This document shows positions 1 through 64,000 of a DNA stretch of 64,000 nucleotides, piece by piece. Origin of the DNA: Myxococcus xanthus. GTDB lineage: Bacteria > Myxococcota > Myxococcia > Myxococcales > Myxococcaceae. Position 1 is the stretch's first letter. Each line of letters begins with the position of its first letter. The DNA is taken from NCBI RefSeq assembly GCF_900106535.1, contig NZ_FNOH01000007.1, positions 310,001 through 374,000 on the forward strand. Reading direction: 5' to 3'. Made by a program: the position numbers and the translations under genes. The notes below the pieces were generated by a model. That model searched no databases and had not been told where the DNA came from. It was given only the letters and a program-made list of their open reading frames with translations.

Positions 1-2
1 CG

Positions 3-902
3 GTGTGCATGGTGGAGCTGAAGGCCCGCTTCGACGAGCGCACCAACATCCGCTGGGCCAACGCGCTGGAAGAGGCGGGCGTGCACGTCGTCTACGGGAT
101 TCCGTCCCTGAAGACGCACGCGAAGGCCATCCTCATCGTCCGGCGCGAGGGCGACAAGGTGCGGCACTACGTGCACATCGGCACGGGCAACTACAACCCG
201 AAGACGGCGCGCCTCTACACGGACATGGGCCTGTTCACCACGGACCCGGACATTGGCGCGGACGTGGCGGACGTCTTCAACTACCTCACCGGTTTTGGCC
301 GGCCGAAGAGCTTCCGCAAGCTGCTGGTGGCCCCGCTCACCATGCGCCAGGGCCTGCTGGCGGAAATCAAGCGCACCGTCGCCGCGCACACAGCCGAGCG
401 CCCCGCGCGCATCCAGATGAAGATGAACGCGCTGGTGGACCCCGGCATCATCCACGCCCTCTACGAGGCGTCCCGCGCGGGCGTGAAGGTGGAGCTGAAC
501 GTGCGCGGCATCTGCTGCCTGCGCCCGGGCGTTCCCGGCGTGTCGGAGAACATCCGCGTGGTGTCCGTGCTGGGCCGCTTCCTGGAGCACTCGCGCATCT
601 ACATCTTCGAGCGCGGCCCGGAGCTGCGTTGCTTCATCGGCTCGGCGGACTTGATGCCGCGCAACCTGGACCACCGCGTGGAAATCCTCGCGCCGGTGGA
701 GGACGCCAGCCTGGCCGCCCAGGTGAAAGACTCGCTGGAGCGCTGCATGGCAGACACCACGTCCGCCTGGGAGCTGACGGCGGATGGCGGATGGCGCCGC
801 CGGCTACCGCGCGCCGGTGACGAGAAGCGCTGGGCCCAGGGCGAGATGATGGAGCGCGCCCAGCGCATGGCCCAGTTCCAGGGCGGCCGTCCGCTGCCCT
901 GA
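3..902 (+). CDS. ppk1: Polyphosphate kinase 1, C-terminal part (cut by window start)
   Basis: This is the C-terminal ~300 residues of PPK1, which reversibly polymerises the gamma-phosphate of ATP into inorganic polyphosphate. The frame is open at the window edge, so the N-terminal and head domains lie outside. Visible PPK1 signatures are LKTHAKAILIVRR, which carries the histidine aligned to the autophosphorylated His of the family, then HIGTGNYNPKTARLYTD, the LEHSRIYIF block with the second conserved His, and FIGSADLMPRNLDHRVE. The C-terminus ends in a short basic, Gln-rich tail. A convergent gene begins its 3' end 32 bp downstream. The family call is secure; only the missing N-terminus limits the description. 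Confidence 0.95.
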   Translation: MCMVELKARFDERTNIRWANALEEAGVHVVYGIPSLKTHAKAILIVRREGDKVRHYVHIGTGNYNPKTARLYTDMGLFTTDPDIGADVADVFNYLTGFGRPKSFRKLLVAPLTMRQGLLAEIKRTVAAHTAERPARIQMKMNALVDPGIIHALYEASRAGVKVELNVRGICCLRPGVPGVSENIRVVSVLGRFLEHSRIYIFERGPELRCFIGSADLMPRNLDHRVEILAPVEDASLAAQVKDSLERCMADTTSAWELTADGGWRRRLPRAGDEKRWAQGEMMERAQRMAQFQGGRPLP

Positions 903-934
903 CAGCACCTGCACCTCGGTGGGCGCCGGGAGCC

Positions 935-2056
935 TCAGCGCGCGGCGTCCTCGCGGCGGTGGGCCTCCACCTCGCGCACCTCGCGCCACTGAATCCACCC
1001 CTCGCGCGCGGCGTGACGGGCGGCCTCGGTGGTGTCATCCACCGCGAGCATCTGGCTGCCCGCGGCGCGGATGTCCTCGGCGATGAGCGCCAGCTCCTCG
1101 GCCCGGCGCTGATGCCCGGGCACGTTGCGGATGTAGACGCAGAGGATGCGCCCGGGAAACTCACGGACGATGGTGCGGTAGTGCTCCGCGTCCTCCTGGC
1201 CACTGTCGCCAATGAGGATGAAGGGCAGGTGCGACAGCGTGCCGAGCACCGCGCGAATCTTCTCCAGTTTGTGCCCATGGCCCCCGCCGGGCGCGAAGCC
1301 TTGGCTGGACAGGCCCCAGTCGCGCAGCAGCAGCGGACCGGTGGGGATTTTGTGCAGGGAGAGGAACTCGTCCAGGTGCTCGTAGAGGTTCCACGGGCTG
1401 CTGGACACGTAGAAGATGGGGTTGTCCGCGTTCGTGCCCCGGCCGTGCTGGAGCGCGGCGTAGAAAGCGTCCACGCCCGGAAAGGGCAGCCGCACGCGGT
1501 GCTCGGTCAGGAAGAGCGCCCAGGCCCGCTTCAGCAGGTCGGTGACGCCGGTGACGATGACGGTGTCGTCGATGTCGCTGATGACGCCGAACTCCGCGCC
1601 GGGCCCGGCCATCCGCACCGGCGCGGCCACGCGGGACACGCCCTCCGCGTCCGGCGACAGCAGCTCCAGCTCCACCATGTGCCAGCCCGAGCGCACCCCG
1701 TCCGGCGGAGGCACCCACAGCTCCAGGAAGCCCTCCTCGTCGGTGGTGCCCTCCCAGCGCTTGTCACCCCAGCGCACCGCGACGTGTGCACCCGGCACCT
1801 CGCGCGTCATGTAGCGCTTGTAGGAGGCCACCGCACTGCCCACCAGCGTGTAGCGCTCCTGCGGCGGGCGCACGTGCCGGTCCTCCAACACGCGGGCCTT
1901 GATGACGGCGCGCTCGGGCGTGCCGTAGCCCCGGTAGGGAAGGATGCGCAGCGGCGGCGCGATTCCCAGCTTCTGGCGAAGCTTGCGGCTCAGCGCGTCA
2001 TAGTGCGCGTCCACGCGGACGGCGAGTCGATAGAAGCGAGGAAGAAAGTCGGCCAT
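935..2056 (-). CDS. APP1-type (DUF2183) phosphatase
   Basis: A 373-residue protein whose C-terminal half matches the phosphatidate phosphatase APP1 catalytic domain of the HAD superfamily. The nucleophile motif GVISDIDDTVIVTG (DxDxT) lies near residue 160. Downstream are IFYVSSSPWNLYEHL and FILIGDSGQEDAEHY, which supply the later HAD acidic motif. In yeast, APP1 dephosphorylates phosphatidate; bacterial homologues are poorly characterised, so the substrate is unknown. The N-terminal ~150 residues look like an all-beta accessory region. I chose ATG at 2056 (MADFLPRFYRL) because the upstream in-frame extension is low-complexity and unlike the family. No signal peptide is visible, so it is probably cytoplasmic or peripheral. 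Confidence 0.88.
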   Translation of the reverse strand: MADFLPRFYRLAVRVDAHYDALSRKLRQKLGIAPPLRILPYRGYGTPERAVIKARVLEDRHVRPPQERYTLVGSAVASYKRYMTREVPGAHVAVRWGDKRWEGTTDEEGFLELWVPPPDGVRSGWHMVELELLSPDAEGVSRVAAPVRMAGPGAEFGVISDIDDTVIVTGVTDLLKRAWALFLTEHRVRLPFPGVDAFYAALQHGRGTNADNPIFYVSSSPWNLYEHLDEFLSLHKIPTGPLLLRDWGLSSQGFAPGGGHGHKLEKIRAVLGTLSHLPFILIGDSGQEDAEHYRTIVREFPGRILCVYIRNVPGHQRRAEELALIAEDIRAAGSQMLAVDDTTEAARHAAREGWIQWREVREVEAHRREDAAR

Positions 2057-2209
2057 GGCGCGGAGCGTAAAGGTGAGGAGCCTGACTCTAGAGGAGTCCA
2101 CGATTGAGCGGCACAAACCCGTGAGGGTCCACTGGCGGACCGTCACAGCCCTTGCCTGCCACGCTGTGCGTATCCGCAACGCAGCTTCCTCTCAACCTGG
2201 AGCTTTGCC

Positions 2210-2650
2210 TTGCCGCGTCAATCCCCCCGCTGGTGTCTCGCCGCCGCCGTCGCCGTGCTGCTCGCCGGAACGGCCGCTTCCTCGCAGTCCTCCTCCAGCA
2301 TCACCTTCCAGTCGCCGGCGCAGGGCTGGAACGTGTTCGCGTCCTCCAACCCGCTGCCCTTCGGCTCCACCGCGGCCATCCACTACAGCGTGGACCGGCT
2401 GACGCAGTGTCGGGGCAACATCAACGGCACCACGCCCGGGTGGACGATGACGGGCTACTACCAGTTCAACGACGGGCCGGTGCAGCGCTTCTGGGTAGCG
2501 GGCTTCTCATCCACGCCCAACCCGCCCGCGCCGTCCATCCCACTCAACACGCGGGGCACGCTGGCCATCTGGTTCGAGAACACCAGCCGCTGGGGCTGCC
2601 AGGCCTGGGATTCGAACTTCGGCAACAACCACGTCTTCACCGTGCAGTGA
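2210..2650 (+). CDS. Small secreted protein, function unknown
   Basis: A 146-residue protein with a clear signal peptide: basic start (MPRQSPR), hydrophobic AAAVAVLLAG core and a small-residue cleavage region near residues 22-26. The mature part is compact, probably all-beta, rich in aromatic and Asn/Gly residues (GWNVFASSNPLPFGS, NTRGTLAIWFENTSRWGCQAW) and contains two cysteines (CRGN and WGCQ) that could form a disulfide. The TTG start at 2210 is supported by GGAG seven bases upstream (2199-2202). It resembles small secreted DUF6209-like proteins that I associate with myxobacteria, but that assignment is a weak recollection. A strong hairpin follows the stop. Confidence 0.8.
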   Translation: MPRQSPRWCLAAAVAVLLAGTAASSQSSSSITFQSPAQGWNVFASSNPLPFGSTAAIHYSVDRLTQCRGNINGTTPGWTMTGYYQFNDGPVQRFWVAGFSSTPNPPAPSIPLNTRGTLAIWFENTSRWGCQAWDSNFGNNHVFTVQ

Positions 2651-2657
2651 CGGCGGG

Positions 2658-2692
2658 CCCGTGGGCGCGGGTTGCACTCCCGCGCCCACGGG
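2658..2692. terminator. Bidirectional terminator hairpin
   Basis: Perfect 14-bp inverted repeat CCCGTGGGCGCGGG (2658-2671) and its complement (2679-2692) around a 7-base loop, followed by GCTTTC. It fills the 46-bp space between two convergent genes ending at 2650 and 2697, so it can serve both. Confidence 0.75.
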
Positions 2693-2696
2693 GCTT

Positions 2697-3215
2697 TCAG
2701 TGGGCCTGCGTGACGAGCTCCACCCGGCCCAGGGGGCTGTGGCCCTTCGCCAGCAGCCGCCGCGCCGCCAGCACCGACACGCAGTCATCCGTGCTGTGGA
2801 TGTCGCCGTAGAAGGTGAGCAGCGTGGCCGGGTCCACCACGCGAATCCCCCCGGCGTCCACGGACGGCACGCGCCGGACGAAGACGTCGAGCAGGACCTT
2901 GCCGCCCTCATCGTGCCGGGCGTAGCGGTAGAAGTGCGTGGAGGTGGCGTCGAAGCGCGTCCAGATGCGGTGGTAGCCGCGAGCGGTGAGCACGGCGATG
3001 AGCTCCGGGAAGCGCGCGGGCTCCACGAAGAGGTCCACGTCCTTGTGGTCGTGGAAGCGCTTCAACTCCTCGTGCGGCGGGGCCATGAAGTGCCAGGCCC
3101 AGCCGCCGGACACCGTCACCCAGGGCGCCAGGGCGCGCACCTCCGCCTCGCAGGCGCGCAGGCGCTCCAGGTTCCAGCGCTCGTGCGCTCGCTTCGGATT
3201 GCGTGGGTCTCCCAT
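2697..3215 (-). CDS. Nucleotidyltransferase-like protein (LinB/AadB-type fold)
   Basis: A 172-residue protein with the layout of minimal polymerase-beta-like nucleotidyltransferases: a glycine motif TVSGGWAWHFMAP (near residue 35), then an acidic motif HDHKDVDLFV (near residue 55), as in aminoglycoside nucleotidyltransferases of the AadB/LinB group (GGWA...HxDxD). A further acidic strand KVLLDVFVRR follows. The paired acidic residues expected for metal binding are present. The substrate is unknown; neighbours give no hint of an antibiotic-resistance role. ATG at 3215 was chosen because AAGGA lies seven bases upstream and the N-terminal extension is arbitrary sequence. It is divergent from the DUF2169 gene across a 110-bp spacer. 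Confidence 0.75.
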   Translation of the reverse strand: MGDPRNPKRAHERWNLERLRACEAEVRALAPWVTVSGGWAWHFMAPPHEELKRFHDHKDVDLFVEPARFPELIAVLTARGYHRIWTRFDATSTHFYRYARHDEGGKVLLDVFVRRVPSVDAGGIRVVDPATLLTFYGDIHSTDDCVSVLAARRLLAKGHSPLGRVELVTQAH

Positions 3216-3325
3216 GGCCGTGTCCTTGTGTGAGGGCACGGCGTGGACGGGAGGTGGAGCGCGGGCTGACAGCCGGGCTCCGGCTGTCCGTGTCCCAAAC
3301 GGGTGAGGACTGGTAGACATGTTTC

Positions 3326-4369
3326 ATGGGGCACCCCTCCACCGAGAACCTCACGCCCTTCACCTTCGAGCCGCTGTTCCTCACCGACGAGGCGCTGCGG
3401 CCCCTGTTCGTGCCCGTGTTGAAGGCCACGTTCGACCTGCGGCCTCGGGGCGCGCCGACGCTGTCCGCGGAGCAGGCGCCGCTGCTGACCGGGGGTGAGC
3501 GCTGGGACGGCGGGGATGTGGCCAGCCTCCGCCTGGAACCCGAAGGCGCCTTCTTCAAGGCCGCCACGGACGTGGTGCTGGTGGGACATGCCCATGCGCC
3601 CGCGGCGGGGACCCGCGAGCTCCTCGCCGAGTTGCATGTCGGGCCCGTGCACAAACAGGTCCGTGTGCTGGGGGACCGCACGTGGTTCAAGAGCATGGGC
3701 GGCATCGGGGTGACGCAGCCCCTCCCCTTCGAGCGCGTCCCCGTGCGCTATGAGCGCGCCTTCGGCGGGAAGGACGGCAGCGCCTTCGAGTCGCGCAACC
3801 CGCTGGGCATGGGCTTTCGCGAGAAGGGCAGCCGCTTCGAGGAGAACCTGCGGCTGCCGAACCTGGAGTCTCCCACCGAGCCGCTGAGGTCCTGGGGCCA
3901 GCGTCCTCCGCCCACGGGCTTCGGGTTCATCGAACCACACTGGCAGCCCCGGGCCGGCTACGCGGGCACCTACGATGACGCGTGGAAGAAGTCGCGCAGC
4001 CCGTTGCTGCCGAAGGACTTCGACCGGCGCTTCCTCAACGGCGCGCCGCAGGACCAGCTCGTCCCGGGCTACCTGCGAGGGGGCGAGGCCGTGCTGCTGA
4101 AGCACATGGCGCCGGGTGCGCCGCTGACGTTCAGATTGCCCGCGCTGCCGTCTCCTGAGGTCCTCGCGCCCAGGGCCCGGGGGCTGGATGACCTGGAAGG
4201 AGCGCTGCGGCTGGACACCGTGGTCCTGGACACGGACGCGATGAAGCTGTTCCTCGTGTGGCGCGGCACCTTCGCGTTGCAGCGCGAGCCCACGGAGCTG
4301 CGCTCCATCCAGGTAACGTGCGAGGGCGCGGAGACGCTGGAGCCGGGGCAACCCGTCGGAACGGACTGA
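3326..4369 (+). CDS. DUF2169 domain protein, type VI secretion-associated
   Basis: A 347-residue DUF2169 protein. This family sits beside VgrG, PAAR-like (DUF4150) and effector genes in type VI secretion accessory loci and is thought to help load or adapt effectors. Visible family features are the N-terminal FLTDEALRPLFVPVLKATFDL segment, the central KQVRVLGDRTWF strand pair, the PLPFERVPVRYERAFGG segment, and Asn-Pro-Leu-Gly (ESRNPLGMGF) with a Pro-rich stretch. No signal peptide or membrane segment is present. It opens an island that also contains an AHH toxin, immunity genes, DUF4150 and TIGR02270 proteins, consistent with an accessory role. ATG at 3326 lacks a strong Shine-Dalgarno. Confidence 0.85.
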   Translation: MGHPSTENLTPFTFEPLFLTDEALRPLFVPVLKATFDLRPRGAPTLSAEQAPLLTGGERWDGGDVASLRLEPEGAFFKAATDVVLVGHAHAPAAGTRELLAELHVGPVHKQVRVLGDRTWFKSMGGIGVTQPLPFERVPVRYERAFGGKDGSAFESRNPLGMGFREKGSRFEENLRLPNLESPTEPLRSWGQRPPPTGFGFIEPHWQPRAGYAGTYDDAWKKSRSPLLPKDFDRRFLNGAPQDQLVPGYLRGGEAVLLKHMAPGAPLTFRLPALPSPEVLAPRARGLDDLEGALRLDTVVLDTDAMKLFLVWRGTFALQREPTELRSIQVTCEGAETLEPGQPVGTD

Positions 4370-4374
4370 CGGGG

Positions 4375-5160
4375 TTATCGGGTCGGCGCCGTGTCGACGG
4401 CCCAGTCGCCCGAGTACGTCGTCGTCATTGGGACGCGGGCCAGGGGCGGGCAGTAGCGGAAGCTGGTGTCCTCGGGTGCGATGCTGGCGCGCTCGGCGAG
4501 GCGCAGGAGGGCCAATCCTTCGAGCCAGACGAACCGGTGCGGCGCGAAGGACGTCACGGGTGTGGCCAGCGAGCGGGCGCGCTTCTCCGTGACGATGCCG
4601 TGGTCCAGGCAGGCGGCGGCGAAGGCCTCGGCGAAGGCGGCCGCGTCCCTGGACACCAGGGCCCGGGCCATGGCCACCCGGCTGGCGTAGGGCTCCTGGC
4701 CCACCTTCTCCAACGGGGCGAGGATGGACTCCAGCGGCGCGGACGGCGTGCGGGTGAGGTGCTGGAGGGCGGCGGCCCAGAGAAACTCATCCTCGTATTC
4801 GGCGCCCTGCTGCCACTGGGTGGCGGAGCTCGCGGCCACGGCCTCCGCGAGGGAGAAGTGACCGGCGGCGAGCGCGCCGAGCAGAGGCGTGTTGCGCCGC
4901 GCGGGCGGTGGCGGAAGGCCCCGGTCCGCGAGGAGGCGCTGCACCCGGCGGCCGTTCTCCGCCATCCGGCAGAGGTTGAGGAAGAACCCCTGAGGATGAC
5001 CATCGACCAGCAGCGTGGCCACGGCGATGAGGTGCAGGTCGAGCGTGATGGCGTCCAACCGCGCGAGAATGCTGGAGCGGTCCGCGCCCGGGTCGAACCG
5101 GCTCAGCCTTTCTCCCAGGGAGTCAGCGGCATCTGCACGGAGGGAGATGAGACGGGCCAT
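4375..5160 (-). CDS. Imm49-like immunity protein
   Basis: A 261-residue, largely alpha-helical cytoplasmic protein. The segment EYEDEFLWAAALQHL, the preceding small helical repeats (LLGALAAGHFSLAEAVA) and the late RFVWLEGLALLRLAE segment match my memory of the Imm49 immunity family found next to polymorphic toxins. That family is thought to neutralise a cognate toxin by direct binding. It is convergent with the DUF2169 gene (5-bp spacer) and divergent from the AHH toxin gene, so it lies inside the competition island but is not co-transcribed with that toxin. Whether the AHH protein or an unlinked toxin is its partner cannot be told from sequence. A generic helical repeat protein is the alternative. 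Confidence 0.6.
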   Translation of the reverse strand: MARLISLRADAADSLGERLSRFDPGADRSSILARLDAITLDLHLIAVATLLVDGHPQGFFLNLCRMAENGRRVQRLLADRGLPPPPARRNTPLLGALAAGHFSLAEAVAASSATQWQQGAEYEDEFLWAAALQHLTRTPSAPLESILAPLEKVGQEPYASRVAMARALVSRDAAAFAEAFAAACLDHGIVTEKRARSLATPVTSFAPHRFVWLEGLALLRLAERASIAPEDTSFRYCPPLARVPMTTTYSGDWAVDTAPTR

Positions 5161-5234
5161 GATGGGAGGTGCGGGTGAGCGTAGCCTGGAACGGGGCGTT
5201 CAGGCACCATACAACGTGAGAGGTGGGTACGCGC

Positions 5235-6107
5235 ATGAGCAACCTGAGTGCGAGCGAGATGAACACGGTGCTGGCGCAGCGGCTCCTGTCCATCTTCGAG
5301 CGAAGCAGGGACCGGAAGTACACGGCGGCCAAGGCGGCAAAGAAGAAGAAGCCGAAGCCCGCAGCCAGCGCCGCGGACGACGCCGACCACGTGGACGACA
5401 GCGCCCCGCCCCGGGGCGTGCTCGGCAAAGACAGCGACTACGCGCAGAACGGCTCTGACTACATCGCGTCCCTGGACGGGCGTGGCGTGTACCGCGTCTT
5501 CGACCACTCCTACCTGGATGAAATCCGGGACCTGGTGAAGCAGACCGCTGAGTTCCCCGGGGGGCCACCGGAGAATTTCAACCCGAGGGCCAAGGACAAG
5601 GACAAGAAGCCCGCGCTCCAGAAGTACCCGTACGCGTGGGAGGCACACCACATCCTCCCGGGCTCGGCGTTCTACTACGAATTGGAGGACGGCCCGGTCT
5701 TCACATACCGGCAGCTCCGCCTCATCCTCCAGTCCGACTACAATCTGAACCACGGCCACAACATCATCATGCTGCCGGACCAGGCTTGGGCCGTGCCTGT
5801 CCACGCGCTGCTGCAGCACCCGGGCGACCATCCCAACTACACGCAGCAGGTGATGCGGGACATGAAAACCATCGCCCAAAAGCTTCAAAAGGCGATCGAC
5901 TCTCAAAAAGAACACAAGGCGTTGATCGAGGATGTTTTTGACCAGCTGCACAAGCTGGAGAACAAGTACTGGAAACTCCTCGTTGCACTGAGCCGAGCAG
6001 TTGTGGCCTCGGTCACCGCAGGAAAAGAGTACAAGCACGCCCTTGTGCGCTATGCCCCGAAGGACAAGAAGGCCAAGAGTCGTTATGAGTGGGGCTCTCT
6101 CTATTAA
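5235..6107 (+). CDS. AHH-family nuclease toxin
   Basis: A 290-residue protein with a putative nuclease domain of the AHH family (HNH/EndoVII superfamily). The motif WEAHHILPGSAF (residues ~135-146) has the namesake Ala-His-His. It is followed by the LNHGHNIIMLP asparagine/histidine segment and HALLQHPGDHPNY, matching the second metal/DNA-binding half. The N-terminus is basic and low complexity (KAAKKKKPKPAA) and may be a linker or docking segment; there is no signal peptide, PAAR or VgrG domain, so it would be a cargo-type effector. Three Imm11-type genes follow, the first 25 bp away. The 3' third is visibly richer in A/T than the surroundings, suggesting toxin-tip replacement. ATG 5235 was preferred over GTG 5223. 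Confidence 0.82.
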   Translation: MSNLSASEMNTVLAQRLLSIFERSRDRKYTAAKAAKKKKPKPAASAADDADHVDDSAPPRGVLGKDSDYAQNGSDYIASLDGRGVYRVFDHSYLDEIRDLVKQTAEFPGGPPENFNPRAKDKDKKPALQKYPYAWEAHHILPGSAFYYELEDGPVFTYRQLRLILQSDYNLNHGHNIIMLPDQAWAVPVHALLQHPGDHPNYTQQVMRDMKTIAQKLQKAIDSQKEHKALIEDVFDQLHKLENKYWKLLVALSRAVVASVTAGKEYKHALVRYAPKDKKAKSRYEWGSLY

Positions 6108-6132
6108 TTGAACCAGTCATTCGAGATTTTTC

Positions 6133-6717
6133 GTGAAATATTTTGTCTTCAAGGTCATGGCCGAAGAGGCGGGCTACATCGAGAAGCTTCCAAATGGCAG
6201 CCCTACTGATTGGAAGTTCCACGAAGGCATCAGCCTTGCCAAAGATTTTCCAGTAGGCGGGGAAGTTTCGTTTTCAAAAAACTATCCCGACAATCGGAAT
6301 CTCTATGATTTTCAACCCAATATCATGAGCAACCTGCTCGTCTCGGGACGGGCACGCAAGCTCATCGAGTCGCTCGGTGTCACCAATGCCGAATGGCTTC
6401 CGGTCGCCATCAAGGACCATCAGGGCAAGGTCGTGGGTCCGGACTACGCTTTCCTCAATCTCCTGGGTGCCGAAGACGCCATCGACATGGAACGCTCGGA
6501 GTACGAGATGGACTCCCTTGAGAAAGACCAAATCGGGAATATTGATGCGTTGGCTCTGGACACCAGCGCCATCCGTCCTGACGCGAAGATGTTCCGCTGC
6601 ACGAAGGAACGCCGTCTCATTCTCATCCGTGAAGACGTCCACGCTGCTTTCGAGCAAGCGGGCCTGACCGGCTTCAAGGTCTACGAAGCTGAAGGCTGGG
6701 ACGGACTGGAGCTCTGA
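6133..6717 (+). CDS. Imm11-family immunity protein, copy 1
   Basis: A 194-residue protein of the Imm11/DUF1629 type, a family found beside AHH-type nuclease toxins and expected to bind and block them. Conserved landmarks are LYDFQPN, SGRARKLIE, DYAFLNLLG, KMFRC, RRLILIRED and the C-terminal AGLTGFKVY. It uses a GTG start (6133) without a clear Shine-Dalgarno and begins 25 bp after the toxin stop, so translation may depend on the toxin gene. It is the first of three same-length, ungapped paralogues (this copy and copy 3 are about three quarters identical by eye). Its first half is unusually A/T-rich for this window. Confidence 0.82.
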   Translation: MKYFVFKVMAEEAGYIEKLPNGSPTDWKFHEGISLAKDFPVGGEVSFSKNYPDNRNLYDFQPNIMSNLLVSGRARKLIESLGVTNAEWLPVAIKDHQGKVVGPDYAFLNLLGAEDAIDMERSEYEMDSLEKDQIGNIDALALDTSAIRPDAKMFRCTKERRLILIREDVHAAFEQAGLTGFKVYEAEGWDGLEL

Positions 6718-6723
6718 CCCATC

Positions 6724-7080
6724 ATGTTCGAAGCCAATTGCATAGAAGAGCAGCCCGCCGACATCGTCGCCCGGGTCCTCGAGCAACAGTCTCCGTGCTT
6801 CGTCACCGCACGTGAGGGCGTCCGGGGGGTACTGGTACCCCTGGATGAGGTCTACACGGAGGTGCTGGAGGCGCATCCGCGCGTCATCAATGCCCGGATG
6901 AAGGACCTGGTCCGCCCAGGCAAGGACATGGCCATGTACTGCGTCCAGGTCAGCCTGTCTGATGAAAAGGATGCCATCCGCTTCACGGACGAAGAGGGAG
7001 AGCCAGTGCTCGCCTTGATCGGCGCCATGCGTTTCCTACGTTGGCTTGAAGAGGACGGCGAGGTCGACGAGGAATCATGA
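6724..7080 (+). CDS. Small acidic protein between immunity genes, unknown
   Basis: A 118-residue acidic cytoplasmic protein that I do not recognise. It begins 6 bp after the first Imm11 copy and ends 52 bp before the second, so it belongs to the same transcript. It has no signal peptide or membrane segment. Features are a single Cys near the N-terminus, a strand-rich core (CFVTAREGVRGVLVPLDEVYTEVLEAHP, MAMYCVQVSLSDEKDAIRF written as separate stretches here) and a strongly acidic tail (EEDGEVDEES). Its position suggests an accessory immunity or stabilising factor, but that is inference from context only. Codon use resembles the neighbouring immunity genes. Confidence 0.75.
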   Translation: MFEANCIEEQPADIVARVLEQQSPCFVTAREGVRGVLVPLDEVYTEVLEAHPRVINARMKDLVRPGKDMAMYCVQVSLSDEKDAIRFTDEEGEPVLALIGAMRFLRWLEEDGEVDEES

Positions 7081-7132
7081 AGCGCCGTCGCCACCGGCGG
7101 GTCCGGCATCTCACTCAGGATGGGGTTCGTCC

Positions 7133-7717
7133 GTGAAGTACTTCGTCTTCAAGGTCATGGCGGAAGAAGATGGATTCATTGATGCCTATCCACCTGGAAG
7201 CCCAGCAGACTGGAAGTTCGAAAAAGGCATCAGTCTCGCCAAGGATTTTCCAAAGGGTGGCGAGGTTGCCTTTTCCGATAACTACCCGGACGACCGGAAC
7301 CTCTATGACTTCCAGCCGAACTTGATGAGTGACCTGCTCATCTCGGGACGTGCGCGTCAGTTCATCGAATCGCTCGGCATCACCAACGCCGAATGGCTTC
7401 CGGTCGTGGTCAAGGACCATGAAGGTGCAGTGGTCGGTCCCGACTACGCCTTCCTCAACCTCCTCGGTGCCGAAGACGCCATCGACATGGCCCGTTCGGT
7501 CTACGAGATGAATCACATCTCCAAGGACCAAATCGGGCTTATCGAACAACTGGCTCTCAGCCCCGACAGAATCAGCCCTGATGCCAAGATGTTCCGATGC
7601 AGGACGTATCGTCGGCTCATCCTCGTTCGCGAAGACACCCTCGCGGCATTCCAACGCGCGGGACTGACAGGTTTCAGAACCTACGACGCCGAGGGATGGG
7701 ACGGCGTGGAACTCTGA
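7133..7717 (+). CDS. Imm11-family immunity protein, copy 2
   Basis: Second Imm11/DUF1629 paralogue, 194 residues, collinear without gaps with copies 1 and 3. It keeps LYDFQPN, SGRARQFIESLG, DYAFLNLLGAEDAIDM, KMFRC, RRLILVRED and AGLTGFRTY. The GTG start at 7133 aligns exactly with the starts of the other copies, and an AGGATGGGG stretch lies just upstream. Differences among copies are scattered rather than clustered, with the most variable segment around residues 120-150 (NHISKDQIGLIEQ in this copy). That pattern is consistent with each copy being tuned to a different toxin variant, which is an inference. Same operon as copies 1 and 3. Confidence 0.82.
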   Translation: MKYFVFKVMAEEDGFIDAYPPGSPADWKFEKGISLAKDFPKGGEVAFSDNYPDDRNLYDFQPNLMSDLLISGRARQFIESLGITNAEWLPVVVKDHEGAVVGPDYAFLNLLGAEDAIDMARSVYEMNHISKDQIGLIEQLALSPDRISPDAKMFRCRTYRRLILVREDTLAAFQRAGLTGFRTYDAEGWDGVEL

Positions 7718-7749
7718 GATCCTTTCGGGCCCAAGGAGACCGATACCCC

Positions 7750-8334
7750 ATGAAATACTTCGTCTTCAAGGTCCAAGGCATCGATGCAGGCTTCATCGAT
7801 GAATATCCCCGGGGAAGCCCGGCAGACTGGCAGTTCGACAAAGGCATCAGCCTCATCAAACAGTTTCCTGTGGGTGGTGAGGTCTCCTTCTCCAAGAACT
7901 ATCCAGACGACCGGACTGTCTACGATTTTCAACCGAACTTGATGAGCGACCTGCTTGTCTCAGGCCGCGCGCGCAAGCTCATCGAATCCCTGGAGGTCAC
8001 CAACGCGGAATGGCTTCCTGTCGTGGTCAAAAACCATCAAGGCGCCGTTGTGGGTCCCGATTACGCCTTCCTCAATCTCCAGGGTGCCGAAGACGCCATC
8101 GATATGGAGCGGTCGGTTTACAGGATGAACGCCATCGCCAAGGACCAGATTGGCCGCGTGAAGAAGCTGGCCCTGAAGTACGACGCCATCTCCCCGCAGG
8201 CGAAGCTGTTCCGCTGCACCATGGAGCGCCGCCTCATCCTCATCCGCGAGGACGTGCACGCTGCCTTCGTCCAGGCGGGCCTCACCGGCTTCAAGGTCTA
8301 CGTAGCCGAGGGTTGGAACGGCCTGGAGCTGTGA
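7750..8334 (+). CDS. Imm11-family immunity protein, copy 3
   Basis: Third Imm11/DUF1629 paralogue, 194 residues, the only copy with an ATG start (7750) and a good AAGGAG 12 bases upstream (7732-7737). It keeps VYDFQPN, SGRARKLIESLE, DYAFLNLQGAEDAIDM, KLFRC, RRLILIRED and AGLTGFKVY. Its 3' end is more GC-rich than copies 1 and 2, closer to the genome norm, as if it were the oldest resident. Its last 44 bp overlap, tail to tail, the 3' end of the ketosynthase-like gene on the other strand. Probably co-transcribed with the upstream toxin and immunity genes. Confidence 0.82.
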   Translation: MKYFVFKVQGIDAGFIDEYPRGSPADWQFDKGISLIKQFPVGGEVSFSKNYPDDRTVYDFQPNLMSDLLVSGRARKLIESLEVTNAEWLPVVVKNHQGAVVGPDYAFLNLQGAEDAIDMERSVYRMNAIAKDQIGRVKKLALKYDAISPQAKLFRCTMERRLILIREDVHAAFVQAGLTGFKVYVAEGWNGLEL

Positions 8335-9412
8335 GGTGAATCACGGCGCGCTCCCCTGCTTCCGCGGAGGAGAGCACCAGCACCGACGACGTGGGCGCGT
8401 AGCCTCGCGCCAGCCCTCGGAAGACCAACGCCGTGGCCACCGCTCCCGAGGCCACTCCTGTGTGTCCGAAGCTCTTGGCCGGCATCCACACCGCGCCTTG
8501 CTCGAAGCGGGCGTCCGTCTCCCTGAGCCGGACCTGGAGCATCCCCCACTCGAAGGCGCGCGCGTATTGCCCGTCGTGGTCCGACACCATCAACGGCGCG
8601 GACGCGTCCTGTCCCAAGGGCCCCAAAGCCGCGAGGACCTGCCGCGCCAGTTCCTGCCCGTCCGGTGGCTGCTCCCCATCCAGCGGCGCCGCGTCGCGTC
8701 CCTGCGCCACCCGCACCACGGCCATGGAGGACTCCGCGGTTTCCTCGCGCGTGAGCAGCAAGGCCACCGCGGCCTCGCCCGCCATCAACCCCGTGGGCCG
8801 GCCCGGGGTCTTCAGGCGCTGCTGCTGGTGCAGCAACGTCAACGTCTCCGGGGAGATGAAGCTGTCCACCGCGCAGACGAGCGCACGCTCCACCTTGGAC
8901 GCCCGCAGGTCCTCTCCCGCCGCGGCCAGCGCCTGGGCGAAGGCCACGTTCCCCATGGGGAACGCGCGCACCAGCCCCTTCCACGCAGGCCATCCCAGCG
9001 CCTGCCACGTCCCCTTCACCAGCCGGTCCACCAGCCGCGCGATGCGCTCGCGTGCGTCGTCCGGGTCTTCCTCGTAGGGGTCCTTCCCCGTCGTGAAGCC
9101 CCGTGCCTCCGGGTCGGGTAGCACCAGGTAGAGCCCTACGCCGGGCCCCAGCGCCGCGACGTCCACCCACGTCCCCAGGTCCACCAGCGCTTCCGCCAAC
9201 AGCGCCACCAGCCGCCCCACGCCCGAGAACCCCAGCGTGGCTTCTCCCGCCGCGTGCACGGTGACGGGGCTCGGCGCCTCGTCGCCCTTCAGGAAGACCT
9301 CGAAGTCCGGCGCCGCCGAGGGCCAGGACATGCCCGCACGGAACGCCGCCGAGGCAGGCACCAGCCCACCCAGCGACGACGCCATTCCCATCGCCTGGAC
9401 CCATCCCAACAT
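8291..9412 (-). CDS. Degenerate ketosynthase/thiolase-fold protein in type VI accessory island
   Basis: A 373-residue protein with the beta-ketoacyl-synthase (thiolase) fold. The second-half landmarks are recognisable: VCAVDSFISPETL, PTGLMAGEAAVALLL (the usual GEGAGALVL block) and SFGHTGVASGAVATALV (the usual GHTxGAAG block, His kept). Where active ketosynthases have the nucleophile (xxACSSS) this protein reads RAFPMGNVAFAQAL, so the catalytic Cys appears lost. No acyl carrier or synthase genes are nearby; instead it sits opposite and beside immunity, DUF4150 and TIGR02270 genes, a context I associate with type VI loci. A structural or effector-adaptor role is inferred. ATG 9412 is preferred: AGGAGG lies 11 bases upstream but only 2 from GTG 9421. 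Confidence 0.72.
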   Translation of the reverse strand: MLGWVQAMGMASSLGGLVPASAAFRAGMSWPSAAPDFEVFLKGDEAPSPVTVHAAGEATLGFSGVGRLVALLAEALVDLGTWVDVAALGPGVGLYLVLPDPEARGFTTGKDPYEEDPDDARERIARLVDRLVKGTWQALGWPAWKGLVRAFPMGNVAFAQALAAAGEDLRASKVERALVCAVDSFISPETLTLLHQQQRLKTPGRPTGLMAGEAAVALLLTREETAESSMAVVRVAQGRDAAPLDGEQPPDGQELARQVLAALGPLGQDASAPLMVSDHDGQYARAFEWGMLQVRLRETDARFEQGAVWMPAKSFGHTGVASGAVATALVFRGLARGYAPTSSVLVLSSAEAGERAVIHLTAPGRSNPRLRRP

Positions 9413-9532
9413 GCGCGACACAGCCTCCTACACCGGAGGGACAGCCTTCCACGGCACGATACAACGAGCCACCACCCTGGCTCGTGCCATGAGGCCAGGA
9501 GCGATACACTCCCGGGACGAGGAGCCATCCGC

Positions 9533-9997
9533 ATGAGCGCGACCGTTGGCGTCAACAAGTTGTCCGTCGTCCACAAGGACACCGGAGGGACCACCATCGC
9601 CTTCCCGGACGTCTGCAAGACGCCCAGCCCCGCCGGTCCCGTGCCCATTCCCTACCCCAACGTCGCCATGTCCTCGGACACGGCGAAGGGCACGACGAAG
9701 GTTTCGGTGGATGGCAAGCCGGTGTGCGTCGAGGACTCGAACTTCAGCACCAGCACCGGCGACGAGGCGGGCACCGCGGGCGGTGGCGTCGTCTCCGGCA
9801 AGACGAAGGGCAAGGCCGAGTTCGTCAACTACTCCTTCGACGTGAAGTTCGAGGGCAAGAGCGTGGCGCGGACCTTCGACCTCATGCTCCACAACGACAA
9901 GAACACCCCGCCCGCACCGCTGCTCCAGGGGCCGGTCATCGCGCTCGGCAAGAGCGACACGAAGGCCAAGTGCCTCGTCTGTGAAAAGGAGCTGTGA
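9533..9997 (+). CDS. DUF4150 PAAR-like spike protein
   Basis: A 154-residue DUF4150 (PAAR-like) protein. PAAR-like proteins cap the VgrG spike of type VI secretion systems and carry or recruit effectors. Diagnostic features are the FPDVCKTPSPAGPVPIPYPN segment near residues 24-43 (Cys then Pro-rich, read here as two adjacent pieces), then repeated small-residue strands with Ser/Thr/Gly (SSDTAKGTTKVSVDGKPV) and a C-terminal CLVC pair. No toxin domain is fused, so the effector must be separate. ATG 9533 has GAGGAG eight bases upstream. The stop overlaps the GTG of the following gene (GTGA), indicating translational coupling with the TIGR02270 protein. Confidence 0.88.
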   Translation: MSATVGVNKLSVVHKDTGGTTIAFPDVCKTPSPAGPVPIPYPNVAMSSDTAKGTTKVSVDGKPVCVEDSNFSTSTGDEAGTAGGGVVSGKTKGKAEFVNYSFDVKFEGKSVARTFDLMLHNDKNTPPAPLLQGPVIALGKSDTKAKCLVCEKEL

Positions 9998-11334
9998 GGC
10001 CCTTGTCGCCGCCCCGTCCAACGGTTCGCTGGGAGCTGCTGGAGCGCCACCTCGAGGAAGCCGAGTTCCTGTGGACGCAGTGGGAGCACGGCCTCTGGAG
10101 CCCGGAGCTCACCCTGTCCTCGCTGGCCGAGGGCGATGAAGGGCGTCTGCGGGCCCACCTGGATGCACTCGTGTTGGGAGGCAGCGCCGCCGCCACCCGC
10201 TTGCTGCTCCCCGCGCTGACCTCCGAGGACCCCGCGCGTGTGGCCAGCGCGGCGTGGGCCCTGCTCTCCGCCGAGGACGCCGACTGGCGCGAGCCTGTGT
10301 TCCAACAGTTGGAGCAGGGGTCCGAAGAGACGCATCCGGGCCTCCTCCGCGCGCTGGAGCTGCTCGACCGGCCGGACCTCCACGCCCTGCTCCTGAAGAA
10401 GCTGCCGACGTTGCAGCCAACGCTCCAGGCGGGAGCGCTCCGGGTCGCGCGCGTCCGTCACCTCGACACGAGCGCCGCGCTCGAGAAGCTCGACTGGGAG
10501 GCCGACCCGGCGCTGCATGCCGAGGCGCTTCGTGCCCTTCCCTTCGCTCCCAGGATGCAGACAGGGGATGCTCGGCTGTCACGCGCCCTGAGCCACGCCC
10601 ATCCCACCGTGAGCACCGCCGCCCTGGAGACCGGGTTGCTGCTGGGCTCGCGTGAAGCCTGGGAGCACGCCCGAGGTTCCGCGTCGCGCGGCGGGCTCCT
10701 CGCGCTCGCCGTGGCGGGTGAGTCGAAGGACCTCACGGGCCTCCTCGCGCGCCTGAAGGATGGCTCCGCACCGGCGGAGGTCATCTGGGCGGTGGGCTTC
10801 AGTGGCAGGCTCCTGGCGGCCGAGGCGTTGCTGCCGCTGCTGCGCGATGAGGCCCAGGGCCCGCTGGCCGCGGCCTCCTTCGCCGCCATCACCGGACTCC
10901 CCATGGTGCCTCCTTTCCTCGTGGAGGCACCCGCTGACGAGGAGGAGGACGCGGAGGAGGCCGAACCCGAGGCCGAGGACCTCCAGGCGTGGCTCCCCAG
11001 CCCCCGGGTGCTTCCCGGCGAGGTGGACGCCCAGGCCGTGGAGGCCTGGTGGACGCGGCGGCGCGGCGGCTTCACGGAAGGCGCGCGTTTCCTGAGGGGC
11101 ATACCTCTCACCGTGGAGGTGCTGGTCAGGGCCCTGGAGACCGAGCCCATGAGACGGCGCCCCTCGCTCGCCTGGGAGGCGGCCCTGCGCGGCGGAGGCA
11201 CGCCCCAGATGGAGTCCCGGCAGTGGACGCGGGTGCAGCGCGAGCAGGCGCTTCCCCTGCGGGGGCAGCGCCCGGAATGGCTCGCCCGGGCAGGGAGCTG
11301 GCCGCAGGGCCGCCGAGGCGACACTCCCGCCTGA
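9994..11334 (+). CDS. TIGR02270 family HEAT-like repeat protein
   Basis: A 446-residue all-helical protein matching the TIGR02270 family, proteins of unknown function often placed with DUF2169/DUF4150 genes in type VI loci. The N-terminal RWELLERHLEEAEFLWTQWE is characteristic. It is followed by HEAT-like units (for example RVASAAWALLSAEDADWREPV and HPGLLRALELLDRPDLHAL) and an acidic Glu-rich spacer near residues 308-326. It starts with GTG at 9994 inside the stop of the PAAR-like gene and ends 40 bp before the next large gene. A scaffold or effector-loading role is plausible from context but unproven. No signal peptide. Confidence 0.8.
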   Translation: MRPLSPPRPTVRWELLERHLEEAEFLWTQWEHGLWSPELTLSSLAEGDEGRLRAHLDALVLGGSAAATRLLLPALTSEDPARVASAAWALLSAEDADWREPVFQQLEQGSEETHPGLLRALELLDRPDLHALLLKKLPTLQPTLQAGALRVARVRHLDTSAALEKLDWEADPALHAEALRALPFAPRMQTGDARLSRALSHAHPTVSTAALETGLLLGSREAWEHARGSASRGGLLALAVAGESKDLTGLLARLKDGSAPAEVIWAVGFSGRLLAAEALLPLLRDEAQGPLAAASFAAITGLPMVPPFLVEAPADEEEDAEEAEPEAEDLQAWLPSPRVLPGEVDAQAVEAWWTRRRGGFTEGARFLRGIPLTVEVLVRALETEPMRRRPSLAWEAALRGGGTPQMESRQWTRVQREQALPLRGQRPEWLARAGSWPQGRRGDTPA

Positions 11335-11374
11335 TGGGGTAGAGGCATGCCACCTCGGTGGATAGGGTGCATCC

Positions 11375-14050
11375 ATGGCAACCTGGAGCCCCACTGCCTT
11401 CGCCCGCGGACTCGCGTCGCTGCGCGCCTTCGCCAACGCCGAGCCGGAGCTGTCCGCGAGCGCTCGTGCCGACTTTCCAACGACGTGGGCCGACGAGCGG
11501 TTTCCCTGGATGAGCGCCACCCTGATGGCGTGGACCCTCCATGGACGGGAAGACGCCGAGGGCCGCACCGCGGCGGACCGTCAGCTCCTCAGGGACGGGC
11601 AACGCCTGTCGCGCGCCGAGCGCGGCTTGCTGTCAGCCCTGGCCGCGTCCTGGTGCTCGGTGTTCGAGGTGGAGGAGGTGCGGCTCGGCCAAGGACTGCG
11701 CTTGAGGGACCTCGTGCTCGACGAGGTGCTGGAGGTGAAGGAGCGCAGCCTCACCACGCAGGTGGCCCGCTACGACTTGATTGCGAGCTGGGTGATACCC
11801 ACCGAGGACCACCTGGAGCTGGTGGGAGGCATCGTCGCGATTCCCCGCCCCCTGCGTGAGCACGTCGTCGTCGCCGCGCGTCACGCGTTCGCCACCCATC
11901 AGCCTCCAGCCGACGACGCGCCCGGCCGCCGCAGGCAGGCACGGCGGCTGGCGCCCTTTCTTTTCACGCGCGTGCTGGAGCTGCTCACCACCGAGCGGCC
12001 ACTCCTCAACTTCGAGGACGAGCCGCTGCGCCTCTGCACCGCGCGCTTCCGCATCCGCCACCCGGCGAAGGTCGAAGAGCACCTGCGCCGGCACGACGGC
12101 TTCACCCGCGAGGGCGAGGGTCACTACAACTGGGAAGGTCCTCGGGCGGCGGTGTGGGGCTCCCTCACGGTGGAGGGCAAGGTGCTGGTCCTCACCACCC
12201 ACTCCGCGCAGCGTCTGGAGAAGGGCAAGGCCCTGCTGGAGGAGTTGCTGGGCGCGGAGGCCGAGCACGAAGAGGACACGGTGGGGCCGGTGCAGTCCGT
12301 CCGAGGAGAGCCCGCGCGCGCCCTGCCAGACGACGCGCCCCCTCAGTTGGCGGACGCATTCGCGTTGATGCTCGCACAACGGGCCCGGGAGGAGCTGTCC
12401 CGGGGAATCCCCGCCTGGGGTGGAAGGAGCGCCAGCGACCTGATGCGCTCCACCGAGGGCCGCGCCCAGGTGCTCGAATGGCTGAAGGACTGGGAGTCGC
12501 AGGTGTCTCACCTCTCCGACGCCGCGGACCTGCTCTGGGATGACCTCTACGCGGAGCTGGGTCTGTCGCGTGACGAACGCATCCCGCTGACCCAGGTGTA
12601 CAGCTCGAAGGAGGTCCCACGCCTCGAGCCCGTCCGCGCGGAGCTCACCACCACCGAGCTTCCCGAGGACCTCTCTCTTGAACCTCTTCCTCGCCGCCGG
12701 GCCTTCCAGGATGCCGCCCGGCGGAAGCCTCGACGGAAGCCCCCAGCACCCGAGTTGGAGCCAGGGGCCCTCTATGCCTTCAAGCTGGGTCCCATCGACG
12801 TCGGCGTGGACGGACGCACCTCCGTCTACGTCGCGGTGACGTCCGAAGGTGAGGCGCTGCCACCCGTGTTCGGGCGTCGCGACGCGGAGGGCCTGGAAGG
12901 CCTGGCGAGGGACAACGCCGGACTCAAGCGTTACTGCGAAAGCCGGCTGGCGCGTGCTGGAGCCGGCCACGGCTTCGCGTCGCGGCCCATTCCTGACTCC
13001 GTCACCCGGTTCCGGGCGGCGCTGGCCCTCCAGATGCACTGGGCCTCGGTGGAGCCGGGCTTGATGGTGATGCCAGAGGTGACGGAGGCGCTCCTTGACG
13101 CCACGGCGGCGCTCATCCGCGCGGAGCCTTGGGAGAGCTGGACGAACGAAGAGGTCTTCACCGTGCATCTGGAGGGCACCGTGCGGGGCACCCGGGAGCT
13201 GTCCGTCATGGGGAGTGGGGGCAGCGAGTTCGGCTTCGCCCTCTTCGACCGGGCCGGCTCCGTGGAGCGGATGAGCATGTCCGGTCTGCCGGGCGGCAAC
13301 GTCGACGTGCTCATCCCGGACTCGCTGGGCGTGACGCTGGAGGACGCGCCGGACTGGGTGGTGAAGACGGTCAAGGACGTCACCGGCCTGCCCTTCGTCC
13401 CCGACGTGATGCGCGTCCAGCACAACACACCGCGCCTGGGCAACGCCGAGGAGCTGGTGCTGGCGGCGGCGGTGGCCCAGGCGCTCGCTCTGGCACGTCC
13501 CGAGGAGCGCGAGGTGAACGTGGAGCTGAAGGTTGGAGACCTCCACGTTCGGGTGCGGCTGGAAATCCCCCTGCCGCTGCTGACGGGAAGCTACGTGGGA
13601 CAGCTCGACCTGCTGTCGCTGGCCACCCGGCGGCCCAAGGCGACCCACGCGCCCACGCGCTCGCTCCCCACGAAGAAGGTCTCCGAAACACTGCTCGAGT
13701 TCGCCAAACCCATCCTGGAGGACGTGGAGGACTCGGAGGATCCGCAGGCCGAGCTCTTCACCTGCCTGGCGCTGGCCCTGAGCGCGTGGAACGCCGTGGT
13801 GCAAGACACCTGGGAGCCGGAGAAGGGCTGGGTGGAGCGGGCGCGCGCCACGCTGAAACGGATGCCCCGAGACGTCCGGGAGATGATGCTCCACGATTTC
13901 GAGCTGCTGGTGGAGCGCAAGCGGCGCCACTTCGCGGACGACCCCCGGCTGCTCGACGCCCTGGACATCGTCCAGCGGCCGGATGACCTCAGCGTCCGCC
14001 TGGCCGGCGTGGTGACGCCAGGCGCCTGGTCCGAATTCGTGGGCGTGTAG
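11375..14050 (+). CDS. Large protein of unknown function in the type VI accessory island
   Basis: An 891-residue cytoplasmic protein that I cannot assign. There is no signal peptide or transmembrane segment. The N-terminal ~300 residues contain a strand-rich module (VEEVRLGQGLRLRDLVLDE, then RYDLIASWVIPTEDHLELV) reminiscent of the C-terminal parts of SecC-type proteins. A middle basic linker (RRKPRRKPPAPELEP, ~residues 450-465) separates it from a C-terminal half with a strand-rich domain (LYAFKLGPIDVGVDGRTSVYV; FTVHLEGTVRGTRELSVMG). ATG 11375 lies 40 bp after the TIGR02270 gene, so it is probably the last gene of that operon. It could be a scaffold, an effector or an unrelated passenger. Confidence 0.75.
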   Translation: MATWSPTAFARGLASLRAFANAEPELSASARADFPTTWADERFPWMSATLMAWTLHGREDAEGRTAADRQLLRDGQRLSRAERGLLSALAASWCSVFEVEEVRLGQGLRLRDLVLDEVLEVKERSLTTQVARYDLIASWVIPTEDHLELVGGIVAIPRPLREHVVVAARHAFATHQPPADDAPGRRRQARRLAPFLFTRVLELLTTERPLLNFEDEPLRLCTARFRIRHPAKVEEHLRRHDGFTREGEGHYNWEGPRAAVWGSLTVEGKVLVLTTHSAQRLEKGKALLEELLGAEAEHEEDTVGPVQSVRGEPARALPDDAPPQLADAFALMLAQRAREELSRGIPAWGGRSASDLMRSTEGRAQVLEWLKDWESQVSHLSDAADLLWDDLYAELGLSRDERIPLTQVYSSKEVPRLEPVRAELTTTELPEDLSLEPLPRRRAFQDAARRKPRRKPPAPELEPGALYAFKLGPIDVGVDGRTSVYVAVTSEGEALPPVFGRRDAEGLEGLARDNAGLKRYCESRLARAGAGHGFASRPIPDSVTRFRAALALQMHWASVEPGLMVMPEVTEALLDATAALIRAEPWESWTNEEVFTVHLEGTVRGTRELSVMGSGGSEFGFALFDRAGSVERMSMSGLPGGNVDVLIPDSLGVTLEDAPDWVVKTVKDVTGLPFVPDVMRVQHNTPRLGNAEELVLAAAVAQALALARPEEREVNVELKVGDLHVRVRLEIPLPLLTGSYVGQLDLLSLATRRPKATHAPTRSLPTKKVSETLLEFAKPILEDVEDSEDPQAELFTCLALALSAWNAVVQDTWEPEKGWVERARATLKRMPRDVREMMLHDFELLVERKRRHFADDPRLLDALDIVQRPDDLSVRLAGVVTPGAWSEFVGV

Positions 14051-14066
14051 GACGAATGACGCGGCC

Positions 14067-15932
14067 TCAGTCGCGCCGGCCCAGTGTGCGGTCCAGGTTG
14101 TAGGCGGAGCTGATGAGCGCCAGGTGGGTGAGCGCCTGCGGGAAGTTGCCCAGGGCCTCGCCGGACATGCCCGTCTGCTCCGCGTACAGGCCCACGTGGT
14201 TGGCGTAGCCCAGCATCCGCTCGAAGATGAGCCGCGCCTCCTCCAGCAAGTCGGGCCGGGCCACGCTGGCGCGTGTCATCGCCTCCACCAGCCAGAAGCT
14301 GCAGAGGTTGAAGGTGCCCTCGCTGCCGGCAATCCCATCCAACGTGGCCTCCACGTCGTAGCGGAACACCAGCCCGTCCGACGCGAGCCCGCCTTGGGAC
14401 GGCGGCTTGCGCATGACGTCCAACGTCTGGAGCATGCGCGGGTCCACCGGGGACAGGAAGAACACCAGCGGCATCAGCAGATTCGCCGCGTCCAGCGCGT
14501 GGCCGCCGTAGTACTGGACGAAGGCGCCCCGCTCCGGGTTCCAGCCCTTGTCCATGATGTCCTCGAAGATGGCGTCCCGCACCTTGTGCCAGCGGGCCCG
14601 GTCCGCCGGGAAGCTGCGCTTGTCCGCCAGCCGGATGGCCCGGTCCACCGCCACCCAGCACATCAGCTTCGAGTACACGAACTGCCGCTGCCCGCCCCTC
14701 ACCTCCCAGATGCCCTCGTCTGGCAGCTCCCAGTTGTCACACACCCAGTCCACCAGCCGCCGCAGGTGCCGCCAGAAGTCATAGGAGATAGGGGCCGCGT
14801 ACTTGTTGGACAGGTACACCGAATCCATCAGCTCGCCGTAGATGTCGAGCTGCAACTGGTCCGCCGCCGCGTTGCCGATGCGCACCGGGCGCGCGCCGCC
14901 ATAGCCCGACAGGTGCAGGAGTTCCTGCTCCTCGGGCACGCGCTTGCCGTCGATGCCGAACATCAGGGGCAGCGGCCCTTCGTCGTACTCCGCGCAGCGC
15001 GCCTCCACCCAGCGCATGAAGGCCGCCGCCTCCTGCTTGAAGCCGATGCGGAGAAACGCGTACACGGTGAAGGCCGCGTCGCGCAGCCAGCAGAAGCGAT
15101 AGTCCCAGTTGCGCGTTCCGCCCGGTGACTCCGGCAGGCTGCAAGTGGGCGCCGCGACGATGGCGCCCGTGGGCGCGAAGGTCATCAGCTTGAGCGCCAG
15201 CGCCGAGCGCTGCACCGTCTCCCGCCACCGGCCCGTGTACTGGCAGCCCGACAGCCAGTGGCGCCAGTACTCCACCGTCTCCCGGAAGAGCTCCTCGGAG
15301 GACTCATGGTTGTGCACCACCGCCTCGCAGGACGTGCGCGCGCCCGGGTGCAGGGAGAAGACGGCGGACTGGTTCTCATGCAGGGTGAAGGACGCGGTGA
15401 CGCCCCGCTCCGTCTTCTTCAGCGACACCGACGAGGACAGCGTGAGCTGGAGCGTGTCGGAGGAGAAGGTGGCCCCGCTGTGGATGAGCTTCGTCTCGTG
15501 CGTATCCCGCGCGTAGTTGAAGGCCGGGAAGCACTCCATGCGGAAGACCATCTGTCCGCGCACCACCCGCACGCGCCGGAGGATTTCCCGCTCCTCCTTC
15601 ATCCCCTTCCTGCCCGACATGGGCATGAAGTCGACCAGCTCGCCCACGCCATCCGGCGTGTAGAAGCGCGTCACCAGGACGTTGGTCTCCGGCCAGTAGA
15701 ACTGCCGCTTCATCACCCCGTCGGGTTCCGGCGCGACGCCCCAGTGGCCTCCCTTCTCACGGTCCAACAGCGCGGCGAAGACACTGGGACTGTCGAAGTG
15801 CGGAAAACAAAACCAGTCGATGGTGCCCTCATGGCCCACCAGCGCCACCGTCCGCAGGTCGCCGATGACGCCGTGGTCCTCGATGGCCACCGGCTGTCCC
15901 GTCACCGAGGCACCGCCGCTTCCCGTTGCCAT
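14067..15932 (-). CDS. Glycoside hydrolase family 15 protein (glucoamylase/trehalase type)
   Basis: A 621-residue GH15 enzyme. GH15 members hydrolyse alpha-glucosidic bonds by inversion in starch-type oligosaccharides or trehalose. The N-terminal super-sandwich domain begins with [20 protein letters not shown] and [15 protein letters not shown]. The (alpha/alpha)6 barrel carries [20 protein letters not shown], a hallmark of the family, then [10 protein letters not shown] with the likely catalytic Glu, and late [15 protein letters not shown]. No signal peptide, so it is probably cytoplasmic, as for trehalase-like GH15s. It lies 21 bp downstream of a glucose dehydrogenase gene in the same operon, suggesting that released glucose is oxidised. 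The exact substrate is not readable from the sequence. Confidence 0.92.
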
Positions 15933-15953
15933 GCGTCACTCCTTTTCGAAGGG

Positions 15954-17039
15954 TCAGATGAAGCGGATGACGTCCTTGATGCCGCCGGACTTCTTGCCAG
16001 TGACGACGTCGCAGAAGTCCTCGGGCGAGTGCCTGGCGCAGATGAGCCGCTCCAGCCCCCCGGGCCAGCGGGCCTGGAAGTGCCGCAAGTCCTCCAGCGC
16101 CATGTCGAAGTCGACATCCGCCGCGTTCACCGTGCCCACCAGCACCTGGTTGCCCAGCACCACGTCCTTGAGCACCGGTGACACGTCGAAGGGCTCCTCC
16201 TTCGACGGCACACCCGTGAGGATGCAGACGCCGTTGGGGCCCAGCGCCTTCAGCGTCTCCAGCGCCGCCTTCGCCACGCCCGCGGCCTCGTAGATGACGT
16301 CCGCGGCGCCGACCCTGCGGACCAGCTCCTCTGGCCGCACCTCCTTCGAGGAGATGTAGGGCACCCCCATCGCCTCCGATGCCTCGGCCTTCACGTTGGG
16401 CTTGGGGCTGCGCGAATACACCGTGGTGGCATAACCCCGGCGGGCCAGCGCCATGGCGCCCAGCAACCCCACCGGCCCCGCACCCAGCACCACCGCGCGG
16501 CCCGGGCCCGCCCTCCAGGGCAGCCGGTCCTGGAAGCGCTCCAGTTGGCGGAGGGCCTTCTCCGCGATGGTGAGCGGCTCGGTGAGCACCGCCACCTCGC
16601 GCAGCTCCGCGGGCACCCGGTGCAGGTAGGCCACGTCCTCCACGAAGGACTCGGCGCCGAAGCCGTGGGCGCCCTTGATTCCCCGCTCGGTGTAATCGCC
16701 GGTGATGCAGAAGTCCGGATGGCCCCCGCGGCACGGCGGACAGGTGGCATGCGGGCACGGCCGGCGCACGCGGGGCACCACCCAGTCCCCGCGGCTCAGG
16801 CCCCGGACGGCCTCGCCCACCTCCACCACCTCGCCCAGACACTCGTGGCCCAGGATGAGGTGGTCCGAGCCCGGCGGCGGGGAGCCGTAGACGAACTCGA
16901 TGATTTCCTTGTCCGTGCCACACACCCCGATTTCCCGCGTCCGCACCTTCACCTGCGTGGGGGACTGGATGCGGGGCTCGGGGGCGTCGGTGATGACACG
17001 CACCTCGCGCTTCTGGGGGAAGACGGCCACGGCCTTCAT
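15954..17039 (-). CDS. Zinc-dependent glucose dehydrogenase (MDR family)
   Basis: A 361-residue medium-chain dehydrogenase of the archaeal-type glucose 1-dehydrogenase group, oxidising D-glucose to gluconolactone with NAD(P)+. Catalytic-zinc ligands are GVCGTDKEI and LILGHECLGEV. A structural-zinc lobe is suggested by CPHATCPPCRGGHPDFC. The Rossmann segment AVVLGAGPVGLLGAMAL lies near residue 180. ATG 17039 (MKAVAVFPQKREVRV) has AAGGAG six bases upstream, so the longer frame is rejected. It is the first gene of an operon with the GH15 glycosidase 21 bp downstream. A sorbitol or other polyol dehydrogenase is the alternative; the glucose call rests on overall similarity and context. Confidence 0.85.
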   Translation of the reverse strand: MKAVAVFPQKREVRVITDAPEPRIQSPTQVKVRTREIGVCGTDKEIIEFVYGSPPPGSDHLILGHECLGEVVEVGEAVRGLSRGDWVVPRVRRPCPHATCPPCRGGHPDFCITGDYTERGIKGAHGFGAESFVEDVAYLHRVPAELREVAVLTEPLTIAEKALRQLERFQDRLPWRAGPGRAVVLGAGPVGLLGAMALARRGYATTVYSRSPKPNVKAEASEAMGVPYISSKEVRPEELVRRVGAADVIYEAAGVAKAALETLKALGPNGVCILTGVPSKEEPFDVSPVLKDVVLGNQVLVGTVNAADVDFDMALEDLRHFQARWPGGLERLICARHSPEDFCDVVTGKKSGGIKDVIRFI

Positions 17040-17251
17040 ACGGGCTCCTTGCGATACACGTCCCGGCATGCGGCCAGACGCGGACCAGGACACGGTGATG
17101 CCTGCCAGGTACGGCTGCCCGCTCAGACACGGACCCGTGGCGGCACGGGCCCGCTGGTGAACAGCGCCCGCTCCCACGTTGCCCAGGGGTCAACGCTGTG
17201 CATGCACGAAACCGCTGCCCACCCGGCCCGCCCGGGTCTATGAGGAGAGGT

Positions 17252-17818
17252 GTGAGCGAGCCCCAGTCCTCCTACTCCAATGGCGAGCCGCGCCGCAGCC
17301 GCACCACGGCCATTGCCGCGGCGGCGTGCGTGCTGCTCGCCCTGCCCTTCCTCGTGCTGGGCCCCTACCTGCTCAACGCCCAGGCCCGCGTGGAGCTGCG
17401 GTGCCAGCCCGGCGGCGTGTGCCTGCTGTTCCATTCCAGCTGGCTCACCCGCGACGAAGTGGCCAGCTTCGCGATGAAGGATGTGCAGGGCGTCAAGGTG
17501 GACCGGACCCGCGCCGCCCGCCGCAACCGCGTGCCCATCTTCCGGCCCACGCTGGTGACGGTGCACGGCGAGTACCCCCTCTTCTTCCAGTGGGCCACCG
17601 AGGAAGCGGAAGCCACGCGCGTGAAGGCGCAGTTGGAGGCGGCCTTCGCGAACCCCGGCGGAAAGACGGTGGAGTTCGTCCGGGATGACCGCAACGCCTC
17701 CCTGCGCGTGGGCGGCGCCTTCAGCGGCGTGGGCATGCTGCTGCTCGTCTTCGCTACGTGGCTGGGCTTGCGAACCCGGACGCACCTGCGCACCGAAGGG
17801 GCGAGCCGCGCCGCCTGA
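17252..17818 (+). CDS. Two-span membrane protein of unknown function
   Basis: A 188-residue protein with a hydrophobic segment near residues 22-45 (AIAAAACVLLALPFLVLGPYLL) and a second near the C-terminus (GVGMLLLVFATWLGL). The ~100-residue loop between them contains a CQPGGVC pair, a basic patch and regular strands (RPTLVTVHGEYPLFFQWATEE), and would face the periplasm if the N-terminus is inside. GTG 17252 was chosen because GAGGAGAGG immediately precedes it; ATG 17240 lacks any Shine-Dalgarno. It is divergent from the glucose dehydrogenase operon and convergent with the next small membrane gene. I do not recognise a family. Confidence 0.72.
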   Translation: MSEPQSSYSNGEPRRSRTTAIAAAACVLLALPFLVLGPYLLNAQARVELRCQPGGVCLLFHSSWLTRDEVASFAMKDVQGVKVDRTRAARRNRVPIFRPTLVTVHGEYPLFFQWATEEAEATRVKAQLEAAFANPGGKTVEFVRDDRNASLRVGGAFSGVGMLLLVFATWLGLRTRTHLRTEGASRAA

Positions 17819-17844
17819 GCCCCCCGGGACGAAGGGCCTTCGCC

Positions 17845-18198
17845 TCAGCCCCCGGCGAGCAGCGGGACGCCGACGAAGCGGGCCAGCACGAAGCCCGTCG
17901 TGACGCAGAAGGCCGCGCCGAAGCGCTCCAGGTCGAACCGGAACTTCCAGTCCCACAGCTTCACCTTCTGGAAGCCGGCCACGACGGCGCCCACGACGAA
18001 GGGGGCCAGCAATCCCACGGGCCACGCCAGCCACTCGTCGTCGATGAGGGGCTCGGCGGAGAGGGCCAGGCTGCCCGCCCCCAGCAGCACGCCCAGGCCC
18101 AGCAGGAGCATCAGCCCGGCGGCGCCGAAGCGGCTCTTGTCCGAGTAGGTCGCCAGAACGCCCCGCATCAGCTTGATAATCCCGTCGTCCTCCAGCAT
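17845..18198 (-). CDS. Small integral membrane protein, unknown
   Basis: A 117-residue protein with three hydrophobic stretches: GAAGLMLLLGLGVLLGAGSLAL, WPVGLLAPFVVGAVVAGF and the C-terminal FCVTTGFVLARFVGVPLLAGG. Between spans 2 and 3 is an amphipathic segment with Lys/Arg/Trp (KVKLWDWKFRFDLERFG), probably cytoplasmic. ATG 18198 (MLEDDGIIKLMRG) was chosen; the longer frame upstream is Pro/Arg-rich and unlike a real N-terminus. It is convergent with the preceding membrane gene (26-bp spacer) and divergent from the ABC transporter operon. No family recognised. Confidence 0.72.
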   Translation of the reverse strand: MLEDDGIIKLMRGVLATYSDKSRFGAAGLMLLLGLGVLLGAGSLALSAEPLIDDEWLAWPVGLLAPFVVGAVVAGFQKVKLWDWKFRFDLERFGAAFCVTTGFVLARFVGVPLLAGG

Positions 18199-18396
18199 GC
18201 CCCCATGTCTAAGACAGACGGGCAGGCGATGAAAACACGCGTCTGAAGCGTCACCAGGTTCTACTGGGTGGGACAAAGGCCGCGGGCCACGAGCCCCTCT
18301 CCGCGCGCAAAGCAGGCGAGCAGGCCATGAAGCCCTCAACGGGCCCTTTGCCTGCTCCCCCTTCCCACTTGCACCTACGTGCCTAGTTTGTGGTGG

Positions 18397-19296
18397 ATGC
18401 TGCGCGCCCTCCTAGGCCGATGGAGAAGTTCCCTGCGCCTGCTCCAGCCGGCGCATGTCGGTGCGGAGCGCGCGAAAATCAGTGTTGCCCGGTTGGACCA
18501 CGAGTACGCCAACAAGGTGGTCGCCTTGCAGAACGTGGACCTCAACGTCCGCTCGGGCGAATTCGTGTGCCTGCTGGGCCCGTCCGGCTGCGGCAAGTCC
18601 ACGCTGCTCTACGCGCTGGCGGGGCACGTGGTGCCCACGGGGGGCTCGGTGTCCATCGACCGGCATCCCATCCACGGGCCCGGGCCGGACCGGCTGCTGA
18701 TGTTCCAGGAGGCCGCCCTGTTCCCGTGGCTCACCGTGCGCGGCAACATCACCTTCGCGCTGGCCGCCCGGGGCGTGCCCCGCGCCGAGCGCCGCGAGCG
18801 GGCGGACACCTATATCCGGCGCGTGCAGTTGGGCGGCTTCGAGGACGCGCTGCCCCACCAACTCTCCGGCGGCATGAAGATGCGGGCCTCGCTCGCCCGG
18901 GCGCTGGCGGTGGACCCGGCCGTGCTGCTGATGGACGAGCCCTTCGGTTCGCTGGACGCGCAGACGCGCATCCACATGCAGGAGCTCCTCCAGTCCATCT
19001 GGGTGCGCACAGGCAAGACGGTGGTGTTCGTCACCCATGACGTCCATGAAGCGCTGATGCTGGGCACCCGCGTGGTGCTGATGGCGCCCCGGCCGGGACG
19101 CGTGGTGCGGGATTTGGAAGTCCACCTGCCCATGCCGCGCCAGCCGGAGGACGCGGCGCTCAATGAAATGGTGCGGCACGTCGGCGGCCTGCTGCGTGAG
19201 GTGGAGGGCCGCGCCCACACACGCTCGCTCCAGCCAGCGCCCACCCGGGCCCCCGCCCAGCCCGTGCTCCGTCCGCAGGTGATTCCCGGCCCGTAG
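18397..19296 (+). CDS. ABC transporter ATP-binding subunit (SsuB/TauB type)
   Basis: ATPase of an aliphatic-sulfonate/nitrate/taurine-type importer. Walker A is LLGPSGCGKSTLL, the Q-loop FQEAALFPWLTV, the signature LSGGMKMRASLARAL, Walker B VLLMDEPFGSLD, and the switch His is in VFVTHDVHEAL. The C-terminal ~60 residues after the ATPase core are Pro/Arg-rich. The start is uncertain: ATG 18397 or GTG 18379; neither has a good Shine-Dalgarno. The permease starts 9 bp after the stop and the binding protein follows, giving a complete importer operon. The Gln/Phe-Pro-Trp Q-loop style fits this subfamily, but the substrate cannot be deduced. Confidence 0.9.
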   Translation: MLRALLGRWRSSLRLLQPAHVGAERAKISVARLDHEYANKVVALQNVDLNVRSGEFVCLLGPSGCGKSTLLYALAGHVVPTGGSVSIDRHPIHGPGPDRLLMFQEAALFPWLTVRGNITFALAARGVPRAERRERADTYIRRVQLGGFEDALPHQLSGGMKMRASLARALAVDPAVLLMDEPFGSLDAQTRIHMQELLQSIWVRTGKTVVFVTHDVHEALMLGTRVVLMAPRPGRVVRDLEVHLPMPRQPEDAALNEMVRHVGGLLREVEGRAHTRSLQPAPTRAPAQPVLRPQVIPGP

Positions 19297-19305
19297 AGGT
19301 GCGTC

Positions 19306-20067
19306 ATGAAACACCATGCCCAGAAGCTGCTGGTGATTGCGTTGCTGATTGGCCTCTGGGAGCTGGTGGCCCGGATGGGCATCTGGTCTCCCCACCTCCT
19401 GCCCCGGCCCCTGACGGTGGCCCAGAGCCTGGTGGCCATGGTCACCGACGGGCGACTGGTGGGCGCGGCGGGGCGCTCCCTGGGGCGGCTGCTGCGCGCC
19501 TACCTGATGTCAGTGGCCCTGGGTGTCCCCCTGGGCCTGCTGATTTCCCGCATCCCCTTCTTCCGCAACGCGGTGAAGCCGGTGGTGATGGGGCTCCAGG
19601 CGCTGCCGTCCATCTGCTGGCTGCCGCTGGCGCTGCTGTGGTTCGGGCTGACGGACGGCGCCATCCTCTTCGTCGTCGTCATGGGCAGCGTGCTGGGTAT
19701 CGCCATCGCCACCGAGGACAGCGTCAACGGCGTGGACCCGCAGCTCACCCGCGTGGCCAGCACCCTGGGCGTGCGAGGCCTGCGCTTCCAGTTCGGCGTG
19801 CTGCTACCCGCGGCCCTGCCCGGCATCGTCACCGGCCTGAAGCTGGGATGGAGCTTCGCCTGGCGCGCGCTGCTGGCCGGTGAGCTGCTCTTCGTCTCCG
19901 GCGGCCTGGGGCAGTTGCTCACGGTGGGCCGCGAGTTGATGGACGTGCCCCAGGTCATGGCCGTCATGGTGGCCATCGTCATCATCGGCACCGCGGTGGA
20001 CCGTGTCCTCTTCCAGACGGTGGAGGTGCGGCTGCGGCGGCGGTGGGGGCTGACGGCGACGACGTGA
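19306..20067 (+). CDS. ABC transporter permease (SsuC/TauC type)
   Basis: A 253-residue permease with about six membrane segments. The N-terminal span is LLVIALLIGLWELVARMGIW, and the late span is VMAVMVAIVIIGTAVDRVLF. The cytoplasmic EAA loop is ASTLGVRGLRFQFGVLLPAALPGIVTGLKLG (described in two halves: ASTLGVRG and LLPAALPGIVTGLKLG), which docks to the ATPase. It starts 9 bp after the ATPase gene and precedes the lipoprotein binding component by 79 bp. Together they form a single importer for an anionic organic or inorganic nutrient such as a sulfonate, nitrate or a related compound. Confidence 0.92.
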   Translation: MKHHAQKLLVIALLIGLWELVARMGIWSPHLLPRPLTVAQSLVAMVTDGRLVGAAGRSLGRLLRAYLMSVALGVPLGLLISRIPFFRNAVKPVVMGLQALPSICWLPLALLWFGLTDGAILFVVVMGSVLGIAIATEDSVNGVDPQLTRVASTLGVRGLRFQFGVLLPAALPGIVTGLKLGWSFAWRALLAGELLFVSGGLGQLLTVGRELMDVPQVMAVMVAIVIIGTAVDRVLFQTVEVRLRRRWGLTATT

Positions 20068-20146
20068 GGCCCACGGCCGTGTGGCGCCTGACGCTTGGAT
20101 TCGGCGGGCGTTGAAATCCCGCCGCCGCGTCACACCTTCAGCGGCC

Positions 20147-21157
20147 ATGCGTGTCTTCCACTCCCTGTTGCCTGTCGTGGTCGCTGGACTGGCGGTGCTC
20201 GGCGCGGGCTGCAAGCGCGAGTCCGCCGCGCGCGGCCCGGACGCGCCGCTGCGCCTGGGCTTCTTCCCCAACATCACCCACGCCCAGGCCCTGGTGGGCA
20301 ACGCGGAGGGCACGTTCGCCTCGCAGCCGGGTGTGGGCCGCCTGGAGGTGATGCAGTTCAACGCGGGCCCCGCCGCCATGGAGGCGCTGGTGGCCGGTTC
20401 ACTGGACGTGTCCTACGTGGGCAGCGGTCCGGCCATCAACACGTTCCTCAAGGCCGGGCGCGAGCTGCGCGTCATCGCAGGCGCGGTGAACAACGGCGCG
20501 GTGCTGGTGGTGCGCACGGTGAAGACGCCCGCGGAGCTCAAGGGCAAGAAGCTGGCGTCGCCGCAGCTGGGCAACACGCAGGACATCGCCCTGCGCTACT
20601 GGCTCAAGCAGCAAGGGCTGACGACGCACCTGGACGGCACCGGGGACGTGCAGATCTTCCCGCTGAGCAACCCGGACATCCTGGGCCAGTTCCTGCGCGG
20701 CGGCATTGAGGGCGCCTGGGTGCCGGAGCCCTGGGGCGCGCGCCTGGTGGCCGAGGGCAAGGGCCGCATCCTGGTGAATGAGAAGGACTTGTGGCCCGGT
20801 GGGCGCTTTCCCACCACGGTGCTGGTGACGACACGACAGGTGCTGGAGACGCAGCGCCCGCGCGTGGTCGCCCTGCTGCGCGCGCACGTGCGACTCACCG
20901 AGCGCTGGCAGGAGGACCCGGCCGGCTTCACCACCGCGGCCAACGTCGCCTTCGGCCGCCTCACGAGCAAGCCCCTGCCCGCCGGCATCCTCCAGCAGGC
21001 CTTCTCCCGGCTGGAGCCCAGCCTGGACCCGGTGCCGCAGGCGCTCGCCACCGCGGCCGAGCACGCGAAGACGCTGGGCTTCATCACCGACGCCAACATC
21101 GACGGGCTGGTGGACCTGAGCCTCCTGGACGAGGCACAGGCGGGCGCCGCGAAGTGA
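20147..21157 (+). CDS. ABC transporter substrate-binding lipoprotein (SsuA/NMT1-like)
   Basis: A 336-residue periplasmic binding component anchored as a lipoprotein: signal sequence MRVFHSLLPVVVAGLAVLGAGC with lipobox LGAGC. The mature part follows the SsuA/NrtA/NMT1 pattern: LRLGFFPNITHAQALVGNAEG, MEALVAGSLDVSYVGSGPAIN, KKLASPQLGNTQDIALRYWL and GIEGAWVPEPWGARLV. This family binds sulfonates, nitrate, taurine, riboflavin-type or pyrimidine ligands; the ligand here is not predictable. ATG 20147 is fixed by the signal peptide. It is the third gene of the importer operon and is followed 58 bp later by a HAD phosphatase that may share the transcript. Confidence 0.9.
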   Translation: MRVFHSLLPVVVAGLAVLGAGCKRESAARGPDAPLRLGFFPNITHAQALVGNAEGTFASQPGVGRLEVMQFNAGPAAMEALVAGSLDVSYVGSGPAINTFLKAGRELRVIAGAVNNGAVLVVRTVKTPAELKGKKLASPQLGNTQDIALRYWLKQQGLTTHLDGTGDVQIFPLSNPDILGQFLRGGIEGAWVPEPWGARLVAEGKGRILVNEKDLWPGGRFPTTVLVTTRQVLETQRPRVVALLRAHVRLTERWQEDPAGFTTAANVAFGRLTSKPLPAGILQQAFSRLEPSLDPVPQALATAAEHAKTLGFITDANIDGLVDLSLLDEAQAGAAK

Positions 21158-21215
21158 TGACGATGGAACACAGCTCGGGTGACGTGGGCTCGAGGCCGGG
21201 GGAGGATGCGCACCC

Positions 21216-21986
21216 ATGAAGATGGAGCGTGTAGAGGAGACGCTGGAGCGCATCCGGTTGGAGGCCGAGCGTGCCCCCGGCGGGGTGCTGGCCTTCGACG
21301 GCGATGGCACGCTGTGGAGCGGAGACGTCGGAGACGACCTGTTCCTGGCCCTGCTGGAGCACGGCGACATCCGCCCGGAAGCGCACGCCGCCCTGGAGCG
21401 GCTGGCCACCGCACATGGCTTCGAGAAAAGCCTGCCCGCGCGCGAGCTGGCACACCAGCTCTTCGCCGCCTTCGAGGCGGGGCGGATTCCGGAGAAGGAC
21501 ATCTACGAGATGGTGGCGTGGCTCTTCGCCGGTTGGCGCGTGGACGCGGTGCGCGCCTTCGCGAAGGACGTGGTGGCCCGCCACGCAGTCAAACAGCGCA
21601 TCCACCCGGAGAGCCGCCGCGTCGTCGAGTGGGCCCGCGGCCAGGGCATCCCCTGCTACGTGGTCAGCGCCTCGCCGCTCGCCGTCGTGGAGGCCGCCGT
21701 TCATGAAGTGGGGCTGGACCCCTTGAATGTGCTGGCCTGCACGCCGCGCACGGAGGATGGGACGGTGCTGGCCGGCATCATCGAGCCCATTCCCTACGCG
21801 GCCGGGAAGGTGCATTGCCTGCGCTCGCGCACGTCCCAGCCGCTCTACGCCGCCTTCGGGGACAACGTGTTCGACCTGGAGTTGCTGGCGGCCTCCCGCG
21901 TGCCGGTAGCCATCCGGCCCAAGCCGCGGCTCCGGGCGAGGGCAGCGGAACTGCCCTCGCTCGTCCAACTCCACCCGGAGGACTGA
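21216..21986 (+). CDS. HAD-superfamily IB phosphatase (phosphoserine phosphatase-like)
   Basis: A 256-residue cytoplasmic HAD-IB phosphatase. Motif I is LAFDGDGTLWSGD (nucleophile and acid Asp, residues ~26-34), motif II is CYVVSASPLAVVEAA, and motif III/IV is YAAFGDNVFDLELLAAS. The helical cap is inserted after motif I. The closest recognised relatives are SerB-type phosphatases acting on small phosphomonoesters, but the Trp after DGDGTL and the cap differ from true SerB, so the substrate is left open. It follows the ABC importer by 58 bp; a metabolic link is possible. It is convergent with the next gene with only 6 bp between. Confidence 0.85.
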   Translation: MKMERVEETLERIRLEAERAPGGVLAFDGDGTLWSGDVGDDLFLALLEHGDIRPEAHAALERLATAHGFEKSLPARELAHQLFAAFEAGRIPEKDIYEMVAWLFAGWRVDAVRAFAKDVVARHAVKQRIHPESRRVVEWARGQGIPCYVVSASPLAVVEAAVHEVGLDPLNVLACTPRTEDGTVLAGIIEPIPYAAGKVHCLRSRTSQPLYAAFGDNVFDLELLAASRVPVAIRPKPRLRARAAELPSLVQLHPED

Positions 21987-21992
21987 AGCGCG

Positions 21993-22484
21993 TCAGTCCT
22001 TCGGCTGCACCTCGCCGGCGAGCGCCAGCGCCACGTTCTCCGTGGTGTTCTCCACCTGGTAGACGGCCACCACATGCTGGCCCTTCTCCGGCTGCTTGCG
22101 GATGCGCAGCGCGCTCAGGTCCAGGGGCACCACGGCGCCGGGCTCCGTCTCCAGGTAGAGCATCTGCCCGTTGAGCTTCAGCACCTTGCCGGACAGGCGC
22201 TTCATCTCCTCCTGGTCCGGCGTCACCTCGCGGATGGGCATGCCCACGCCATTGGCCTGAGGGCCCACGCGCAGGTTGCGCTGACTGCCACTGCTGGAGC
22301 GATCAATGGACATGGTCGCGCCGAAGTTGGTGAAGTTCCGGTCCCGGCCCTCCTGTCTGGGCACATTGCCAGCGCCGGAGCCGTCATTCGGGATGTTGAC
22401 GGGTTCACGGGCCAGGACAGCCACCGGTACCATCAGCGCCGCCACGGCGGCGGCCCTCCAGTTCCCAGCGTGCATTCGTTTCAT
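21993..22484 (-). CDS. Small secreted protein, unknown
   Basis: A 163-residue exported protein with signal peptide MKRMHAGNWRAAAVAALMVPVAVLA. The mature N-terminal half is Asn/Gly/Ser/Arg-rich and probably disordered (NIPNDGSGAGNVPRQEGRDRN). The C-terminal half is a small beta domain (GKVLKLNGQMLYLETEPGAVVPLDL; HVVAVYQVENTTENVALAL), similar in style to OB- or SH3-like periplasmic folds. ATG 22484 has a very strong GGAGGAGGA five bases upstream. No cysteines, no catalytic motif seen. Family not recognised. Confidence 0.78.
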   Translation of the reverse strand: MKRMHAGNWRAAAVAALMVPVAVLAREPVNIPNDGSGAGNVPRQEGRDRNFTNFGATMSIDRSSSGSQRNLRVGPQANGVGMPIREVTPDQEEMKRLSGKVLKLNGQMLYLETEPGAVVPLDLSALRIRKQPEKGQHVVAVYQVENTTENVALALAGEVQPKD

Positions 22485-22681
22485 GGGTCCTCCTCCTGGA
22501 GGGGCCGTGAGCCCCCCGTTGCCGACAAGCTAGGCCCTGACCCGAGGCCCCAGCCCTGTGGACTGAACGTTCCGTTGCACCAAGGGCCGTGCGCCATGCG
22601 GCGCGCCGGGCCCACGAGCGGACCTGCTGGCCAGGTCCGAAGCCGACGCGCGGGTTCCAGGCAGGCGGACGGGCCAGGCCC

Positions 22682-23272
22682 TCAACCGTCGGCCCGCCCC
22701 TTGAGACTCAAGGCGCGAAGGCGGGTGTTCGCCTCCCGCCGGCTCTCAAGGGAGAGCGCCGGGCGCTGCAGGATTCGCAGGTAGACCTGGTAGCGGCGCC
22801 GGGCCGCGGCCCTCGCGCCCGCCCGTTCCTCCAGCTGGCCCAACCGGAAGTTCGCATCCGCGATGAGGCCCCGTGCCCACCGGACGCCTTCACCACACTC
22901 GCGAGTGCCCATCACCTCCGGCTTCTGCCGGGCCAGGGACAGGAAGAGCTTCCGGGCGTCGTCCGCGTTCCCGCGCGCCATGAGCGCGTTCGCCAGCCCC
23001 CACCGCCCCAGCGGGCAACGCGGCACGCTTTCGAGCACTTTCAGGTAGAGGCGTGACGCCTTGGAGTACTTCCTCTGCTCGTACCAGGCATCCGCCTGAC
23101 GGACGTGCAGCCAGTGGTCGTCGGAAGTGCCTTGCAGGGACTCGGAGATGAGTTGATCCAACTCACTCCACTGCTGCGCGGAGAAGAGCGCGTCGATTCG
23201 CTTGCTGATACGGCGTTTTTCAGCGTCACTGAGCGTGTCTTGTCTTTTCTTCACGAGGCCCCCCTGACTCAT
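22682..23272 (-). CDS. TPR-type helical protein coupled to upstream lipoprotein
   Basis: A 196-residue, charged helical protein. Repeated helix pairs (HWLHVRQADAWYEQRKYSKASRLYLKVLES and CPLGRWGLANALMARGNADDARKLFLSLA, each split here only for description) follow the tetratricopeptide pattern with Trp/Ala/Tyr at packing positions. TPRs mediate protein-protein contacts. The ATG at 23272 overlaps the TGA of the upstream lipoprotein (ATGA), so the two are translationally coupled and probably work together. No signal peptide, hence cytoplasmic, unless it acts with the lipoprotein through a membrane partner. The long upstream in-frame extension is only an antisense-like shadow of the lipoprotein gene. 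Confidence 0.78.
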   Translation of the reverse strand: MSQGGLVKKRQDTLSDAEKRRISKRIDALFSAQQWSELDQLISESLQGTSDDHWLHVRQADAWYEQRKYSKASRLYLKVLESVPRCPLGRWGLANALMARGNADDARKLFLSLARQKPEVMGTRECGEGVRWARGLIADANFRLGQLEERAGARAAARRRYQVYLRILQRPALSLESRREANTRLRALSLKGRADG

Positions 23273-23838
23273 TTCTTCGCGGACTCTTTCTTCCGCCGGT
23301 CCTCTTCCCTCTTGATCCGCTCCTCCTCCTTCTTCAGCCGCGCTTCTTCTTTCTGTCGCTTCTCTTCCTCCTTCTTCCGCTTCGCTTCTTCCTTCTTCTC
23401 CTTGTTGCTGTCGTCCGCGCCGTGGCTGAAGCGCATGCGGTCGTCCTTCTTCTCCTTGCCGCCCGAGCGCGTCTTCGTGTGCTTGTCCCAGGTGGACGAC
23501 CGCTTCCCCTTCGTGTGCTCCGCGGCCAGCATCCAACGGGCCCCCGGCAGCATCGTGGGGCTCAGGGACAGGACTGACCGGGGGACTTCGGAGCAGGCGG
23601 CAGGAGACGCCTCGCAGTAGGCACCGGCAGCCAGGGTCGTCGTCCCCACCACGGCGCTGACCGTGGCGCCCACGGGAGCTCCGACGACGGCGTCCGTCAT
23701 GGCGCCCGCCGCCCACCTGCCTCCATTCCCCCAACGGACCGTGGACGTCGCGTCCCCAGAGGAGGCTTGCGTGCAGCCCCCCAGTGCACCCAGCAACACC
23801 AGACAGGTGATGCGCATCACGTTTTTCGTATCGAGCAT
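23269..23838 (-). CDS. Lipoprotein with Lys/Glu coiled-coil tail
   Basis: A 189-residue lipoprotein: signal peptide with lipobox LLGALGGC near residues 15-22. Next comes a small-residue-rich Ala/Gly/Val segment (TDAVVGAPVGATVSAVVGTTT), resembling a glycine-zipper that can insert into or pack on membranes. The last ~60 residues are almost pure Lys/Glu/Arg (KKEEAKRKKEEEKRQKEEAR), certain to be a long single helix or coiled coil. It could span the periplasm and contact peptidoglycan or an inner-membrane partner; that is inference. It is coupled by a 4-base ATGA overlap to the TPR gene. The start may also be ATG at 23817, giving a tighter signal peptide. Confidence 0.8.
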   Translation of the reverse strand: MLDTKNVMRITCLVLLGALGGCTQASSGDATSTVRWGNGGRWAAGAMTDAVVGAPVGATVSAVVGTTTLAAGAYCEASPAACSEVPRSVLSLSPTMLPGARWMLAAEHTKGKRSSTWDKHTKTRSGGKEKKDDRMRFSHGADDSNKEKKEEAKRKKEEEKRQKEEARLKKEEERIKREEDRRKKESAKK

Positions 23839-24156
23839 GGTGTGTCTTTGAAGCCTGAAGTGACGTTGACGACGCGGCTTCCCCCTGGTCCATACAAGCG
23901 CCTGGTTTCAACCCTGCCCAATTCACTATCATTGCGTCAAGCTTTATCCCTGAGTAACATTCAATGACACATCGGCATCCCTTGCGCCGTCGTGGTCCGC
24001 GCGGGAGGGGCCCGGTCCTCCAGGGAGGACCGTCCAATATTCAGCCGGTCCTCACCGGGTGCATCCTCTCTCCTGGAGCGATTCAGGTTAGGGTGCGCCG
24101 TCCTGCACGGACCCCTTTCCCGCCGCCCTCATGGCGGCAACACGCAGAGGCCGCAC
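23839..24156. promoter_or_regulatory. Divergent intergenic region (318 bp)
   Basis: The spacer between the divergent lipoprotein and NYN genes is A/T-richer than the surroundings around 23920-23965 (including TTTATCCCTGAGTAACATTCAATGAC), as expected for divergent promoters. I see no convincing sigma-54 or -35/-10 match, no hairpin terminator and no small gene. Confidence 0.4.
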
Positions 24157-25119
24157 GTGAACGGTCGCAACGCTGAGCACCGCATCGCCCTCTTCATCGA
24201 TTTCGAGAACCTCGTCACCAACACGGGCATCAGCTCCGCGAGCTTCGACCTGCAGCCCTCGCTCGACCGGCTGCTGGAGAAGGGCAAGGTCGTCTTCCGC
24301 CGCGCCTACTGCGACTGGTCCCGCTTCGCCGAGGCCAAAATCCGGCTGCACGAGTTCGGCGTGGAGCTCATCGACGTGCCGCCCTCCACGCGCGCCGGCA
24401 AGAATGGCGCGGACATGCGCCTGGTCATCGACGCGCTGGAGCTGTGCTACGCGCGCGAGAGCATCGATACCTTCGTCATCGGCTCCGGGGACAGCGACTT
24501 CTGCCCGCTGGCCTACAAGCTGCGTGAGAACGGGCGCACCGTCATCGGGCTCGCAGTGAAGGAGTCCACGTCGCCGCTCTTCGTGAAGGCCTGCGACGAA
24601 TTCATCTACCTGCGCCCGCGCCAGTCACGCTCCGACAAGGGCGACAAGGAGAAGGGCCGGCAGAGCGTGTCCGCCGAGGAGGCGGGACACGGCAAGCGTG
24701 GCGGCCGCCAGGGGCGCGACGAGAAGGGCCGGGGAGACAAGGAGAAGACACCGCAGGGTGGCGGCAAGTCCCAGCCGAAGACGGAGGTGCCGGACATCGC
24801 CCGCGAGGTGGTGCAGAGCATGCTGGCGCGCGCCACCGGGCCGGTGAACCCGTCGCTCATCAAGGAAGCCATCGTCCGCAAGGAGCCCGACTTCGACGAG
24901 CGCGAGCACGGCTTCTCCACCTTCGCCCGGCTGCTGGCCGCGCTGGAGCAGCAAGGGCTGCTGCGCCGCATCCAGCAGGGCCGCCAGTGGTACGTGGTGG
25001 CGGCGGACTTCGACGTCGGCGGGGGCGACACCAAGGGCAAGAAGCGCGGCCCCGCGCACGCCGCCGAGGAAGACGACGAGCTGGAGTCCTACCCGGACCC
25101 GGACGAAGACGAGGGCTGA
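24157..25119 (+). CDS. NYN-domain (LabA/DUF88) protein with C-terminal OST-HTH/LOTUS-like domain
   Basis: A 320-residue protein. Residues ~8-150 form a NYN/PIN-like domain: IALFIDFENLV (first acidic residue), KNGADMRLVIDALEL and FVIGSGDSDFCPLAYKL, the acidic set typical of metal-dependent NYN ribonucleases. A basic, Gly/Lys/Asp-rich linker (~155-210) follows. The C-terminal domain (AREVVQSMLARATGPVNPSLIKEAI...) has the winged-helix layout of OST-HTH/LOTUS domains, which bind RNA or partner proteins. The tail is acidic (EEDDELESYPDPDEDEG). GTG 24157 has AGAGG upstream and fits the domain start. Likely an RNA-processing or RNA-binding enzyme; the target is unknown. Confidence 0.87.
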   Translation: MNGRNAEHRIALFIDFENLVTNTGISSASFDLQPSLDRLLEKGKVVFRRAYCDWSRFAEAKIRLHEFGVELIDVPPSTRAGKNGADMRLVIDALELCYARESIDTFVIGSGDSDFCPLAYKLRENGRTVIGLAVKESTSPLFVKACDEFIYLRPRQSRSDKGDKEKGRQSVSAEEAGHGKRGGRQGRDEKGRGDKEKTPQGGGKSQPKTEVPDIAREVVQSMLARATGPVNPSLIKEAIVRKEPDFDEREHGFSTFARLLAALEQQGLLRRIQQGRQWYVVAADFDVGGGDTKGKKRGPAHAAEEDDELESYPDPDEDEG

Positions 25120-25135
25120 GCCCCCGTCCCCGCGA

Positions 25136-27175
25136 CTACGCCCCCGCCGGGGGCGTGGTGGCCTCGTGGAGGTGCTCGAGAAACTCGGGCAGCAGGCTGG
25201 CGGAGATGACCCACAGCTTGCCTTCGCCCAGGTCCGCGAGCGACGCGCGCTCCACGTACTCCACGCAGGCCGCTTCCACGTAGTGGATGAACACCTTGCG
25301 CTCGCGCGCGCGGTACCAGTCCGCCGCGTGGGCCAGCAGCGCCACCATGGCGTCCTGGGCCTCCTTCGTCGCGTCGTCCACCAGCGGCACCAGCCGCACG
25401 CCGTCCAGCACGTTGAAGAGGTTGAGGCCCGGCTGCGCCGTCTCCAGCACCGCCAGGACGACGGGGCGGCCCTCGTGCCGCGCGACCACCAGCTCGCGCT
25501 CGCGCCCCATCCCCGCCTCGCCCCAGCGCTCCTTGGCGCGCTTGAGGTCGAAGCGCTCCGGCACCAGGTCCAGCGCCTCGCGGTAGGCCAGCGGGCGCGT
25601 GCGCTCCACCTGCTGGAAGAAGGCCGCGCGCTCGGCCTCGGTGGGCGTGCCCACCTCGATGCCCGCGGGGATTTCCCAGGCCCCGTCCACCTCCGCCTCC
25701 ATCAGCTGGAAGGGCACCAGGCACGTCTGGCCCGTGTGCTCGTACCAGGTGGCGAAGTCGAACTTGGTGAAGCGCACCCAGCGCACGCGCGCCTCGCAGA
25801 AGGCGAAGAACCACTTCACCTCCGGGTCCACCTGCGTGGGCTCGTAGCCGCGCAGGTAGATGTCACGCAGCGCCTCGCGCGCCGACGTGCGGCTGCCCTT
25901 CACCGGCTGACGCGCCAGTTGGTGCGCCATCCAGCTGCCTTCGTACGGCTTCACCACCGACAGCGTGGCGCCCACGGACTGCCCCTCCGGGTGCACGACC
26001 CGGTAGCCCAGCCGCGTCCGGCCCTCCAGCCGCGCCAGCGTGGCGTCGAAGCTGGGGTGCGCGTCCTCGAAGTCCTCCGGCGACTTGCCCGGCAGCCGGA
26101 AGTAACCCGAGCCGTCGAAGAGCTTCCAGGTGGCATCACCCCAGTCACCCTCCACCTGGGTGGCCGGGTGCATCTGCGCCTCCACCAGCGCGCGCCAGGC
26201 CTGCGCGCCCGCCGCATCCAGGGGACGCACGGACATGCCGCAGCGGCGGCCCGCCGCGGTGCTGGAGATGTTGCGCACCTCGGCGCGCAGCCGCACCGGC
26301 GCCATTCCTTCCGTCGCGACCTCCAGCACCGGCTGGCGCAGGCCCGGGTACAGCAGGTCCTCGCCGGGCTCCGTCAGGAAGGCGATGCCCTCATAGGACA
26401 GGTCCAACACCTGACGCCGCACGTGCACCTGCGGCCACAGCGGATGGTCGAAGGACAGCGTGCAGGCACGGCTCGGCGGCGCGCGCCGCAGCCAGCGGTG
26501 GCGGTAACGAACGAGCTCCCGGGGCACCGGCATCAGCACCAGGCCGGACTCCTCGCGCGCCTCGCTGACCTCCAGGTGCACCACGCTGCTGTAGCCGAAA
26601 GCCTCCAGGGTGAAGGGCTGCGCGGGCAGTCCACCCTCGAAGCGCCAGCCCATGCGGCCTTCGTGCGGGTCGAAGTACGCGGCCGTCACCGGCACCTTGC
26701 GCCCGTCCGCGGTCCGCGCCATGCCGCGCGCCTGCCTGCCCACCAGCGCGTCGCAGATGCGCCGCACGCGGTCGGGGTGCTCGATGCGCTCCTTCCACAC
26801 CGGCCGCGTCTCCGGCGGGAGCAGCAGGCCGTTGTCACGCAGCGCCTCCAGCACGGAGACGATGCGGCGGCCCGCGTCCAGGGGCGGCGCCAGGAAGCGC
26901 ATGCTCACCTCCGGCGCGCCGCGCACGTCCATGACCTCCACGTCCAGCGCCGTGGCCCATCGCTCGCCATGGCCCAACACCACGGAGGCGGTATCGCCCG
27001 GCTTCGGCGCCGCCTGCGTACCGAGGTTCAGCGTCAGGTGCTCCAACGACAGCTGCACCAGCCGACACGGCGCCTGGAGGTTTCCGAACGACGCCACCGC
27101 CGTCAGTTCCGTCCCCATCCGGTAACCGAGCATCGACGCCCGGCCGCTCAACCCTTCCAGCGTGTCCGCCTGCAT
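25136..27175 (-). CDS. Large PilZ-domain protein
   Basis: A 679-residue cytoplasmic protein. The central part (~240-350) looks like a PilZ domain, which binds cyclic-di-GMP: RYRHRWLRRAPPSRACTLSF begins with the Arg-rich RxxxR-like element and is followed by LDLSYEGIAFL, the (D/N)xSxxG motif. The N-terminal ~200 residues contain a divergent, PilZ-like beta segment (CRLVQLSLEHLTLNLG). The C-terminal ~330 residues hold an alpha/beta domain with ELVVARHEGRPVVLAVLETA, reminiscent of GNAT acyltransferases, but without a clear acyl-CoA loop. ATG 27175 has GGAG upstream. A c-di-GMP effector acting on motility or polysaccharide is a reasonable guess, not a demonstrated role. Confidence 0.75.
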   Translation of the reverse strand: MQADTLEGLSGRASMLGYRMGTELTAVASFGNLQAPCRLVQLSLEHLTLNLGTQAAPKPGDTASVVLGHGERWATALDVEVMDVRGAPEVSMRFLAPPLDAGRRIVSVLEALRDNGLLLPPETRPVWKERIEHPDRVRRICDALVGRQARGMARTADGRKVPVTAAYFDPHEGRMGWRFEGGLPAQPFTLEAFGYSSVVHLEVSEAREESGLVLMPVPRELVRYRHRWLRRAPPSRACTLSFDHPLWPQVHVRRQVLDLSYEGIAFLTEPGEDLLYPGLRQPVLEVATEGMAPVRLRAEVRNISSTAAGRRCGMSVRPLDAAGAQAWRALVEAQMHPATQVEGDWGDATWKLFDGSGYFRLPGKSPEDFEDAHPSFDATLARLEGRTRLGYRVVHPEGQSVGATLSVVKPYEGSWMAHQLARQPVKGSRTSAREALRDIYLRGYEPTQVDPEVKWFFAFCEARVRWVRFTKFDFATWYEHTGQTCLVPFQLMEAEVDGAWEIPAGIEVGTPTEAERAAFFQQVERTRPLAYREALDLVPERFDLKRAKERWGEAGMGRERELVVARHEGRPVVLAVLETAQPGLNLFNVLDGVRLVPLVDDATKEAQDAMVALLAHAADWYRARERKVFIHYVEAACVEYVERASLADLGEGKLWVISASLLPEFLEHLHEATTPPAGA

Positions 27176-27492
27176 GACAGCTCCGTTGTCTGAAGGACGC
27201 CGATTGTACGGCTTCACAGGTGCGAGACTTGAGAATTCTCACTGGAAGCGTGAGCACGAACGAGCCGCGCGTAACCTGTTCTCCAGGACAGGACTGGATG
27301 TCTGATTTTTCAAGTGTCACACGGACGGTCGTTTCCCTCTCAGACGGGATGTGTGCCCGCATCCCATCGGGTCCGTGTGCACCCAGGTTTTTTGGGGGTG
27401 AGGTGGTGTGGCATGGCCACCGGGGGGGTGAGCGCTCGTACGCCTGCTCGCTGAGGTGGAACCAGTTCCGTCAGCGGGTTAGGGGAAGGACC
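27176..27492. promoter_or_regulatory. Divergent intergenic region (317 bp)
   Basis: The spacer between the PilZ gene and the YkgJ-type gene contains A/T-richer stretches (27200-27340). Around 27380-27405 there is CACCC, a T-rich loop and GGGGTG forming a weak hairpin. Promoters for both genes are expected here, but I cannot place a convincing element. Confidence 0.35.
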
Positions 27493-27987
27493 ATGCCGCG
27501 CAACACCCTCTGCCTTCGTTGCGGCATGTGCTGTGACGGAACGCTTTTCACGCACGTGTCGCTCCAGCTGGAGGAAGCCCTGGCGCTCCAGCGGCGGGGA
27601 TTGCCCGTGGGCTCACGCACGGATGGAAGTCTCGCCTTGATGCAACACTGCTCGGCCCTGGATGAGCGCACATGCACCATCTACGAGGACCGCCCTGCGA
27701 GCTGCAGGCGTTATCACTGTCAGCTGTCCTCCGCGCTGGCTGAGAAGGAAGTCTCGCTGGACGAAGCGCTCGAGGTGGTGGACGAGGCCCATGCGCGAGT
27801 GGCCGCCGTGGCGCGCACGCTGGCGCCTGCTTCGGAAGGGGCGCCGCGCTCGGTGCTGCAACGTGCCCGGCGCGCGAACCTGCTCGATCACGGTGGCCCG
27901 CTGTCCGCGACGGACCTGGCCACCTACGAGCATGCGGAGGCCTATCTGGATACACACTTCCGGGGGCGCTTCGGACGGCAGGATTGA
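27493..27987 (+). CDS. YkgJ-family cysteine cluster protein
   Basis: A 164-residue protein of the YkgJ/CxxCxxCC family, thought to bind a zinc or iron-sulfur centre. The N-terminal CLRCGMCCDG (residues ~7-16) is diagnostic. Further ligands follow in QHCSALDERTCTIYEDRPASCRRYHC, seen as HC, TC, SC and HC spaced as in the family. The C-terminal ~70 residues are helical. ATG 27493 is preceded by AGGGGAAGGA. The biochemical role of the family is not established; some members act in oxidase or modification pathways. It is followed 109 bp later by an unrelated secreted protein gene. Confidence 0.88.
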   Translation: MPRNTLCLRCGMCCDGTLFTHVSLQLEEALALQRRGLPVGSRTDGSLALMQHCSALDERTCTIYEDRPASCRRYHCQLSSALAEKEVSLDEALEVVDEAHARVAAVARTLAPASEGAPRSVLQRARRANLLDHGGPLSATDLATYEHAEAYLDTHFRGRFGRQD

Positions 27988-28096
27988 GTGCGGCGACGCG
28001 GTGAATCCCAGCCGCCTCGCACACCCGTGTGGCTACGATGCGGGCGCGATAATCCGGGCCGTGCTTCCACGGCGCCGCGTGACACCGAGGACTTCG

Positions 28097-28825
28097 ATGA
28101 AGACGAACGCGTCCGTGCTGGCGGTGATGACGTGCTCCCTGCTGACGGCGCCGCTGGCCATCGCGGATAACACGGCCCCTGTGAAGTCCGCCTCGGTGGA
28201 TTTGAACGGTGATGGCACGCCGGAAGCCGTGTCCATCCAGTTCGACGAACCGAAGAACGAGTTCATCCTCAAGGCGGGCAGCGCCACCATCCGGGGCCCT
28301 GGTGATGACAATGAGCCCGCGGGCGTGTTCATCGTGGACCTGGACAGCCGGGACAAGCGCAAGGAGCTCGTGGTGCGCACCGGGCAGACGGACTACGACC
28401 AGCGCTCGTACATCTACGGCTTCGACGGCAAGGCGCTGAAGCTGCTGGGCACCGTGCCCGCGCTCACCGAGGCCAAGGGCAACGGCATCATCCTGTCCGA
28501 CTCATGGCAGGGCTTCTGGAACCGGCGCGACAAGTACGTCGTGGATGCGAAGACGGGCAAGGTGTCCGAGGTGCCGCAGGACCTGTACGCCGTTGGCGTC
28601 GAGGCCACGGTGAAGCAGTCGTTCCCGCTGGCGCGCAGCCGCACGGACAAGAGCGCCGTCGCGACGTTGGCCCAGGGCTCGAAGATTCAGGTCCTCGCCG
28701 CCGCGCCCCCGGGCCGCAAGGGTGAGGGCTACCTCTACCTGGTGAAGTCCTCCACGGGGCTGCTCGGGTGGGCCACCGCGAAGGATTTGACGTGGAAGAC
28801 GGACGGCCTGCCGATCGCGGGTTGA
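28097..28825 (+). CDS. Secreted protein with SH3-like C-terminus
   Basis: A 242-residue exported protein: signal peptide MKTNASVLAVMTCSLLTAPLAIA. The mature N-terminal domain begins ASVDLNGDGTPEAVSI, an FG-GAP/calcium-loop-like DxNxDG motif, then strands VFIVDLDSRDKRKELVVRTG and SYIYGFDGKALKLLG. The C-terminal ~70 residues (SAVATLAQGSKIQVLAAAPPG, STGLLGWATAKDL) look like a bacterial SH3 domain with the GWA signature, which usually binds cell-wall material. A periplasmic or surface sensor or binding function is likely; no enzyme motif is visible. It is convergent with the next lipoprotein gene. Confidence 0.8.
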   Translation: MKTNASVLAVMTCSLLTAPLAIADNTAPVKSASVDLNGDGTPEAVSIQFDEPKNEFILKAGSATIRGPGDDNEPAGVFIVDLDSRDKRKELVVRTGQTDYDQRSYIYGFDGKALKLLGTVPALTEAKGNGIILSDSWQGFWNRRDKYVVDAKTGKVSEVPQDLYAVGVEATVKQSFPLARSRTDKSAVATLAQGSKIQVLAAAPPGRKGEGYLYLVKSSTGLLGWATAKDLTWKTDGLPIAG

Positions 28826-28835
28826 GGGCCGGTGG

Positions 28836-29255
28836 CTAGCGCTGGACGGCGAGAATGCGCCAGCCCCGTATGTCGATGGCGTAGGTGGCTGCTTCGGTCG
28901 CGGTGGCTCCTTCGCTGCGACATGCGCCTTCCTTCACCAGGAATCTGACGAGCACGACTTCATCGTTCAGTGGAGCCGCCTCGACATCGTAGGAGTCGCG
29001 ACGATGGAGGCACACGTCATCCGGCGTGGCGTCCCGAGGCGGCTTCACATCCCGAGGAAGCATGTCGTCCATCGCGAGTTGGATGGCAGCGGACATGTTC
29101 GCCGGCACCCGCACACGTCCTTCCGATGGGAGCCACAAGGGGTAAGGCAGCTTCGCCGCCTCCTCCTTGGAGGCATGCTCCGGGCGAAAGGGCCGCTGGA
29201 AGAGAGCACAACCGGGGAGCATCACCAACGCCAGCAACAAGGCTCGACACTTCAT
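28836..29255 (-). CDS. Small lipoprotein, unknown
   Basis: A 139-residue lipoprotein with signal MKCRALLLALVMLPGC and lipobox LPGC. The mature part is a small alpha/beta domain (AAIQLAMDDMLPRDV; EVVLVRFLVKEGACR; ATYAIDIRGWRILAVQR) with two additional cysteines (VCLHRR and GACR). It begins 9 bp after the JAMM-motif lipoprotein, whose stop overlaps this gene's AGGAG ribosome site, so they are cotranscribed. No family recognised. It may form a complex with the JAMM protein at the membrane. Confidence 0.78.
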   Translation of the reverse strand: MKCRALLLALVMLPGCALFQRPFRPEHASKEEAAKLPYPLWLPSEGRVRVPANMSAAIQLAMDDMLPRDVKPPRDATPDDVCLHRRDSYDVEAAPLNDEVVLVRFLVKEGACRSEGATATEAATYAIDIRGWRILAVQR

Positions 29256-29264
29256 GACCCGCTC

Positions 29265-29891
29265 CTAGTCGCCCACATCCGTGACGATGCCGAATGGCTT
29301 GTGCTCCGGCTTGATGATGCCAATGAGTTCCCAGGCCCTCCCCATGCGAAGATAGACCTCACCGGGCTGAGGCTCATTCGCATGGGGAACCAGCTTCATC
29401 ACATGACAGTCCGTATCGAACTGGATTCGGATGAGCCATCGCTGGTTCTTCTCCCATCTGTCTTCCGGTGTCAGTGGCGACGGTGCCCAGGGATGGCTGT
29501 GGTAGTCGGCGATGCCGACCGCACGTCCACGCTCATCCCGCACATAGCGCGGTGAAGTACATGACTTGCGCTTGTTGGGACCGATTCGCTGCATCTCACC
29601 GAGGGGCGAGGGATAGCTCGCGTAGAAGACGCCGTCTCCGAGCGAGTAGAGGACGCCGCAGTATTCCTGGCCGTAGTCCTTCTCTCGCGCTCCATCCATC
29701 TCCATGATGATGGGACAGAGCTGGTCGATGACGTCATCCACGTTCCTGGAGGGTTGGATGGCAGGCCATGGGCCTCGAACCCATACCTGACCGCCATCAG
29801 GCCCGAAGTAGACGTCCCTCCCAGCGTACCGATAGCCCGCCCCGCCGCAGGCCGTCAGCAACATGGCAACCTTGGCCCAACGAAGGCTCAT
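29265..29891 (-). CDS. Lipoprotein with JAMM (JAB/MPN+) metalloprotease motif
   Basis: A 208-residue putative lipoprotein (signal MSLRWAKVAMLLTAC, lipobox LLTAC). The mature domain carries a complete JAMM motif: EYCGVLYS, in which Glu precedes a CGxL strand as in JAB proteins, then DYHSHPWAPSPLTPED, where HSH-x7-T-x2-D fits the HxHx7(S/T)x2D zinc-ligand pattern. Family members are zinc isopeptidases or peptidases. An exported, lipid-anchored JAMM protein would act on envelope proteins. It sits 27 bp downstream of the RNase R gene and 9 bp upstream of another lipoprotein. ATG 29891 was chosen from the signal peptide. Activity is inferred from motif alone. Confidence 0.78.
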   Translation of the reverse strand: MSLRWAKVAMLLTACGGAGYRYAGRDVYFGPDGGQVWVRGPWPAIQPSRNVDDVIDQLCPIIMEMDGAREKDYGQEYCGVLYSLGDGVFYASYPSPLGEMQRIGPNKRKSCTSPRYVRDERGRAVGIADYHSHPWAPSPLTPEDRWEKNQRWLIRIQFDTDCHVMKLVPHANEPQPGEVYLRMGRAWELIGIIKPEHKPFGIVTDVGD

Positions 29892-29919
29892 CCGGGCGTC
29901 CCTCCCATACCTGCGCCGG

Positions 29920-31815
29920 TTACTCGACCAGTGACAGCTCAATGCGTCCAAGCTGCTCGTCGGTGGAGGTCACCTTCACCGTCACCGGCATGCCCACGGT
30001 GAAGGTCCGCTCCTTGCCCACCAGGGACAGTTCGCGCGCGTCCGGCCGGAAGGGGCCTCCGGACAGGGCATCCGCGGGCACCACACCTTCCACCAACATG
30101 CCGTCCAACTGCACCACCAGGCCGAAGGGCCGCACCCGCGTCACACGCGCCTGGAACTGCTTGCCCACGTGCCCCGCCATCCACCGCGCCTCCAACTCGC
30201 GGTGCCGGTCGTTCTCCGCCCGCGTCGACGCGCGCGCCTTCGCGTTGATGTGCACCGCGAGCGCCTCCATCCCCGGGTCTTCATCCACGAAGTCCCGGCG
30301 CCCACGCAGGTACCCCTTCAACGTCCGGTGCACCGCCAGGTCCGCGTACCGGCGAATCGGTGACGTGAAGTGCAGGTACAGCGGCGCTGCCAGGCCGAAG
30401 TGCGGCCCCGGCTTCACCGTGTAGCGCGACGGGCCCAGTGAGCGCCGCAGCACCGAACGCAGCGCCGGCTCCGCCACCGCGCCCGCGATCTGCCGGTCGA
30501 ACGCCGCCAGCGCGAGCGGCGTCAGCTCCCGTCCGAAGCCCGCCGCGAAACCAGACGTCTCCGCGAAGGCATTCAGGTCCGCCACCCGCAACGGGTCCGG
30601 CTGCTCGTGCACGCGGTACACCCCGGGCAGGCCGCGCGCCAGCAGCCACCCGGCGATGGCCTCGTTCGCCGCCACCATGAAGCGCTCAATCATCGCGTGC
30701 GCCGACGTCGGCTTCTCACTCACCAGCCCGGACAGCTCGCCCGTCGCCTGGTCGAAGGTGAAGCGCGCCTCGTCCCGCGCGAACTCCATGCCGCCTCGCG
30801 CGGCCCGCGCCACCGCCAGCCGGGCCGCCGCCAGCCGGAACCACGGCATCACCTCGCGCACCGGCTCCATGGGCGCCGACACCTCACCCCGGTCCAGGAA
30901 GGCGGCCACCTCGTCGTAGTTCAGCCGCGCCCACGAGCGGATGACACTCTCGTACACGTCCGCCGCCGTCACCCGGCCCTGCGGGTCGATGCGCAGCTCT
31001 ACCGTGAGGCACAGCCGCTCCTCGCCCGGCATCAGGCTCAGCCAGTGCGAAGACAACGCTTCCGGCAACATCGGCAGCACGCGCCCCGCCAGGTACACGC
31101 TGGTGGCCCGCTCACGTGCCTCGGCGTCCAGCGCCGAGCCCTGCTTCACGTACTCACCCACGTCCGCGATGGACACCAGAAGCCGCAGCGCCCCGTCCGG
31201 CCCCGCCGGCAGCACCGAAATCGCGTCGTCGATGTCCCGCGTGGACGGCGCATCCACCGTCACCGTGGGCACGTCCCGCAAGTCCCTCCGCGCGCCCACC
31301 GCATGCGGCACCGCGCGCGCCCCCCGCGCTTCCTCGACGACTTCCGCGGAGAAGTCCTTTCGCAGCCCGTGCCGGGCGATGACGCGCTCCAGGGAGCGGT
31401 CCTCCCCTTCCTCCACCCGGTAGAGCAGCACCACCTTGCCTTCGTCGATGCGCGCCACCACCGCGTCACCGGCCTGCACCTGCGTCCCCGCGGCGTCGAG
31501 CACCCAGTCCGCGTTGGCCACCTCGCGGTCCACGTGGAGCAGGGTCACGCCCTTGCGCAGCACCACCTCGCCGTAGACCTGCGTGCGAGGCCGCTCCACC
31601 AACGACAACTGGCTGGCCGACCAGCGCCCATCCGCGCCCGCCGTCACCGTGGCCGTGACGACGTCCCCGGCGAAGTACGGATTGAGGTCGGGCGGAGGGA
31701 CGAAGGCCGACAGCACCTCGGGCGAGCCGGGCGTCTGAACGGTGAGGAAGCCGAAGCCTCGAGGGTGGACGTCGAGACGGCCGGTGACGGTGCGGGGCGA
31801 AACAGAAGTATCCAT
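29920..31815 (-). CDS. rnr: Ribonuclease R (RNB family exoribonuclease)
   Basis: A 631-residue 3'-to-5' exoribonuclease of the RNase II/R family, degrading structured RNA. The N-terminal cold-shock-like domain opens with VTGRLDVHPRGFGFLTVQ. The RNB catalytic core has VDAPSTRDIDDAISVLPAG with the metal-binding Asp cluster, SIADVGEYVKQGSALDAEA, and HFTSPIRRYADLAVHR. A C-terminal S1 domain follows (QARVTRVRPFGLVVQLDGML). It is shorter than E. coli RNase R (~813 residues), lacking the long N- and C-terminal extensions. ATG 31815 has AAGG upstream. It leads an operon with two lipoprotein genes. Confidence 0.93.
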   Translation of the reverse strand: MDTSVSPRTVTGRLDVHPRGFGFLTVQTPGSPEVLSAFVPPPDLNPYFAGDVVTATVTAGADGRWSASQLSLVERPRTQVYGEVVLRKGVTLLHVDREVANADWVLDAAGTQVQAGDAVVARIDEGKVVLLYRVEEGEDRSLERVIARHGLRKDFSAEVVEEARGARAVPHAVGARRDLRDVPTVTVDAPSTRDIDDAISVLPAGPDGALRLLVSIADVGEYVKQGSALDAEARERATSVYLAGRVLPMLPEALSSHWLSLMPGEERLCLTVELRIDPQGRVTAADVYESVIRSWARLNYDEVAAFLDRGEVSAPMEPVREVMPWFRLAAARLAVARAARGGMEFARDEARFTFDQATGELSGLVSEKPTSAHAMIERFMVAANEAIAGWLLARGLPGVYRVHEQPDPLRVADLNAFAETSGFAAGFGRELTPLALAAFDRQIAGAVAEPALRSVLRRSLGPSRYTVKPGPHFGLAAPLYLHFTSPIRRYADLAVHRTLKGYLRGRRDFVDEDPGMEALAVHINAKARASTRAENDRHRELEARWMAGHVGKQFQARVTRVRPFGLVVQLDGMLVEGVVPADALSGGPFRPDARELSLVGKERTFTVGMPVTVKVTSTDEQLGRIELSLVE

Positions 31816-31932
31816 GGAACCTTGGGCGCGTGTTTAGCCCACTCCCATCCTGGGAAAGCAGGGCTCGCGCGGGAAAATATCAGCCCCCGGGAGCACGGCC
31901 CATGGAGGGCCTGCGTCTCACCGGGAAAGCCA

Positions 31933-31949
31933 TCGCCAGGAATTGGCGA
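31933..31949. promoter_or_regulatory. Inverted repeat in divergent promoter region
   Basis: Perfect 6-bp arms TCGCCA (31933-31938) and TGGCGA (31944-31949) around GGAAT, in the 319-bp spacer (31816-32134) between the divergent RNase R and kinase genes. A possible regulator site; no other structure was seen in this spacer. Confidence 0.3.
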
Positions 31950-32134
31950 CCTGCCGCAGGGGACGCAGCCGGGCCCGCGCCCCTGACATCCTCCGTCCGG
32001 GCCGCCCACGATTCCCCACCTGAATCCGGCTTCAATTCCGCCCTACCCGGGAAGTCATCAGGTCCGGTAACGAACCCGTGAGGGACGGGGCTTTCGCGTC
32101 CATCCGGCTCGCGGTGTACATTCGGCGCCATTCA

Positions 32135-34942
<2,808 letters not shown>

Positions 34943-35031
34943 ACGGCGGGGCAGGCAATCAATGCGGGGACCGTGCGTACCTTGAGCACGCCGGGCCCGT
35001 GTCGTGGCCCCTTTTCCATTGGAGCGTGCCC

Positions 35032-35766
35032 ATGTCCCCCGCCCGCGTCTCAATCGTCGCCGCCTTCCTCCTCTTCGGTGCCTGTGCCCATGCCCAGGAT
35101 TCTCAAGCCGGTGCGTCCGCTTCCGCACAACAGCAGCGAGGCGATGTCCGAGAGGTGCCCGACTTCGATGAGGTATCGGTGAGCCACGGCATCCGGGCCG
35201 AGGTGAAGGTGGGCCCCAAGTCCGTGCGCCTGGAGGGACCGGCCGAACTCGTGTCCCGAATCGAAATGGATGTGCATGACGGGACGCTGCGCACCCGCGT
35301 GGACAAGAAGCTCTTCAGCGGATTCAAAGGCGGCAGCGTCCGCCTGTACGTCTCCAGCCCGCGCGTCGAAGGCATCCACGCCAGCGGCGGCAGCCACGTG
35401 GACGCGGACGCCACGCGCACGGACGAGTTCGACGTCGAGGCCAGCGGCGGCGCCATCGTCAACGTCCGCGGCGTGGATGCACGCCAGGTGGAGGCCGAGG
35501 CCAGTGGTGGCTCGAAGGTGACGCTGGCGGGACGGGCAACGGACTTCGACGTCGAGGCCAGCGGGGGCTCCATCGTGCGTGCCCTGGACGTGAAGGGCGT
35601 CAAGACGCTGGACGCGGAAGCGAGCGGCGGCTCGCGCGTGGAGGTGGATGCATCCGACCGCGTCAGCGGCGAGGCCTCCGGGGGCAGCGTCCTCCAGCTC
35701 GTGTCCCGCCCGAGCCAGAGCGACGTGCGCGCCAGCGGCGGCTCCAAGGTCGTCTACAAGGACTGA
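35032..35766 (+). CDS. DUF2807 (head-GIN) adhesin-like secreted protein with ASGG repeats
   Basis: A 244-residue exported protein: signal peptide MSPARVSIVAAFLLFGACAHA (possible lipobox FGAC). The mature part matches DUF2807, a right-handed beta-helix-like domain of putative surface adhesins. Seven copies of (H/E/R)ASGG(S/A) occur at roughly 17-25 residue spacing (HASGGSHV, EASGGAIV, EASGGSKV, EASGGSIV, EASGGSRV, EASGGSVL, RASGGSKV), marking successive coils. The start ATG 35032 has GGAG seven bases upstream. It lies 89 bp after the PEGA kinase and may be in the same transcription unit; the kinase could respond to envelope changes that this protein reports, but that is speculation. Confidence 0.87.
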   Translation: MSPARVSIVAAFLLFGACAHAQDSQAGASASAQQQRGDVREVPDFDEVSVSHGIRAEVKVGPKSVRLEGPAELVSRIEMDVHDGTLRTRVDKKLFSGFKGGSVRLYVSSPRVEGIHASGGSHVDADATRTDEFDVEASGGAIVNVRGVDARQVEAEASGGSKVTLAGRATDFDVEASGGSIVRALDVKGVKTLDAEASGGSRVEVDASDRVSGEASGGSVLQLVSRPSQSDVRASGGSKVVYKD

Positions 35767-35798
35767 CGCGCCCGCCTCCGAGGGAGGCGTACCGCGTC
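35765..35798 (+). terminator. Hairpin after DUF2807 gene
   Basis: A two-tier stem: GACGCG/CGCGTC outer and CGCCTCC/GGAGGCG inner, with small internal loop and 3-base apex GAG. It overlaps the DUF2807 stop and lies before the next gene. No T-run, typical of GC-rich terminator-like hairpins. Confidence 0.5.
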
Positions 35799-35920
35799 AA
35801 TGACATCACACGGGTGGGGTGAACCGGACAGCCCCCGGGGTGGCGGGTGGACCGGCTTGCTCCACGAGGGCCGGGGCGGCTGGAATGCGCGTCCCCACCC
35901 CTCGCGGAGATGCCCGCCCG

Positions 35921-37384
35921 ATGACGCCTCCCCTCCCTTCCTCCGATAACGCCCCGACGCCTCGGCGACGCGGCAAGCTCCTGTGGGGAGGCGCGGGCGT
36001 TGGCGTGGCGGTGTTGGCCGGAGGGCTCTTCCTGTGGAGCCCACGGCCTCCATCGCCCGGTTCCACCCCGCGGGACACGCACGACGCGCATGGCGCGTCC
36101 CACGCGGACCACACGCACGAGGCGCCCAAAGCAAAGTCCCAGGCCCCCATGGAGGTGCTGGTCCAGACGGACCGCGCCGCTCGGGCCGCCGCGACGGGAC
36201 AGCGGGCCCAGGCGCATGAGGCACTGGCGGCCGCGCTGAAGCTGGCGCCCCAACATGCTCCGGCGCTCCTCGTGAAGGCCTGTCTCGCGCTGGAGGAAGG
36301 CCAGGACACCGAGGCCAGCGACGCGCTCCGCCGGCTGGAGGCCGCCGCCCCGGGCGCTCCGGAAGCCAAGCTGCTGGCGCGGCTGAGCGAGCTGCGGCGC
36401 ACGCCCGGCATGGACTGGCAACAGGCGTTCCGCCAGGCCTGGGTGGACCTGGGCCAGCCCGACCTTCAGCAGAGCGAGCTGCTTCCCGGAGCCGCACCGC
36501 TGCCGCCCGACCCGGCCATTGCCGCCGCGGCGAAGGCCGCCTGGGAGCGTGCCGCGTCGGATGACGTGAGGCTGATGCTGGCCCTGGGCAGCCCGCGACT
36601 GGACGCGGACAAGGCGCTCTTCCTGCTGCGGCAGGTGCCTCGGCTGGAGGACCCGTCCCTCTTCGTGGCGGTGATGGACGTGCTCCGGGGCGAGGCCTTG
36701 CCGCAGTCCTCCCACGACGAAGCGCGCACGGTGTTCCGCCAGAAGCTGGAGGCGCTGGCGGCCGCTAACCCACGCGCCATGCAGATTCAGTTGCTGCTGC
36801 TCCTGGGAGACACGGAGCCGGGCTCGGAGATGAGCGCGGCGGAGATTGACCGCCTGGAGCAGGTGGCCGCCCTCCCCGTGTGGCGCGAGGGCGTCTTCAC
36901 CCGCACGTACGAGGAAGCCCGGAAGCTGCTGGAGGGCTCGGGGGTGCCGGATGTCAGCGCCACGGCGATGGCGGTGGCGGCCCACAGCGTGACGGACCGG
37001 GGCTCATGGGTGCTGCGCACGCGCAACGTGGGCACGCGCGGCTCGCTGTCCCCCGAGGGCCGGAAGCGGCTGGGCCGCATCACCCGCGACATCGGCACGC
37101 GCATGGCCGAACAACCCACCATGGTGGAGCGCGTGGTGGGCCTGCAGCTCGTCCGCGGCGGCGCCCAGGAGATGGGCGACGAGGCCGGGCGTGAACAGGC
37201 GCTGGCGCGAATCGAGGCGCTGGAGGGCGCGGTGACCCTCTTCCGCAAGGCGTCCATGGACCGCTGGCCCCTGCATGCGCTGACGGAAGCGTTGATACAG
37301 GCGAGCACGCGAGACGAGCCCGCCTACCTGCTGTCCTTCACGCGCGTGGAAGCGAATCAGGCGGCGGAGACACAACAACCCTAG
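35921..37384 (+). CDS. Single-span membrane protein with TPR-like periplasmic domain
   Basis: A 487-residue protein with a cytoplasmic basic N-terminus (RRRGK), one membrane span near 18-38 (LLWGGAGVGVAVLAGGLFLW), and a His/Asp/Ala linker (HDAHGASHADHTHEAPK) that could bind metal. It is followed by a TPR-type unit (GQRAQAHEALAAALKLAPQHAPALLVKACLALEEGQ) and a long helical region. No enzymatic motif is seen. ATG 35921 (MTPPLPSSDNAP) was preferred over the in-frame start at 35819, whose extension is low complexity. A long perfect hairpin follows the stop. Function unknown; assembly or scaffolding of an envelope complex is possible. Confidence 0.75.
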   Translation: MTPPLPSSDNAPTPRRRGKLLWGGAGVGVAVLAGGLFLWSPRPPSPGSTPRDTHDAHGASHADHTHEAPKAKSQAPMEVLVQTDRAARAAATGQRAQAHEALAAALKLAPQHAPALLVKACLALEEGQDTEASDALRRLEAAAPGAPEAKLLARLSELRRTPGMDWQQAFRQAWVDLGQPDLQQSELLPGAAPLPPDPAIAAAAKAAWERAASDDVRLMLALGSPRLDADKALFLLRQVPRLEDPSLFVAVMDVLRGEALPQSSHDEARTVFRQKLEALAAANPRAMQIQLLLLLGDTEPGSEMSAAEIDRLEQVAALPVWREGVFTRTYEEARKLLEGSGVPDVSATAMAVAAHSVTDRGSWVLRTRNVGTRGSLSPEGRKRLGRITRDIGTRMAEQPTMVERVVGLQLVRGGAQEMGDEAGREQALARIEALEGAVTLFRKASMDRWPLHALTEALIQASTRDEPAYLLSFTRVEANQAAETQQP

Positions 37385-37403
37385 CGGCGACTGAACGAGG
37401 TCT

Positions 37404-37438
37404 CTCGGGCCCCGGGAGACTTCCACCCGGGGCCCGAG
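37404..37438 (+). terminator. Perfect 13-bp hairpin terminator
   Basis: CTCGGGCCCCGGG (37404-37416) pairs perfectly with its complement (37426-37438) around a 9-base loop, 19 bp after the stop of the TPR-like gene. The rest of the 424-bp gap to 37808 holds no recognisable gene, RNA or repeat. Confidence 0.65.
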
Positions 37439-37808
37439 CGGGCCCCCCACGATGCCACGAAGCCGCCGCACGCCGGACCTCCAAGGTCGTCCGGGCAACC
37501 GCACTCCTTCCACGCGAGCGCCGGGAACAAGGGGGTTGCTTCCCGAGCGGCCTGCACGTGGGCACCGTGGAATACCGTCCACGAACGCCAACGCTACGGT
37601 GGGCGAAGAATATCGGCTGCGCGGGGCCTGTCCACCCGTCGGGTTCTGACTCCCGCAAGCACCGTGACAGGCCGGATGTGGTGAGGACCCATAGCAGTTG
37701 CGCATTCACGATGAGTGTGAGCAGGCGCGGTGGAGACTGAATTCCTTTCAGGGCGCGTCATGAAGCAGCGCGATATGTGGGAAACCGCTACGCCGGCTTG
37801 AGCTCACC

Positions 37809-38540
37809 ATGCGCTTCCTGGGCTGGGATTTGACGGACCCGTACGCACGCATTCCCCGGCCAGTGGACGTGGCGGAGGTGGATGCCCGGGGGCAGGTGCG
37901 CTTCTCCGAGCTCCGGTGGCCTGTCCCCTCGAAGGCGCTCGGCTTCACCCCGGAGCTGCTGCGCGCGTCATTTCCTTTGAACCCGGAGGATGTGCTCGTC
38001 ATCGATGGCCCCCAGGCGCTGGCCCGGCCGGGAGCCTCCGTGCGCGAAGCGGAGCGATGCCTGCGCGCGCCGGGACGCACGCCCGACGTGCTGCCCGAGC
38101 CTGGACGTCCCTTCGCCGGCTTCGTCCGGGGCGGGGTGCTGCTGTTCGCGGCGCTGCATGCGCGGGGTGGGCATCCCCTGTTGGACGTGGACACGGACTC
38201 GCTGGAGGAGGCCCGCCTCTTCGAGGCCTTCCCCGGCGCGACATGGCGCGCGCTGTCTGTGGAGAAGTTGGGGAAGAAGACGTCTCACGCGGGACGGACG
38301 CGAAGACAGGCGGTGCTGGAGGCGCGGGGCCTGCGCTTCCCGCCGGGCCTGCTTCCCACCCATGACCAGTTGGACGCGGCGCTGTGCGCGTGGCTCGGGT
38401 GGCTCACGCGCAAGGCCCCTACGCACGTCACCGCCGTGGGCGCACCGCTCACCGTGGATAACCAGGGCTGGCTGCGCGAGGGGCGCATCCTCTCAAGCGC
38501 CCACAAGTTCTCCACAGTGAAGGGCCTCGCCGCTCAGTGA
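37809..38540 (+). CDS. DUF429-type protein (predicted RNase H-like nuclease fold)
   Basis: A 243-residue protein that fits the DUF429 layout: starting strand MRFLGWDLTDPYAR with an early Asp, LVIDGPQALARPG with a second acidic residue, then EAFPGATWRALSVEKLGKK, RTRRQAVLEARGL, and the C-terminal LPTHDQLDAALCAWLGWL helix with acidic residues. DUF429 proteins are thought to adopt an RNase H-like nuclease fold; activity has not been established. The early Asp, middle Asp and late Asp are consistent with a metal site. ATG 37809 follows a long 424-bp spacer. Its 3' end overlaps by 7 bp the convergent cysteine-rich lipoprotein gene. Confidence 0.75.
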   Translation: MRFLGWDLTDPYARIPRPVDVAEVDARGQVRFSELRWPVPSKALGFTPELLRASFPLNPEDVLVIDGPQALARPGASVREAERCLRAPGRTPDVLPEPGRPFAGFVRGGVLLFAALHARGGHPLLDVDTDSLEEARLFEAFPGATWRALSVEKLGKKTSHAGRTRRQAVLEARGLRFPPGLLPTHDQLDAALCAWLGWLTRKAPTHVTAVGAPLTVDNQGWLREGRILSSAHKFSTVKGLAAQ

Positions 38541-40735
38541 GCCGCGTTCTCATGGTGCCCATGCCCCGGTCCTCCGAAAGTCCCGGGCCAGGGCGCGTTC
38601 GCGGGCAGCAACCCCGGCATGGGGAAGCGCATGAAGCGCGGCTGGCTGTTGGCGAAGGGCGGATCGCACTCGCCACAACTGAGGGCCCCATCCATCAGGT
38701 AGAGGGCACCGGGCCCCAGCTCCATCAACTGCGGCACCGTGCGCGGCGCGTAGTCGAGCGGGCACTGGAAGGCCTCCGCCCCATCCCGCGCGCGCACGCC
38801 CACCAGCAACCGCTGGTTGTCGGCCGCCACCGCGTGCGTCAACACCAGCGTCTCGGGCGGAAGCCCCGCGCCCCTGGGCCAGGTGGCCAGCCGGAGCTCC
38901 TTGCTCGTCAGGTGCTGGCCTTCCTTCAGCGAGTACAGCCACGCCGGCTCCAGGTCCGGGAGCCGGAAGCCCTTCAGCTGCGTGGCGGCCGGCGTGAAAC
39001 TCAGGCTGTCCACATCCGCGTTCACCGTGGTGCCCGACGCGCTGGGCACCACCACGTCCCGGGTGGCCACCGCGCGGCCCAGTTGCTGGGCGAGGTGCTC
39101 CCCCACCGGTGTTCCGTCCCGGGTGCTCAACGCCTGGAAGCCCCATTCGGGCAGCAGCAGCCCGTTCACCACCGCGAGCTCGCCCGCGCGCAGGGGCTCC
39201 GTCCTCCGCCAGCGCGGCACCCCGTCCGAGGAGAAGGCCATCAGCAACGAGGGCGTCCCCGACGCCAGCGGCGCGCCCGTGTTCAGCGTGGGCGCGAAGG
39301 CAACGTAGAGGTCCCCCACCGCGTCCGAGGCGAGGCCATACGGGTGCGGGTGGTTGCACTCGGCGAGCATCGGGTCCGTCAACTCGCGCGCGGACACCAT
39401 GTGGCCGAAGGCATCCAGCACCACCAGGAAGTACATGCGGCACGCCGTGTCGCGCCGCTGGTCCGTGGGGTAGGCCTCGAAGAGGGCCGCCAGCCGGTCC
39501 GGCGCCATCACCGCCAGCCGCGCCAGGAAGAGCGTCTGCGTCCTGTCCCGGAAGTCCGGCCGCGCGTCGGCCAGGGTGAAGGTCCACCGCGGTGTCCCCG
39601 TGTCGCGCTCCAGCAGCGACACCGTCCCGTCCATCGGCATGTCCATGCACAGGATCCGGTCGTTCCACAGCATGCAGCGGCGCGCCGGTTTGGAGGCCCG
39701 CACCAGAGGCCCCTTGCCCGCCGCGTCCAGCACGGGCGTGCCGTAGAAGCCCGACAGCGTCACGTCCCCTTCCGGCCCCACCAGCAGGTCCTGAAGCTGC
39801 TCTTCTCCCGCCCGGGCGTCGTGCTCCCAATCCACCTTCAGGGGTTGCGCCGCGGGCCGCGCACACACGCCGCCGCGGCAGTGCCCCGACACCTGGCACG
39901 GGCTGGCCGCTTCACACAGGAAGCCCTCCGGCAGGTCGCGCTTCACACAGGCCCCATCCAGGCACACGTCCGCGTCCTCGCAGGTGCCTTGGGCCGCGCC
40001 GCAGAGGGTGCCGTCCGGCGCGGGGGCCGTGGCGCATCCCATCCGCGGGTCGCACGTCCCCACCTGACACGGCCCGGCCGCGGGACAGGGCGGCGCCGGC
40101 ACGGACTGGCACCCGTCCAGCACGTGGCACACGTCCGTGGTGCAGGCGTTGCCGTCGTCACAGGCGCGCTCCTCGCCCCGGCAGCGCCCCGCCTGGCAGG
40201 TGGCGCCGGTGATGCAGGCATTGCCCGGCTCACACGCGGTGCCGTCCGGCAGCACCGACTCCACGCACCGCTCCGTCACCAGGTCGAAGGTGGCCGCCGC
40301 GCACGTCACGGGCGTGAAGCACTCCGGCACCGGCTTCGCCTCGCCCGCCAGCACCAACTGCACCTGGCCGCCGTCCGACGCGGTGCCGGTGAGGATGACC
40401 TCGTAGGTCCCTTCGGCTTCGGGCGCGAAGCGCAGACGCACCGGCACCTCTCCCGCCAGCACCCGGACCGGCAGCGCCGCCTCCAACGAGAAGGGTGCCG
40501 TCACGTCCGTCCACGTGACATCCAGCGGGGCCCGGCCGCCATTCACCACGCGGACCTCGGCCTCCCGCCGGGTGCCCGGGTAGGCATGCGGGAAGTCCAC
40601 ACGCCGCGCCGACAACCGCAACCGCCCCTCCGCCCCCGACAGGGACGGTGTGTCCCGACAAGCCGCCGCTCCCCACCCCAGCATCAGCGCCAAGACAATG
40701 CCGCTGTACCGGGACGCCTGCGTTGCGTGCGCCAT
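38534..40735 (-). CDS. Cysteine-rich lipoprotein with Ig-like and beta-propeller-like regions
   Basis: A 733-residue surface lipoprotein: signal ending GWGAAAC with Cys at the lipobox. After it, an immunoglobulin-like domain (DFPHAYPGTRREAEVRVVNGG, VPVRLRFAPEAEG) of the ASPM/abnormal-spindle-like bacterial type. Residues ~135-300 hold a dense Cys-rich region with repeating CxxGxCxGEERACDDGNAC and TTDVCHVLDGC type loops, as seen in myxobacterial Cys-rich surface repeats. The C-terminal ~400 residues are a strand-rich, likely WD/PQQ-like propeller (GDVTLSGFYGTPVLDAAG; ARLAVMAPDRLAALFEAYP). Function unknown; an adhesin or sensor is plausible. Its stop overlaps the DUF429 gene by 7 bp. Confidence 0.85.
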   Translation of the reverse strand: MAHATQASRYSGIVLALMLGWGAAACRDTPSLSGAEGRLRLSARRVDFPHAYPGTRREAEVRVVNGGRAPLDVTWTDVTAPFSLEAALPVRVLAGEVPVRLRFAPEAEGTYEVILTGTASDGGQVQLVLAGEAKPVPECFTPVTCAAATFDLVTERCVESVLPDGTACEPGNACITGATCQAGRCRGEERACDDGNACTTDVCHVLDGCQSVPAPPCPAAGPCQVGTCDPRMGCATAPAPDGTLCGAAQGTCEDADVCLDGACVKRDLPEGFLCEAASPCQVSGHCRGGVCARPAAQPLKVDWEHDARAGEEQLQDLLVGPEGDVTLSGFYGTPVLDAAGKGPLVRASKPARRCMLWNDRILCMDMPMDGTVSLLERDTGTPRWTFTLADARPDFRDRTQTLFLARLAVMAPDRLAALFEAYPTDQRRDTACRMYFLVVLDAFGHMVSARELTDPMLAECNHPHPYGLASDAVGDLYVAFAPTLNTGAPLASGTPSLLMAFSSDGVPRWRRTEPLRAGELAVVNGLLLPEWGFQALSTRDGTPVGEHLAQQLGRAVATRDVVVPSASGTTVNADVDSLSFTPAATQLKGFRLPDLEPAWLYSLKEGQHLTSKELRLATWPRGAGLPPETLVLTHAVAADNQRLLVGVRARDGAEAFQCPLDYAPRTVPQLMELGPGALYLMDGALSCGECDPPFANSQPRFMRFPMPGLLPANAPWPGTFGGPGHGHHENAAH

Positions 40736-40939
40736 GGCGTTCCCCCCCGTGCCTTCTGGCTATACCCACGCCAGAAGGCACCGCGGACGCCCCGCCCCCT
40801 CGATGTCCCACCTCCCAACACTTCAGGGTCGGCGGGGAGGGGGGCAGTGTTTTTTACAGGCCGTTCCACTGCTACAGGCTGCAACCACGCGAAATGGTTG
40901 GATGCCGGAAGGGTATGGTTCTGGCACCCGGGGTACGCC

Positions 40940-41236
40940 ATGACCTCTGTCGCATCCTCCTCATGCGCCCCTTCGTCATCGCAGGCCTTCACCGTGCTCA
41001 TCCCACGCGGCCTTCAGGCGGCCGTGGAGGGGCTCGCGGCGGAGACCCGCCAGGAGCTGCTGGCCGAGCTGTTCCGCCTGGCCGCGCTGGCCCGGCAGGA
41101 GGAAAGTCAGCTACTCCCCGAGTTCCCGTACACGCTGCGGCTGGACGTCGCCGGCTGCCAGGTCAGCGTGGAGCTGGACCCGTCCCGCTCGCGCCTCACC
41201 CTAGTGGGCCTGCTGCGGCCCCAGCCGCTGGAGTGA
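40940..41236 (+). CDS. Small protein, RelE-like layout (tentative)
   Basis: A 98-residue protein. Its predicted layout is strand-helix-helix-strand-strand: FTVLIPRGLQAAVEGLAAE, RQELLAELFRLAALARQ, then YTLRLDVAGCQVSVELDPSRSRLTLVGLL (described as two strands). This is the order of RelE/ParE-type toxins, but the catalytic residues of RelE are not evident, so the call is weak. ATG 40940 has GGGG about 10 bases upstream. A 98-residue helical gene starts 29 bp later, which would fit a partner. Codon bias is like the neighbours, so it is probably real. Confidence 0.6.
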   Translation: MTSVASSSCAPSSSQAFTVLIPRGLQAAVEGLAAETRQELLAELFRLAALARQEESQLLPEFPYTLRLDVAGCQVSVELDPSRSRLTLVGLLRPQPLE

Positions 41237-41265
41237 GCCCGGCGACCCGCCTGGGCTGGGGTGAG

Positions 41266-41562
41266 ATGTCGCGCCGTGCTGGATACGCAGAATCCTGGGA
41301 CCTCACGTACCTGGTGGAGCAGCTCCGGGAGCTGATTGGGCACGACCTGCGCCTGGGCTCGGCCCTCAGCGATGAGCTGGAGGACGTCCTGGGCAGCCTG
41401 GTGCAGCGCAATCAGCGCCTGAGGGTCCTGCAGCGCATGGTGACCGCGGAACGCGCCCCAGAGGACCTGGCGGCCCTTCGCGGGGCATTGGAGGAGATGG
41501 ACCGGGAGCTGATGACCCGGCTGCCTGCGTTGCTCGAACAGCTGCGCCTGGCGCTGGCTTGA
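41266..41562 (+). CDS. Small helical protein, possible partner of preceding gene
   Basis: A 98-residue, almost entirely helical protein (LVEQLRELIGHDLRLGSALSDELEDVLGSLVQ; EDLAALRGALEEMDRELMTRLPALLEQLRLA given as separate helices), likely a coiled coil or four-helix partner. ATG 41266 is preceded by GGGGTGAG. It starts 29 bp after the preceding 98-residue gene, suggesting an operon. No family is recognised. It lies immediately upstream of the candidate origin region. Confidence 0.6.
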   Translation: MSRRAGYAESWDLTYLVEQLRELIGHDLRLGSALSDELEDVLGSLVQRNQRLRVLQRMVTAERAPEDLAALRGALEEMDRELMTRLPALLEQLRLALA

Positions 41563-41581
41563 GGTGGGGCACCGGCCCTGG

Positions 41582-41829
41582 GTTTCCACAGGCACTTCAT
41601 CCCCAGCGCCGACTGCTTCTTCTAAAGGTTCATAAGAGGTATTGATCTATTGGTAGTGGCAGTAGGCAGCTCGGACTTGGGGACAAGTCAGCAAGCTCCC
41701 GGGAACACTCACGAATTCGGGATGTGCTACATGTGGGTAAAGTGACGGTTATCCCCGGGAACCCACAGGTGTTGATCCACACCGAGGTTTCTCCACAGCC
41801 CCTCCCCCACTGTCCACAGGCCATCCACA
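41582..41829. other. oriC: Candidate replication origin: DnaA-box cluster with AT-rich patch
   Basis: In the 357-bp gap before the kinase gene, five same-direction 9-mers resemble the DnaA box TTATCCACA: TTATCCCCG (41749-41757), TGATCCACA (41773-41781), TTCTCCACA (41789-41797), CTGTCCACA (41810-41818) and CCATCCACA (41821-41829), with one or two mismatches each. GTTTCCACA (41582-41590) is a more distant sixth. Between them and upstream lies an AT-rich tract (~41615-41660, e.g. TTCATAAGAGGTATTGATC), as expected for a DNA-unwinding element. The boxes sit within 81 bp. dnaA itself lies ~20 kb away. That this is the functional oriC is inference. Confidence 0.6.
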
Positions 41830-41919
41830 GCTTCCGAGTGGATGCGGGAACCACCCCAGGTGGAGGCCCGTTCTCACCACACGTCCGCCCCGCACATGCC
41901 TGTTATCGTCTGGCGCGGG

Positions 41920-43632
41920 ATGTGCCCCGACAGCGGGGTGCCGGCGGAGGGTTTCCCCATCGACTTCTATCGGGGCGAGCGCATCGGGAAGTACGAGGTC
42001 GTCACGCAGCTCTCCGTGGGCGGAATGGCGGAGCTGTTCCTGGGCTTCACTTCGGGTCCGGGTGGCTTCCGCAAGTACGTGGTCATCAAGCGGGTGCTGC
42101 CGGACGCGCGGGACAATGCGCAGTTCGAACGCATGTTCCTGGACGAGGCGCGCATCACCGCGGCCTTCAACCACCCGAACATCGCGCAGGTGTTCGACCT
42201 GGGGCGCGAGGATGACGGGCTCTACCTGGCCATGGAGTTCATCGCCGGGCAGAACCTGAACCAGATTACCGGCGCGTGCCTGCGCCGCCAGGAGCAGCTC
42301 CCGCTGGGCTTCACGCTGTCGGTGGCGCGCGACGTCTGCATGGCGCTGCACTACGCGCACACCTATACGGCGCCCTCCGGCGCGCCCAGCCCCGTCATCC
42401 ACCGCGACGTCGCCCAGAAGAACATCATGGTGACGTACGACGGCGTGGTGAAGCTGCTCGACTTCGGCATCGCCAAGGCGAAGGACAGCTTGGAGCGCAC
42501 CAACGTCGGCACGGTGAAGGGCACCACCGGGTACATGTCCCCGGAGCAGGTGCGGGGCGATACACTGGATGGCCGCAGTGACTTGTTCTCCGTCGGGGTG
42601 ATGATGCACGAGCTCATCACCGGCGCGCGCCTGTTCGCGGGCAAGAATGAGCGCGACGAGATGATGAAGATCCTGGAGGCGCCCGTCCCCTGGCCCTCGC
42701 ACGTCGCGCCGCACGTGCCCGAAGAGGTGTCCAAGGTGGTGATGCGGGCGCTGGAGCGCAGCCGCGAGAAGCGCTTCGCCAACGGCCGGGACATGGCCCG
42801 GGCGATTGAAGCGGCGGCGGGCAAGTTGCTGCTGGACGCGCATGACCGGGCCGCGCTGATGCAGGACTGGTTCGCCGAGCGCATGTCCGCCACGCGCGTC
42901 ATGCTGGAGTCCGCGGACGGCACCACCAACGGCGTCATGCTGGACTCCGCGAAGCGGGCCCTGCGCAGTGATGACGGACCCTACCTCCCCGAGCGCAAGG
43001 ACATCCCGACGCCGTCGAACGGCGTGGCCGGCATGCCGCGCAAGCCCTCGCGCAAGGTGCCCGCTGCTGCGGCGCCCCGGAAGGCTTCGGCGGCCGTGGA
43101 GGGCACGCCGCAGCCGCCGGAGAGCAAGGCCTCCAATGTGCTGTGGGGGCTGGTGCTGATGGGCATCCTGGTGGGCGGTGGCTATGCCGCCTGGCACCTG
43201 TCGAAGGTGCTGAACGAGACGGTGGATGAAAAGGACGCGAGCGCGCTGCGCACCCTCCCCCAACACGACCCGAACCTGCCCGTCTACCTGGGACCAGGCT
43301 CGGGCCCGCCCACGGATGCCGGCAACACGGAGACTCCAGCGAAGGTGTCGGGCGGCGAGGACGCGGAGGGCTCCCGTTCCAAGGAGGCGGCGAGCGCCCG
43401 TCCGGTGAAGGGCCGGGGCAAGCTGACCTTGCTGGTGCTGCCGGAGGCGGAGGTCTTCCGAGGCAAGAAGCGGGTGGGCCGCACGCCGATGTTCAACGTG
43501 GCGATGCCCGCGGGGGAGCACGACCTGACCATCGTGGGCCCGGACGGCAAGAAGCGCATGCTGTCGGTGCCGATCAGCGCCGGGGAGACGACCCAGTTCC
43601 GGCTGAAGCTGGCGGAAATCCCCGAGCGCTGA
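41920..43632 (+). CDS. Membrane Ser/Thr protein kinase with C-terminal PEGA domain (paralogue)
   Basis: A 570-residue kinase paralogous to the one at 32.1 kb but with a short linker. The kinase core has LSVGGMAELFLGF, VVIKRVLP, VIHRDVAQKNIMV, LDFGIAK and TGYMSPEQVRG. A single span lies near 406-426 (LWGLVLMGILVGGGYAAWHL), and the PEGA domain is at ~500-565 (GKLTLLVLPEAEVFRGKKRVG...). The start is uncertain: ATG 41920 (MCPDSGVPAEG) or ATG 41896; 41920 was chosen for its GCGGG upstream. It sits directly downstream of the candidate origin. It is followed 79 bp later by glutathione synthetase. Substrates are unknown. Confidence 0.9.
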   Translation: MCPDSGVPAEGFPIDFYRGERIGKYEVVTQLSVGGMAELFLGFTSGPGGFRKYVVIKRVLPDARDNAQFERMFLDEARITAAFNHPNIAQVFDLGREDDGLYLAMEFIAGQNLNQITGACLRRQEQLPLGFTLSVARDVCMALHYAHTYTAPSGAPSPVIHRDVAQKNIMVTYDGVVKLLDFGIAKAKDSLERTNVGTVKGTTGYMSPEQVRGDTLDGRSDLFSVGVMMHELITGARLFAGKNERDEMMKILEAPVPWPSHVAPHVPEEVSKVVMRALERSREKRFANGRDMARAIEAAAGKLLLDAHDRAALMQDWFAERMSATRVMLESADGTTNGVMLDSAKRALRSDDGPYLPERKDIPTPSNGVAGMPRKPSRKVPAAAAPRKASAAVEGTPQPPESKASNVLWGLVLMGILVGGGYAAWHLSKVLNETVDEKDASALRTLPQHDPNLPVYLGPGSGPPTDAGNTETPAKVSGGEDAEGSRSKEAASARPVKGRGKLTLLVLPEAEVFRGKKRVGRTPMFNVAMPAGEHDLTIVGPDGKKRMLSVPISAGETTQFRLKLAEIPER

Positions 43633-43711
43633 AACACAGAACCGGGATTGAGGGGCACGTCCCGGGGCACTTGGTTATCTTCGCGCCCCTCTCCCTCTGA
43701 TTCCGGACTGT

Positions 43712-44680
43712 ATGGCCCCTCTGACCATTGGCTTCCTGATGGACCCGCTCGAGACGGTGCGGGTGGACCACGACTCCACGTTCGCGTTGATGCTCGAAGC
43801 GCAGAAGCGCGGCCATCAGGTGCGCTACTTCGAACAGGGCTGGTTGCGCTTCAACGGCACGTGCGCGGAGGCGCGCATGCGCCACGTCACCGTGCGCCGC
43901 GAACTGGGGCGGCACTTCGATATCCTCGACGAGGCCCCTCGCCCGGTGTCCTCGCTGGACGTGCTCTTCATGCGCAAGGACCCGCCAGTGGACGCGGAGT
44001 TCCTGCACGCCACCCAGTTGGTGGAGCTGTGCGGCACGGGCCGGCCCCCTGTCTTCATCAACGAGCCGGCGGGCCTCCGCGACGCGAACGAGAAGCTCTT
44101 CTCCCTGCGCTACCCGGACCTGATGCCGGACACGCGCGTCACCAGCGAGCTGCCGGTGCTGCTGGACTTCATTGCGCGCAACGCGGCGGGCACCATCCTC
44201 AAGCCAGTGGATGGCTTCGCGGGCAAGGGCATCCTCTTCCTGTCCGCCACGGACCGGAACGCGCGCTCCGCGGTGGACATGCTCACCCGGGGCGGCCGCG
44301 AGGCCGTCATGGCGCAGGCGTACATCCCGGAGAGCCGCCAGGGCGACAAGCGCATCCTCCTGGTGGACGGCGAGCCGGTGGGCGGCGTGCTGCGCGTCCC
44401 GTCCGACGACGACCACCGCGGCAACATGGCCGCCGGCGGCGTGCCCCAGAAGGCCGTGCTCACCCCGCGGGATTTGGAGATTTGCGAGCGCCTGAAGCCG
44501 GAGCTGGTGAAGCGCGGACTGCGGCTGGTGGGCATCGACGTGCTGGGCACCTACCTCACCGAGGTCAACGTGACGAGCCCCACCGGCCTGGTGGAGGCGA
44601 ACCAGCTGGACGACGTGTGCGTGGAGGCCAAGGTGCTGGACGTGGCGGAGCGGCTCGTCGCCGAGCGCGCCGCGCGCTGA
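43712..44680 (+). CDS. gshB: Glutathione synthetase
   Basis: A 322-residue ATP-grasp enzyme joining gamma-glutamylcysteine to glycine, the final step of glutathione synthesis. Signatures: N-terminal IGFLMDPLETVRVDHDSTFALM, DVLFMRKDPPVDAEF, the ATP-binding ILKPVDGFAGKGILFL, MAQAYIPESRQGDKRILLVDGEPVGG, RVPSDDDHRGNMAAGG and GIDVLGTYLTEVNVTSPTG. Length agrees with proteobacterial GshB. gshA is not in the window. The gene starts 79 bp after the PEGA kinase stop; a shared transcript is possible but not evident. The family call is secure. Confidence 0.97.
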   Translation: MAPLTIGFLMDPLETVRVDHDSTFALMLEAQKRGHQVRYFEQGWLRFNGTCAEARMRHVTVRRELGRHFDILDEAPRPVSSLDVLFMRKDPPVDAEFLHATQLVELCGTGRPPVFINEPAGLRDANEKLFSLRYPDLMPDTRVTSELPVLLDFIARNAAGTILKPVDGFAGKGILFLSATDRNARSAVDMLTRGGREAVMAQAYIPESRQGDKRILLVDGEPVGGVLRVPSDDDHRGNMAAGGVPQKAVLTPRDLEICERLKPELVKRGLRLVGIDVLGTYLTEVNVTSPTGLVEANQLDDVCVEAKVLDVAERLVAERAAR

Positions 44681-44741
44681 GCCCCGCCGGAGGACGCCGG
44701 GCGGCCCGGCGCCCGGTGTCTTCCCTGAGCTGAGGGCTGAC

Positions 44742-44828
44742 TCATGTTTCAGCGCACCACACGACGCGGTGCGTGATTTGAATCCTGGTTCATGTTTCAG
44801 CGCGATGCGACGCGACGCGCCTTGAATC
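44742..44828. repeat. Imperfect tandem direct repeat (2 units, ~45 bp)
   Basis: Two adjacent units in the 218-bp intergenic region before the esterase gene, each starting TCATGTTTCAGCGC (44742 and 44790) and ending TTGAATC (to 44784 and 44828), with GACGCG in the middle. They may be a duplicated regulator site or a small repeat family. Confidence 0.6.
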
Positions 44829-44898
44829 AGTGACTCCCGGAAGAGTCAGGTTTCGCCCCGCGGCCGCCCTTTTCCCTCGTGGCCGCCAGGGAGACACC

Positions 44899-46794
44899 AT
44901 GCTCAAGCAGCGTCGCAGCCGTTCCTGGCCGTGGTCGTGGTCCGCCGGGGTGCCTCTTGCCGCGTGGCTGTTCGCGGGCCTCGCGGGCTGTGGCGCTCCC
45001 GTCGGGGACGCGCCGGAGGTGGAGCCCGAGGTGACGGAGCAGCAGCAGCCCCTGCTGACGCAGGTGACAAGCTTCGGTAGCAACCCCGGCAACCTGCAGA
45101 TGTTCCGCCACGTACCGTCCGGCATGCCGGCCAACGCTCCGCTGGTGGTGGTGATGCACGGGTGTACGCAGCGGGCCGCGGGGATGGAGGGCGCCGGCTG
45201 GTCCGCGGCGGCGGACGTCTACAAGTTCTACGTCGTCTATCCGCAGCAGCAGGGTGGCAACAACATGACCAGTTGCTTCAACTGGTTCGAGCCCGGTGAC
45301 TTCTCACGAGACCGGGGCGAGGCGCTGTCCATCAAGCAGATGGTGGACACGATGAAGGCCACGTACTCCATCGACCCGTCACGGGTGTTCGTGGCGGGGT
45401 TCTCGGCGGGGGGATACATGACGCCCGCGTTGCTGGCCGCCTATCCGGATGTCTTCTCCGCCGGGGCCATCCACTCCGGTGGCCCCTACCGGTGCGCGGA
45501 GTCGATGAATGCGGGCTTCAGTTGCATGAGCCCGGGTGTGAATCGCACGCCCGCCGCGTGGGGAGACGTGGTCCGCAGCGCGTACCCGGGCTACGCGGGT
45601 CCGCGTCCGCGCGTCACCATCTGGCACGGCACCAGTGACTACACGGTGAACGTGATGAACCTCACCGAGGCGATGGAGCAGTGGACGAACGTGCACGGCA
45701 TCGACCAGACACCGGACACGGTGGAGACGGTGTCCGGCTTCCCGCACAAGGTGTACCGGGACGGCGCAGGCAACGCGCTGGTGGAGACGTGGGAACTCAC
45801 CGGCATGGGCCACGCGGTGGCCATGGATGCGCAGTTCCCGTTTCCAGGCGGCACGGGCAGCGCGGCCTGTGGCTCGGTGGGGGCGTACCTGAGCGATGTG
45901 AATCTCTGCTCCGTCTACCACCAGGTGAAGTTCTTCGGGATGACGGGAGGCGGAGGTGAGCCCACGGGGGATACCACGCCGCCCACCGTCAACGTGACGG
46001 CGCCGGCGAGCGGGGCCACGGTGAGTGGCACGGTGAATGTCACCGCGGATGCGGCGGACGCGGTGGGCGTCACCCGGGTGGAGTTCCTGGTGAATGGCGA
46101 GGTGGTGTCCACGGACACGCAGGCGCCGTATGCCTTCGCTTGGAACAGCACGGCCGTGTCCAACGGGCAGTACACGCTGGGGGCCCGTGCGTTTGACGCC
46201 GCGGGCAATCAGGCGACGGACAACGACACGGTGGTGACGGTGAGCAACTCAGGCTCCCCGGCGCCGGTGACGGTGCAGTTCGCCAGCATCGCGGCGGATG
46301 ATGGCTACCTGAAGGCGGACGCGGATGGCAGCGGGGCGGCGCTGGGATTCATGACGAACCTGGCGCTCGGCCGGGGGACGGATGGGAAGTACAACCGGTC
46401 GTTCCTCTCCTTCGACACGTCGAGCCTTCCGGACGGGGCCACCGTCACGCGGGCGTTCCTGACGGTGAGCTACTCGTCGGGCTCGGGAGACCCGTGGTCG
46501 ACGCCCGCGGGGAACACGCTGGTCATCGACGCGAAGACGGGGACGTTCAACGCGGCGAACACGGAGGTGACGGACTGGGCGGCGGCGGCCACGGCGAGCA
46601 GCGTCGCGGGCATCGACCGGTTCAGCGCGGGAACGAAGAGCTCCGGGGACTTCAGCGCGGATGGACTCTCCGCCATCAGCAAGACGGGGAAGACGCAGCT
46701 CCGGCTGCGCTTCACCCAGGCGCAGACGGCCACGCAGTACCTGTTCATCCGGGATGGGGCGAACGCGGTGCTGACAGTCGCCTATACGCCGTAG
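44899..46794 (+). CDS. Secreted lipoprotein esterase (PHB depolymerase/CE1 type) with Ig-like and CBM-like domains
   Basis: A 631-residue lipoprotein: signal ending LFAGLAGC. The N-terminal ~300 residues match the polyhydroxybutyrate-depolymerase/feruloyl esterase family (alpha/beta-hydrolase): oxyanion region LVVVMHGCTQRAAGM, nucleophile VFVAGFSAGGYMTPALL (GxSxG), HGTSDYTV acidic element and MGHAVAMD catalytic His. An Ig-like domain (~360-450; TPPTVNVTAPASGATVSG) and a C-terminal CBM-like beta-sandwich (NRSFLSFDTSSLP; DAKTGTFN) follow, suggesting attachment to a polymer. ATG 44899 has AGGGAG upstream. Substrate (PHB or plant esters) is not resolvable. Confidence 0.88.
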   Translation: MLKQRRSRSWPWSWSAGVPLAAWLFAGLAGCGAPVGDAPEVEPEVTEQQQPLLTQVTSFGSNPGNLQMFRHVPSGMPANAPLVVVMHGCTQRAAGMEGAGWSAAADVYKFYVVYPQQQGGNNMTSCFNWFEPGDFSRDRGEALSIKQMVDTMKATYSIDPSRVFVAGFSAGGYMTPALLAAYPDVFSAGAIHSGGPYRCAESMNAGFSCMSPGVNRTPAAWGDVVRSAYPGYAGPRPRVTIWHGTSDYTVNVMNLTEAMEQWTNVHGIDQTPDTVETVSGFPHKVYRDGAGNALVETWELTGMGHAVAMDAQFPFPGGTGSAACGSVGAYLSDVNLCSVYHQVKFFGMTGGGGEPTGDTTPPTVNVTAPASGATVSGTVNVTADAADAVGVTRVEFLVNGEVVSTDTQAPYAFAWNSTAVSNGQYTLGARAFDAAGNQATDNDTVVTVSNSGSPAPVTVQFASIAADDGYLKADADGSGAALGFMTNLALGRGTDGKYNRSFLSFDTSSLPDGATVTRAFLTVSYSSGSGDPWSTPAGNTLVIDAKTGTFNAANTEVTDWAAAATASSVAGIDRFSAGTKSSGDFSADGLSAISKTGKTQLRLRFTQAQTATQYLFIRDGANAVLTVAYTP

Positions 46795-46802
46795 GAAGAC
46801 GG

Positions 46803-46832
46803 AGCGGACGCCGGCTCAGACCGGCGTCCGCT
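46803..46832. terminator. Bidirectional terminator hairpin overlapping hipA-like stop
   Basis: Perfect 12-bp arms AGCGGACGCCGG (46803-46814) and complement (46821-46832) around CTCAGA. It lies between the convergent esterase (ends 46794) and HipA-like (ends 46816) genes and includes the latter's stop codon. Confidence 0.7.
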
Positions 46833-48126
46833 GCATCAGCGCGGCAAGTGAGTCCCTGCATCGTGCGCAGTGGCCGCGGAACGTGTCGCTGAGTTCGGGG
46901 GTCTGCTCCAGCCGGCTCCAGTAGGCCAGTGCGTGTTGTGCGGCATCGGCCCAGACATCGAGCGTCTCCGAGGTGGGCGGCCGGGGCTCGAAGGTGCGAT
47001 CGATGATGCTCGTGCCCACGGGGGCGAACATCATCGGGAGCATGTCGTAGGCAGGGGCGAGCCGGAACCGCTTGGGTCCGTCCTCGAAGAAGGAGAGGTT
47101 GCCGAAGTGCCGGTCGGTGTTGCCGGTGAGCTGCCCGAAGGTGTCGAGCCAGCGAATGCGCCTGACGTCCTCTTCGCTGATGTACTGGCTCTGGAGGAGG
47201 TAGCGGGCCGCGCTGGTCCAGGTGCTCCCCTTCCCTTCGTGGCCGAGGTACTCGTTGTCGATGGCCTTGAGTGAGAGCAGCGCCTTGCGGCCTCTTTCAC
47301 CCACCCGGTCGAAGCGCTCGACCTCGAGGAACTGGTAGCCCTCGACGCGGATGGAGCGCGAAGCCGCGGCCGGAATCCCGGCGTTGCGGACCACTTCGAG
47401 CGCGAGGCCTTCGCAGACGAGCAGCTCTCTCCAACGTTGGGCGGCGGCGCCGTCATCGTTGGCCGCGAACTTCACCAGGACGTGGCGTCGCTCGGCATAG
47501 GCAGTGAACTTGGGTTGATCGCCACCGGCGAAGGAGCCTGCCTCGCTCGACATCGATGAGCGGGCGAGCTCCGGGTACTGGGCCTCGGTGACGGGCCGAA
47601 GCGGGCTTGCGAGAAACCGGTCCAGGGAGGCCGCGCCGATGATGTGGTTTCCGACGCAGTCATCGCCTCGCAACGCCAGTGCGATGAGCTGGTGGTCCTC
47701 CGTCCAGTCCGTGATGCGAGGGGGGAGTCCCAACTCGAGGTGACGGCTCGTGAAGCCTCGGCCCAGGTAGCCCTGAGGGCTCATGTCGGCGGCGAAAGGC
47801 GGCAGCCCGGCGAACCGTTCACCTACCCCGTCCTCTCGCGCAATCCAGCAGCCCCCGTTCCACAGCGGGTGCAGGACGCCTGCCTCGTGGGGACGGCCGG
47901 TCTCGTCGACGCGGTACATCCGTACCTGTTCGCCCAAGGGGGCAATCGAGCGGGTCCGCGCATAGCGTGTGGCGGGCCCCTGCCCCATTCGGCAGACGCT
48001 CGGGCCTGCGGAGGCCAGCAACCGCGACACTGTCGGGCGTGACACCCGGAGCTGGGTAGCCAGCTCGCTCCCCTTCACCTCGACCTGACGTCCGAGTACG
48101 GCGAGCAGTTGTTCCAGGGTTGCCAT
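46816..48126 (-). CDS. HipA-like kinase with fused N-terminal HTH (YjjJ type)
   Basis: A 436-residue protein combining an N-terminal winged-helix (VEVKGSELATQLRVSRPTVSRLLASAG, ~residues 15-42) with a HipA-type Ser/Thr kinase fold. HipA signatures: SFAGGDQPKFTAY (phosphate-binding loop), WLDTFGQLTGNTDRHFGNLSFF (catalytic Asp-x-x-x-x-Asn) and LAPAYDMLPMMF (metal-binding Asp). E. coli YjjJ has the same HTH-HipA fusion. HipA toxins phosphorylate GltX; the substrate here is unknown. No separate hipB is present, so the HTH may provide self-regulation; GATATCG inverted repeats lie 30-56 bp upstream of the start. ATG 48126 has AGGA upstream. Confidence 0.88.
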   Translation of the reverse strand: MATLEQLLAVLGRQVEVKGSELATQLRVSRPTVSRLLASAGPSVCRMGQGPATRYARTRSIAPLGEQVRMYRVDETGRPHEAGVLHPLWNGGCWIAREDGVGERFAGLPPFAADMSPQGYLGRGFTSRHLELGLPPRITDWTEDHQLIALALRGDDCVGNHIIGAASLDRFLASPLRPVTEAQYPELARSSMSSEAGSFAGGDQPKFTAYAERRHVLVKFAANDDGAAAQRWRELLVCEGLALEVVRNAGIPAAASRSIRVEGYQFLEVERFDRVGERGRKALLSLKAIDNEYLGHEGKGSTWTSAARYLLQSQYISEEDVRRIRWLDTFGQLTGNTDRHFGNLSFFEDGPKRFRLAPAYDMLPMMFAPVGTSIIDRTFEPRPPTSETLDVWADAAQHALAYWSRLEQTPELSDTFRGHCARCRDSLAALMQRTPV

Positions 48127-48155
48127 GAACAGATTCCTGAAAGGATCCGTGAAGA

Positions 48156-48182
48156 GATATCGGCGTGCAACTCATCGATATC
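48156..48182. promoter_or_regulatory. Operator-like inverted repeat upstream of HipA-like gene
   Basis: GATATCG (48156-48162) and CGATATC (48176-48182) form perfect 7-bp inverted arms with 13-bp spacer, 30 to 56 bp upstream of the ATG. A probable target for the fused HTH, by analogy to autoregulating HipA/HipB systems. Confidence 0.45.
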
Positions 48183-48210
48183 ACTAAGAAATACCAGCCG
48201 CGCAGGCTCG

Positions 48211-48247
48211 ATCTATTGAAGCTCTGGCCCCTCTAGAGCCAATAGAT
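48211..48247. promoter_or_regulatory. Hairpin/palindrome between HipA-like and methyltransferase genes
   Basis: ATCTATTG-AA-GCTCT pairs with AGAGC-CAATAGAT, a 13-bp stem with one 2-base bulge and a 9-base loop. It sits in the 234-bp divergent spacer. Could be an operator, an attenuator-like structure or a mobile-element scar. Confidence 0.45.
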
Positions 48248-48360
48248 TGAAGAAGTGGCGGCCCTTCATCGATGCAGCGCCTGCCTGACAGGCCGCCGGG
48301 GGCCTTGCCCTGGACAGTTGTCTTCTTGTCTGGGAGACGACAGTCCCGCACGGAAAGCCC

Positions 48361-49140
48361 ATGCCTGAACCCACCCTGCCCGAGCCCGGCCCGGACGAAA
48401 CGCTCGACTCCATTGGCACGGCGGGGGTGCGGGTGCTCCAGCGGCGGACGGGTTACCGCTTCACGTTGGACGCGGTGCTGCTGGCCCACTTCGCGGCCAC
48501 CGAACGTGTCGACGAGTCCGGGCGGATGTTGGAGCTGGGCGCGGGCAGCGGCGTGGTGTCCTTCCTGCTGGTGAAGCAGTTCGGCCGGGGGCCCGTGGAT
48601 GCCCTGGAGTTCCAGCCCGCCGTTCATGCCCGGCTGATGCGCGCCGTGGCGCTCAACGCGTGCGAGGCCCACGTCACCCCGCTGCTCGGGGACCTGCGAC
48701 GGATCCGCGAACACGTCTCCGGCGGCCAGTACGCCCACGTCGTGTCCAACCCGCCCTTCCGCCTGGCCGACGCGGGGGTTCGCAGCCCGGATGACGAACG
48801 GGCCGTGTCCAAGTCAGAGGTGGCGTGTGACGCACCATCCGTCGTCGCCGCGGCACGGTATGCGTTGATGCCCGGCGGCGGCGTGAGCCTCGTGTACCCG
48901 GCCGCGCGTGTGGCCGAGGTATTGGGCCTGCTGACCCAGGCGAAGCTCCACCCCACCGTGCTGCGCTTCGTCCACGCGCGGGTGGGAGCCCCGGCCACGC
49001 GCTTCCTGGTGCATGCCCTGCGAGACAGGGACCGGGGCCTCGCCGTGCGCCCACCCCTCATCGTTCATGGCGAAGGGCCCGGGGGCTACTCCGCGGAGGT
49101 GGCGGCGTTGATGGATCCGCCCCTCGCGGAGAGTCGCTGA
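48361..49140 (+). CDS. TrmN6-like tRNA/N6-adenine methyltransferase
   Basis: A 259-residue SAM-dependent methyltransferase resembling YfiC/TrmN6, which N6-methylates A37 of tRNA1(Val). The family's GYRFTLDAVLLAHFA N-terminal helix, SAM motif MLELGAGSGVVSFLL and catalytic VVSNPPFRL (NPPF, used by N6-adenine methylases) are all visible. The C-terminal half has additional strands (GLAVRPPLIVHGEGPGGYS). ATG 48361 gives the expected length. A broader small-molecule methyltransferase role cannot be excluded. It is divergent from the HipA-like gene and convergent with the next gene. Confidence 0.85.
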   Translation: MPEPTLPEPGPDETLDSIGTAGVRVLQRRTGYRFTLDAVLLAHFAATERVDESGRMLELGAGSGVVSFLLVKQFGRGPVDALEFQPAVHARLMRAVALNACEAHVTPLLGDLRRIREHVSGGQYAHVVSNPPFRLADAGVRSPDDERAVSKSEVACDAPSVVAAARYALMPGGGVSLVYPAARVAEVLGLLTQAKLHPTVLRFVHARVGAPATRFLVHALRDRDRGLAVRPPLIVHGEGPGGYSAEVAALMDPPLAESR

Positions 49141-49156
49141 CAACCGCGCCGCCGCT

Positions 49157-50077
49157 CTACGGCGTGCCCGTGAGCGGCTTGGTGTTCGTCACCTGGACAC
49201 CGTGCTCTTCGGACGCGGTGACGAACAGCTCATGGCTCGCGGGCACCGCCAGCGTCGAGCGCCGCAGCTTCCCGCCCACCGTGAAGTCCACCTCCAGCGC
49301 ATGTTCCCCGGGCGGCACGTCGCGGAGGCTCAGGTTCGTCGCGTTGCTCGTGCCCCGGCGCTGCCCGTCCATCATCACGGTGCACGGCTTGGTGCAGCGC
49401 ACGTGGACCAAGGAGGTCGGCGCCGCGCGCGTTTCAGGCTGCTTCGCCGCCTCCAGGTCCTTCTGCTCCGTGAGCGTCACGCGGCCCTTGGAGTCCCCCT
49501 GGATGGTGACCTCCGAGCCACCCGGCACCTCCACGTAGCCCACGAACTGCCGCCGGTTGAAGACGCCACCGCTGCCTTCCACGCGCCGCTGGCCGGGCGC
49601 CACGTCGCGGAACTCCCAGGTCCGGTTGTCCCGGCGGAGACCTTGCTTCCCATCGAGCAGCACCGTGCAGTCGTCCTGGCACTTCACGGTGGCCACGCTC
49701 GGTGCCGTCGACGTGGAGGCCGGCGTGGGAGGTTTCGGCTCGGCCCAGTCCGGTGTGCCGGGCATGGTGGAGCTGCCGGGCTCGATGATGATGCGCTTGT
49801 TGCTGGCCAGGAAGACGTCCGCCGTCGCCACGTCCGGGATGACCACGAAGCTGCCGGCGAGCGGACGGCTCAGCACGCCCGTGGCATCGATGCGCAGGGA
49901 GCCCGGCGTGATGCCCTTGAACTCCCAGGTGGTGTCATTCACCCGGAACCCGTTCTTTCCATCCAGCATCACCGTGCACTTCTCCGTGCAGCGGACCCGG
50001 ACGGCGACGCCGTCGACCGCGAGCGCTGGAGCAGACACCAACAACGACAGGGACAGGAGCGGCCAGCGGAGGGACAT
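49157..50077 (-). CDS. Secreted protein with three PEGA-like cysteine-pair repeats
   Basis: A 306-residue exported protein (signal MSLRWPLLSLSLLVSAPALA). Three ~80-residue repeats each start with a Cys pair and a strand, VRCTEKCTVMLDGK, VKCQDDCTVLLDGK and VRCTKPCTVMMDGQ, followed by a PEGA-like turn (GITPGSLRIDA, DVAPGQRRVEG, DVPPGEHALEV). PEGA domains are small beta modules seen at the surface. The spacing and conserved Cys pairs suggest one disulfide per repeat. The linker between repeats 1 and 2 is Pro/Thr/Ser-rich. ATG 50077 is set by the signal peptide. Function unknown; probably an envelope-structural or binding role. Confidence 0.82.
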   Translation of the reverse strand: MSLRWPLLSLSLLVSAPALAVDGVAVRVRCTEKCTVMLDGKNGFRVNDTTWEFKGITPGSLRIDATGVLSRPLAGSFVVIPDVATADVFLASNKRIIIEPGSSTMPGTPDWAEPKPPTPASTSTAPSVATVKCQDDCTVLLDGKQGLRRDNRTWEFRDVAPGQRRVEGSGGVFNRRQFVGYVEVPGGSEVTIQGDSKGRVTLTEQKDLEAAKQPETRAAPTSLVHVRCTKPCTVMMDGQRRGTSNATNLSLRDVPPGEHALEVDFTVGGKLRRSTLAVPASHELFVTASEEHGVQVTNTKPLTGTP

Positions 50078-50290
50078 GACGGGGTGACTGCCTCGTACCA
50101 GTGGGTATTCACGCGGGGCCGCCCCAGGGATGCGGGTCCACTCCCGCCTCATGAGGCAGGCCCCTTGGGGCCGGCAGTATGCCTACCGGGCAAGGGAGGC
50201 GGAATCACCGCGGCGTGCCATGCGCCCATGCCGGACCCAACCTACCCAGGTTTCCGTCAACGGCCCCGGCCCATCCAAGGAGTGGCAGGT

Positions 50291-50797
50291 ATGAACGTGG
50301 CGACCCTGACCGAGCAACCGAGCATCCTGAAGGCAGCGGCCCTGCTGCCCCCGCGCCTGTCGCTCGGGTCGACGATGGTGGTGCATGGCGTGTCCAAGCT
50401 CCGCGCCGAGGGCACCGCGCAACACGCGGACCTCTTCGAGCAACTGGGCTTCAAGCCAGGCAAGCCCTGGGTCATCGCCACGGGGGTGGTGGAGCTGCTC
50501 TCAGGCGTGAGCTCCATCCTGGGCATCGCCACGCGCCCCGCCGCGCTGGCTATCCTCGTCACGCAAGCCATCGCCGTGGCCAAGGTCCATGGCTCCAAGG
50601 GCTTCGACATCACGAAGGGCGGCTTCGAGTTCAACCTGGCGCTGGGAGCCATCGCGCTCGGCCTGCTGCTGCGAGGCCCGGGACCGCTCTCCGTCCACAG
50701 CGCCATCGAGCGCCGGGTGAAGCGCAAGGAGCTGCGGCGGCTGCGGTTCCTGCCGCGCCAGCGCCGTCGTTCGGTGCTGCTCGACGTGCTGGGGTGA
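50291..50797 (+). CDS. DoxX-family membrane protein
   Basis: A 168-residue DoxX-type membrane protein with about four membrane segments: RLSLGSTMVVHGVSKL (with the family's early Gly/His), WVIATGVVELLSGVSSILGIAT, ALAILVTQAIAVAKVHG and FNLALGAIALGLLLRG. The last 35 residues are basic (KRKELRRLRFLPRQRRR), probably cytoplasmic. DoxX family members often couple to quinone or oxidoreductase partners; a function here is not inferable. ATG 50291 has AAGGAG about nine bases upstream. The next gene, CapA-like, starts 132 bp later. Confidence 0.9.
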   Translation: MNVATLTEQPSILKAAALLPPRLSLGSTMVVHGVSKLRAEGTAQHADLFEQLGFKPGKPWVIATGVVELLSGVSSILGIATRPAALAILVTQAIAVAKVHGSKGFDITKGGFEFNLALGAIALGLLLRGPGPLSVHSAIERRVKRKELRRLRFLPRQRRRSVLLDVLG

Positions 50798-50929
50798 ACC
50801 CGGGCCGCGCCGCGACACACATCCCATCACCCTGACCGATGAGGTGTGTGTCGCCTGTCTGGCTGCTGGGCAGGGTGAGGTCATCTCCCCTGTCACAGAA
50901 TCCCAGGAGGGCCTCTAGAATGGCGGGAC

Positions 50930-52546
50930 ATGCCCTCGTCCGTCTTCCTCTTGATGGCGCTCGCCACCACGCCGGGTGCTGCTTCGGCGCGTGAGTCCGC
51001 CCCCGCCCAGCACGTCTCTCCATCGCAAGGCCCCAGCGCCGATTCGAGCTCGACCCGAGGCCCAGATTCCCAGGGCACTGCGCCCGCGCCAGAGACTGTC
51101 ATCACGGACCTCAACGCCTACCCTCGTGCCGGTGACTCCGGCGCGGTGCTGGACCTGGGCCGTGCCGCCGCGGAGGCCGGCGCCGCCGCCCTGCGCGCCG
51201 CGGCCCTGGCCATGGGCAAGAGCGCCACCCCGCGTGGCCCGCTGGCCGACCCGGACACGAGCTACGCCCGAGGCATGGAGGCCCTCCAGGCGAAGGACGC
51301 ACCCACGGCCATCACCCAACTGTCCGCCTGCGTGGAGGCCGCGCCCTCGCGCGTGGATTGCCGCTGGGAGCTGGGCTGGGCGCACTCGCTGGAGAACCAG
51401 TGGGCGGAGGCCTACACGCAGTGGTCCGAGGTACAGAAGCTCCAGCCGGACCACCCGGACCTCGAGGGCGCGCTGGCCCAGGCCCGTGGGCAGGCCATGC
51501 TCCAGGCGAAGCTGTCGCAGGGGCCTCAGCTCATCAACCGCCCTCCCCCGCCGGCCAACGCGAAGGTGCGCATCCGCGCGGTGGGTGACGTCATGCTGGG
51601 CACCACCGTGCCCGAAGGCCACCTGCCTCCCGATGGCGCCGGCAGCGTGATTGCCGGCGTACGCCCGTTGCTGGAGGACGCGGACCTCACCTTCATCAAC
51701 CTGGAAGGGCCGCTGTGCGACACGGGCGAGACGAAGAAGTGCCGCTCGTCGAAAAACTGCTACGCGTTCCGCTCGCCCACCGAATACGGCCAGTACCTGA
51801 AGGAGTCCGGGGTGGACCTGGCGTCCACGGCCAACAACCACTCGGGTGACTTCGGCGAGGAGTGCCGCCGCGCGACGGAGTCCACGCTCGACGCGCTGGG
51901 CATCGCGTGGAGCGGCGCGCCGGGCACGGTGGCCACGGTGGAGCGCAACGGCCTGCTCATCGGCATGGTGGCGTTCCACACGTCGCCGTCCTGCAACCAC
52001 CTCAACAACCTGACCACGGCGACGGGGCTGGTGCGCGTGGCCGCGGCCGAGCACGACATCGTCATCGTGTCGTTCCACGGCGGCGCGGAGGGCAGCAAGG
52101 CGCTGCACGTGCCCAAGGGCCGGGAGAAGTTCCACGGCGAGGACCGGGGTGATTTGCGGGCCTTCTCGCGCGCGGTGGTGGACGCGGGCGCGCACCTGGT
52201 CATCGGCCATGGCCCGCACGTGGTGCGCGGCATGGAGTTCTACAAGGGCCGGCTCATCGCCTACTCGCTGGGCAACTTCGCCACCTATGGCCGGTTCAAC
52301 CTGCGCGGTCCGCAGGGCCTGGGCATGGTGCTGGAGGTCGAGCTGAACCGCGACGGCGACTTCACGGCGGGCCGCATCCTCCCCACGAAGCAGGTGGACA
52401 GGGGCATCGCCGTGCCGGACCCGAAGGGCGCCGTCATCAAGGCGGTCCGCGACCTCACCGCGGATGACTTCCCGGAGACGGGCGCGCGCATCTCCGACGA
52501 CGGCACCGTGAAGGTCCGCGGCAAGGGCCCTGTCTCCATGCGCTGA
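50930..52546 (+). CDS. CapA-family (PgsA-like) metallophosphatase-fold protein with N-terminal TPR region
   Basis: A 538-residue exported protein with a short signal (MPSSVFLLMALATTPGAASA). The N-terminal ~200 residues include a TPR-type pair (TSYARGMEALQAKDAPTAITQLSACVE). The C-terminal CapA domain has RIRAVGDVMLGTTVP, DADLTFINLEGPL, LASTANNHSGDFGEEC, VSFHGGAEGS and LVIGHGPHVVRGMEFYKGRLIAYSLGNFATYG, the complete set of family blocks, including the metal-binding Asp, Asn-His and His residues. CapA proteins take part in poly-gamma-glutamate capsule synthesis or act as phosphatase-like enzymes. The substrate here is unknown; no capsule genes are next to it. Confidence 0.9.
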   Translation: MPSSVFLLMALATTPGAASARESAPAQHVSPSQGPSADSSSTRGPDSQGTAPAPETVITDLNAYPRAGDSGAVLDLGRAAAEAGAAALRAAALAMGKSATPRGPLADPDTSYARGMEALQAKDAPTAITQLSACVEAAPSRVDCRWELGWAHSLENQWAEAYTQWSEVQKLQPDHPDLEGALAQARGQAMLQAKLSQGPQLINRPPPPANAKVRIRAVGDVMLGTTVPEGHLPPDGAGSVIAGVRPLLEDADLTFINLEGPLCDTGETKKCRSSKNCYAFRSPTEYGQYLKESGVDLASTANNHSGDFGEECRRATESTLDALGIAWSGAPGTVATVERNGLLIGMVAFHTSPSCNHLNNLTTATGLVRVAAAEHDIVIVSFHGGAEGSKALHVPKGREKFHGEDRGDLRAFSRAVVDAGAHLVIGHGPHVVRGMEFYKGRLIAYSLGNFATYGRFNLRGPQGLGMVLEVELNRDGDFTAGRILPTKQVDRGIAVPDPKGAVIKAVRDLTADDFPETGARISDDGTVKVRGKGPVSMR

Positions 52547-52709
52547 CACGGCGTCTCATGCGCACGGCGGCGTGTGGGTGCTTCACGGACCTGGAGCCCG
52601 GGCTGAAGCGCGGCTGCTGGATGTGTCCCAGCTTCCGTCATAGCGGCTCAAAGCAACTGCCGGCCCCTACAGGCATGTCGCACGGCTCCGGGATACAAAG
52701 GTCCCTGCC

Positions 52710-53945
52710 GTGCGCACCCTTCGACTGCCACGTCTCTCCTCGCTTCGCGCCTTCGACCACCCCGGCTACTTCGCGGTCTGGGTGGGAGCCCTGATCTCCA
52801 CCATCGGCACCTGGATGGAGACGGTGGCCATGGGTGTGTACGTCACCGAGGCCACGGGCCGCGCCGAGTGGACGGGTGGCATCGTCGCCCTCACCTTCCT
52901 CCCCGCGGTGGTGCTGTCGCCGGTGGGCGGCGCGCTCGCGGACCGGTTCGACCGTCGCGCCTACGTCGCGCTGGGCACGGTGGTGCAGTTGGTGCTCGCG
53001 GGCGTGTTGACGCTGCTGGCCTTCACGCACCGGCTCAGCGTCCCCGTGGTGGCCGTCATCTCCTTCGTCCACGGCTGCGCCAGCACGCTCATCAATCCCG
53101 CCTTCGCGGCGATGCTCGCGGAGCTCGTGCCACCCCGGGACTTGCACAGCGCCATGAGCCTCAACTCGGCGCAGTTCAACCTGGGGCGCATCATCGGTCC
53201 GGCGCTGGCCGCGCTGGTGCTGAGCATGGGCGGGACGTCCTGGGCGCTGCTCATCAACACACTGTCCTTCGTCGCGGTGTTGGTGGCGCTGTCGCAGGTG
53301 AAGACGCTGACGCGCAAGGTGACGGAGGGCGGTCAGGGCCTGTGGAAGCAGATTGCCCATGGCTTCACCGTGGCGCGGGGGGACCCGGAAATCTCGCTGA
53401 TGCTGTGGGGCACGTTCCTCGTCGCGGGCCTGGTGGCGCCCTTCATCGGCCTGGTGCCGGTGTTCGCCATCCGCGTCTTCGGCCAGGGCGCGGCAGCCAC
53501 GTCCTTGCTCGTCACCTGCCAGGGCGCGGGCGCGGTGACGGCGGCGCTGCTGGTGGGCACGCTGGTGGACCGGTGGGGCCAGCGGAAGCTGCTGGGCATC
53601 GTGGCGACGTCCATCGGCGTCGTGTCCACGCTCTATTGGCTGTCGCCCACGCTGCAGATGGCGGCCGTTGTCATCTTCGTGCTCGGCGCCAACTACATGA
53701 TGCTGATGAGCGGGATGCACGCGTACTGCCAGTCGCGCGTGCCCCGTGAGCTGCAAGCGCGGATGAGCAGCCTGTACAGCATGGTACTGGGCGGCGCGTA
53801 CGCGTCCGGCGTCTGGGGCCTGGGCGCGCTGGCGGACCGGCTGGGCATCCGCTTCGTCACCGTGAGCGCCAGTGTGTTGTTCATCGCGTTGGTGCTGACG
53901 CTGCGCCTGTTGCGTCCGCAGCGCTTCGACGGCGCTGTCGCGTAG
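52710..53945 (+). CDS. Major facilitator superfamily transporter (MFS_3/EntS type)
   Basis: A 411-residue, ~12-span MFS protein. N-terminal DHPGYFAVWVGALISTIGTWMETVAMG, the inter-span 2-3 loop GGALADRFDRRAYV with the basic MFS loop motif, and the later loop WGQRKLLGIVATS are typical of the MFS_3/EntS efflux group, which exports siderophores and diverse small molecules. GTG start 52710 is chosen with no strong Shine-Dalgarno. The neighbours give no substrate hint. It ends 37 bp before a short low-confidence ORF on the opposite strand. Confidence 0.92.
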   Translation: MRTLRLPRLSSLRAFDHPGYFAVWVGALISTIGTWMETVAMGVYVTEATGRAEWTGGIVALTFLPAVVLSPVGGALADRFDRRAYVALGTVVQLVLAGVLTLLAFTHRLSVPVVAVISFVHGCASTLINPAFAAMLAELVPPRDLHSAMSLNSAQFNLGRIIGPALAALVLSMGGTSWALLINTLSFVAVLVALSQVKTLTRKVTEGGQGLWKQIAHGFTVARGDPEISLMLWGTFLVAGLVAPFIGLVPVFAIRVFGQGAAATSLLVTCQGAGAVTAALLVGTLVDRWGQRKLLGIVATSIGVVSTLYWLSPTLQMAAVVIFVLGANYMMLMSGMHAYCQSRVPRELQARMSSLYSMVLGGAYASGVWGLGALADRLGIRFVTVSASVLFIALVLTLRLLRPQRFDGAVA

Positions 53946-54230
53946 ACGCGTCTTCCGGACCCGCGCCCGCGACTCCTTCGCGCTACAGGCGTCTCTCCAC
54001 CCCGAGGGGCCGGAGCAGTTCCACGCGGCGTTGCTCGGCTTCCTCGGGAAGTGACGCGGCGATGGGTGGCCCACCTGTGGGCAACTTGGGGATGCCTCCG
54101 GGCGTCCCCATCTTCCTCGTGAGCCGGGCGGCCGGGCGTGCCCCCAGTCCTCCGCGGGGACCTTGGTGCGCCGCGAGCGCGCTCCGACATTCAGCTTCGG
54201 AGCGGTACCCACTTCGACGAGGAGCGCGCC

Positions 54231-54539
54231 ATGCCGAACAGGAAGTACGACCCGTACACGGGAGGCAAGGAGGCGGCCACCAAGCCCCCCTATGCGCCGG
54301 ACCGCGTGGAGCGGGGACTGGAAGCCGACGACACCCTGCCGCTGTACTCCGCGGACTCCATCCGCGACACCCGCGAGGAGAAGTTCGCCCTGGACAGTGA
54401 CTCCGAGGTGGGCGGCTACGTCCCCGACATCCGCAGCCCCATCGACGAGGCGGACGAGCTGGAGCGCGAGCGCCGGGGCCGCGAGCGAGCCGAGGAGCGG
54501 CAGGTCTCCGACGAGGAAGACGAGGCGCGCAACCGCTGA
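54231..54539 (+). CDS. Small, highly charged protein, unknown
   Basis: A 102-residue, extremely hydrophilic protein rich in Asp/Glu/Arg with no hydrophobic core (for example ELERERRGRERAEERQ and SDEEDEARNR). It is likely intrinsically disordered or a coiled-coil binder. ATG 54231 is supported by GAGGAG upstream. A strong hairpin terminator follows. The preceding 285-bp gap (53946-54230) contains no feature I can support. No family recognised. Confidence 0.7.
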   Translation: MPNRKYDPYTGGKEAATKPPYAPDRVERGLEADDTLPLYSADSIRDTREEKFALDSDSEVGGYVPDIRSPIDEADELERERRGRERAEERQVSDEEDEARNR

Positions 54540-54585
54540 GCCGCAGGGGAGGCCCGGACCTTCGGACCTCGTACCCCGTGAAACA

Positions 54586-54628
54586 CCGGGCCGTGGCTCG
54601 CGAGCAAGGTCTCGCCACCACGGCCCGG
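54586..54628. terminator. Bidirectional nested hairpin terminator
   Basis: CCGGGCCGTGG (54586-54596) and complement (54618-54628) form an 11-bp perfect stem; a second 5-bp stem GCGAG/CTCGC (54600-54604/54611-54615) lies in the loop. It separates convergent genes ending at 54539 and 54645. Confidence 0.75.
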
Positions 54629-54644
54629 GAGGACTGCCTGCGTG

Positions 54645-56162
54645 CTACTTCGCCGCGCGCGGCACCGGTGCTTCATCCGGCTCGATGGGCACCAGCTTGC
54701 CCAGGCCGAGCGGCGTCACCTGCTCCTGGATGGTCGCCGGGTCACCCACGAGGACAATCTGCATCGAGGCCGGGTCCAGGTACTGCTCGGCCATGCGCTG
54801 CACGTCCGCGGCGCTGGCGTCGCGCAGGCCCTCCACGGTGCGGTTGAACTCGTCCAGCGGGCGGCGGGTGATGAAGAGCGCCGCGGCGCTGGCGCCCAGG
54901 CCCTCCACGGACTCGAAGGCGCCCGGGAAGGCGCGGATGAGGCCCTCGCGCGCGGCCTCCAGCTCCTCGGCGGTGATGGGCCGGTTCTTCAGGCCCGTCA
55001 GCTCGTTCATCACTTCGTTCAAGGCCGGGCCCGTCACGTCCTGGCGCACGGAGCTGTACGCGGTGAGTGGCCCCACGCCCAGGCGCGGAGAGAGGCTGGC
55101 GCCCGCGCCGTAGCTGTAGCCCTTGTTCTCGCGCAGGTTCATGTTGAGGCGGCTGCCGAAGAAGCCACCGAACACGGTGGTGGCCAGCTCCAGCGGGTAC
55201 TCGTCCGGGTTCCCCGCGGCGATGCCAGCGCGGCCCACCAGCAGCAGCGTCTGGTCCAGGCCCGGCTTGGGCACCACGTACACCTGCTGACGCGGCGGGG
55301 CCTTCGTGGCCGGCGGCGGAGGCGGCGGCGTGGCCTTGTTCTTCGACCAGGTGAAGTGCTTCTTCGCCAGGGCCACCCCTTCTTCCAGGCTGATGTCACC
55401 GGTGAGGATGACTGCCTGGGCCTTGGGGCCGGTGTGCTTCCGGTAGAAGCCCATGACGTCCGCCAGGGTGAGCGTCTGCACGGACGCGGGCGTGCCGTCG
55501 GGGAGGTGCCCGTAGGGGTGGTTCAGCCCGAACACGGCCTCCAGGTAGGCCAGTTGCGCCAGCACACCGGGCTGCCCCATCGCGCGCGCCAGGTCCGCGA
55601 GCTGCTGCTTCTTGCGGCGCTCGAAGGCGTCGAGGTTGAAAGCGGGTCGCAGCGCCACGTCCGACAGCAGGGCCATGGCCGCGTCCAGGTTGCGCGTCAG
55701 CACGCGCACGCCCACCTGCGCGCCGTCCGCCTGCACGTCCATGGCGGGAGTCACACCCAGGTCCGCGAAGGCGTTGTCCAGCGTCACCGTGTCCCGCTTG
55801 CCCGCGCCTTCAAGCAGCATGCGGTACGTCAGCTCGGCGAGCCCTTCCTTGCCCTTGGGGTCCTGCGCGCTGCCCGCGGCGAAGGCCACACCCGCGAACA
55901 CGAGCGGCAGCTCCCGCCGCGTGCTCACAATCACGGTGATGCCGTTGTCCAGCTTCGCGCTCTGGAAGGTGGGCAGCACCAGGTCCGGCGCCTTGCCGGG
56001 CTGGGGCGGCGTGGCGCGGAAGGACTCGGCGTCAGCCGTGGCTTCGGCCGGAGCCGCCTTCTCTCCCAGCGCGGGCGAGTCCGGATTGGCCGGCGCGGGC
56101 TTCGGGTTGCTGGCGCAGGCGGCCAGCGTGGTGACGAGCAGGGCGGAGAAGAGGCGGCGCAT
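54645..56162 (-). CDS. M16-family peptidase-like lipoprotein, catalytic site absent
   Basis: A 505-residue lipoprotein (signal LFSALLVTTLAAC). Its fold is that of M16 zinc peptidases, but where active members have HxxEH it reads KEGLAELTYRML, so it is probably inactive. It does retain the C-terminal-type substrate-binding Arg/Tyr segment LRENKGYSYGAGASL. This is the alpha-subunit pattern of heterodimeric M16 enzymes such as mitochondrial processing peptidase. Its ATG (56162) shares one base with the TGA of the upstream, catalytically intact M16 gene, so they are coupled. They likely form one periplasmic or outer-membrane-facing protease. Confidence 0.9.
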   Translation of the reverse strand: MRRLFSALLVTTLAACASNPKPAPANPDSPALGEKAAPAEATADAESFRATPPQPGKAPDLVLPTFQSAKLDNGITVIVSTRRELPLVFAGVAFAAGSAQDPKGKEGLAELTYRMLLEGAGKRDTVTLDNAFADLGVTPAMDVQADGAQVGVRVLTRNLDAAMALLSDVALRPAFNLDAFERRKKQQLADLARAMGQPGVLAQLAYLEAVFGLNHPYGHLPDGTPASVQTLTLADVMGFYRKHTGPKAQAVILTGDISLEEGVALAKKHFTWSKNKATPPPPPPATKAPPRQQVYVVPKPGLDQTLLLVGRAGIAAGNPDEYPLELATTVFGGFFGSRLNMNLRENKGYSYGAGASLSPRLGVGPLTAYSSVRQDVTGPALNEVMNELTGLKNRPITAEELEAAREGLIRAFPGAFESVEGLGASAAALFITRRPLDEFNRTVEGLRDASAADVQRMAEQYLDPASMQIVLVGDPATIQEQVTPLGLGKLVPIEPDEAPVPRAAK

Positions 56163-57574
56163 CAGTGGCGCTCCTTCGAGTCGAGGGGCGCCTGCCGGCG
56201 TGCGGGCGGCACCGCGTGGAGGATGACGCGCGCGCCGGGGCGCAGCGTGTCCTGGGCGAACTGCTTCACGGCTTCGGGCGTCACCGACTCGTAGCGAGCC
56301 AGGTCCTGGGCCACGTAGTTGGGCTCGCCGACGAAGTGGTTGTAGCTCTGGAGGACGTCCGCCTTGCCGCCGAAGCCGCCGACGGACTGGAGGCCGGCCA
56401 GCGTGCGCGTGTCGTAGCGCGTGCGGGCGCGGGCAATCTCCGCCGGGGTGATGCCCTGCTGGCGGACCTCGTCCAGCACCGCGTCCACCTCATGGAGCAG
56501 CGTGTCCGTGGACACGCCGGGCCGCGCCACCACGTCCACCGAGAAGACGGACTGCGCGCCCTGGCTCTGCTGGGTGGCGCTGACGCTCTGGGCCAGCTCC
56601 TTGTCCAGCACCAGCCGGCGGTAGAGGCGGCTGGCCTTGCCGGTGGACAGCGCGGTGGCCAGCACGTCCGCGGTGGCGTCCCCTTCTTCCAGGTACGCGG
56701 GCGTGAGCCACTGGATGGACAAGAGCGGCAGCCGGGCCACGCGCTCCTCCTCGCGCAGCACCACGGGCGCGGTGAGGTTCACCGGCGCGACCTCCGGCCG
56801 CTGCGGCCGGGCGTGGCTGGGCAGCGTGCCGAAGTACTTCTCCACCAGCGCCTTCGTCTTCGCCACGTCGAAGTCACCGACGATGGCCAGCGTGGCGTTG
56901 GACGGCGCGTACCACTTGCGGAAGAAGTCCTTCACGTCGTCCACGTTGGCCGCGTTCAGGTCCTTCATCGAGCCGATGACATCCCCGTGGTACGGGTGCG
57001 GCAGCGGGAAGAGCGCGTGCCACGCCTTCTCGCGGGCGGCGCCGTACGGCGCGGTTTCAATGGATTCGCGCCGCTCGTTCTTCACCACCTCGCGCTGGGT
57101 CTCCAGCTTCTCCGGTGTGATGGCGTCGAGCAGGAAGCCCATGCGGTCGCTCTCCAGCCACAGCGCCGTCTCCAGGTGGTTGCTGGGGACGGTCTCGAAG
57201 TAGTTGGTGCGGTCGAAGCTGGTGGTGCCGTTGAGGTCGGTGGCGCCCAACTGCTCCAGCCGGGAGATGTGGACGTCGTCGGCCACGTTGCGCGAGCCCT
57301 GGAACATCATGTGCTCGAACAGGTGCGCGAAGCCGGTGCGGCCGGGTTGCTCGTGATATGCGCCGACGTGGTACCAGACGTTGACGGCCACCACTGGCAG
57401 CTTCCGGTCCACGGAGAGGATGACCTCCAGGCCGTTGGGCAGCGCGTATTTCTCATACGAGATGGCGAGCGCCTCGCGGCCGGGCTCCAGTGGCTTCGCC
57501 TCCTGGGGTGTCGGTGTCTGGGCAAGCGCCGGCGGCCCGCTGAACACGAGGGCTGCGGCGACGAGGGCCTTCAT
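56162..57574 (-). CDS. M16-family zinc metallopeptidase, catalytic subunit
   Basis: A 470-residue exported protein (signal MKALVAAALVFSGPPALA). The inverse zinc motif HLFEH is in RTGFAHLFEHMMFQGS (near residue 85), with the downstream Glu in EVVKNERRESIE. Family landmarks LEVILSVDRKLPVVAVNVWYHVGA and TFSF-like FDRTNYFETVP are also visible. It lacks the Arg/Tyr segment seen in its partner, fitting the beta-subunit role. It precedes the inactive M16 gene with one-base overlap (TGATG). Together they likely degrade or process peptides outside the inner membrane. ATG 57574 follows from the signal peptide. Confidence 0.93.
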   Translation of the reverse strand: MKALVAAALVFSGPPALAQTPTPQEAKPLEPGREALAISYEKYALPNGLEVILSVDRKLPVVAVNVWYHVGAYHEQPGRTGFAHLFEHMMFQGSRNVADDVHISRLEQLGATDLNGTTSFDRTNYFETVPSNHLETALWLESDRMGFLLDAITPEKLETQREVVKNERRESIETAPYGAAREKAWHALFPLPHPYHGDVIGSMKDLNAANVDDVKDFFRKWYAPSNATLAIVGDFDVAKTKALVEKYFGTLPSHARPQRPEVAPVNLTAPVVLREEERVARLPLLSIQWLTPAYLEEGDATADVLATALSTGKASRLYRRLVLDKELAQSVSATQQSQGAQSVFSVDVVARPGVSTDTLLHEVDAVLDEVRQQGITPAEIARARTRYDTRTLAGLQSVGGFGGKADVLQSYNHFVGEPNYVAQDLARYESVTPEAVKQFAQDTLRPGARVILHAVPPARRQAPLDSKERH

Positions 57575-57720
57575 TCGGAACAAGGTGCCTCCGGGTCTCG
57601 ATGCCAATGACTCACGTGACGCGCTTAGCACGCACGTCCGGTACCGTGGGTAGGGAATGGTGGCGGGAAAGGACCGTGCCCCGGGATGTTGGTTCCTGGT
57701 CAGCATGAGAGACTGAAATC

Positions 57721-58572
57721 ATGTCCGCCGAAGTCCCATCCGGGGCCCTGCCCCGCTGCGCCCTCCATCCGGATGCGCTCGCGGGCGCCACCTGCCAGCG
57801 CTGTGGCAGCTTCGTCTGCACCGAGTGCACGACGTGGGTGATGGGCCGCATGTACTGCCCTGCCTGCGCGGTGCGTCCGGAGGTGAACTACCTGGAGGCC
57901 TTCCGGCTCAAGCTCTGGGGACGGAGGGACGCGAGCGCCTGGCTGGTGGTCGGTGTCACGGTGGTGCTCGTCGGGCTGGCGCTGGTGGCGCTGATGGCCG
58001 GGGACGTCGGCACCACGCTGGCGTGCCTGGGCAGCTCGGGCGTGGGCGTGGCGTTCTTCCTGGGCATGCGGTGGGCGCGCATGGGCCTGCTCGCCGTGCC
58101 GCTGCTGGCGATGCTGCTCACCGCGCAGTCCCTGGGCGCGCCCGCGTTGCTTTTCTTCATTCCCCTCATGGTCGCGGTGAACGTCTTTCGCGACACACGC
58201 AGCCGGCTCTTCTTCCGCCTGGATGTCCCCGAGCGCGAGCTACGCCAGCTATGGGACCTGCGGGTCAACAACCCCCTTGCTCGGCATGCGCTGTCGCTGA
58301 GCGTGGGGTCGCTGTTCCTGCCCGTGTTCGCGCCGCTGCTCTCCTACTTCGGGGTGTGGAGCGCGCTGACATTCGTCTTCGCGGGGTTGTCCATGCTCGC
58401 CCTCATCCTGGGCCTGGTGGCGCTGCGGCGGGTGGACCCGGAGGCACGGCCGCCCATTGGCCGGCGGTGGGAGGCGCTCGGCGCGGTGTGTCTGGCGTTG
58501 GTCGCGCTGGCGCTCTGGGGCGTGTTGCACCGGACTCGGATGGTGGAGCTGCTCGGCGGCGCGGTGGACTGA
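57721..58572 (+). CDS. Membrane protein with N-terminal B-box zinc finger
   Basis: A 283-residue protein. The N-terminal ~45 residues form a B-box-type zinc finger: RCALHPDALAGATCQRCGSFVCTECTTWV and YCPACAV, giving CxxH, CxxC, CxxC and CxxC pairs. Five or six hydrophobic segments follow, including WLVVGVTVVLVGLALVALMA and LGAVCLALVALALWGVL. A cytosolic zinc finger on a membrane protein suggests recruitment of a partner to the membrane. Such myxobacterial proteins are common but uncharacterised. ATG 57721 follows the divergent M16 operon by 146 bp. No enzymatic motif is seen. Confidence 0.82.
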   Translation: MSAEVPSGALPRCALHPDALAGATCQRCGSFVCTECTTWVMGRMYCPACAVRPEVNYLEAFRLKLWGRRDASAWLVVGVTVVLVGLALVALMAGDVGTTLACLGSSGVGVAFFLGMRWARMGLLAVPLLAMLLTAQSLGAPALLFFIPLMVAVNVFRDTRSRLFFRLDVPERELRQLWDLRVNNPLARHALSLSVGSLFLPVFAPLLSYFGVWSALTFVFAGLSMLALILGLVALRRVDPEARPPIGRRWEALGAVCLALVALALWGVLHRTRMVELLGGAVD

Positions 58573-58714
58573 CGGCGGCGAGACGGTGCCGCCGGTGCTT
58601 GGCTCGCTTCCCGCCCTGGCGTCCCGGCGCGCGGGGGGCGGCCGGTGCCTGGGGAACGTGGGGTGCCCACGCTCAGGGAAGAGACCCAAGCCCGACACCG
58701 GGGAGGCCACCGTC

Positions 58715-59197
58715 ATGGCGAACATACGTGAGGAGCAGGGAGAGGCAGCGGAGGGCCGGAGCGCTACGCCCAGCCTCAAGGAGCAGCGCAGTGAGTCGCA
58801 CGCGGCGCAGACCTATATGGCCTTCTTGAAGGACCTCGAAGCGAACGCGGGCGTCGTTCGTGGCCTGGCGGAGAAGGCCGCGCAGTCCGTGCTGTGTCTG
58901 CTGGAGCAACGCCTCATGGACACCGAGGCGAAGCACCTGGAGGCCCAGCTTCCGCGGAAGGTGAGGGACATGCTGAAGCGGTGTCCTCGGCACGAGGGCA
59001 AGGTCGCCCGGAAGTACAAGCTGGAGCAGTTCCTCGCCATGGTGGCCGAGGAGCTCGACACCACGCCCAACGAGGCCGAACGCCTGGCCCGGGCCGTGTT
59101 CGTCACGGTGCGAAATCACATCAGCGAGGGCGAGGCCGACGACGTCATGGGCCAGCTCCCCGCAGACCTGCGCTCGTTGTGGGTGCCCGAGGCCTGA
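58715..59197 (+). CDS. DUF2267 protein
   Basis: A 160-residue helical protein of the DUF2267 type: after a disordered ~25-residue N-terminus, YMAFLKDLEANAGVVRGLAEKAAQSVLCLLEQRLMDTEAKHLEAQLP and YKLEQFLAMVAEELDTTPNEAERLARAVFVTVRNHISEGEADDVMGQLP (each a pair of helices, described here) give the family's repeated helical module. Its function is unknown. ATG 58715 has GGGGAGG upstream. A CBS-domain gene follows 21 bp after the stop, and the DUF2267/CBS pairing recurs in many bacteria in stress or regulatory contexts. Confidence 0.85.
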   Translation: MANIREEQGEAAEGRSATPSLKEQRSESHAAQTYMAFLKDLEANAGVVRGLAEKAAQSVLCLLEQRLMDTEAKHLEAQLPRKVRDMLKRCPRHEGKVARKYKLEQFLAMVAEELDTTPNEAERLARAVFVTVRNHISEGEADDVMGQLPADLRSLWVPEA

Positions 59198-59218
59198 ACC
59201 CAAGGAAGGAGCCGTGTG

Positions 59219-59653
59219 ATGCGGAAGGTACAAGACGTGATGACGAAGGACGTCACGGTCATCAACGCGAAGGATTCATTGAAGGACGCCGCGTTGAAGA
59301 TGCGCGAGCTGAGCGTGGGCCCGCTGCCCGTGTGTGATGGTGACCGGCTGATGGGCATCATCACCGACCGCGACATCGTGGTGCGTGCGGTGTCCCAGGG
59401 AAAGGACCCCAACAGCACGACGGTGGCGGAGGCGATGACGGGGCAGCTCGAATACGCCTTCGATGACGAGGACATCTCCGTGGTGGCGGAGAAGATGAAG
59501 GAGAAGAAGGTCCGCCGCATCCTCGCGCTCGACCGGGACAAGAAGCTGGTGGGGATTGTCGCGATGGGCGACTTGCTGGAGGCGCTGGCGGAGGAGGACG
59601 TCGGCGAGACCCTGGAGAGCATCTCCGAGGCCCCTCCCCCCGCTGCGCACTGA
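59219..59653 (+). CDS. Two-CBS-domain protein
   Basis: A 144-residue protein made of two CBS motifs: MTKDVTVINAKDSLKDAALKM with VCDGDRLMGIITDRDIV, and MTGQLEYAFDDEDISVVAEKM with ALDRDKKLVGIVAMGDLL. CBS pairs bind adenosine nucleotides and regulate partner proteins. ATG 59219 (or GTG 59216, same frame) is preceded by AAGGAAGGAG. It lies 21 bp after a DUF2267 gene and probably forms an operon with it. Ligand and partner are unknown. The spacer 59654-59785 to the next convergent gene holds no clear feature. Confidence 0.93.
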   Translation: MRKVQDVMTKDVTVINAKDSLKDAALKMRELSVGPLPVCDGDRLMGIITDRDIVVRAVSQGKDPNSTTVAEAMTGQLEYAFDDEDISVVAEKMKEKKVRRILALDRDKKLVGIVAMGDLLEALAEEDVGETLESISEAPPPAAH

Positions 59654-59785
59654 GCGTGCCTTCCGCACTGCTTCCGTGAATGCTCGCGGGACTGATGCGG
59701 GTCGTCATGGGCCGTCGCCGCAAGGACGCGTAGCGCTTCGAAGTGGAACGGATGCCAGGTGAACTCATCCGCCCGGCACCCCGCC

Positions 59786-61660
59786 CTATTCGCCGAGCAG
59801 TGACGCCGCCAGCGCGCGTACGTTCGCGGACCCATCGTTCGCGGCCACATCGCGAAGCAGGGCCGCAGCGGGAGCCTCCACGGCTTGCAGGTGGCCCAGC
59901 AGCCGCACCACTTCGATGCGGACGCGCTCACTCCGCTCGGAGCGCAGCACCCGGGCCAGTACTTCCAAGTGGGCGCCAGTGACCCGTTGAGAGACAGCCT
60001 TCACCGCGAGCGCACGAACCCGCGGGCTCGGGTCGTCGAGCATCACCTGGTCCAACAATGCATCCACCGCCGCGCCAGGAATGGCACTCAGTGCCTTCGT
60101 CGCCGCGCCCCGAACATCCGCCTCCGGATGCACGAGCGCCGACTTCACGTAGGCCAATCCCACCGGAGCACCTGCCCGGGCCAGGGCATCCAGACAGACC
60201 TCGGGCTCCAAAGCACCCGTGCGGCAGCGCCTCACGATTCCCTCCACCAGCGCCTGGCTCCGGCCCGGCTCCGCCACCTCCAACGTCTTCGACAGCGCCC
60301 CCATCGACAGCGCCGCCGCGTTCCTCACCCCCGCGTCCCGCGTCCCATCCATCACGCGCTCCAGTGCATCACCGAGCAGCAGCGAAGGCCGTTCCATCCG
60401 TCCCGCTGCCCGTGCCGCGTGGGCCCGGGTCTTCGGCCGGACCCGTTCTCCCTCCAACACGGACACCAGCGCCCGCTGCGCCTCTGGCGTCCCCGCGCTG
60501 GCCAGCGCCTCCAGTATCTGCTCGGAGCGCACCGCGTCCGCGGAGCCCTGACGAATCAGCGCCACGGCTCGTTCCACTTCCGCCAGATTCTGTCGGAACA
60601 AGGCCGTCAGTCGCAGCCGCGCGGTGTCCAGGTCCTCGCGCTTCGCCAGTGCCCGCAGCAAGTCATCCAGCTTCACCCCCTTCACGAGCTGCCTGTCCCG
60701 CGCCTCCAGCGAAGCCCCCTCCATGTCGGCCGAATCCGTGAGCCGCTCCGACCGCAACGTCGTCCGCGTGGCCTCAAACGGCCTCAGCGACGAAAGCCGG
60801 TAGTCCACGCCCACGTTGGTCAACGCGACCCTCGCCTCCTCGCGGATGCGAGGGAGCCCCGTGCTGCCTCCGCCCAACTCCACCACGTCCGAGCCCGTCG
60901 CTTCCTTCACGTGCCCATCCGCGAACAGGGTGAAGTCCAGGTGCCCTTGCAGCCGTGGAAGCACCGCCGAGCCAGCGCGCAGGTAGCGCCGCTTCGTCTT
61001 CACGTAGGTGTTCGCGCTGCCACCCGCGCGGTACACGGCTTCGAGGTCACCGCGCGAGTCCGGCTCCTCGGTGCTCCAGCGGGGGCCGTCCTCCGCCACG
61101 AACTGCGTCGACGCGAGCAGCAGGCGCACGAGCCGCCGCGCCGTCGCGTCCTGCGCCGCATCGAAGTGCACGGCCATCACCCGGCCCCGCACGTCCTGGC
61201 CCACGTACACCGGCCGCTCGAACATGCCCCGGAGCGCCTGCATCGCTGCGTCACCGGGCGCCAGCGTCTCACCGGATTCCACGGCCACCCGCGTGGGCAC
61301 GAGGTGGCCGGAGAACAGGTGCTGTTCACCCTCCGCGCCCAGGTAGGTGAGCTCGAACAGGCCGCTCCATCCGGTGTGCAGGGACTCGCGCGCGCCGGCC
61401 CGATTCTCCGTGTGGGTCCGGAGGTCCAGGTCGAACGTGTAACGAAGCCGGTGGCCCACGACGAGCACCCGCTCCCGCCCCTTCACGCCTGGAAGGTTTT
61501 CCTCGGGAGCCGGTGTGAGGGCTTCATCATCCAAGGACGGTGAGACAGCCGGCGGTGTCTCAGGAGAAGCCGGCGTCTGTGTCTCCTGGCCCGCACGCCA
61601 CAGCGCGGCTGCCGTGAGCACGGCGAGCAGAAGGACCAGGCTCTTCAGGCGCGGGCTCAC
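59786..61660 (-). CDS. Exported HEAT-repeat protein, possible lipoprotein/vitellogenin-N-like domain
   Basis: A 624-residue exported or membrane-anchored protein. A hydrophobic segment (LKSLVLLLAVLTAAALW) near the start is followed by a Pro/Thr-rich stretch. Residues ~60-290 form a strand-rich domain (LRYTFDLDLRTHTENRAG; GRVMAVHFDAAQDATARRLVRLL) that resembles, in order and style, the beta-barrel of vitellogenin/MTP N-terminal lipoprotein domains; this is a weak impression. The C-terminal ~300 residues are HEAT-like helical repeats (DVRGAATKALSAIPG; SPRVRALAVKAVSQR; SERVRIEVVRLLGHL). Start codon uncertain (GTG 61660, or TTG 61687). It lies just downstream of dnaA. Confidence 0.75.
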   Translation of the reverse strand: MSPRLKSLVLLLAVLTAAALWRAGQETQTPASPETPPAVSPSLDDEALTPAPEENLPGVKGRERVLVVGHRLRYTFDLDLRTHTENRAGARESLHTGWSGLFELTYLGAEGEQHLFSGHLVPTRVAVESGETLAPGDAAMQALRGMFERPVYVGQDVRGRVMAVHFDAAQDATARRLVRLLLASTQFVAEDGPRWSTEEPDSRGDLEAVYRAGGSANTYVKTKRRYLRAGSAVLPRLQGHLDFTLFADGHVKEATGSDVVELGGGSTGLPRIREEARVALTNVGVDYRLSSLRPFEATRTTLRSERLTDSADMEGASLEARDRQLVKGVKLDDLLRALAKREDLDTARLRLTALFRQNLAEVERAVALIRQGSADAVRSEQILEALASAGTPEAQRALVSVLEGERVRPKTRAHAARAAGRMERPSLLLGDALERVMDGTRDAGVRNAAALSMGALSKTLEVAEPGRSQALVEGIVRRCRTGALEPEVCLDALARAGAPVGLAYVKSALVHPEADVRGAATKALSAIPGAAVDALLDQVMLDDPSPRVRALAVKAVSQRVTGAHLEVLARVLRSERSERVRIEVVRLLGHLQAVEAPAAALLRDVAANDGSANVRALAASLLGE

Positions 61661-61745
61661 TCCCCCGCATACGCGCCCGAGCGTCAATCCTGGTTGCGCG
61701 TCAGCCGGACACGGCCCGTTTCACGCGGGCGCGTGTCGTCCGACA

Positions 61746-61769
61746 TGAAACAAAGGTACGGCTGTTTCA
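61746..61769 (-). terminator. Inverted repeat at dnaA 3' end
   Basis: TGAAACA (61746-61752) and TGTTTCA (61763-61769) form 7-bp inverted arms with 10-bp spacing; the second arm includes the dnaA stop (61767-61769). A weak hairpin; could be a terminator or a protein site. Confidence 0.35.
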
Positions 61770-63119
61770 GGGATTGCCGAGCTTCAATTCCAGCTCCGCC
61801 AACTCACGCTGCACGGTGGCATCCGTCACGCGGAGGCCTTCCACCTTGCGAACCGCGGAGATGACGGTGGAGTGGTCCTTGCTGAAGCGCGCGGCGATTT
61901 CCGGGAAGGAGCTCTTCGTCAGCTTGCGGCTGAGGTACATGGCCACCTGGCGCGCATGGGCCAGGGCCTTGTGCCGGCGGTCTTCCTTCAGCGACTCCAC
62001 CGTGACTTTGTAGAAGCGGGCCACCTCGCGCTGGATGGCCTCCACGTCCACCGCGCTGTGGGCGGGGAGGATGTCGCGCAGCACCTGGGACGCGAAGTCC
62101 TCCGTCACGGGCTGGCGCGTCAGGCTGTGCACCGCGGACAGCTTCACCAGCGCGCCTTCCAACTCGCGCACGTTCTTCTGGATGTGCTTGGCGATGAAGT
62201 GCGCCACCGAGTCCGGCAGGTCCAGACCTTCGGCCACGGCCTTCTTCTGGAGGATGGCCACCCGCGTCTCGTAGGTGGGCTCGCGGATGTCCGTCATCAG
62301 CCCCATGGCGAAGCGGCTGCGCAGCCGGTCCTCCAGGCCCGGAATCTCCGCGGGCACGGTGTCGCTGGTGAGGACGATGGCCTTGTTCATCTCGTAGAGC
62401 GTGTTGAAGGTGTAGAAGAACTCCTTCTGCGTCTCCTCACGCTTGCCGAGGAACTGGATGTCGTCGAGGAGGAGCACGTCGCACTCCTCACGGAACTTCC
62501 GGCGGAAGTCCCCCATGCGGTGCTCGCGGACGCTCTCCACGTACTCGTTGGTGAACTGCTCGCTGGAGAGGAACACCACGCGCTGGGATGGATCTCGCTC
62601 CCAGATGAGGTTGCCCACTGCCTGGAGCAGGTGCGTCTTGCCCAGACCCGTGCCGCCGTAGATGTAGAGCGGGTTGTAGTGGTGGCCCGGCTTGTCGGCC
62701 ACGGCCTGCGCCGCGGCGGCCGGGAGCTGGTTGCTGTCCGCCACCACGAAGGTGTCGAAGGTGAAGCGCGCGTTCAGCCGGCCCGGACGCGTGGCGCTCG
62801 CCTTGACTGAGGGTGTGGGTGGAAAATGCGGGTCCGGCTCCAGGCCCTCCACTACCTCATAGGCGATGGAGGTCAGGCCCTCCCCCATCCGTGCGAGCTG
62901 GACATCCAGCATGGGGCGGTAGTGGTCATCCACCCAGTCGCGGAAGAAGCGGTCCGGAACGCCCATCACCAGGGCACCGTCACGCACCTCCAGCGGGCGC
63001 ATCCGCTCCAGCCATCTCAGCGCGTAGTCGAACTTCTCCTGGCGGATGGCATCCAGCATCCGAGCCCAGAGAATTCCAGCACTTGGGAGGGGGGTAGCGG
63101 CTTGGGCGAGGGCGTTCAC
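61767..63119 (-). CDS. dnaA: Chromosomal replication initiator DnaA
   Basis: A 450-residue DnaA. Domain I (~1-85) is typical, starting ILWARMLDAIRQEKFDYALRWLERM. The AAA+ domain III has Walker A IYGGTGLGKTHLLQAVGN (~152-168), Walker B DVLLLDDIQFLGKRE, sensor ALVLTSDTVP and the Arg finger region PGLEDRLRSRF. Domain IV has RRHKALAHARQVAMYLSRKLTK and the signature SKDHSTVISAVRKVE for box binding. Start is GTG 63119; no strong Shine-Dalgarno is seen. DnaA binds 9-mers at oriC and its own leader; TGATCCACA-like boxes are present upstream (63187-63285). dnaN is not adjacent, unusual among bacteria. Confidence 0.97.
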   Translation of the reverse strand: MNALAQAATPLPSAGILWARMLDAIRQEKFDYALRWLERMRPLEVRDGALVMGVPDRFFRDWVDDHYRPMLDVQLARMGEGLTSIAYEVVEGLEPDPHFPPTPSVKASATRPGRLNARFTFDTFVVADSNQLPAAAAQAVADKPGHHYNPLYIYGGTGLGKTHLLQAVGNLIWERDPSQRVVFLSSEQFTNEYVESVREHRMGDFRRKFREECDVLLLDDIQFLGKREETQKEFFYTFNTLYEMNKAIVLTSDTVPAEIPGLEDRLRSRFAMGLMTDIREPTYETRVAILQKKAVAEGLDLPDSVAHFIAKHIQKNVRELEGALVKLSAVHSLTRQPVTEDFASQVLRDILPAHSAVDVEAIQREVARFYKVTVESLKEDRRHKALAHARQVAMYLSRKLTKSSFPEIAARFSKDHSTVISAVRKVEGLRVTDATVQRELAELELKLGNP

Positions 63120-63186
63120 GCGGGACTCAAACGTGCAGGAGCAGGGGGAAAACGAGGCGTTCGGCGGTGCTAACAGACGGTTCCTG

Positions 63187-63285
63187 GTGGATCAAGCAAC
63201 CGGCCAAAACCGCCGTAGCCTCAAGGGTTTTTCCCAACACGGATGATCCGCAACGGACGTGCCAGCCCGGCCCGGTTGTGGATCA
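63187..63285. promoter_or_regulatory. dnaA leader with DnaA-box-like 9-mers
   Basis: In the 247-bp gap upstream of dnaA, TGTGGATCA at 63277-63285 is the complement of TGATCCACA, one mismatch from the DnaA consensus and identical to the box at 41773. Weaker sites are TGATCCGCA (63244-63252) and GGTGGATCA (63187-63195). Likely autoregulation. Confidence 0.45.
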
Positions 63286-63366
63286 TCCCCTCCCCTACCC
63301 CAAGGACTGGGGGACACCATCAGGTTGTTCACTCGCAGTGAATGGCCCGGTGGTTTCCTGCCCTGG

Positions 63367-64000
63367 TCACGTCCCGAGCAGGCCTCGGATGCGCGTGTGG
63401 AGCTGGGCGTCAGGCACGTCCTGGGTGAGCAGGTGCTGGAGGAGCTGGCGCACCTCGGGTGCTCGCTGGAGGTAGGGCTCCACCACCGTCACCAGGGTGT
63501 GGTGGTTTTCCACGGGCACGCGGCCGGAGAGGGCCAGGTCGCGCAGTTGGCGCAGGGCCGATTCGTCCAGGTCCCGGCGGCCCAGCGCCGTCAGCGCGGA
63601 GGACTGCACGGGCGCGTCGGTGTCCTCGGTCATGGAGAGGAGCGTGCGCATGGCCTGGGGCGTCTGAATCTTCCGCAGCGCGCGGGCCGAGGCCCGGCGC
63701 ACCTGTGCGTCCGCGTCCTGGGCGTAGTGGGCGATGACGTCCACCTGCTCCTCCAGGCCCGCGTTGCCCAGCGCGAGCAGCAGGTGGGCCTTGTCCTCGG
63801 GCGTGCGCGCGGCGCGCAGCTCGGCCCCGAGCTGCTGGACGGCGGCCAGGGACTCCGCGTCCTGCTGCTGCCGGTAGAGGGCGCCGGCGGTGGCGCCCAG
63901 GGCGTAGGCGGTGGCCACGCGGGTGTCGTCACGGGCCGTGCGGTGGGTGCGTTCGATGAAGCGCACCGTGTCGGGGGTGGGGCTGGTCAGCAGCGACAGG
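63367..64000 (-). CDS. HEAT-repeat protein, N-terminus outside window
   Basis: The last ~211 residues of a helical-repeat protein; the frame stays open to the window edge, so its start is missing. Repeats include HLLLALGNAGLEEQVDVIAHY, QVRRASARALRKIQTPQ and PVQSSALTALGRRDLDES, with the HEAT pattern of Leu/Ala packing residues and Arg/Asp pairs. It resembles the C-terminal half of the protein at 59.8-61.7 kb, and both flank dnaA on the same strand. HEAT arrays bind proteins, often in large assemblies. Its stop lies 247 bp upstream of the dnaA start. Confidence 0.75.
   Translation of the reverse strand, partial: LSLLTSPTPDTVRFIERTHRTARDDTRVATAYALGATAGALYRQQQDAESLAAVQQLGAELRAARTPEDKAHLLLALGNAGLEEQVDVIAHYAQDADAQVRRASARALRKIQTPQAMRTLLSMTEDTDAPVQSSALTALGRRDLDESALRQLRDLALSGRVPVENHHTLVTVVEPYLQRAPEVRQLLQHLLTQDVPDAQLHTRIRGLLGT

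Follow-up and report, generated by a model that had tools for sequence, protein, structure and literature searches.

Genes and features of the locus

The window, a stretch of 64,000 nucleotides of Myxococcus xanthus DNA, corresponds to bases 310001-374000 of contig C7 in a 9.26-Mb draft genome of 91 contigs. Between a short open reading frame and a Ser/Thr protein kinase gene, it contains an intergenic segment in which an array of DnaA boxes adjoins an AT-rich tract, and dnaA itself lies farther to the right. The features, in window coordinates, are:

41266-41562, plus strand: 98-aa open reading frame on the AT-rich side of the array, no Pfam match
41582-41830, no strand assigned: predicted oriC (DnaA-box array and AT-rich unwinding tract), for which box clustering, conservation, and genome-wide uniqueness were all computed
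41582-41590, plus strand: DnaA-box-like GTTTCCACA, TCCACA core kept and first three bases variable, 80% mean identity in the genus
41597-41605, plus strand: weak box TCATCCCCA, from matrix match and genus alignment
41615-41652, no strand assigned: AT-rich tract, candidate DNA unwinding element from A+T content and alignment, containing the conserved TATTGATC
41648-41665, plus strand: DnaA-trio-like array 3'-GAT GAC GGT GAT GGT TAT-5', four of six triplets fitting NAN
41678-41686, minus strand: box TTGTCCCCA, 12 bp from the trio-like array, 99% conserved in 27 genus genomes
41732-41740, minus strand: box TTACCCACA within the block TGCTACATGTGGGTAA, 100% conserved in 27 genus genomes
41749-41757, plus strand: box TTATCCCCG, 92% conserved in the genus
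41773-41781, plus strand: box TGATCCACA, 95% conserved in the genus
41789-41797, plus strand: box TTCTCCACA, 100% conserved in the genus
41810-41818, plus strand: box CTGTCCACA, 95% conserved in the genus
41821-41829, plus strand: box CCATCCACA, 100% conserved in the genus
41842-43632, plus strand: Ser/Thr protein kinase gene (PF00069, E 2.7e-35)
61767-63119, minus strand: dnaA, 3' end facing the predicted origin

Six of these 9-mers (GTTTCCACA to CCATCCACA) had been named in an earlier, sequence-only reading of the window, and each was found at its given position on the plus strand. Three boxes had been overlooked, namely the minus-strand boxes at 41678 and 41732 and the weaker one at 41597. 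The two minus-strand boxes are members of the array and among its best conserved boxes, and the counterpart of the 41678 box in genome G033 is TTTTCCACA. The majority of boxes in the cluster depart from TTATCCACA. The AT-rich tract reported beside the boxes was also recovered, with 70% A+T at 41620-41649 against 31% for the window, a composition from which melting would be predicted, as for an unwinding tract adjoining the boxes of an oriC. Folding of the segment revealed no secondary structure exceeding that of shuffled sequences (z 0.13). The downstream gene had been described as a PEGA kinase, of which the kinase domain stood while the PEGA domain fell under the Pfam cut-off. Its translation probably begins some 28 codons after 41842, as the majority of relatives align only from residue 19-41 onward.

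Box clustering against chance

The boxes of the segment are clustered well over chance, as is typical of an oriC. With a generic DnaA-box matrix, derived from the general consensus and independent of the window site, 454 kb of the contig were scanned, and 10 matches were found within 250 bp at the cluster, compared with 4 in the next-best 250-bp stretch and a maximum of 5 in 20 first-order Markov copies of the same 454 kb. In the whole 9.26-Mb genome, the pattern TCCACA-N(3-18)-TCCACA-N(3-18)-TCCACA matches at the cluster only (two overlapping matches; the reversed-pattern control gave one match in the genome), and the cluster is likewise the single place with three same-strand TCCACA within 60 bp. 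When counted over the whole window, TTWTNCACA with one mismatch allowed is found 19 times against 12.9 expected, which is hardly above chance, and it is thus the clustering that matters. Two more conventional locations were considered and rejected: just upstream of dnaA, the boxes are merely scattered, and dnaN is 261 kb away with no box cluster beside it among the contig's best.

A BUS-like putative unwinding module

In B. subtilis and other bacteria, a basal unwinding system (BUS, DnaA boxes plus DnaA-trios) is recognised by a DnaA box with at most two mismatches, separated by 0-16 bp from a run of three or more NAN triplets (PMC8287927). The window site has the same order of elements, with the 41678 box followed by a 12-bp spacer, the trio-like array, and the AT-rich tract; yet, unlike in B. 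subtilis, the trio array is interrupted in the window's genome. As judged from its sequence, the module is laid out like a BUS, but the strict rule is not satisfied in the window's genome. At the corresponding place, and with the same 12-bp spacer, more than half of 29 aligned genomes do satisfy it; with both strands counted, the 454 kb of contig contain 37 matches to the rule.

Conservation in relatives and earlier predictions

A search for the same cluster in related genomes had been suggested as a check on the site, and the cluster proved to be present at the same place and strongly conserved in all near relatives. At the DNA level, the 279-bp intergenic segment was recovered from all 26 remaining genus genomes and from three more genera of the family. 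In the genus alignment, the box columns are 94% identical compared with 83% for the other columns (circular-shift p 0.008). A profile of the segment extends the series to other genera, confirming the DNA match in G029 (E 5e-31) and finding the element in G034 (E 1e-23), beside a kinase in G027 (E 2e-4), next to a kinase gene that abuts dnaA in G036 (E 1e-6), and directly 3' of dnaA in G032 (E 8e-7) and G035 (E 1e-4), where dnaN follows at about 0.7 kb and 6 kb from the element, respectively. Like the G032 element of the same family, a match in G057, from another family, is located between dnaA and dnaN (E 1e-3). Wherever it was read, the order of dnaA 3' end, boxes, trio-like array, and AT-rich tract is the same. 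A TGCTACA motif common to the window site and the dnaA-dnaN gaps of other families was rejected as proof of homology, as it is oriented differently with respect to the box-trio module and looks promoter-like there.

These comparisons also bear on the idea that the cluster titrates DnaA or regulates the kinase gene without being an origin. While the cluster does lie directly upstream of the kinase gene in most genomes, the element is beside dnaA with no kinase intervening in G032 and G035, G034 has retained the cluster without the kinase, and the skew minimum described below coincides with the cluster, making such a role on its own extremely improbable.

An origin at this site had been predicted earlier in sister species. 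The M. hansupus origin was placed at 8,613,829-8,614,077 on the basis of the M. xanthus and M. fulvus records in DoriC; dnaA lies about 31 kb away at 8,645,240-8,646,592 (PMC4765838). The window segment matches G017 at 8,613,821-8,614,077 with 91% identity, and dnaA is 31 kb away there. The DoriC Myxococcus origins (M. xanthus ORI92210206, M. fulvus ORI94030396) and the M. hansupus origin, all of them in silico entries, are orthologous to the window site (PMC4765838). Described in more detail here are the DnaA sites, their conservation, and the path of separation from dnaA; the accessible part of the M. hansupus account contains no box order, minus-strand boxes, or family-wide comparison (PMC4765838). 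In the open-access literature that was searched, no experimental mapping of any Myxococcus origin was found.

Strand composition and a second DnaA-box site

Cumulative GC skew along C7 falls over 351 kb and then rises, with its minimum at window position 41226, only 356 bp from the cluster, in agreement with the inflection that the sequence-only reading had proposed to look for. In complete genomes, the minimum is 692 bp (G013), 695 bp (G007), and 476 bp (G017) from the orthologous site, and overall it falls within 0.7 kb of the site in four of the six genomes tested over at least 200 kb (G000, G013, G007, and G017). On shorter stretches it is 3.5 kb off in G036 and 10 kb off in G034. At coarse sampling, the skew of the complete G013 chromosome changes sign somewhere from 6.76 to 7.28 Mb, a range that includes the site (6.92 Mb). 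The strand-composition switch expected of an oriC is thus found at the site, with the exceptions of G009 and G033, where the raw minimum is 77 kb and 134 kb, respectively, from the cluster ortholog and displaced towards the gap between mnmG and rsmG. The minimum is nearer this gap than the window cluster in two of eight genomes.

The mnmG-rsmG gap is located at about 397.57-397.67 kb of C7 (397562-397672; window coordinates 87562-87672), outside the window and 46 kb to the right of the cluster. It carries three good minus-strand boxes (TTGTCCACA, TTTCCCACA, and TTATCCACA), which the genus and most of the family have kept; two further families have similar boxes. One of the boxes overlaps the rsmG start codon. 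Nearby, 24 parS-like sites (at most two mismatches) are found within 6.4 kb of C7 (401212-407562), about 50 kb from the predicted origin, 30 kb from dnaA, and 4 kb from the mnmG-rsmG site. Studies of chromosome segregation in M. xanthus take position 1 as a skew-based ori and put parABS 30-35 kb from it; this figure may have been measured from dnaA, as the parS sites here are 30 kb from dnaA but 50 kb from the cluster.

It could be speculated that the mnmG-rsmG site is the working origin and the window cluster a leftover or accessory site. The conserved boxes, the adjoining rsmG gene, the parS cluster 4 kb away, and a skew minimum at a distance of 1.6 kb (G033) or 9 kb (G009) from the site would agree with this. 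Yet, the gap holds no more than three boxes, spread over about 110 bp. Four of six genomes have their minimum at the window cluster, to which the minima of G034 and G036 are also closer. By profile score (E 0.27 at best), the mnmG-rsmG site is not homologous to the origin linked to dnaA, and this explanation appears very unlikely.

In five genus genomes, fourfold-site skew averaged across the two gene orientations is -0.065 left of the window cluster and +0.100 on the right arm beyond the mnmG-rsmG site. Between the two sites it is +0.011 (95% -0.019 to +0.039) and differs from both arms, while in G033 the interval has the skew of the left arm (-0.13). G000, G009, and G033 are collinear across the interval, which insertions have lengthened. 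Inversion is out as the source of the odd G033 skew, as the interval there is collinear with the window's contig. Insertions alone are insufficient to explain the neutral skew, as interval genes shared within the genus have the same skew pattern as other interval genes and are neutral too. For the skew-neutral interval (C7 351.7-397.6 kb and its counterparts), a recent shift, two start sites, or slow equilibration would all fit.

A reading in which both sites initiate, or in which usage moved between lineages, with the interval replicated in either direction, would account for an interval skew that is intermediate and unlike either arm in the genus, also for the genes shared with G033, and for a minimum that falls at the window cluster in Myxococcus-like genomes but at mnmG-rsmG in G033. 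However, the interval spans just 41-86 kb in the genus and holds few genes, the genomes are related, and in G009 and G033 much of the interval is inserted DNA that may be off equilibrium; this reading is considered quite improbable. Stated for the Myxococcaceae as a whole, namely that two conserved DnaA-box sites flanking dnaA are both able to initiate, or that initiation moved between lineages, leaving the interval unbiased, the proposal is unlikely.

Proposed origin and its separation from dnaA

The segment at 41582-41830 is very probably the chromosomal replication origin (oriC). That an origin would be found about 20 kb from dnaA and away from dnaN had been suggested from the sequence, and the skew inflection at the cluster, conservation in relatives, and the published M. 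hansupus annotation support it, with dnaA at the expected distance and dnaN 261 kb distant on the other side of the site. Counting against it are the displaced skew minima of G009 and G033, an interval skew near zero in the genus (and at the left-arm value in G033) where a value like that of the right arm would be expected, the departure of most boxes from TTATCCACA, and the interrupted trio array. In the proposed working, DnaA would bind the 41749-41829 run of plus-strand boxes together with the 41732 and 41678 boxes of the minus strand, and a DnaA filament would grow from the 41678 box onto the trio-like strand at 41648-41665. The filament may then open the AT-rich tract at about 41615-41652, where helicase would be loaded and from which forks would leave both ways.

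Unlike in dnaA-oriC-dnaN origins, the window site adjoins neither dnaA (20 kb) nor dnaN (261 kb), whereas its G032 homolog does have this arrangement. Insertion of genes appears to have moved the origin away from dnaA, since in a second genus of the family the profile finds the element immediately downstream of dnaA and adjacent to dnaN. The ancestral state would be an ordinary dnaA-oriC-dnaN arrangement, into which first the kinase gene and then at least 18 kb of other genes may have come between dnaA and the origin, with dnaN ending up 261 kb off on the other side. We infer that the origin beside dnaA came first, as the boxes of other families are often just downstream of dnaA too. E. coli oriC is similar in that it lies apart from dnaA with boxes beside an unwinding tract; its flanking genes differ, and the likeness is one of layout.

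In complete genomes, dnaA and the origin are 20-46 kb apart within the genus and 87 kb apart in G033, giving a graded series from an origin beside dnaA and dnaN to one 87 kb from dnaA, with genes coming between the initiator gene and the origin. Proximity to dnaA is a poor proxy for the origin in myxobacteria, and several of the complete genomes compared are numbered from dnaA, at least 20 kb from the site. For a well-studied group, the predicted origin is narrowed to about 250 bp, while the family-wide series and the skew-neutral interval may be of interest to specialists.

Other observations

Upstream of dnaA, at 260-350 bp, at least four minus-strand DnaA boxes are found at loci L203, L204, L065, and L064 (G031, G028, G030, and G036, respectively). 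These boxes of some other genera of the family, possibly involved in autoregulation, are not seen in the window's genus. The draft genome G032 carries two different dnaA/dnaN pairs, on contigs C32 and C382, one of which is possibly a contaminating contig. Within the window, the region at 5223-8334 has a lower GC content and encodes an AHH-type nuclease domain protein and two Imm11 immunity proteins, and is probably a contact-dependent competition island. Finally, a HipA-C domain protein (PF07804, E 2e-23) is encoded at 46816-48126.
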